IMG/VR virus record: IMGVR_UViG_3300020404_000113
Span: 1-23,844 of that record
DNA: 23,844 nt
Source: a virus
Direction: 5' to 3' (one strand)
Shown: positions 1-23,844 of the stretch, piece after piece
How positions within the stretch are numbered: position 1 is the stretch's first letter
Layout of the letters: the number at the start of each line of letters is the position of its first letter
The notes under the pieces: model-generated
What the model saw: only the letters and a program-made list of their open reading frames with translations
What the model was told of the DNA's origin: nothing
Databases searched by the model: none
Position numbers and translations under genes: made by a program

Positions 1-1
1 C

Positions 2-1162
2 GAGGGAGAGATCGACGCCCTGTCCGTGAGTCAGATCTTGGATAACAAGTGGCCTGTGGTGTCCATCCCCAACGGTGCGGCCTCTGCTCCCAAGGCGATC
101 ACCAAGAGTATCGAGTGGCTTGAGTCATTCCAAGAAGTCGTTCTGTGCTTCGATCAAGATGATGCGGGTCGTGCTGCGGCGACGGCCTGTGCCCCCTTGA
201 TTACTCCAGGTAAATGCAAGATCGTTCACGGCCTGCCCGAGAAGGATGCCAATGATTGTCTGGTTCGGGGTAAGCACAAGGAACTGAACCAAGCCCTGTG
301 GGAAGCCAAGACGTTCCGGCCTGATGGCGTCGTCTCAGGTGACGAACTATGGGATCACATCAACAAGGATGAGACCGGGTGGTCGGTGGAGTATCCTTGG
401 CAGGGGTTCAATGAGAGCCTGCTGGGTATGCGGGGTGGTGAGCTTGTGACCATCACCGCCGGCACGGGCATCGGGAAGAGCAGCGTGTGTCGGGAGCTGG
501 CGTATCAACTGGTCAGCCAAGGCCACAAGGTTGGATACATCGCTCTCGAAGAGTCGGTGAAGAAGACGGCTGAATGCTTGATGTCTATCCACCTCGATAT
601 TCCCTACACCCGACTGCATGAGGTTCCTGAGGAGACCCGTAAGGAAGCGTTCGATGACATCCTCGGAACCGGCAACATGGTGCTGTATGACCACTGGGGA
701 TCTCAAGATCCAAGCCGACTATTGGGTCAAGTCAGGTATATGTGCAAGGCCCTCGACTGTCGCTTCATCTTCATCGACCACCTTTCGATCCTGGTGTCGG
801 CATTGGAGGAGGGTGATGAGCGTCGCATGATCGACACCACGATGACGAAGCTCCGAGCTTTGGTCGAGGAGACTGATGCCCACTGTGTGCTGGTATCACA
901 CCTGAAGCGTCCAGATGGACGTGGCCATGAGGAGGGTGCCGCCACTTCACTGTCACAACTACGAGGCTCCCATGCCATCGCCCAGTTGTCTGATGCCGTG
1001 ATTGGCTGTGAGAGAAACCAGCAGGATTCACTGGAGTCCCGGAACACAGTGATCCGAGTATTGAAGAACAGGTTCGCCGGCACCACGGGTGTGGCTGCGA
1101 CCCTTGAGTACAACCCCAACACGGGTCGTCTCAACGAGTACAACAACCCGTTCAGCGAATAG
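2..1162 (+). CDS. T7 gp4-like DNA primase-helicase, 5'-truncated by window edge
   Basis: This is the C-terminal two-thirds of a bifunctional replicative primase-helicase. It unwinds the fork as a ring helicase and primes the lagging strand. The frame is already open at base 2 and begins with the TOPRIM motif EGEIDALS, so the GTG at base 26 is internal and the real start lies upstream. The second TOPRIM motif, FDQDDAGR, is at bases 149-172. A RecA-type helicase domain follows: Walker A GTGIGKSS at about 461-484, the segment ALEESVKKTAE, Walker B FIFIDH near 764-781, then SHLKRPDGRGHEEG and an R-finger/motif 4-like segment LRGSHAIAQLSD. The order and spacing match T7 gp4. The product lacks the long acidic tail of T7 gp4 and ends in NPFSE; in T7 that tail contacts the polymerase. 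The DNA polymerase gene follows after 9 bases, with an AGGAGG ribosome binding site overlapping the stop codon. Confidence 0.97.
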   Translation, partial: EGEIDALSVSQILDNKWPVVSIPNGAASAPKAITKSIEWLESFQEVVLCFDQDDAGRAAATACAPLITPGKCKIVHGLPEKDANDCLVRGKHKELNQALWEAKTFRPDGVVSGDELWDHINKDETGWSVEYPWQGFNESLLGMRGGELVTITAGTGIGKSSVCRELAYQLVSQGHKVGYIALEESVKKTAECLMSIHLDIPYTRLHEVPEETRKEAFDDILGTGNMVLYDHWGSQDPSRLLGQVRYMCKALDCRFIFIDHLSILVSALEEGDERRMIDTTMTKLRALVEETDAHCVLVSHLKRPDGRGHEEGAATSLSQLRGSHAIAQLSDAVIGCERNQQDSLESRNTVIRVLKNRFAGTTGVAATLEYNPNTGRLNEYNNPFSE

Positions 1163-1171
1163 GAGGCGCGA

Positions 1172-2998
1172 ATGTACGATCTTGTGTTTGATATTGAAAC
1201 CAACGCCATCGAGGATTGGGATGAGCTGAGTGATCTGGAGGTGATTCACTGCATTGCGATCATGGATCCCTCGACTGATGACGTGGATGTCTATTCAGAC
1301 CACTATGAGGAGGGCCACAAACTTCAAGATGGGGTTCATCGGTTGATGCTGGCAGATCGTCTGGTCGGTCACAACATCACCCGGTTCGACATCCCCGCGA
1401 TGAAGAAGATGTTGCCCCTCGCAAACTTTGATGATTGTGACATCGTGGATACTTTGCTGGCATCCCGCATCATGAACCCTGATGTTCTCAAGGGGGACTG
1501 CCAAGACAGTGATTTCCCCTCTCGGCTCCGTGGTCGATACAGCCTTGAAGCCTGGGGCTACCGCCTCAAGATGCACAAGGGTGACTTCGGCAAGCAGACT
1601 GATTGGTCTGAGTTCACCGAGGAGATGGCCGACTACTGCAAGCAGGATGTCCGGGTGAACGCGAGGTTGTGGAACGCGATCGCCGAGACGTTCCTGCCTG
1701 AGGTCTATGCAATGGAGAGAGACTTCAGGAACATCCTGATCGATCAAGAGATGAACGGGGTTGTCTTCGATGAAGAGGCTGCATTCAAGCTGCACTCAGA
1801 ATTGATCGGGCAGAAGATCGACATCGAGCGTGAGCTACAGAGGATCTTCCCTCCCCAAGAGGAGTTCATGAAGACTCCTCAGTATTACTTCGACCCAGAT
1901 ACAGACGAACGGTTCGAGCGTAAGAAGGATGCACCCGCCAAGATGAAGAAGGCTTTGAAGCCAGGTCCCTTGAAGAAGCGAGTGGTGCCCTTCAACCCCG
2001 GCAGCCGGCTACAGATCGCGAACGCCTTGATCAAGATGTATGACTGGCAGCCCTCCGAGTTCACTGGCGACGGGCGGCCGAAGGTGGATGAGACGGTGTT
2101 GTCGAGCCTGACGTATCCTGAGGCGAAGGTTCTCACCAAGTATCTGCTGCTCTGCAAGCGGATTGGCCAGCTCTCGGAAGGTAGGGAGAGCTGGATCCGG
2201 GCCAGCCGTGATGGGCGTATCTACGGACACGTCGAGACCATCGGGACTATCTCCTCTCGCTGCTCGCACAGCCGTCCCAATCTGGCTCAGGTGCCTGCTC
2301 TCGGCTCACCTTGGGGCAAGGAGTGTCGTGAGCTGTTCAAGCCCACCACAGGAATGGTCATGGTCGGATGTGATATGTCTGGGCTTGAGCTGCGGTGCCT
2401 TGCTCACTACCTCGCTCGCTGGGATGAGGGTGAGTACATCAAGGTGATCCAGGAGGGAGACATCCACCAGTTCAACGCCGACAAGATGGGGGTCGATCGG
2501 GGTGTGGGTAAAGGCATCATGTATGCCACCCTGTATGGTGCGGGAGACATCAAGATTGGCCAGCTTGTTGGTGGCGGTCGGCGTGAAGGGCGGAGTATGA
2601 GGTCACTACTGGAAAGTGGCATCCCCGCACTGAAGCGGTTGAAGAACGCAATCAAGAACCGGCTGAAGAGAGAAGACTGGCTCCCCGCTATCGATGGGCG
2701 TCGTCTACCTATTCGATCAGAGCATTCAGCACTTAACCTGTTGCTTCAGTCAGCAGGTAGTATACTTATGAAGCAGGCAACTATTATGATGAACAGGGAG
2801 ATCAAGAAACGCGGTCTCCACGCTCGTCAAGTAATGCACGTCCACGATGAGGTTCAATTCGAAGCACCCGAAAGTGAGGCGAAGTATGTCGGAAGGATTG
2901 CGGTACACTCGATGCGCCAGGCCGGTCAGCCCTACGACTTCCGGTGTCCCCTCGACGGAGAGTTCAAGATCGGTGCCTCTTGGGCTGATACCCACTGA
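1172..2998 (+). CDS. T7 gp5-like family A DNA polymerase with 3'-5' exonuclease
   Basis: This is the replicative DNA polymerase, 608 aa against about 704 in T7. The exonuclease domain has Exo I with D7 and E9 (FDIETNA), Exo II HNITRFDIPA and Exo III YCKQDV. The polymerase domain has motif A around D401 (CDMSGLELR), an O-helix with R443, K447 and Y451 (RGVGKGIMYATLYG), and motif C H558-D559-E560. It ends in GASWADTH, which aligns with the T7 C-terminus, so the protein is full length and has no intein. Tyr451 sits at the position equivalent to E. coli Pol I F762, which is associated with lytic phages. The loop between IFPPQ and FNPGSR, where T7 has its thioredoxin-binding domain, is shorter (roughly 47 versus nearly 70 residues) but still Lys-rich. 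The start ATG follows AGGAGG with good spacing. The last 26 bases overlap the proposed homing endonuclease gene. Confidence 0.97.
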   Translation: MYDLVFDIETNAIEDWDELSDLEVIHCIAIMDPSTDDVDVYSDHYEEGHKLQDGVHRLMLADRLVGHNITRFDIPAMKKMLPLANFDDCDIVDTLLASRIMNPDVLKGDCQDSDFPSRLRGRYSLEAWGYRLKMHKGDFGKQTDWSEFTEEMADYCKQDVRVNARLWNAIAETFLPEVYAMERDFRNILIDQEMNGVVFDEEAAFKLHSELIGQKIDIERELQRIFPPQEEFMKTPQYYFDPDTDERFERKKDAPAKMKKALKPGPLKKRVVPFNPGSRLQIANALIKMYDWQPSEFTGDGRPKVDETVLSSLTYPEAKVLTKYLLLCKRIGQLSEGRESWIRASRDGRIYGHVETIGTISSRCSHSRPNLAQVPALGSPWGKECRELFKPTTGMVMVGCDMSGLELRCLAHYLARWDEGEYIKVIQEGDIHQFNADKMGVDRGVGKGIMYATLYGAGDIKIGQLVGGGRREGRSMRSLLESGIPALKRLKNAIKNRLKREDWLPAIDGRRLPIRSEHSALNLLLQSAGSILMKQATIMMNREIKKRGLHARQVMHVHDEVQFEAPESEAKYVGRIAVHSMRQAGQPYDFRCPLDGEFKIGASWADTH

Positions 2999-3347
2999 CG
3001 TGGCGTGGTTGGCCGGCATCGTTGATGGCGAGGGGTATGTGGATTTCCGTGGCTCCCCGACAATCCAAGTGGAGACAGTGTCTCCTGAATTGGTGTATGA
3101 GCCTGAAGCAATGTTCGGGGGGTCAGTCACTCATCGGATCAAGAAGAATACACGCGTATTTCGTTGGAGCATCTACGGTAAAAAGGCCGTGGAATTACTG
3201 CTGTTGATGCTCCCTTACCTCCGATATAAAAAACCACAGGCTGAGATTGTTATTTGCTGCGGCAAGTTCCCCGTCAAGTCAGCCATGAGGGCGTCGAATG
3301 ATCGTCGCCTCCGCGAACTGCGAAAGAAGAGATATGGATCCACTTGA
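2973..3347 (+). CDS. small LAGLIDADG homing endonuclease, freestanding
   Basis: The frame carries one LAGLIDADG motif, WLAGIVDGEGYV (residues 12-23 from the chosen start). The acidic residue E20 is in the metal-binding position. Downstream, the segments VFRWSIYGKKAVELL and MLPYLRYKKPQAEIV look like the typical core: a beta strand, a helix, and a Lys-rich segment. A single motif in about 124 aa implies a homodimer that cuts a roughly palindromic site. The start is uncertain. GTG at 2973 has a GGAGAG ribosome binding site about 10 bases upstream, inside the polymerase gene. GTG at 3000 would begin right at the motif without a Shine-Dalgarno sequence. There is no ATG close by. The polymerase upstream is complete, so this is a freestanding homing gene and not an intron or intein endonuclease. 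By eye the body (3130-3260) is more AT-rich than its neighbours, which fits acquisition. Confidence 0.8.
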   Translation: MPLGLIPTDVAWLAGIVDGEGYVDFRGSPTIQVETVSPELVYEPEAMFGGSVTHRIKKNTRVFRWSIYGKKAVELLLLMLPYLRYKKPQAEIVICCGKFPVKSAMRASNDRRLRELRKKRYGST

Positions 3348-3561
3348 GTACGTCCCTACCACCTCAATGCTCAAAGAACTCCGCCGGCGTTTCGACTGCA
3401 TGGTGTTCTTGGGGGCATCCAACCGCACGGAAGATCTTGAAGACATCACTGTTGGTTTCGAAGGACCGTTCCACAGTGTCTTGGGCTTGATAGAGCTAGG
3501 AAAGATCGCCGTTATGAATGGAATCAGCGATGACGAAGAAGAAGACAGCACTTGTAGTTGA
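3334..3561 (+). CDS. conserved hypothetical protein, about 75 aa
   Basis: This is a 75-residue acidic-tailed protein starting MDPLEYVP with an ATG at 3334, preceded by the purine-rich stretch AAGAAGAG. I do not recognise a characterised family. The segment TTSMLKELRRRFD looks helical, and the following FLGASNRTEDLED and GPFHSVLGLIELGKI look like a compact alpha/beta or helical domain. It ends in the acidic run SDDEEEDS. The gene overlaps the homing endonuclease by 14 bases and the exonuclease start by 32 bases, so it is translationally embedded between replication genes. A replication or nucleotide-metabolism role is only a guess from position. An in-frame ATG at 3298 would extend it further into the endonuclease gene but has a poorer upstream site. 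Confidence 0.65.
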   Translation: MDPLEYVPTTSMLKELRRRFDCMVFLGASNRTEDLEDITVGFEGPFHSVLGLIELGKIAVMNGISDDEEEDSTCS

Positions 3562-4285
3562 TGGCGACATCTTCCTGTGGGAGTGTGGCCTTTCGGTTGA
3601 GGAGCCTACCCATTGGGGGGATGACCTTTGGACTCTTCATGCCGATGCTCAAGAAGCACGGCTCAAGCTAGATATTGCACTTGCGTCCTTGAGAGAGAAG
3701 ACCAACGCAGTGACGATGGCGGTGGCCCTGAGCGGCAGCAAGAACTGGAGGAAAACAGTCCTCCCCACATACAAGTACCACCGGAAGAAGTCCCGGAAAC
3801 CCGTGGTCTTCTTCACCCTGAAGGAGTATGTCAGGGAAACCTACAACACCTTCGAGTATGAGGATCTTGAGGCCGATGATGTTTGTGGCATGCTCATGGG
3901 CACCCGCCTGTGGCAGACGCGGTTTGAGAAGATCCTAGTGTCTACGGACAAAGATCTCCTCCAGATCCCCGGCCTGCACTACAACCCCAACAAGCCTGAC
4001 GAGGGGATCACTGAGGTCACTGAGGAGGATGGCGACTACAACCACCTGTTTCAGACCCTCACCGGCGATCTCGTCGATGGGTATTCGGGCTGTCCGGGCG
4101 TTGGTCCTAAGACTGCCCTGAGGATTCTGGGTTCTAACCCCTGCTGGGACAAGGTATTAGGTGCATATAAGAAAGCGGGACTTACTGAGGAGGACGCTCT
4201 CGTCCAGGCCCGCGTAGCCCGCATCCTCAGGCAATCTGATTTCAACTACAACAAAGAAGAGGTAATACTATGGGAACCAAGATAG
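3530..4285 (+). CDS. T7 gp6-like 5'-3' exonuclease (FEN/PIN-like fold)
   Basis: A 251-aa nuclease of the 5'-3' exonuclease/flap endonuclease superfamily. In T7 the counterpart removes RNA primers and degrades host DNA to supply nucleotides. Metal-binding motifs appear in order: VVDGD (D11, D13), EADD (residues 114-117), STDKDLLQ (138-145) and the helix-3-turn-helix GCPGVGPKTALRIL (187 onwards), preceded by GDLVDGYS. It is slightly shorter than T7 gp6 (about 300 aa). I chose the ATG at 3530 (MTKKKTALVV) because GGAA lies 6 bases upstream; the in-frame ATG at 3518 adds only MESA and has a more distant AGGAAAG. The gene overlaps the preceding small gene by 32 bases and the next gene by 16 bases. 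No gp3-like endonuclease I is seen in the window. Confidence 0.93.
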   Translation: MTKKKTALVVDGDIFLWECGLSVEEPTHWGDDLWTLHADAQEARLKLDIALASLREKTNAVTMAVALSGSKNWRKTVLPTYKYHRKKSRKPVVFFTLKEYVRETYNTFEYEDLEADDVCGMLMGTRLWQTRFEKILVSTDKDLLQIPGLHYNPNKPDEGITEVTEEDGDYNHLFQTLTGDLVDGYSGCPGVGPKTALRILGSNPCWDKVLGAYKKAGLTEEDALVQARVARILRQSDFNYNKEEVILWEPR

Positions 4286-4647
4286 ACCGAGACAAGCTGT
4301 TGCAGCTCCACGACAACGTGTGCTTCAAGGCTCGGAAGCTGATGGAGAAGAAGAACCACGACTACAGCGGGGGTGATGACGCCGGCGACCCCTTCCTAAA
4401 CTTCACCCGAGTGGAGCGGCTGGGCATCACGGACACCAAGAGGGGGTTCATGGTCCGCCTGACGGACAAGCTGTCGAGGCTGATCACCTTCATCGATACC
4501 GGCACCTACGCCGTTCCTGATGAGAAAATCGAGGATACGGTCATGGACATGATCAATTACACGCTCCTGTTCTATGCGTACAACCTCCAAGAAAAGGGAA
4601 AGGATGACTATGAGGAGAATTCCAGCCCTAGATCCGACTCTTGTTGA
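4270..4647 (+). CDS. DUF1599/Nmad1-like protein (nucleotide-modification-associated domain)
   Basis: A 125-aa, mostly helical protein. The pattern KKNHDYSGG, then DPFLNF, then GFMVRLTDKLSRL and EDTVMDMINYTLLF matches what I know of DUF1599, also called Nmad1. That family is common in phages and has been linked by genome context to nucleotide or DNA-base modification, and its fold resembles all-alpha NTP pyrophosphatases. His29-Asp30, the acidic stretch GDDAGD and the Asp/Arg/Lys in RLTDKLSR are likely functional residues. The ATG at 4270 is preceded by AGAGG at good spacing and overlaps the exonuclease gene by 16 bases, suggesting coupled translation. The biochemical activity is unproven. A house-cleaning nucleotide pyrophosphohydrolase role next to the replication genes is the simplest reading. 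Confidence 0.75.
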   Translation: MGTKIDRDKLLQLHDNVCFKARKLMEKKNHDYSGGDDAGDPFLNFTRVERLGITDTKRGFMVRLTDKLSRLITFIDTGTYAVPDEKIEDTVMDMINYTLLFYAYNLQEKGKDDYEENSSPRSDSC

Positions 4648-4792
4648 AGTCCTGAACGAACGAATTCCAGAGCGTTGTCCTGATCCTTCGTGGTCAGAAC
4701 GCGAAATCTGGATGTACGCAGGTAAACGGGAGCTTGTTAACCAACTGATTTCCGAGCTGAAGGCTCAGGAAGACAACCTTATTAAGGAGTAG
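4610..4792 (+). CDS. small conserved phage protein, about 60 aa
   Basis: A 60-residue protein starting MRRIPALDPTL. I chose the ATG at 4610 because AAAGGA lies 5 bases upstream; an in-frame ATG at 4604 overlaps that site. The central segment CPDPSWSEREIWMYAGKREL is the conserved-looking part. I recall similar short proteins (a Cys-Pro pair, then Ser-Glu-Arg-x-Ile-Trp and AGKR) at the replication/structure boundary of T7-like marine phages, but I know of no function. The C-terminus is an amphipathic helix ending KAQEDNLIKE. It overlaps the Nmad1-like gene by 38 bases and is followed after 3 bases by the proline-rich protein gene. Confidence 0.7.
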   Translation: MRRIPALDPTLVEVLNERIPERCPDPSWSEREIWMYAGKRELVNQLISELKAQEDNLIKE

Positions 4793-4795
4793 CGT

Positions 4796-5044
4796 ATGTG
4801 CGTAGGCCGTAGATCTTCCCCTCCACCACCTCCGCCTGCTCCGGTGGCTCCTCCACCACTTCCTCCCCAAATCACGATCGCCCCTCCTCCGGTGATTAGT
4901 GACCCTTCGGTCCAGATCAACGAAAATGAGCAGATGCGCCCTGAGAGTCCTATTCGCCGGCGTCGTCGTGCTGTGCGTAAGCGGGGTAAGGCGATGCTCA
5001 AGATCCCTCTGAATACCTCCAACAGAAGCGGAGTCAATGTCTAA
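4796..5044 (+). CDS. proline-rich small protein preceding the portal
   Basis: An 82-aa protein with an unusual layout: MCVGRRSS, then a proline-dominated tract (residues about 9-33, including a run of six prolines), an acidic linker, a basic patch IRRRRRAVRKRGK and a C-terminal segment LKIPLNTSNRSGVNV. The position right before the portal and the C-terminal IPLNT-type motif are shared by short proteins I recall in marine podoviruses. A structural or head-assembly role is inference only. Cys2 is not in a lipobox, so it is not a convincing lipoprotein. AAGGAG sits about 6 bases before the ATG. The stop codon overlaps the portal start (TAATG). Because the composition is biased, homology searches will be weak outside the C-terminus. 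Confidence 0.75.
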   Translation: MCVGRRSSPPPPPPAPVAPPPLPPQITIAPPPVISDPSVQINENEQMRPESPIRRRRRAVRKRGKAMLKIPLNTSNRSGVNV

Positions 5045-6561
5045 TGGAAACCCTCAAGTCCATCTACCACAAATGCTCAGGTGAGCGTCAGTCCTACTTG
5101 GATCGTGGTAGGGACGCGAGTGCCCTGACTATTCCGAGCCTTCTCCCGGATGAGGGTACGACATCATCTAGGCGGTTCCCCACCCCGTACCAAAGCATTG
5201 GTGCCCGTGGCGTGAACAACCTAGCGTCGGCCCTCCTTCTTTCTTTGCTCCCTCCCAACGCCCCCTTTTTCAGGCTTCAGCTTGATGAGGCGACGGAGAG
5301 AGAGCTGGAAGCCCTAGACCCAAAGATCATCACTGAGATCGAAGATTCCCTAGCCAACATCGAGAGATCGATGATGGATGAGATCGAGCGTTCAGGTGTC
5401 CGAACCGGACTCTTTGACGCCGTCCGACACCTCGTCGTCACAGGTAATGCTCTCCTGTACTTTCCTGATGGCGGCAACATGCGTGTGGTTCACCTGGATC
5501 GCTACGTGGTCAAGAGATGTCCTTTGGGCTTCGTGCGTATGGTCGTCCTCATGGAGACGGTATCCCCAGTCATGCTCCCTGAAGTAATCAAGGACAAGCT
5601 GGGCGACAAGACTTCATACGACGATCATGTAGAGATGTACACCGGCATGGTCACCCGCATGGACGGGAAGATTGAGGTGTACCAAGAAGTCGCTGGCGAA
5701 GAGGTCGAAGGCTCCCGCCGTGTTCTCGCTGCTGAAGACGCTCCATTCATCCCCCTCAGGATGAGCCGAGTTGACTCTGAGAACTATGGCCGTGGATACG
5801 TTGAGCAATATCTTGGTGACCTGCAAAGCCTTGAGGGCCTGACGAAGGCCATTGTTGAAGGCAGTGCAGCAGCAGCCAAGGTTCTGTTCCTTGTCAACCC
5901 CAACGGGACAACCAGAGCCCGAACACTTTCTGAGTCACCCAACGGTGCTATTCGCGAGGGTAATGCAAATGATGTCAGTGTCCTTCAAAGTCAGAAAGCG
6001 TCCGATTTCTCTGTTGCACTCAACACGACTCGCGACATTAAGGAACGTCTCGCGTATGCGTTTCTGCTCCTTGAAGGCTCAATTCGTAATGCTGATCGAG
6101 TCACCGCTGAAGAAGTACGACTGGTAACCCAGGCCGTAGAGCGTCAGCTTGGTGGCATCTACAGCATCCTGAGCCGAGAGTTGAGCATGCCCCTTGTCAC
6201 CCTTGTGATGAACAAGATGAAGCGAGAGAAGTCGCTGCCCAACCTCCCAGACGACAAGATTAAACCAGTTATTATTACAGGAATTGAAGCCCTCGGCCGA
6301 GGGAACGATCTCAACCGACTTGATACATACCTTGCAGGAATCGGTCAACTCCTCGGTCCCGAGGTGCTTCAAACTTATGTGGATGTAAGTGAGTACCTGA
6401 AGAGGCGAGCCCTGGCCCTGGGCATTGATACCAAGGGTCTGGTACGCTCCCCGGAAGAGCTTGCTCAAATGCAAGCCGCACAACAGCAGCAGTCTATGGC
6501 TCAGTCTATGGCTCCACAGATTGCTGCTCAAATGAACCAAGGAGACCCAGTAGATGGCTGA
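5044..6561 (+). CDS. portal / head-tail connector protein (T7 gp8-like)
   Basis: A 505-aa portal protein, close to the 536 aa of T7 gp8. It forms the dodecameric ring at the head vertex through which DNA is packaged and to which the tail attaches. Recognisable features are the N-terminal GERQSYLDRGRDASALTIPS, TPYQSIGARGVNNLASALLL, LLPPNAPFFRLQ, the FDAVRHLVVTGNALLYF segment, and the SIRNADRVTAEEVRLV clip/stem-type region. The C-terminus is Gln/Met-rich (AAQQQQSMAQSMAPQ), as is common for portal tails. The ATG overlaps the upstream stop codon, and GGAG lies about 10 bases upstream. The scaffold gene overlaps its last 8 bases, fitting coordinated expression of the prohead parts. Confidence 0.97.
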   Translation: METLKSIYHKCSGERQSYLDRGRDASALTIPSLLPDEGTTSSRRFPTPYQSIGARGVNNLASALLLSLLPPNAPFFRLQLDEATERELEALDPKIITEIEDSLANIERSMMDEIERSGVRTGLFDAVRHLVVTGNALLYFPDGGNMRVVHLDRYVVKRCPLGFVRMVVLMETVSPVMLPEVIKDKLGDKTSYDDHVEMYTGMVTRMDGKIEVYQEVAGEEVEGSRRVLAAEDAPFIPLRMSRVDSENYGRGYVEQYLGDLQSLEGLTKAIVEGSAAAAKVLFLVNPNGTTRARTLSESPNGAIREGNANDVSVLQSQKASDFSVALNTTRDIKERLAYAFLLLEGSIRNADRVTAEEVRLVTQAVERQLGGIYSILSRELSMPLVTLVMNKMKREKSLPNLPDDKIKPVIITGIEALGRGNDLNRLDTYLAGIGQLLGPEVLQTYVDVSEYLKRRALALGIDTKGLVRSPEELAQMQAAQQQQSMAQSMAPQIAAQMNQGDPVDG

Positions 6562-7303
6562 TTATCAGAAGGTAGAAATCAAGGCTGAAGAAGCCCCGCC
6601 GATGGCACCTGATCAGGCCGAGCCTATGCAGGAAGCCATTCCGGAAGCCCCTCAGGAGCCCGTGATCGAGCGTCCCGAGTGGCTGCCTGAGAAGTTCGAG
6701 ACTCCTGAAGCTATGGCCTACGCCTACAAGCAGCTTGAGCAGGAGTATTCCAAGTCACGGGCTGGGGAAGAGACCCCAGAGGAAGCACCTGCCGGCGTTG
6801 ACCCCGAAACCTTTGCGGCTCTCAGCGAAGAGTTCGATGAGACCGGCGACGTGTCTGAGGAGTCCCGATCACGTCTTGCCGAGACCGGCATCCCCCGTGA
6901 GTTCATTGATGAATATATTGAAGGCCAGAAGATCATGGCCGAGACCGCCATCAAGGATGTTTACCAGTCCGTGGGTGGCGAAGACAACTACAACAACATG
7001 CTGAACTGGGCGACGAACAACCTCTCCGACCAGGAGATCGATGTGTTCAACGACCTTGTTGCCGGCAGCCCTCAGGAGGTTCAAATGGCTGTGGCCGGGC
7101 TCTATGCTCGTTACAGTCAGCAAGCCCCCACCCAGCCAACGCAGCCGTTGATGCAGGGTGAGCCCTCTTCTGATCTTGCTTCTGGATCAACCTTCCAGTC
7201 AAGAGCCCAGATCACGGAGGCCATGAGCGATCCTCGATACAAGAAGGATCCCGCCTACCGCAACGAAGTTTACCGTCGTCTTCAGAATTCAAAAGCACTT
7301 TAG
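6554..7303 (+). CDS. capsid assembly scaffolding protein (T7 gp9-like)
   Basis: A 249-aa, strongly acidic protein in the scaffold position between portal and capsid. It directs prohead assembly and leaves before or during packaging. The N-terminus is a Glu/Pro-rich disordered stretch (EEAPPMAPDQAEP onward), followed by RPEWLPEKFETPEAMAYAYKQLE, a signature common in T7-like scaffolds. A helical middle follows, and then a C-terminal segment SDPRYKKDPAYRNEVYRRLQ that ends NSKAL. The basic, amphipathic C-terminus is where scaffolds of this type contact the coat protein. AAGGAG lies about 9 bases before the ATG, inside the end of the portal gene. Confidence 0.94.
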   Translation: MADYQKVEIKAEEAPPMAPDQAEPMQEAIPEAPQEPVIERPEWLPEKFETPEAMAYAYKQLEQEYSKSRAGEETPEEAPAGVDPETFAALSEEFDETGDVSEESRSRLAETGIPREFIDEYIEGQKIMAETAIKDVYQSVGGEDNYNNMLNWATNNLSDQEIDVFNDLVAGSPQEVQMAVAGLYARYSQQAPTQPTQPLMQGEPSSDLASGSTFQSRAQITEAMSDPRYKKDPAYRNEVYRRLQNSKAL

Positions 7304-7312
7304 GAGAACCCC

Positions 7313-7522
7313 ATGTCTAAGCCTGGATATAAGACCACTGAGTTTTGGCTCAGTACCGCTGCCGCCTTTGTTGGTGCCCTTGTGGCTGCCGATGTTATCC
7401 CGTCTGCGGAACCCTGGGGTCAGGTCGTCGGACTGGTTTCCGCTGCCCTTGTGGCTCTCGGATACACCGGTGCCCGGCTGAACCTCAAGAAGTCCGAGGC
7501 TGACTATGAGGAAGAAGAGTGA
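7313..7522 (+). CDS. holin-like two-helix membrane protein
   Basis: A 69-aa protein with two predicted membrane segments (about residues 11-26 and 36-52) joined by a short turn containing Pro30 and Pro34-Trp35. It has a short N-terminus KPGYKTTEFW and a charged, acidic C-terminal tail ending DYEEEE. The KTTEFW start followed by two hydrophobic helices and GYTxxR is a pattern I know from small phage proteins often annotated as holins. Length and topology fit a class II holin, but the sequence does not prove hole formation. AGGAG precedes the ATG at good spacing. It sits between scaffold and major capsid genes, not in the T7 holin position after the tail fibre, and heads a three-gene membrane/lipoprotein group. 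Confidence 0.7.
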   Translation: MSKPGYKTTEFWLSTAAAFVGALVAADVIPSAEPWGQVVGLVSAALVALGYTGARLNLKKSEADYEEEE

Positions 7523-7525
7523 TCG

Positions 7526-7684
7526 GTGTATGAAGCACTTGCTTCCATACTCGTCATCCTCCTCACCCCGTTTGTGGGGTATCTCAAAGAACGTAAGACA
7601 GAAGCTCATGACGCTCCTGTGTCTCCTGACCGCAAGCGTTGGGTTGACCGGGTGCGGAGCTTCAAGAGTCGTATTCGTAGATGA
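7526..7684 (+). CDS. short single-helix membrane protein (inner-membrane spanin or antiholin candidate)
   Basis: This 52-aa frame starts at a GTG immediately after the holin-like gene's stop, with GGAAGAAGAG about 6 bases upstream. Residues 4-20 (ALASILVILLTPFVGYL) form one membrane helix. The remaining 32 residues are highly charged and end SFKSRIRR. The last 77 bases overlap the lipoprotein gene in another frame, which is the architecture of Rz/Rz1 spanin pairs. However, the soluble part is much shorter than in known inner-membrane spanins and lacks a clear long coiled coil, and the basic tail favours a cytoplasmic C-terminus. An antiholin or regulator role is therefore equally possible. 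The clean start signal, the hydrophobic segment and the fit with its neighbours are why I call it real. Confidence 0.55.
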   Translation: MYEALASILVILLTPFVGYLKERKTEAHDAPVSPDRKRWVDRVRSFKSRIRR

Positions 7685-7862
7685 GTCCGAAGGGTTTATT
7701 CGGATGGGTCCAGATGTCAGGGGCCATGTCTACTATTGGAATGGCAGTTCATGGGAACTGTCTGACAACAAGGTTCTGATACCAGAAGGCTGGTACGCAG
7801 GATCAATCGATGGCGATGTTGAGGGATCTAACGATACCCGGCCCGCTGCGGTGGATAACTGA
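7608..7862 (+). CDS. small lipoprotein, possible outer-membrane spanin-like
   Basis: An 84-aa protein whose N-terminus MTLLCLLTASVGLTGC is a lipoprotein signal with lipobox LTGC, giving Cys16 as the lipidated residue. The signal lacks the usual N-terminal Lys/Arg, which is odd. The mature part, about 69 aa, holds a compact beta-rich-looking segment: RVVFVDESEGFIRMGPDVRG, then VYYWNGSSWELS and LIPEGWYAG. I recall this G-D-V-x-G, W-x-L and P-E-G-W-Y pattern from phage lipoproteins in lysis regions. It is not proline-rich as Rz1 usually is. An upstream in-frame ATG at 7506 would add an unlikely 34 residues before the signal. No strong Shine-Dalgarno precedes 7608, so coupling to translation of the overlapping upstream gene is likely. 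Confidence 0.75.
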   Translation: MTLLCLLTASVGLTGCGASRVVFVDESEGFIRMGPDVRGHVYYWNGSSWELSDNKVLIPEGWYAGSIDGDVEGSNDTRPAAVDN

Positions 7863-7926
7863 GAACTCTTAGTTACCGATACTGACCATCAATCCGTATC
7901 TAGTAAAACAATTTTAGGAGTTTCAA
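7863..7926 (+). promoter_or_regulatory. leader of the major capsid gene, possible promoter
   Basis: This 64-base AT-leaning gap is one of only two intergenic stretches longer than about 15 bases. It ends in a strong TTTTAGGAG ribosome binding site 7 bases before the capsid ATG. A weak sigma70-like pair, CTGACC (7882-7887) and TAAAAC (7904-7909) with a 16-base spacer, is visible but could be chance. No T7-consensus promoter is present. In T7 a strong phage promoter precedes gene 10, so a promoter for this phage's own RNA polymerase is expected here, but its consensus cannot be derived from this window. Confidence 0.3.
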
Positions 7927-8988
7927 ATGGCTTATACTGAACCAACAGTTAGTCGCCTCGGCCAAGTCAACACCAGTGGTGACGCTGACGCCCTCTTCCT
8001 GAAGGTTTTCTCTGGTGAGATCCTTCAGGTGTTTGAGGAAAACAACATCATGATGCCGCTCACTCAGCAGCGGAACATCAGCAGTGGTAAGACCGCTCAG
8101 TTCCCCGTCGTGGGTACGGCGCAGGCCAAGTACCACACCCCTGGTGAGTCTGTTCTGGTTACCGAAGATTCGTCGGCATCAAAGTACCTTTCTCAGGTCA
8201 AGCATGCCGAGCGGACCATCAGCATCGACGGCGTCCTTCTCTCGACGGCGTTCATTGCGGACATCGATGAGGCGAAGAACCACTACGACGTTCGGGCGGC
8301 TTACACCACCCAGATCGGTCGTGAGCTTGCCTATCATGCGGACCGTGCGCTTATTCGTACTGTCATCGCGGGTGCCCGTGCTGACAAGGACCGTTTCGAC
8401 GTTGATTCTGGAACCTCCACTCAGTTCCTCGGTGCGCAGATCAACACCACTGGTGGTGATACTGCCTACACCGCCGACGAGCTTGTTGAGGCTTGTGCAG
8501 AAGTGGCCCAAAAGATGGACGAAAAGAACGTGCCGTCCGAAGGTCGGTACATGGTCCTGAGCCCTGCTCAGTATTACACTCTTGTTAAGAGTGGCAATGC
8601 GGCCATCAACAGCGACTTCGGTGGTATGGGATCGATCGCTACGGGCGAAGTCACTCAGGTTTCGGGTGTTCGAATCCTGAAGTCTAACCATATCCCGAAT
8701 GGTACTGATGCAGCAGGCTCGATCTTCAAGAACAGCCTGATCAACAACGATGTGTATGACGATCACGATGGCACTGGCACCGTTGGTGCTGGCTACTCTG
8801 CCACCGCTGCATACAACACCGTTGGTGTGGCCTTCCAGAGTGAGGCTGTTGGTACGGTCAAGCTCATGGACCTTGCAGTCGAGAGCGAGTACCAGATGGA
8901 TCGCCTCGGCACCCTGATGCTTGCGAAGTACGCCATGGGTCACGGTATCCTCCGTGAAGAGTGCTGCTACGAGATCATCACTGCCTGA
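7927..8988 (+). CDS. major capsid protein (T7 gp10A-like)
   Basis: A 353-aa coat protein, close to T7 gp10A (345 aa), with the HK97-type fold expected. Recognisable features are an N-terminal segment ending NTSGDADALFLKVFSGEIL, then FEENNIMMPLTQQRNISSGKTAQFPVVG, AKYHTPGESVL, a DGVLLSTAFIADIDEAKNHYD stretch, GRELAYHADRALIR, and a C-terminal AVGTVKLMDLAVESEYQMDR and LGTLMLAKYAMGHGILRE. It ends in a double stop TGATAA. I see no slippery sequence before the stop, so there is no evidence for a gp10B-type frameshift product. AGGAG lies 7 bases before the ATG. A strong hairpin terminator follows it. Confidence 0.98.
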   Translation: MAYTEPTVSRLGQVNTSGDADALFLKVFSGEILQVFEENNIMMPLTQQRNISSGKTAQFPVVGTAQAKYHTPGESVLVTEDSSASKYLSQVKHAERTISIDGVLLSTAFIADIDEAKNHYDVRAAYTTQIGRELAYHADRALIRTVIAGARADKDRFDVDSGTSTQFLGAQINTTGGDTAYTADELVEACAEVAQKMDEKNVPSEGRYMVLSPAQYYTLVKSGNAAINSDFGGMGSIATGEVTQVSGVRILKSNHIPNGTDAAGSIFKNSLINNDVYDDHDGTGTVGAGYSATAAYNTVGVAFQSEAVGTVKLMDLAVESEYQMDRLGTLMLAKYAMGHGILREECCYEIITA

Positions 8989-9016
8989 TAATTAGAGATC
9001 TTGAGTCTCCATACGG

Positions 9017-9050
9017 GGTGGACCTCCTTCGGGGGGTCCGCCTCTTTTCT
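9017..9050 (+). terminator. intrinsic terminator after the major capsid gene
   Basis: An 11-base-pair GC-rich stem (9017-9027 with 9032-9042, two G-U pairs and no mismatch) closed by a TTCG tetraloop. It is followed by the T-rich stretch TCTTTTCT. It lies 28 bases after the capsid stop, the same place as the T7 T-phi terminator after gene 10, so it probably reduces read-through into the tail genes. The following tail gene keeps its own AAGGAG site. Confidence 0.93.
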
Positions 9051-9064
9051 CACAAGGAGTTGCC

Positions 9065-9682
9065 ATGCCTGCAAAGACAACCGAACTGGATGCAGTCAAT
9101 ACCATCCTGTCCACCATCGGTGAGCCCCCCATCAACAGCTTCACCGGTGCCCTGGGTGCCGATGCGACTATCGCCCGGAACATTCTGACTGAGGTATCCA
9201 GAGAGGTTCAGAGTCAGGGATGGCACTTCAATACCCTCACCGATCAGACCTTGTCCCCCAACACCTCTAATGAGATCACGTTGGCGGCAGAAGTCTTGAG
9301 GGTAGACAACGACCCCTCGATGAAGAACAACGTCACTCATGATGATCGTGATGTGATTCAGCGAGGTGACAAGCTGTTCGACAAGACCAACAACACCTTC
9401 CAATTCACGTCTGATGTGAAGACAACTATCGTCCTCCTCTACCCGTTTGAGGAGATGCCTGAGACGGCCCGAAGGTATGTGACTATTCGATCTTCCAGGA
9501 TCTTCCAAGACCGTATGCTTGGGTCTCAGAAGCACCACCTCTTCACTATGCAGGATGAGATGAAGTGCCTGTCCACCCTGCGGGAGCATGAGGGAGACAC
9601 GGCTGATCGTACTATCTTCGACCACAACGATGTGGCTGCGACCATCAACCGGCACGGTGCCCTTCGAGGAGTACGCTACTGA
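9065..9682 (+). CDS. tail tubular protein A (T7 gp11-like)
   Basis: A 205-aa protein, close to the 196 aa of T7 gp11. It forms the adaptor ring between portal and the nozzle, and acts as a gatekeeper that retains DNA after packaging. Diagnostic stretches are the N-terminal TELDAVNTILSTIGEPPINS, the SREVQSQGWHFNT segment, and the central LFDKTNNTFQF followed by the FEEMPETARRYVTIRS helix. It is the first gene after the terminator, with AAGGAG 6-7 bases upstream of the ATG. Its stop overlaps the ATG of the next gene (TGATG), consistent with coupled synthesis of the two tail-tube parts. Confidence 0.96.
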   Translation: MPAKTTELDAVNTILSTIGEPPINSFTGALGADATIARNILTEVSREVQSQGWHFNTLTDQTLSPNTSNEITLAAEVLRVDNDPSMKNNVTHDDRDVIQRGDKLFDKTNNTFQFTSDVKTTIVLLYPFEEMPETARRYVTIRSSRIFQDRMLGSQKHHLFTMQDEMKCLSTLREHEGDTADRTIFDHNDVAATINRHGALRGVRY

Positions 9683-12201
9683 TGACATTGATCACCAACG
9701 ACGTACCAAACATGATCGGCGGTGTCAGTCAGCAGCCCGATACCATGAGACTGGTGAACCAGTGCGAGGCCCAGGAGAACTGTGTTGGCAACCCGGTCGA
9801 AGGACTGACCAAGCGTCCTCCCACAGAGCATGTCAAGGAACTTTTGACTGCCCCGGCCGACAACCTGTTCATCCACAGCGTGAACCGCGACAGCACCGAG
9901 CAGTATTTTGTTGTGTGTGACGGGGGAGACGACACTGACAACCTCAAAGTTTTCGACATGGCCGGCGTCCAACAAACCGTCACGTATGATCCTGAAGCGG
10001 GTGATACCCCAAAGGATTACCTGACGACAACTAATCCCCGAGCTTCTCTGAAGGCTGTGACGATCGCTGATGTGACGTTCTTGGTGAACACCGAAAAGAC
10101 GGTGGGTCAGTCCACCACTTTGTCTAGTTATTCAAGAGAGCAATCCTCCGCCCCCAACGAATGTCTGATTGTGGTTCGGAAGAATCCCTCCGCTTTCTTT
10201 ACCTGCACTATCAGAGTGTTTGCGGGCAAGAAGGATATAGGAGTGACTACTGATGGGGGAGGAAGCGACTTCGGTAACCAAGGAGCGGCATCAAATGGCG
10301 CGAACCGACTAGGCTCCAACTCCGTTGCCTTAAAGATCGAAGAAGAATTAAATAACAACCAAACTCATGATCTTAACGCCGACGCCTCCAACCCAAGAAA
10401 TTGTGTATTCAATGCCACACGCATTGGAAGCGTGGTCCATGTTACGGGCAGCATTCCGTTTAGCCTCACCGCTACGGATGGTGTGGGTAATTCCGTCGTT
10501 GATGTCCTGAAAGACTCAGTTAGAAACTTTTCTGATCTTCCCCCCTCGGCTATTCACGGAATGAAATTCAAGGTTGAGGGCAACCCCGAAGAAGAAGTGG
10601 ATGATTACTACGTTGAGTTTGTGGCAGACGACCCCACGATTACAGACACCATAACTAAGGGTAAATGGGTCGAGACAACGCCTGGCGGGCTCAAGAATAA
10701 TTTTGACTTCGCCACGATGCCTCATCTTCTGATCCGCAAAGCCGATGGCACCTTCAACCTGACCGCTGCTGACGGCTCATTCAACGGCTCGACCACCAAC
10801 CCAACCAACATGGGGCAGTTCAAGTTTCAGCCCCGCTCAGTTGGCGATGAGCTAACGAACCCCGCCCCGACCTTCACGGGAAACAAGATCAGCAACATCG
10901 CGTTCTTCCGCAACAGGCTCGTTCTGCTGTCCGGGGAGAATGTGGTCATGTCGGAGGTTGGTGAATACTTCAACTTCTACAGGACCACTGTCGCCCAGCT
11001 ACCTGACTCAGAGGTCATTGACGTAGCTGTTGGCGGATCGACTGTGTCCAATCTCAAGCAGGCCACGCCATTCGCCGGCCGTCTTGTGCTGTTCTCAGAC
11101 ACGTCCCAGTTCAGTCTCCAAGGCGAGACCACTCTAACCCCCCTCAACGTATCCATTGTGCCCCAGACAGGGTTTGAAATTAACCCAACGGCAGAGCCGG
11201 TTGTGTCTGGATCCAACTTGTTCTTCGGGTTTCCTCGCGGAGACTTCAACGGCGTCAAGCAGTTCTTCAAGGTGAATGAAGTTGATGTTCAGTTCGATGC
11301 TGTTGAAGTTACTGCTCAGGTGCCCAAGTACATCAAGGGCAATATCACTCGGTTTGCGGCCACCACCCATGAGAACATGCTGTTGGCTGTGACCGACAAT
11401 GATCCTGGAGTCATCTACAACTTCGTCTACTATGAAGTTCAAGGTGAAAGACAGGTGTCGGCTTGGTCCAAGTTCCTGCTGGGTGACCTGATCTACTCAA
11501 TCTTCTTCATCGATACAACCCTGTTCATCGTCCTCAAGAGGGACGGGAAGCTGGTGCTGGAGAAGATGAAGATGGAGACCGGGCTGGCTGACTCCGGTTC
11601 TGATTATGTGACCCGCCTCGATAGGAGGGTAAGTAAGACAGGCAGCTACGACCCGGCGACGGACAAGACGACTTTCACGGGTATTGACTACACTCCGCCG
11701 ACGACTGCTGAGGCGGTCACAGCAGGCGGACTGAGCCTAGCGGTCACAGATCGAGGTTCGGGAACCCTCAGTGTGCAGGGAGACTTTTCATCTGGCACAG
11801 TATTCATCGGCGTTCCTTACACCATGAGATACGAGTTCAGCAAGCCGATCCTTAAGAGCAACAACTTTAGAGGCAGTCAGGTTCTCTTCCCCTCCACCAA
11901 CGGCAACCGCTACCAGATCAGATACCTGACCCTGGTGTTTGCCAACACGGCCTTCTTCGATGTGAAGGTGACCCCTGAGTTCCGGGACGCCGTCAACTAT
12001 GTGTTCACGGGACGCAACCTCGGAGACAGCTCCAGCATCAGTGACCAGATCCCCAAGGTAGATGGAGACTTCAGGGTGCCCGTGTACGCCCAAGCCGATC
12101 GAGTAAAGATCGAGCTAGTAAACTCCAGCCACCTACCCAGTGAGTTTCAGGCCGCCCAGTTTGAGGGTGAGCTGACTACCCGAAGAGCTGGACAGCGTTG
12201 A
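9682..12201 (+). CDS. tail tubular protein B / nozzle (T7 gp12-like)
   Basis: An 839-aa tail nozzle protein, slightly longer than T7 gp12 (794 aa). The N-terminus DVPNMIGGVSQQPDTMRLVNQCE is the family signature, followed by the EGLTKRPPTEHVKEL segment. Later conserved-looking parts are ISNIAFFRNRLVLLSGENVVMSE with GEYFNFYRTTV (around residues 410-440) and the downstream propeller-like repeats with many Thr/Gly-rich strands. The region of bases about 10330-10700 is more AT-rich than its surroundings by eye, which may mark a variable domain. The nozzle is where the fibre and ejection proteins dock. Its stop overlaps the next gene's start. Confidence 0.96.
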   Translation: MTLITNDVPNMIGGVSQQPDTMRLVNQCEAQENCVGNPVEGLTKRPPTEHVKELLTAPADNLFIHSVNRDSTEQYFVVCDGGDDTDNLKVFDMAGVQQTVTYDPEAGDTPKDYLTTTNPRASLKAVTIADVTFLVNTEKTVGQSTTLSSYSREQSSAPNECLIVVRKNPSAFFTCTIRVFAGKKDIGVTTDGGGSDFGNQGAASNGANRLGSNSVALKIEEELNNNQTHDLNADASNPRNCVFNATRIGSVVHVTGSIPFSLTATDGVGNSVVDVLKDSVRNFSDLPPSAIHGMKFKVEGNPEEEVDDYYVEFVADDPTITDTITKGKWVETTPGGLKNNFDFATMPHLLIRKADGTFNLTAADGSFNGSTTNPTNMGQFKFQPRSVGDELTNPAPTFTGNKISNIAFFRNRLVLLSGENVVMSEVGEYFNFYRTTVAQLPDSEVIDVAVGGSTVSNLKQATPFAGRLVLFSDTSQFSLQGETTLTPLNVSIVPQTGFEINPTAEPVVSGSNLFFGFPRGDFNGVKQFFKVNEVDVQFDAVEVTAQVPKYIKGNITRFAATTHENMLLAVTDNDPGVIYNFVYYEVQGERQVSAWSKFLLGDLIYSIFFIDTTLFIVLKRDGKLVLEKMKMETGLADSGSDYVTRLDRRVSKTGSYDPATDKTTFTGIDYTPPTTAEAVTAGGLSLAVTDRGSGTLSVQGDFSSGTVFIGVPYTMRYEFSKPILKSNNFRGSQVLFPSTNGNRYQIRYLTLVFANTAFFDVKVTPEFRDAVNYVFTGRNLGDSSSISDQIPKVDGDFRVPVYAQADRVKIELVNSSHLPSEFQAAQFEGELTTRRAGQR

Positions 12202-12650
12202 CGAAGATACACACCAGACTGTCTATCCTCCCCGACGTGTCTCGGCTACAGGCCGCCCTAAGGAAGCCTGACCTAGATGAGATCACTGCTCAGGAGTACC
12301 GGCCCAGGACCGCCCTGATGTTCGGTTACCTACATGGGGAGTGCTACACCGCCCTCGCCGGCTCCAAGGTACTGTGCATGTATGGCGTTGTGCCTGAGCC
12401 TGAAGGTGGGAGAATCTGGATGCTGTCGTGTGATGGCATCGAAAAGTATGGTCTGGGCGTGTCCCGGATCACACGGGGCGAGATCAAAAGGTTCCTGTCC
12501 CAATACCGTTATATTTACAACATTGTCGATGAGCGTAATCAAGTAACAATACGCTGGCTCAAATGGCTGGGCTTCAAGTTTGGCTCGACTCACCTCATAG
12601 GCCCTTCCCGTCAACCATTTAAGGAGTTCACCCAATGGATCCACTCTTAA
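12198..12650 (+). CDS. internal virion protein A-like (T7 gp13-like, GNAT-like fold)
   Basis: A 150-aa protein at the T7 gene 13 position. The segment MYGVVPEPEGGRIWMLSCDGIEKY and the later YIYNIVDERNQVTIRWLKWLGFKF are the typical gp13/acetyltransferase-like core, in which NxxxIRWLKWLGF matches the C-terminal part of the fold. T7 gp13 is needed for correct head assembly although it is not an essential part of the mature particle. Whether an acetyltransferase activity exists is unknown. The predicted start is a TTG at 12198 overlapping the upstream stop codon (TTGA), with only a weak GGA upstream, so reinitiation after gene 12 translation is likely. A GTG at 12237 is an alternative that would remove 13 residues. 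Confidence 0.83.
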   Translation: MTKIHTRLSILPDVSRLQAALRKPDLDEITAQEYRPRTALMFGYLHGECYTALAGSKVLCMYGVVPEPEGGRIWMLSCDGIEKYGLGVSRITRGEIKRFLSQYRYIYNIVDERNQVTIRWLKWLGFKFGSTHLIGPSRQPFKEFTQWIHS

Positions 12651-13330
12651 TCGGTGGGATTGCACTTGCGGGTGCCAGCTTTTTCAGCAGCAGAAGCGAT
12701 GCCCGCCGGCAGAACGCTTATGCCCGCCGACTGCAAATCCAGCGTAATGAGCAGTTCTATCGGAATGTTGAGCATCAGCAGAAGCTCATGGACTTCTATA
12801 CCCGAAGGTATCAGGAGACCGCCAAGAGTGCCAACGCAGATGCGGACCAGCAGTATGCCACTGTGTTTGAGGCCATCGATCAGCGACGACAGCAAGCCGC
12901 ATCAACGATTGACAGATATGCAAGACAGACCGCAGCCAAAGTTGGCACTTTCAGGACCGTTAACACGGAAACAACCGGACAGTCCAAAAGGCTTCTCATC
13001 GACAACTTTGCCCGGATCGAAGCTAGGGCGTCCGCAATCACCCACGACAACTTGAGTAACTTTATGAAGCAATCACAGAGACGGTTGAATGCCATCCAAG
13101 CTCAGGCTCAGAACCGTGTCAATGCGGCGATGCCGGCTCCGATGCAGCCGATCTTCCCAGGTGACCAAGTTCAATCTGTCCGGGAACCTGGAGGTCTGGA
13201 TTTGGCCTTGTCTATGGGCAATGTCTTTGCACAGAGCTACGCACGGACTCAAAGCATGATGGGGCTGGATAGTTCGGGCAACATCCCATCATTTGGGGCT
13301 GTAACTTCACAAATGTTTGGAGGGGGATAA
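12635..13330 (+). CDS. internal virion protein B (T7 gp14-like)
   Basis: A 231-aa ejection protein, slightly longer than T7 gp14 (196 aa). In T7, gp14 is released first and forms the pore in the outer membrane. The N-terminus has a hydrophobic stretch IGGIALAGASFF (residues 6-17), followed by a long Ala/Arg/Gln-rich helical region with many Tyr residues and heptad-like spacing (RRQNAYARRLQIQRNEQFYR and onward to about residue 160). The C-terminus is a flexible Gly/Met-rich tail. AAGGAG lies 8 bases before the ATG, inside the end of the preceding gene (16-base overlap). The next gene follows after 3 bases. Confidence 0.93.
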   Translation: MDPLLIGGIALAGASFFSSRSDARRQNAYARRLQIQRNEQFYRNVEHQQKLMDFYTRRYQETAKSANADADQQYATVFEAIDQRRQQAASTIDRYARQTAAKVGTFRTVNTETTGQSKRLLIDNFARIEARASAITHDNLSNFMKQSQRRLNAIQAQAQNRVNAAMPAPMQPIFPGDQVQSVREPGGLDLALSMGNVFAQSYARTQSMMGLDSSGNIPSFGAVTSQMFGGG

Positions 13331-13333
13331 AGC

Positions 13334-15739
13334 ATGGAAGAACCCACTTACGACCTGATCGCTAATCCCATCTCATCCTTCACTACCTTTGGAGAGGCCG
13401 CCCCCAGCCCTGAAGCAACAGTTGAGGGAATGCCTGCCCCACCCATCGATGAGTATGGCCCGCTGTTGGACCAGCTCACGCAGCTATCCAAAACGATCAC
13501 AGGCATCGTTATGGACAACCGTAAACTCCAAAGCGAAGGGGATTTGATTCAGGGACAGATCGCCGGTGAGCAGATCTCACCAGAGGATCTCAACAACCTA
13601 GCCCAAGAGCAGAAGGAGAATGGCCTTGGGTTTGCCCAGCTAGTCGATGCAGGTCTGATCAAGGATGACGAAAGCCCGTGGTTCAAGCGGGGGGCTATGA
13701 GAGCCTTGGCCCAGCGAAACCTGTTCATGGCCGAACAGAACTTCCAAAGCAACATCAACAACGACTTTTATGACGACACAAGCAACCCTGGACTGAGCCA
13801 GAACCCAGAAGTGAACGTGGCTGTTGCCCAATACATTTCCAACACCCGCAACCCCCTCAACCTTAGCCCCGACATCCTTGAAAACTTCTATTACTCCTCG
13901 GCCTTTGAAGAGGGTTTCTCAAAGTTCCGCCGGCGAGCCACTATGGAGGTCGTGGGCCTCCGCAACCGAAAAGAACGCCAAGACCAAGAGATTGCTCTTC
14001 AGGCAGACATCCTTGATCGCCTCACCAACCCTCAGCCGATATCTCCCAGTGACTATGCCAAGAGCGCACTGCGGCTCAGTAAGGGTGAAATAACCAAAGA
14101 AGAGTTTGATGAACTGACAAACAGATTTGATTTGAATCCGCTGGAGGCAGTGGAAGATCTCATTTCTGATGTGAACTACAGATCAGTGTTTGGCAGCCAG
14201 GGTGCAGCAGACCGCATCGGGCAGTTCCTTGTTGAACAAGCTGTTCAGGGCAATCGTCTTGCTGATGAGGTGCTTCAAACAGCCAAGATGTCAAACGGCC
14301 AATCTCTGCTGGATTACAGTGATAGAACCAAGGTGGACTATGACTCTAAGAAGAGCCGGATTGATGAAGCTCTTGGAAAGAGTCTGGAAGCAGAGCAGGA
14401 GGCTCGCAACAACCAACGTGTATCGGCCGTCAAAGAGGCTGTTATCCAGGGCTTCAAGGGAGACCCGGCTTTCAGCCTCGACCTCATGAGTGATGAAAAC
14501 CTCAATAACTTCGGCCTGCTCCGCAAGGATGGCAAGATCCATGTACAGCTAGAGGGGGGTGTAACCTCAGAACTTAAGATGGATCAGCTAAAGAACCAAG
14601 CTCTTGAAGAGCAGTTCATAGAAAGGCTCCAATACGTCGCCGCTAATTATCCCGGACGCTCCTACGCAGCGCACATGGCTGATACCATGACTTGGTCCAG
14701 CCAAGGGGGATATGCAAACCCAGCGGTGAAATCTCGCATTGATCAGACGATGAGGCTTGTCAGCTCAGGTGCGATTGATCTTACGCCAGAACAACTGACG
14801 GGTATCCAGACTCAGCTTGATGTGTATCGGCAGGTCCGATCGTTCGGCAATAAGAACGCTCTAAACGCTTATTACTCCGGTGATGTAGGTAAGACCATGG
14901 TCCTGATCGACCTGCTTGAGCGGGGTGCTGCTGGAGATTTCATAGGATCACCCACGGGGACAGGAATCGCGGGAGCTGTGGCAACTCTTCAACGTATTAA
15001 TATCGAAGAAGACACCCCAAAAATGCGAGGACTTGAACAGGCGTTCATGACAGAAGTTAAAGAGAGGAACCTGCCCACCGCTATCACAGATCACCTTATG
15101 TCGGTGGCCCGTATTGCCGTGTCCACCGGACAGCTATCTCCGGATGCCGTAATTGAGGAGATCTTTAACCGTGATCTGGTGGTGAAGGGCGAGTATTACA
15201 CCTATAGCCCCTTCACCAGCCCCGGCATGACGCCAGACATTGCTAACCAGTTCTTCGACACCCAGATCGAATATGTCTTTTCGGGACTTGGGGAGGGGGA
15301 TGAAGGCAGCCTTCACCGATACCTGAGAGATGTCGTCTGGACGAATAGTGGTGCAGTAAAGGAATCTGATGAAGAATTCGCGGATGGATGGAGAAAGCTC
15401 AATTTCGAGCCCGCGACTTTCGGGGAGCCTGGCAGTTTCATCGTTACATATAACGGCTACAGCACTGATAATAGAGTCTTTACTTTCTCTGATCTAGAAG
15501 AGGCGGACAGGATCCGGGTATCTAAGCTGGGTCCAAATAGAACGCTTTTGCCTGGAGCGGATCAAAGTGGGTTTGTGTTCATGGAGAACTTTGCGAGAGA
15601 ACAAGGTAAGGAAGATCTCATTGGTCCTGCTACCTTGACCAGAAATGAAGTACCTAACCTGCTTCGCCGCCCTGATGCAGCTATGAATGCCGCCGGCAGG
15701 CTCAAGGGTCCGATCCCCACACCGGGAGAACCGGAATGA
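13334..15739 (+). CDS. internal virion protein C (T7 gp15-like ejection protein)
   Basis: An 801-aa ejection protein (T7 gp15 is 747 aa). It forms the trans-periplasmic part of the DNA conduit with gp16. I base the call on length, position between gp14 and gp16, mainly helical Glu/Gln/Asn-rich composition and recognisable stretches such as NDFYDDTSNPGL with SQNPEVNVAVAQYIS, LSPDILENFYYS and the later FTSPGMTPDIANQFFDTQ. I see no lytic transglycosylase motif. A GGAGGGGG ribosome binding site lies 7 bases upstream. The stop codon overlaps the gp16 ATG (ATGA), linking the two partners' synthesis. Confidence 0.92.
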   Translation: MEEPTYDLIANPISSFTTFGEAAPSPEATVEGMPAPPIDEYGPLLDQLTQLSKTITGIVMDNRKLQSEGDLIQGQIAGEQISPEDLNNLAQEQKENGLGFAQLVDAGLIKDDESPWFKRGAMRALAQRNLFMAEQNFQSNINNDFYDDTSNPGLSQNPEVNVAVAQYISNTRNPLNLSPDILENFYYSSAFEEGFSKFRRRATMEVVGLRNRKERQDQEIALQADILDRLTNPQPISPSDYAKSALRLSKGEITKEEFDELTNRFDLNPLEAVEDLISDVNYRSVFGSQGAADRIGQFLVEQAVQGNRLADEVLQTAKMSNGQSLLDYSDRTKVDYDSKKSRIDEALGKSLEAEQEARNNQRVSAVKEAVIQGFKGDPAFSLDLMSDENLNNFGLLRKDGKIHVQLEGGVTSELKMDQLKNQALEEQFIERLQYVAANYPGRSYAAHMADTMTWSSQGGYANPAVKSRIDQTMRLVSSGAIDLTPEQLTGIQTQLDVYRQVRSFGNKNALNAYYSGDVGKTMVLIDLLERGAAGDFIGSPTGTGIAGAVATLQRINIEEDTPKMRGLEQAFMTEVKERNLPTAITDHLMSVARIAVSTGQLSPDAVIEEIFNRDLVVKGEYYTYSPFTSPGMTPDIANQFFDTQIEYVFSGLGEGDEGSLHRYLRDVVWTNSGAVKESDEEFADGWRKLNFEPATFGEPGSFIVTYNGYSTDNRVFTFSDLEEADRIRVSKLGPNRTLLPGADQSGFVFMENFAREQGKEDLIGPATLTRNEVPNLLRRPDAAMNAAGRLKGPIPTPGEPE

Positions 15740-18700
15740 CGCAAGGACCATTTCTTGACTTTAATATTCCTCTTGGCCCGTCTCCGACCCCGAGAGAAAT
15801 CAAGGAAGCTAGGGATGCTGCCGCCCCTGGGTCACCCACTCTTGACGAAGTCTTCAACGAGGTAACACTTACCGGCAGCATTATTGAATTTATTTCCCGT
15901 CCTGACTTTGCCCCTAACCCGGAGTTCAGGCCAAGCCCGGAACTGATTGCGGAAAGAACTAGAGGGCTGCCTCCGGACCTAATGGAAGAGATTGTTCAGG
16001 AGTCTAACAGCCTGGATGAATTCCAATACCGCATCCGGAACGCCCGCGAACGGCTCAAGGTCCGTGAAAAGATTGCCTCACTTGGGTATGGCGGTGCCGC
16101 CCTCCAGTTTGGGGTCTCAATGATGGACCCAGTATTCTTGGCAGCGGCTCCCGCAGCCGGTATTGCTTTCGCCCCCAAAGTCGCCGGCTCTGCCTTCTTT
16201 GCTACAAGAGCGTCCCTGAGAGCAAATGCGGCTCTGAGAGGTTTGGGGATGTCGGCAGCAGTTGATGTCCCCTTGGAACTGGTCCGACAAGGAGTAGATC
16301 CCCTAGTTGATGGGCAAGACTTTGTCCTGAATACCTTAGGGTCCATAGCTCTGGGAACAGGAATTTCTGGTGCGTTCCCCCGCATGGCCGGGTTTCAGAA
16401 GGGGTGGCAAACTCAAATACATCTGGAGAACGTCAGACTTAGGGCTGAGACAGCACAGAAGATGGCCCAGAAAGTCGGCAACACTCCCGGTGACACCACT
16501 ATGGATGTCAACGGAACAACCTTCACCATTGTTCCTCCGAGACGACAAGAGATAATCAAGGAAGTAAATGGTCTTGGCAACAAGGTCTATGCCGAGGCCA
16601 GGAAGCTGGGGATCTCTACCCAAGAGCGGAAGATAAGAACAGCAGATCAAGAAGCATTCAATATCACGGCGAACATGCCGAACGATGAACTTCTCGATGA
16701 AGCCCGAAGACTTGGGGTTCCCACAGAGCTATCCCAAGGCCGGGTTGTCTCCGCAGATAGTCCTGTGCTGCCTCGGTTCAGGGAACAGAGGAAGCTCGCA
16801 GACATTCGAAAGGATGTTGTTAAGGCTCGTCAGGCTGAACTAGAAAAGGGACAGCTCCGCAGCATTAATGACGTAAGGAATGATGTTGTTGAGGCACGGA
16901 TCGAGGCTGAAGTCCGCTCACTCGGCAAGAACAGAAAGCAGCTTTTCAAGGAGGCCGCCAAGTACGGTGTGCCGACACACAACGATCCAGGGTCAACCGG
17001 CAAAAGAACATTCCGTAAGACTGAAGACATCACTGAAGAACTGATCGATGTCAAGTATTACGAGGGTAGCCTAGATCGCCAAGGGCAGCGGGCGGCAGTG
17101 AAAGCTCTGAAGGACACACCTTCAGAAGTTACTGAAGTTCTTGATCTTATTGAATTTGATTATGCGAAGGAAGCTACTAAGCCGCTACCAGAAGAAAGCA
17201 TTTGGTCAAGAGCCCTAAATATCCTCCCCTTCGCCAAGCCTATGGCAATCATGTTCAGGAGGTCTACCAACCCGCAGATTCAGAAGATGGGTGCGGGTGC
17301 TGTCGAAATGCCGACAGGGGACAATCCTAATGTTGACGTAGGCACCACCGTGCAGCTAAATGTAGACAAATCTCTGACCCACTACCACAAGCGAAGACTG
17401 GCGGTTGAAAAGCAGCTTGGAACAAAGCGGGCAGATGAGTTCGACAATGTTGTTCTTCAGAACATCCGTGAAGGAATTGACATGGATGGTGTGGAGGGGG
17501 AAGCTCAAGAGGCTATCCGGCAGATCTATGCCGAACTCGCCCAGTATGCCGATCGCAGGGGTCTTAGCGGTATCGCTAAGTCAATCAAAAGAAACTATGT
17601 GACCAGAGAGGGCGACCCGGACAAGGTTGTTTTCGCGGTGGAGAAGTTTGGCCGAGAAGAAGTTCTGAGGCTCCTAAGAGGAGCGTTCAGGGCTAATAAC
17701 CCAAATGCAAGTGAAGCCAAGGTAAACGCAACGGCAGAAGCGTGGCTGAAGTACGCCCATGATCCGAAGGAGTATGTGAACGCTAGGGTCGCTCCGGGGA
17801 AGAACTCGGCAAGAAAGATAAAAGCCCTTGAGGAAGAGCTGAAGAAAGCGGGACTGTCCAAAGAAGAAATTGCCGATGTTGTTGATCGCATTGCCCCCAA
17901 GAGCAACGACCCCCACCTTGGCATGACTAACCGCCGGATCAACTTTGATGAGGGATATTCCATTGAAGTACCGGGTGTCGGCACGCTGAAGTTTGGCGAC
18001 CTACTGAATAACAATCCGGACTATCTCCTCAACAAGTACATCCAAAGAATTGTTGGGGCATCTGAATTCACTGCCTATGCCAAGGGCCTTGGTGTTGAAG
18101 TCTCAGGCACGGGCGACCTGCCCACTATGAATGACTTCCTTAAGTTCATGGAAGAAGGTGGAGAAGTTCCCCGCTGGGCATCAGAAAGTTTCAACGTGTT
18201 CTACCGGCACATCATGGGTATGCCCCAAGGGGACATAAGCCAGCAAGCTCGTAGGCATCTAAGAGCCCTCCAGGAATACACGTTCATTCAGTCCATGGTC
18301 AACGTGGGTATTGCTCAGATGCCCGAACTGATGAACTCGACGGTCAGCAACGGATTGACAGCAACGCTACAGCAAGTACCTGCCCTACTGAAACTGAAGC
18401 GTCGAGCCCTAGATGGCGAGATCGATAGTCCACTTCTTGCTTCCCTTGAGGCGGGCGCGGCGGCTCCTGAATTGATCCACCAGCCACATATCAATAATCA
18501 CCGAATGCACTCTACGATGAGTGTTGATGAGGCCGGCGAGAAGAAATCAACCCTCGGAAGAATCAGACAGACCGTTACAGGGTTTGTTTCGGGTGCCCCT
18601 CAAGTAAGGATTGGCGACACGAAGTACAGCGTTAACCCCGCTGGTATCGCATTGATCGATGAACTTCTACGACAGATTCACAGCGCAACCACTATGCAGG

Positions 18701-19620
18701 ACTGGGTAAATAAGGCTTACAGGGTCACGAACGGCCAAGCCATAAAGAATACCTTCTGGTCTAAGTCACTAGATAGATTTAAGTACTTGGGATTTGAGGG
18801 CGAACAGCTTGATAAGTTGATGAAGGAACTGTCTCGTCCTGAGGTTATTGAAATTGAAGCTGGGGGCACAGTGGCTAAGTGGAACCGTGGAGCCATGGAT
18901 CCAGAGCTGAGAGCGAAGCTGGATTTTGCTCTGCGTCGAGATGTGGATCGCGTTATCCAGCGGAACAAGATCGGCAACCTGAGCCCGTGGATGGAACATC
19001 CCCTGTCAGGCCCTCTTCTTCAGTTCCGAAGGTTTGCAATCAACGCGACGAATAAGCAGTTGGTGTACAACCTGCAAATGAATGATGGGAAGGCGTACGC
19101 TACGTTCCTCTCGACAATCTTTGTGGGGTACTTGGGATACATCGTCAACACCGAAATCAGTGCCCGCAAGTTCAGTGGCAAGGAAAGAGATGATTTCAGG
19201 AAGAAGGCATACGGTGATAAGGACTTGGCTGGGATCACCATCCCTAATCCGATGATTGCTGGTGTCATGCGTTCAGGTGCATTCGGAGCCCTTGCCCCGA
19301 TTGTCGGGTCAGCCGGCTCACTGATTGACCCCGAAGAAGATGACATCAGTAATCTGTACCGGACATCAGGCTACTCAAACAACGTGCTGAGTATTCAATC
19401 GACTCCTGTAGGATCTCTTATGGTGGGAGCCCATAACGCCGTAAGAGAGATTGTTCCGGCTCTTCTCAGCGGAGCGACGGGAGGACGCTTGGGTAATAAA
19501 CTTACAGAACCCGAAGTTAGATCCATCGCCCGACTCTTCCCATTGAGGAACCACATTCTGTTCAACAAGGCCCTCAATGAACTCATCGAAGCCGCTGACC
19601 TCCCCGAAAGACAACGATAA
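15736..19620 (+). CDS. internal virion protein D (T7 gp16-like ejection protein), without an apparent transglycosylase domain
   Basis: A 1294-aa protein, near the T7 gp16 length (1318 aa), forming the inner-membrane end of the ejection tube. The first 130 residues are Pro/Glu-rich, followed by an Ala/Gly-rich hydrophobic stretch (about residues 121-160, GGAALQFGVSMMDPVFLAAA onward) like the membrane-active region of this family. T7 gp16 starts with a soluble lytic transglycosylase domain, and no such motif set is visible here. Residues about 287-414 contain repeats of an EARKLGVPT-type motif. C-terminal stretches such as GNLSPWMEHPLSGPLLQFRRFAINATNKQ and the hydrophobic ATFLSTIFVGYLGYIV are typical of the family. 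Overlaps gp15 by 4 bases; GGGAG lies upstream. Confidence 0.93.
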   Translation: MTQGPFLDFNIPLGPSPTPREIKEARDAAAPGSPTLDEVFNEVTLTGSIIEFISRPDFAPNPEFRPSPELIAERTRGLPPDLMEEIVQESNSLDEFQYRIRNARERLKVREKIASLGYGGAALQFGVSMMDPVFLAAAPAAGIAFAPKVAGSAFFATRASLRANAALRGLGMSAAVDVPLELVRQGVDPLVDGQDFVLNTLGSIALGTGISGAFPRMAGFQKGWQTQIHLENVRLRAETAQKMAQKVGNTPGDTTMDVNGTTFTIVPPRRQEIIKEVNGLGNKVYAEARKLGISTQERKIRTADQEAFNITANMPNDELLDEARRLGVPTELSQGRVVSADSPVLPRFREQRKLADIRKDVVKARQAELEKGQLRSINDVRNDVVEARIEAEVRSLGKNRKQLFKEAAKYGVPTHNDPGSTGKRTFRKTEDITEELIDVKYYEGSLDRQGQRAAVKALKDTPSEVTEVLDLIEFDYAKEATKPLPEESIWSRALNILPFAKPMAIMFRRSTNPQIQKMGAGAVEMPTGDNPNVDVGTTVQLNVDKSLTHYHKRRLAVEKQLGTKRADEFDNVVLQNIREGIDMDGVEGEAQEAIRQIYAELAQYADRRGLSGIAKSIKRNYVTREGDPDKVVFAVEKFGREEVLRLLRGAFRANNPNASEAKVNATAEAWLKYAHDPKEYVNARVAPGKNSARKIKALEEELKKAGLSKEEIADVVDRIAPKSNDPHLGMTNRRINFDEGYSIEVPGVGTLKFGDLLNNNPDYLLNKYIQRIVGASEFTAYAKGLGVEVSGTGDLPTMNDFLKFMEEGGEVPRWASESFNVFYRHIMGMPQGDISQQARRHLRALQEYTFIQSMVNVGIAQMPELMNSTVSNGLTATLQQVPALLKLKRRALDGEIDSPLLASLEAGAAAPELIHQPHINNHRMHSTMSVDEAGEKKSTLGRIRQTVTGFVSGAPQVRIGDTKYSVNPAGIALIDELLRQIHSATTMQDWVNKAYRVTNGQAIKNTFWSKSLDRFKYLGFEGEQLDKLMKELSRPEVIEIEAGGTVAKWNRGAMDPELRAKLDFALRRDVDRVIQRNKIGNLSPWMEHPLSGPLLQFRRFAINATNKQLVYNLQMNDGKAYATFLSTIFVGYLGYIVNTEISARKFSGKERDDFRKKAYGDKDLAGITIPNPMIAGVMRSGAFGALAPIVGSAGSLIDPEEDDISNLYRTSGYSNNVLSIQSTPVGSLMVGAHNAVREIVPALLSGATGGRLGNKLTEPEVRSIARLFPLRNHILFNKALNELIEAADLPERQR
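16594..16977 (+). repeat. protein-level repeats within the gp16-like gene
   Basis: Three copies of a 9-residue motif, EARKLGIST (residues 287-295), EARRLGVPT (322-330) and EAAKYGVPT (406-414), are seen in the translation. Between copies two and three lies a two-copy motif, DIRKDVVKARQAE (356-368) and DVRNDVVEARIEAE (379-392). The DNA is diverged, so these are old internal duplications rather than recent repeats. Confidence 0.75.
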
Positions 19621-19629
19621 GGATTCATC

Positions 19630-21633
19630 ATGCCCAATAGCTATCACGACATCAGTATTACACCGGGTAATCCGCCCAGTGTGGATACCGTGGACTTCAA
19701 CAGTACTGACCTGAAGTACCTTGAAACCGCCCACCTTCAGTTGATTGCCACAAACACGACTTCGGGAGAGAGTCAGACTTTCCTTCAGACGGAAAACACG
19801 CCTTTCACTGTCAGCGTGGTTTCGGGCACTACCACAATTAACATCGCTCCGATCAAGGCTTCTTTCCCCACGAACGCCAACAGAATCAGGGTCGCCAGGG
19901 TTACGCCCTCGGAAAACCTCCTGACCAACTTCGTCAACTCCTCGCTGCTCCGTGCCGAGGACCTGAATCAGAACTCTGAACAGCTCCTATTTGTCCTCCA
20001 GGAGCAGATTGATGCAGGTACGGGCTCGCTGCCCCTGACGGCCGCAGATGAATTTGACGCGGGTACTAGGAACATCATTAATCTGAAGGATGGCCTCAGT
20101 GACAAAGATGCGGTCAACTTTGGTCAGCTTTCAGCTATTGCCGGTGGAATCACGAATAGCCCCAGCGTTCCTCAGGTGTACAGCTTTGCTTTGGGGTTGA
20201 ATGGCGGGGGCACGGTTTCAGGGGCTAATACCACATTCACCCTCTCACCCGCTCCTACTTCAAACATTGACGGGACATTCATTGTTGAAGTAGCAGGAGT
20301 CATCCAGCGTCCCGGCACCGACTTTACGGTGAACGGCAATGTCCTGACTTTGTTGAACACAGACCTAACTGATACTGCGTTCGATAACACGTCAATCATC
20401 ATTCAGAACTTTGGAGTGTCTAGGGACGTGTTTTCCTTCCCGGTGACGGGCGAAGCAGTAAGCAACACTGAGACACCCCTGACCCTCAAGGGTGCGGCCA
20501 GCGGTGACGCCACTGCTCTCTTGGATGTAAAGGACTCCAGCGGCACCAGCAACACGACAATCAGTGCTGGCGGAACGGTCAAGGCCAAGGTAGTTGAGCC
20601 TCTTACAAGTGGATCCTTGGCGGTCAATCCGACTACGCTCACGACGACAGGAAACGTCTCGTCAGGAGGAACCCTGTCTGTCGGACCCAACTTCGATGTA
20701 GCTCAGTCTGGCGACGTGACTGCCAACAAGATCACCCTGGGTACAACGTCAGGGTTTGGGACGAATGATGTAGTCACGAAGGCGTATGTGGACTCTTCTG
20801 GCGGAGCCGGCGGTACTTTCAGCTCAGAGACAAACCTGAATACTCTGACGGCTCCCCAGAGATCTTCCGGCGTCGTCCCCTCCAACCCGTCAGATAAAAA
20901 CTACCCAGCGGGTGTCAGCGCGGGCGAAGCAGTGATCCTTATTGTTAATCGCCTGGGAGGAGCAGGGTCCGGTGCGGGCACCCAAGAGTTGCAAGTCTTG
21001 GGTCCGTCTACTGGTTCTACTCAGCAAGTCTATCAATACCATCGACTTTTTGATGGCAGCACTTTCTCTGACTGGTTCTTTGGGATCACTAACCGGCACG
21101 GCGTAAATGATTTGGCGGCTCCCTCTGACAACCTGAGCATGAACAATAAGAAGATTGTGTCTCTGGCTGATCCTACGTTCGCTAATCACGCAACCACCAA
21201 GGCGTATGTGGACGACGCAGTTAGTACTAAAGGCGACATCAAGAGATCAGTGAAGGCGTGTGGTCACGTTACATTGACCCGAAACAGCGGCAGCAACTCT
21301 GGCCAGCTTTCGAGCAATGTGGATGAAGGTTTTAATCTAACAATTGAATCGGCAACGTACGTCGCTGCAACAAGCACAACTGTAAACGTAAGTTCTCCTC
21401 AAATTCTCAATGCAAATATGACGCCAATAATCTACGCCACGAATGCGATTTCATCGAGTTCTAATTCTGTTGCGGGTCCGTGGACTTTAGTGACTAACCA
21501 CACGGCCAAAAATTATCAGGGGGGAAACTCAAACGGATTTGAATTCACACTTCCCTACGCACCAACTAATGTAGATGCGTCCAGAACAATAAGACTTAAA
21601 GTCCTTATGTTCTCGTCAGATCAACAAGTATAG
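19630..21633 (+). CDS. tail fibre protein with T7 gp17-like N-terminus
   Basis: A 667-aa receptor-binding fibre. The first 150 residues form the virion-anchoring domain shared with T7 gp17: it ends with the segment RVARVTPSENLLTNF, SSLLRAEDLNQNSEQLLFVLQEQID, the usual signature. Then comes a long Thr/Ser/Gly/Val-rich shaft region with repeated NIxNLKDxxxxxDAVNF and TKAYVD units (for example residues 383-389 and 523-529) seen in trimeric fibre shafts. The last ~130 residues (from bases about 21260) have a different, Asn/Ser/Thr-rich composition and more AT-rich DNA, so the receptor-binding tip looks like an exchanged module. AAGGA lies 8 bases before the ATG. A second fibre-like gene follows after 9 bases. 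Confidence 0.93.
   Translation: MPNSYHDISITPGNPPSVDTVDFNSTDLKYLETAHLQLIATNTTSGESQTFLQTENTPFTVSVVSGTTTINIAPIKASFPTNANRIRVARVTPSENLLTNFVNSSLLRAEDLNQNSEQLLFVLQEQIDAGTGSLPLTAADEFDAGTRNIINLKDGLSDKDAVNFGQLSAIAGGITNSPSVPQVYSFALGLNGGGTVSGANTTFTLSPAPTSNIDGTFIVEVAGVIQRPGTDFTVNGNVLTLLNTDLTDTAFDNTSIIIQNFGVSRDVFSFPVTGEAVSNTETPLTLKGAASGDATALLDVKDSSGTSNTTISAGGTVKAKVVEPLTSGSLAVNPTTLTTTGNVSSGGTLSVGPNFDVAQSGDVTANKITLGTTSGFGTNDVVTKAYVDSSGGAGGTFSSETNLNTLTAPQRSSGVVPSNPSDKNYPAGVSAGEAVILIVNRLGGAGSGAGTQELQVLGPSTGSTQQVYQYHRLFDGSTFSDWFFGITNRHGVNDLAAPSDNLSMNNKKIVSLADPTFANHATTKAYVDDAVSTKGDIKRSVKACGHVTLTRNSGSNSGQLSSNVDEGFNLTIESATYVAATSTTVNVSSPQILNANMTPIIYATNAISSSSNSVAGPWTLVTNHTAKNYQGGNSNGFEFTLPYAPTNVDASRTIRLKVLMFSSDQQV
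20779..20793 (+). repeat. direct repeat copy 1 in tail fibre gene
   Basis: The 15-base sequence AAGGCGTATGTGGAC occurs here and again at 21199-21213, encoding KAYVD in the same frame (codons 384-388 and 524-528). The copies are exactly 420 bases (140 codons) apart, so recombination between them would remove or duplicate 140 residues in frame. Confidence 0.85.
21199..21213 (+). repeat. direct repeat copy 2 in tail fibre gene
   Basis: Second copy of AAGGCGTATGTGGAC; see the first copy at 20779-20793. It lies just upstream of the AT-richer 3' end that encodes the putative receptor-binding tip. Confidence 0.85.
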
Positions 21634-21642
21634 GAGTCCACT

Positions 21643-22257
21643 ATGCCAACTAAAGTAAGTGCAGCCATGACAGAGGGTGTCGTCAAAGACACCGACAAGG
21701 CTCTGAGTACCGGAAGTAGCCTGACAGCTCAGACTGGCAAGGTGGTCCAGCTCGGAACCAATAACACCGTCGCCGACACCATCAACCCCCTCTACACCCT
21801 TGGTGGTATTCAACTGGGTGGGTCTGGTGCGGCGAACCTATTGGATGATTATGAGATAGGCACATATACCATCGCAATGACCGCCGCTACTTCAGGAACA
21901 ATAACTTTGGATAGTGGCTTCAACACAGGTTATTACACAAAAGTGGGGGACATTGTAACTGTTACAGGCAATCCAAAAATAAGTTCTGTCTCTAGTCCCA
22001 CAGGCACTACTTTAATCTCTTTACCTTTTGCAGTGAAAAATGAAGCAAAGTCAAATGCTGTAGGCCCAATGCTTGAAGCAGGAGTTACATACCAAGCAAA
22101 TCAAACGGGTGGATTTATGGTGTTGTCAGCAGAAAACACAGCAACTATGACAATTCTGTATAACACAGATGGTGATTTCTTCGGCTTACAGGCCCAGAAT
22201 GCTGGTTTTGGAGCCAACGACCAATTCCGTTTTAGCATCACATATAAATCGCAATAA
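21643..22257 (+). CDS. second fibre-like / receptor-binding protein
   Basis: A 204-aa protein directly after the tail fibre. Residues 1-66 (MPTKVSAAMTEGVVKDTDKA onward, with LGGIQLGGSGAANLL) look like a conserved collar or attachment segment. From residue 67, DDYEIGTYTIAMT, then GYYTKVGDIVTVTG and LISLPFAV form a beta-rich module. The motif (DYE-x-GT-W/Y-T, then Y-x-K-x-G, then G-x-x-x-I-x-x-LPF) is frequent at the C-termini of phage tail-fibre proteins and side proteins. DNA from about 21838 to 22257 is visibly more AT-rich than its surroundings, marking the module as recently exchanged. A role in host binding is inferred from motif and position. Its own AGGAG site lies upstream. Confidence 0.78.
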   Translation: MPTKVSAAMTEGVVKDTDKALSTGSSLTAQTGKVVQLGTNNTVADTINPLYTLGGIQLGGSGAANLLDDYEIGTYTIAMTAATSGTITLDSGFNTGYYTKVGDIVTVTGNPKISSVSSPTGTTLISLPFAVKNEAKSNAVGPMLEAGVTYQANQTGGFMVLSAENTATMTILYNTDGDFFGLQAQNAGFGANDQFRFSITYKSQ

Positions 22258-22270
22258 AAGGATGAGCAAC

Positions 22271-22525
22271 ATGATTACTAAAGAACTCGAAGTGGACAAG
22301 ATCGAAGTCGTAGGACTTTGGAATGTCCAAGTACGAACCGCCACTGTCATCAAGGAAGGCGATGAGGAAATCTCACGATCCTTCCATCGTCATGTCCTCA
22401 CTCCCGACAGTGATATGTCTGAAGAGGATCCGCGAGTGGTTGCAGTTGCCGAAGCGGCTTGGACACCTGAAGTTCGTGCAGCGTTTGATGCATTCAAGGA
22501 AGCCCAGACTGATGGAGTCGGATAA
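22271..22525 (+). CDS. small conserved protein after the fibre genes, about 84 aa
   Basis: An acidic 84-aa protein starting MITKELEVDKIEVVG. The segment WNVQVRTATVIKEGDEEISR followed by SFHRHVLTPDSD resembles a short protein I recall near tail-fibre genes of several marine phages, but I know of no assigned function. The ATG at 22271 has AAAGGA 8 bases upstream; an ATG at 22262 overlaps that site and is less likely. The C-terminus ends in a helical AAWTPEVRAAFDAFKEAQ. It overlaps the next gene by 14 bases. Confidence 0.7.
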   Translation: MITKELEVDKIEVVGLWNVQVRTATVIKEGDEEISRSFHRHVLTPDSDMSEEDPRVVAVAEAAWTPEVRAAFDAFKEAQTDGVG

Positions 22526-22721
22526 TCAAATCCTGGTCGCCTTAGGCCGTCTCGAAGGAAAGGTGGATGCTCTCATCTCTCGCCAAGCGGTTCATGATGA
22601 GGAACTGCAACGGCATGATGTGAGACTAAGAAACCTGGAACAGGGCAGGTCTTGGCTCTTTGGTGCGGCTGCCGTAATTGGTGCAATCGCTTCTTTTATT
22701 TCAACAAAGATTGGACTGTGA
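22512..22721 (+). CDS. XhlA/holin-like coiled-coil membrane protein
   Basis: A 69-aa protein with a hydrophilic coiled-coil-like N-terminal part (residues about 6-46, ILVALGRLEGKVDALISRQA and onward with heptad-spaced Leu/Val/Ile) and one C-terminal membrane helix (about residues 48-63, WLFGAAAVIGAIASFI). This layout resembles XhlA-type hemolysin proteins and other small lysis-associated phage proteins. It lies between fibre and packaging genes, the position of T7 holin gp17.5, so a lysis function is plausible. Hole formation itself is not shown. GGAAG lies about 9 bases before the ATG. It is the second holin-like gene in the window. Confidence 0.68.
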   Translation: MESDNQILVALGRLEGKVDALISRQAVHDEELQRHDVRLRNLEQGRSWLFGAAAVIGAIASFISTKIGL

Positions 22722-22722
22722 C

Positions 22723-22992
22723 ATGGCAAAGCCCCGAAGAGGAAAGGCCAAGCTAAGGGTCTACAAGGATCCCAAGACGGGCAGAACCCGTAGGGTGTCC
22801 TATGGACAGGCAGGCCGAGCTAAGGACGGTGGTCGTCGTGTACGCCCCGGCACCTCCAAGGGTGACAGCTACTGTGCAAGATCCCTGGGGATCAAGAAGC
22901 GTCTCCCCAAGGCCAAGCAGAACGATCCCAACACCCCCAACAACCTGTCGCGTAAGCGATGGAAATGCGTAGGAGCTAAGAGCAGACGATGA
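22723..22992 (+). CDS. small basic protein with GDSYCARS and RKRWKC motifs
   Basis: An 89-aa, very basic protein (Lys/Arg throughout; start MAKPRRGKAKL). The conserved-looking core is RVSYGQAGRAK, then RVRPGTSKGDSYCARSLGIK and NDPNTPNNLSRKRWKC, with cysteines 51 and 82. I know closely similar short proteins from marine myoviruses and podoviruses, listed under domains of unknown function, with no assigned role. The two cysteines plus His-free basic sequence do not make a standard zinc finger. DNA binding is an inference from charge. The ATG follows the preceding stop by one base. No strong Shine-Dalgarno is present, and its TGA overlaps the next ATG. Confidence 0.78.
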   Translation: MAKPRRGKAKLRVYKDPKTGRTRRVSYGQAGRAKDGGRRVRPGTSKGDSYCARSLGIKKRLPKAKQNDPNTPNNLSRKRWKCVGAKSRR

Positions 22993-23201
22993 AGAATAAT
23001 GAACTGAATAAGCTGCACGAACTCTTGGCCGGCGAACTGACCCAAAGGATCTTGACCGGCGAAGCTAGCAGTGCTGAACTGAACGTCGCCCGGCAGTTCT
23101 TGAAGGACAACGGGATCGATGGAACTATCGAACAGAGTGACCCCTTGGCTAATCTGGCAAAGGTGCTTCCGTTCACTGATGAGCCTAAGGAGGCTGGATA
23201 A
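22989..23201 (+). CDS. terS: probable terminase small subunit (DNA maturase A)
   Basis: A 70-aa, helical, mildly acidic protein. The sequence LHELLAGELTQRILTGEAS, then AELNVARQFLKDNGID and a C-terminal LAKVLPFTDE, resembles short small-terminase subunits of T7-like phages. They recognise concatemeric genome DNA and load the large subunit. It sits where T7 gene 18 is expected, a few hundred bases before the large terminase. It is shorter than T7 gp18 (89 aa), and the match is to the general pattern rather than to T7 itself, so the assignment is moderate. Start overlaps the upstream stop (ATGA); the stop overlaps the next start (TAATG). Confidence 0.66.
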   Translation: MKNNELNKLHELLAGELTQRILTGEASSAELNVARQFLKDNGIDGTIEQSDPLANLAKVLPFTDEPKEAG

Positions 23202-23371
23202 TGAGCAAGAAGAAGCTAAAGGCAAAGAAGAAGGGTGCAACGCCCACTAACCCGGCCCTGTATGCCCGAGTGAAGGCAGAGGCCAAGAGAAAGTTTGATG
23301 TCTATCCCTCAGCCTACGCAAATGGTTGGCTGGTAAGAACTTACAAGTCCAGAGGTGGAGGTTACCGATGA
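23201..23371 (+). CDS. very small basic protein with VYPSAYANGW motif
   Basis: A 56-aa frame between MSKKKLKAKKKG and SRGGGYR. The core NPALYARVKAEAKRKFDVYP followed by SAYANGWLVRTYK is a highly characteristic short motif I recognise from small proteins of marine phages; their function is unknown. It is strongly basic at the N-terminus with a Tyr/Trp-rich end. GGAGGCTGGATA supplies a Shine-Dalgarno (AAGGAGG) before the ATG. The start overlaps the stop of the small terminase gene, and the stop overlaps the next gene's ATG by 4 bases, so translation is chained. Confidence 0.78.
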   Translation: MSKKKLKAKKKGATPTNPALYARVKAEAKRKFDVYPSAYANGWLVRTYKSRGGGYR

Positions 23372-23520
23372 AGAAGCTCACTGATCGCCAAGAAGCAACC
23401 ATGAAGCGTCACTCCAAGCATCACACCAGAAAGCACATGGCGTTGATGCGCCGGCTGATGATCCAGGGCAAGAGCTTTGGTCAGGCCCACAAGGCAGCCC
23501 AGAAGAAGGTGGGCAAGTAA
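23368..23520 (+). CDS. very small His/Lys-rich protein with KHSKHHTxKHM-type motif
   Basis: A 50-aa protein, starting MKKLTDRQEATMKRHSK, followed by HHTRKHMALMRRLMIQGKSF and GQAHKAAQKKVGK. The pattern (KLTxRQ, H-x-x-HHTxKH-x-x-x-M, GKSFxxAHxxAxKxVGK) recurs in small proteins of marine phages that I recall. It is probably one or two amphipathic helices with a strongly positive surface; the four histidines in a short span could bind metal or nucleic acid, but this is speculative. The ATG overlaps the upstream stop codon (ATGA), with GGTGGAGG upstream. The stop overlaps the next start. Confidence 0.75.
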   Translation: MKKLTDRQEATMKRHSKHHTRKHMALMRRLMIQGKSFGQAHKAAQKKVGK

Positions 23521-23780
23521 TGGCAAAGCCCCAGGGTGGCCTCACCAAGTGGTTCAAGGAAGACTGGGTGGACCTAAGAACAGGTAAGCAGTGCGGACGC
23601 TCCGGTGAAGAGATGTCCACTAGAAAGTACCCTGTATGCAGGCCCAAGGCTGTCGCGAAGAGAATGTCCCCATCGGAGAAAAGATCTGTGATTGCACGCA
23701 AGAAGGGTTCCAAGCCCATCAAGTACCCCATCACTGCTTCGGGCCGGCGACGGCTCAAGGTAAAAAAGAAAGATAAGTGA
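23520..23780 (+). CDS. small basic protein with WVDLRTGKxCGR and Cys-Pro motifs
   Basis: An 86-aa basic protein, starting MAKPQGGLTKWFKEDWVDLR. It contains TGKQCGRSGEE and KYPVCRPKAVAKRMSPSEK with Cys25 and Cys40, then RSVIARKKG and a Lys-rich tail KVKKKDK. I recognise the W-x-x-E-x-W-V-D, C-G-R and Y-P-x-C-x-P pattern as a small domain of unknown function (DUF5872-like, from memory) common in marine phages. Two cysteines 15 residues apart could bind metal with partners on another protein. The start overlaps the upstream stop (TAATG), and the stop overlaps the GTG of the large terminase (GTGA). Confidence 0.78.
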   Translation: MAKPQGGLTKWFKEDWVDLRTGKQCGRSGEEMSTRKYPVCRPKAVAKRMSPSEKRSVIARKKGSKPIKYPITASGRRRLKVKKKDK

Positions 23781-23844
23781 CTACCCCAGAACAACTTAGG
23801 GACTTCAGGAACTTCCTGTTTCTGTGCTGGAAACACTTGGGTCT
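23777..23844 (+). CDS. terL: terminase large subunit (T7 gp19-like), 3'-truncated by window edge
   Basis: The first 22 codons of a gene running off the right edge. The visible product is VTTPEQLRDFRNFLFLCWKH plus LG, and its DFxxFLFxxWK segment matches the N-terminus of T7 gp19 (DFVAFLFVLWKAL in T7). The protein is the ATPase/nuclease motor that packages DNA into the prohead through the portal. The start is a GTG overlapping the previous stop codon (GTGA), with only AAGAAAG-type purine-rich sequence upstream, so reinitiation after the small protein is likely. The ATPase motifs lie outside the window. The call therefore rests on a short N-terminal match plus position. Confidence 0.78.
   Translation, partial: MTTPEQLRDFRNFLFLCWKHLG

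Follow-up and report, generated by a model that had tools for sequence, protein, structure and literature searches.

Known lysis systems and organization of the locus

In bacteriophages T7 (gp18.5/gp18.7) and lambda (Rz/Rz1), an inner-membrane partner and a lipoprotein are read from different frames of shared DNA, the lipoprotein gene being located wholly inside the partner gene. The partners gp18.5 and Rz comprise 143–153 aa and carry a Lys/Arg residue before a clean hydrophobic helix, and T7 keeps these spanin genes at positions 18.5–18.7. Combined periplasmic lengths of two-component spanins range from 62 to 300 residues, and 507 of the 528 catalogued two-component spanins possess a periplasmic cysteine, leaving 21 pairs without one (PMC6139136). 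Other topologies could, according to Kongari et al., serve as i-spanins (PMC6139136). Unimolecular spanins, by contrast, are one protein, namely a lipoprotein with a C-terminal membrane helix (T1 gp11 type, PMC6139136; cobavirus/SIO1 type, PMC6775973). Disruptins are introduced in PMC12819732, with reference to Holt et al. 2022, as short amphipathic phage peptides of spanin-less phages, one of them from the T7-like phage phiKT. In the T7-like Rhizobium phage Pasto (MT708545) an endolysin, a class II holin, an i-spanin of 97 aa and an overlapping o-spanin are annotated between the scaffold and capsid genes.

The locus reported here belongs to a marine virus and is found in IMG/VR record IMGVR_UViG_3300020404_000113, positions 1–23,844; this 23.8-kb stretch, analyzed as a whole, is denoted the window. 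Its genes follow a T7-like order, i.e. primase-helicase, DNA polymerase, exonuclease, portal, scaffold, capsid, tail tubes, internal virion proteins, fibre and small terminase. Three ORFs are arranged head to tail in the slot between the scaffold gene on the left and the capsid gene on the right. The features are:

6554–7303, + strand: capsid scaffold (T7 gp9-like), left border of the slot (PF05396, E=5.5e-22)
7302–7306, + strand: AGGAG ribosome-binding site of the first gene (from the sequence)
7313–7522, + strand: 69-aa two-helix membrane protein (KPGYKTTEFW family), ATG start, holin-like (ORF; weak holin matches)
7526–7684, + strand: 52-aa partner, GTG start (ORF, family conservation, AlphaFold model)
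7608–7862, + strand: putative outer-membrane lipoprotein, 84 aa, ATG start, lipobox LTGC (ORF, lipobox, conservation, model)
7608–7684, + strand: overlap of the 52-aa and lipoprotein genes, 77 nt, possibly longer (coding in both frames)
7927–8988, + strand: major capsid protein (T7 gp10A-like), right border of the slot (PF21703, E=2e-65)
22512–22721, + strand: XhlA-like 69-aa protein with a C-terminal membrane helix, at the position of T7 gene 17.5 (holin) (PF10779, E=4e-4, below the Pfam cut-off)

The first and second genes are separated by a 3-nt gap, and a purine-rich stretch (AGGAAGAAGAG, 7509–7519) lies ahead of the GTG at 7526. A first-pass annotation of this DNA had placed three ORFs here, between scaffold and capsid; all three are present, as are their Pfam-identified neighbors. 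The earlier observation is confirmed and is stronger than originally claimed. Since the three-gene order recurs in many viruses, the arrangement is more than chance.

The window pair resembles those of T7 and lambda in combining an inner-membrane partner with a lipoprotein from another frame of shared DNA, but its genes merely overlap, its partner is far shorter and it is located between scaffold and capsid. With Pasto it has in common a T7-like genome, the same slot and the succession of a holin or holin-like gene and two overlapping genes. It differs in that Pasto has an adjacent endolysin and a longer i-spanin, and the Pasto proteins have no recognizable sequence kinship with the trio. On positional and comparative grounds we assign a probability of about 0.7 to the reading that 7313–7862 is a late lysis module comprising a holin-type gene and an overlapped two-component spanin-type pair.

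Coding in both frames of the overlap

Over the overlap span the partner frame is open in 67 of 67 comparable loci, whereas the third frame is open in two. In a codon-randomization test on 48 diverged representatives the lipoprotein residues were kept fixed and synonymous codons were redrawn according to each phage's own usage. On redrawn codons the per-locus chance of an open partner frame is 46% on average, and the probability that all 48 representatives are open is 1.4e-20. The redrawn codons destroy the conserved partner motif: on a family profile built only from partners less than 60% identical, 47 of 48 real partner tails outscore all 400 randomized versions, with a mean z of 4.5. Conservation of both frames in relatives, which the first-pass annotation had proposed as a check, is thus borne out. 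The synonymous-site suppression expected along with it is visible but modest, fourfold-site differences dipping to 0.43 in the overlap vs 0.53 (0.59 vs 0.55 in a control group; the pairs are not independent).

The linkage typical of spanin genes, an overlap in different frames, is accordingly found in all 67 loci. In L230 and L242 the genes are separated, the partner lying just upstream without overlapping the mature lipoprotein. In a second group of relatives the partner ends ahead of the mature lipoprotein and the D-A and R-W motifs are still present, so the partner motif is not forced by the overlap. Wherever a parsed locus extends far enough upstream, the lipoprotein is preceded by a partner of 50–70 aa, and in none of these loci is the lipoprotein intact and the 52-aa frame broken. 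Such a loss was what the first-pass annotation had set against its own idea of a lysis pair, the core of which stands. Both frames, that encoding the 52-aa protein and that encoding the lipoprotein, are real genes under selection.

The lipoprotein

The lipobox cysteine is encoded at 7653–7655, within LTGC followed by Gly, so that the window lipoprotein carries the lipobox signal with a non-Asp residue at +2 that characterizes o-spanins. The lipobox is conserved across the family, with Asp at +2 in 1 of 116 cases by a rule-based assignment for which the start codon is uncertain. Cys16, Gly61 and Trp62 are invariant in the family. The mature lipoprotein comprises 69 residues and is modelled with a small β-domain, residues 31–60 having pLDDT values above 90.

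While the lipobox seen at first inspection is present, the start at 7608 is uncertain. Initiation at ATG 7608 gives a 15-residue signal segment without Lys or Arg, whereas with the in-frame TTG at 7572 (MWGISKNVRQKLMTLLCLLTASVGLTG, then Cys) the signal peptide is more normal and contains the basic residues K, R and K; ATG 7530 is another possible in-frame start. Use of an upstream start would extend the overlap beyond 77 nt. The lipoprotein is the sole lipobox ORF found on either strand of the window, where a Markov model predicts 0.03 such ORFs, and the same holds for the near-complete relative G003. A strict scan detected further lipoprotein-like ORFs in some relatives (G005, G008).

A fold search with the lipoprotein returned no PDB match and one uncharacterized viral relative with 55% identity, and scans of Pfam, PHROGs, NCBIfam and the PDB revealed no kinship to spanin families above noise. 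For the trio as a whole, database and structure scans gave no significant match to a spanin, a holin family or a solved structure.

The 52-aa partner

The partner harbors an N-terminal hydrophobic helix (residues 2–22), a linker with the near-invariant Asp29 and a basic helix (residues 36–50), both helices being reproduced in the AlphaFold model (mean pLDDT 87). Its first helix has a mean hydrophobicity of 1.92, which would suffice for a transmembrane helix; only 26 of 68 relatives' partners reach 1.6, and many are amphipathic. In these 68 non-redundant partners, from which the helix statistics are drawn, the first helix mostly starts near residue 1 and contains on average 2.3 charged residues per 18-residue hydrophobic stretch. 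Its hydrophobic moment is 0.35, compared with 0.12 for lambda Rz and 0.04 for T7 gp18.5, and it is followed by a net charge of +2.9 in 30 residues. The window partner has no Lys or Arg ahead of the helix and a net charge of +5 over the next 30 residues, and 59 of the 68 partners are more basic after the helix than before it. This charge distribution suggests a C-in or peripheral arrangement rather than the N-in/C-out topology of lambda Rz and T7 gp18.5, the positive-inside rule being weak evidence here; lambda Rz is likewise net positive after its helix. Hence the short inner-membrane partner that had been postulated to overlap the lipoprotein is short and is a real gene, but its product differs in charge pattern from a standard N-in i-spanin.

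If the partner tail is periplasmic, the combined periplasmic length of the pair would be approximately 30 + 69 = 99 residues, which is within the range of spanins. A periplasmic cysteine is lacking in 91 of 104 pairs, that of the window included, which contain no cysteine besides that of the lipobox.

The same features of the partner lead to an alternative that is still a lysis function, although by another mechanism. The 52-aa product may be a cationic amphipathic peptide like the phiKT disruptin, or another membrane-active partner, with the lipoprotein positioning or timing outer-membrane damage. The phiKT disruptin is likewise a short protein with an amphipathic helix from a T7-like phage (Holt et al. 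2022, cited in PMC12819732), and the helix near residue 1, its charged core, its moment and the basic segment behind it would fit in shape and charge. A disruptin, however, acts on the outer membrane by itself and needs no obligate overlapping lipoprotein, and none is described for phiKT, whereas the partner and the lipoprotein are never found apart here. Moreover, the partner tail is partly acidic in the large-phage group, and in phiKT no gene is annotated between scaffold and capsid. This alternative is therefore regarded as unlikely.

Occupants of the scaffold–capsid slot

Besides Pasto, two further isolates carry lysis-type genes in the slot. That of Limnohabitans phage YIMV22061 contains a holin (GTA_holin_3TM, PF11351, E=1.6e-17; also phrog_3427). 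In Pseudomonas phage LUZ100 (OP329100) a small membrane protein denoted 'LTPTP' is followed by the lipoprotein gp38, which matches Rz-like spanins (phrog_1275, E=1.6e-12), although the authors of that genome reported no spanin (PMC10134795). An unannotated helix ORF (L135:4063-4305) precedes and overlaps gp38, the pair spanning L135:4063-4411. The LUZ100 gp37–gp38 region thus resembles the window in its slot, small membrane protein ('LTPTP'), short helix ORF and overlapping lipoprotein, while its lipoprotein belongs to another family and has cysteines. In the uncultured phage MedDCM-OCT-S45-C18 (L136:3614-4141) the slot is occupied by an 'LTPTP' protein together with a helix ORF of 104 aa, and an unannotated lipoprotein (MLSVTAICVMLLMSGC...) overlaps the latter in another frame.

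The slot is visible in 71 capsid-matched IMG/VR loci; the pair is present in 54 of these and absent from 17. The 17 pair-less loci have a single lipoprotein with C-terminal membrane helices, the layout of a unimolecular spanin (PMC6139136; PMC6775973), nine of them by a strict rule and the other eight as borderline cases that resemble them on inspection but have a less distinct lipobox or helix. No lipoprotein of this kind occurs in the 54 pair-carrying loci. The closest case (L055) has a capsid protein 82% identical to that of the window. Two u-spanin-like families can be distinguished, one in L055, L056, L082, L098, L106, L124 and L130 and the other in L090, L119, L121, L132 and L133; the examples scanned had no convincing PHROG match. 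Unlike these single proteins the window encodes two. As an exchange between two proteins and one in bridging the envelope, the replacement of a pair by a single protein at one site fits spanin function better than the alternatives considered.

Because lysis-type genes are found in the same slot of isolates and relatives, the slot is a recurrent lysis site and not an oddity. In T7-like phages other than the coliphage group, lysis genes recurrently occupy the scaffold–capsid gap, and the description of the cassette as displaced, given in the first-pass annotation, was too strong. That its function is lysis is argued because the slot in related phages holds other lysis-type genes. The reduced spanin proposed at the outset draws support from dual coding and from these occupants, whereas kinship to known spanins is lacking and the mechanism is one that we infer.

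The slot occupants also bear on whether the lipoprotein might be a superinfection-exclusion factor of the Cor/Llp type with the 52-aa protein as its accessory. Small phage lipoproteins can indeed be exclusion proteins, and one relative matches the Cor family at noise level (phrog_1119, E=0.24). Yet the locus is situated among late morphogenesis genes with a holin-like gene ahead, the overlap of the lipoprotein with a membrane partner is obligate, and u-spanin-like and holin genes replace the pair in the slot, which makes exclusion very unlikely.

The first gene

The 69-aa protein comprises two hydrophobic segments and a charged C-terminal tail (KKSEADYEEEE), in agreement with the size and layout of a class II holin, and would adopt the corresponding N-in/C-in topology. 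Its match to holin family phrog_2359 is weak (E=0.0047), a relative reaches E=0.036 against PF23778 (14.8 bits, cut-off 32), and in PHROGs and Pfam no holin-family match is above cut-off. Its assignment to a lysis cassette, as made in the first-pass annotation, therefore agrees with the two helices, but the link to holins is weak. Proteins of this family (two helices, 60–80 aa, KPG-KTTEFW) are located upstream of the pair in most relatives, while the unrelated one-helix 'LTPTP' protein (phrog_9685) takes the position in L036, L038, L040, L045 and L046. The small-membrane-protein position is thus kept while its occupant changes.

This exchange speaks against a reading in which the 52-aa protein regulates the 69-aa protein, as an antiholin or by setting the timing of lysis, and the lipoprotein has an independent envelope role. 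The adjoining position of the two genes and the amphipathic helix of the 52-aa product would suit such a regulator. The pair is intact, however, where 'LTPTP' replaces the 69-aa family (L036, L038, L045, L046), so that the 52-aa partner follows the lipoprotein and not the holin-like gene; a regulator is accordingly highly improbable. Finally, although GC-rich sequence readily gives rise to overlapping open frames and random codons keep this one open in nearly half of the trials per locus, the notion that codon bias over the lipoprotein signal sequence produces the 52-aa frame as a by-product is refuted by the open-frame counts, by the codon-randomization test and by the persistence of the motif where the 52-aa gene clears the mature lipoprotein.

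Distribution of the trio

A lipoprotein scan of IMG/VR retrieved 52 true relatives; two further candidates (L053, L054) were rejected as tail-protein false positives. With a 17-sequence alignment as query the family was detected in at least 305 IMG/VR contigs, and a profile search of the loci found it in 217, of which 119 are distinct by their last 60 residues. No family member was found by tblastn in 50,697 isolate records with the lipoprotein, five relatives and the 69-aa protein as queries. Bacterial genomes gave one truncated match, on a 4.5-kb Neomarinimicrobiota MAG contig. The pair is widespread in uncultured aquatic phages.

The order of the trio is conserved in T7-like viruses and in viruses of 158–162 kb, in the latter beside an FtsZ/tubulin-like gene; it moves as a unit across unrelated phages. 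Its occurrence in the 158–162 kb viruses shows that the trio is no capsid accessory. A role of the lipoprotein as capsid decoration protein was separately rejected by reasoning, as a lipoprotein that is exported cannot cover a capsid inside the cell. A tubulin/FtsZ-like GTPase is encoded directly 5′ of the trio in large marine viruses (L257:4400-5560, PF00091, E=1.7e-14; similar ORFs in L228, L232 and L248). In the large-virus group the trio is also followed by a second lipoprotein with a conserved CGP motif (L049:5272-5820, L153:11245-11793), which is papain-like by eye and has no Pfam match.

Other lysis candidates

The XhlA-like protein encoded at 22512–22721 is matched in 13 of 16 related records and may, judging from its sequence, be a second holin. 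The endolysin of this virus is encoded outside the window. In the early region of the near-complete relative G003 (L146:2476-2865) a Destabilase-type lysozyme with a hydrophobic N-terminus is found (PF05497, E=2.4e-8), likely the counterpart of the endolysin of the window virus and likely signal-anchored. No amidase (PF01510) was found in 16 relatives, and in the loci read the trio has no endolysin next to it. The 321-aa protein adjacent to the trio in L255 at first resembled a wall hydrolase, but inspected by eye it is more like a serine protease. A PADLOC scan returned nothing. Elsewhere in the window, a LAGLIDADG-like ORF (2847–3347, LAGIVDGEGYV; PF05204, E=0.019, below cut-off) overlaps, in a different frame, the 3′ end of the DNA polymerase gene, and a similar ORF is found at L146:14381-14857.

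Proposed mechanism and implications

In the late lysis module favored here, the 69-aa two-helix protein would be a membrane protein of holin type or accessory to a holin. The 52-aa protein would reside on or in the inner membrane by means of its N-terminal helix, and the lipoprotein would be anchored in the outer membrane. Holin and endolysin would first open the inner membrane and the wall, whereupon the pair would disrupt the outer membrane or fuse it, leading to virion release. The membrane locations, the physical interaction of the pair and its role in lysis are what we infer from gene arrangement and sequence features.

Going further, the pair might be a new system by which uncultured aquatic phages disrupt the outer membrane, and not a fusion machine of the Rz/Rz1 type. 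It would consist of a lipoprotein with a small β-domain and an amphipathic helix protein of 50–70 residues inserting from the cytoplasmic side, with neither cysteine links nor a periplasmic coiled coil, and would exchange freely with u-spanin-like proteins at one site. This we hold to be possible but doubtful.

Marine phages are often scored as spanin-less, their genes being short, overlapping and unlike known families. If the pair is a spanin it is among the smallest, and mostly cysteine-free; if not, it would be another way to open the outer membrane. The scaffold–capsid gap of T7-like phages is worth searching for lysis genes, as exemplified by LUZ100, and the replacement of a pair by a single protein at a fixed site provides a natural test set.
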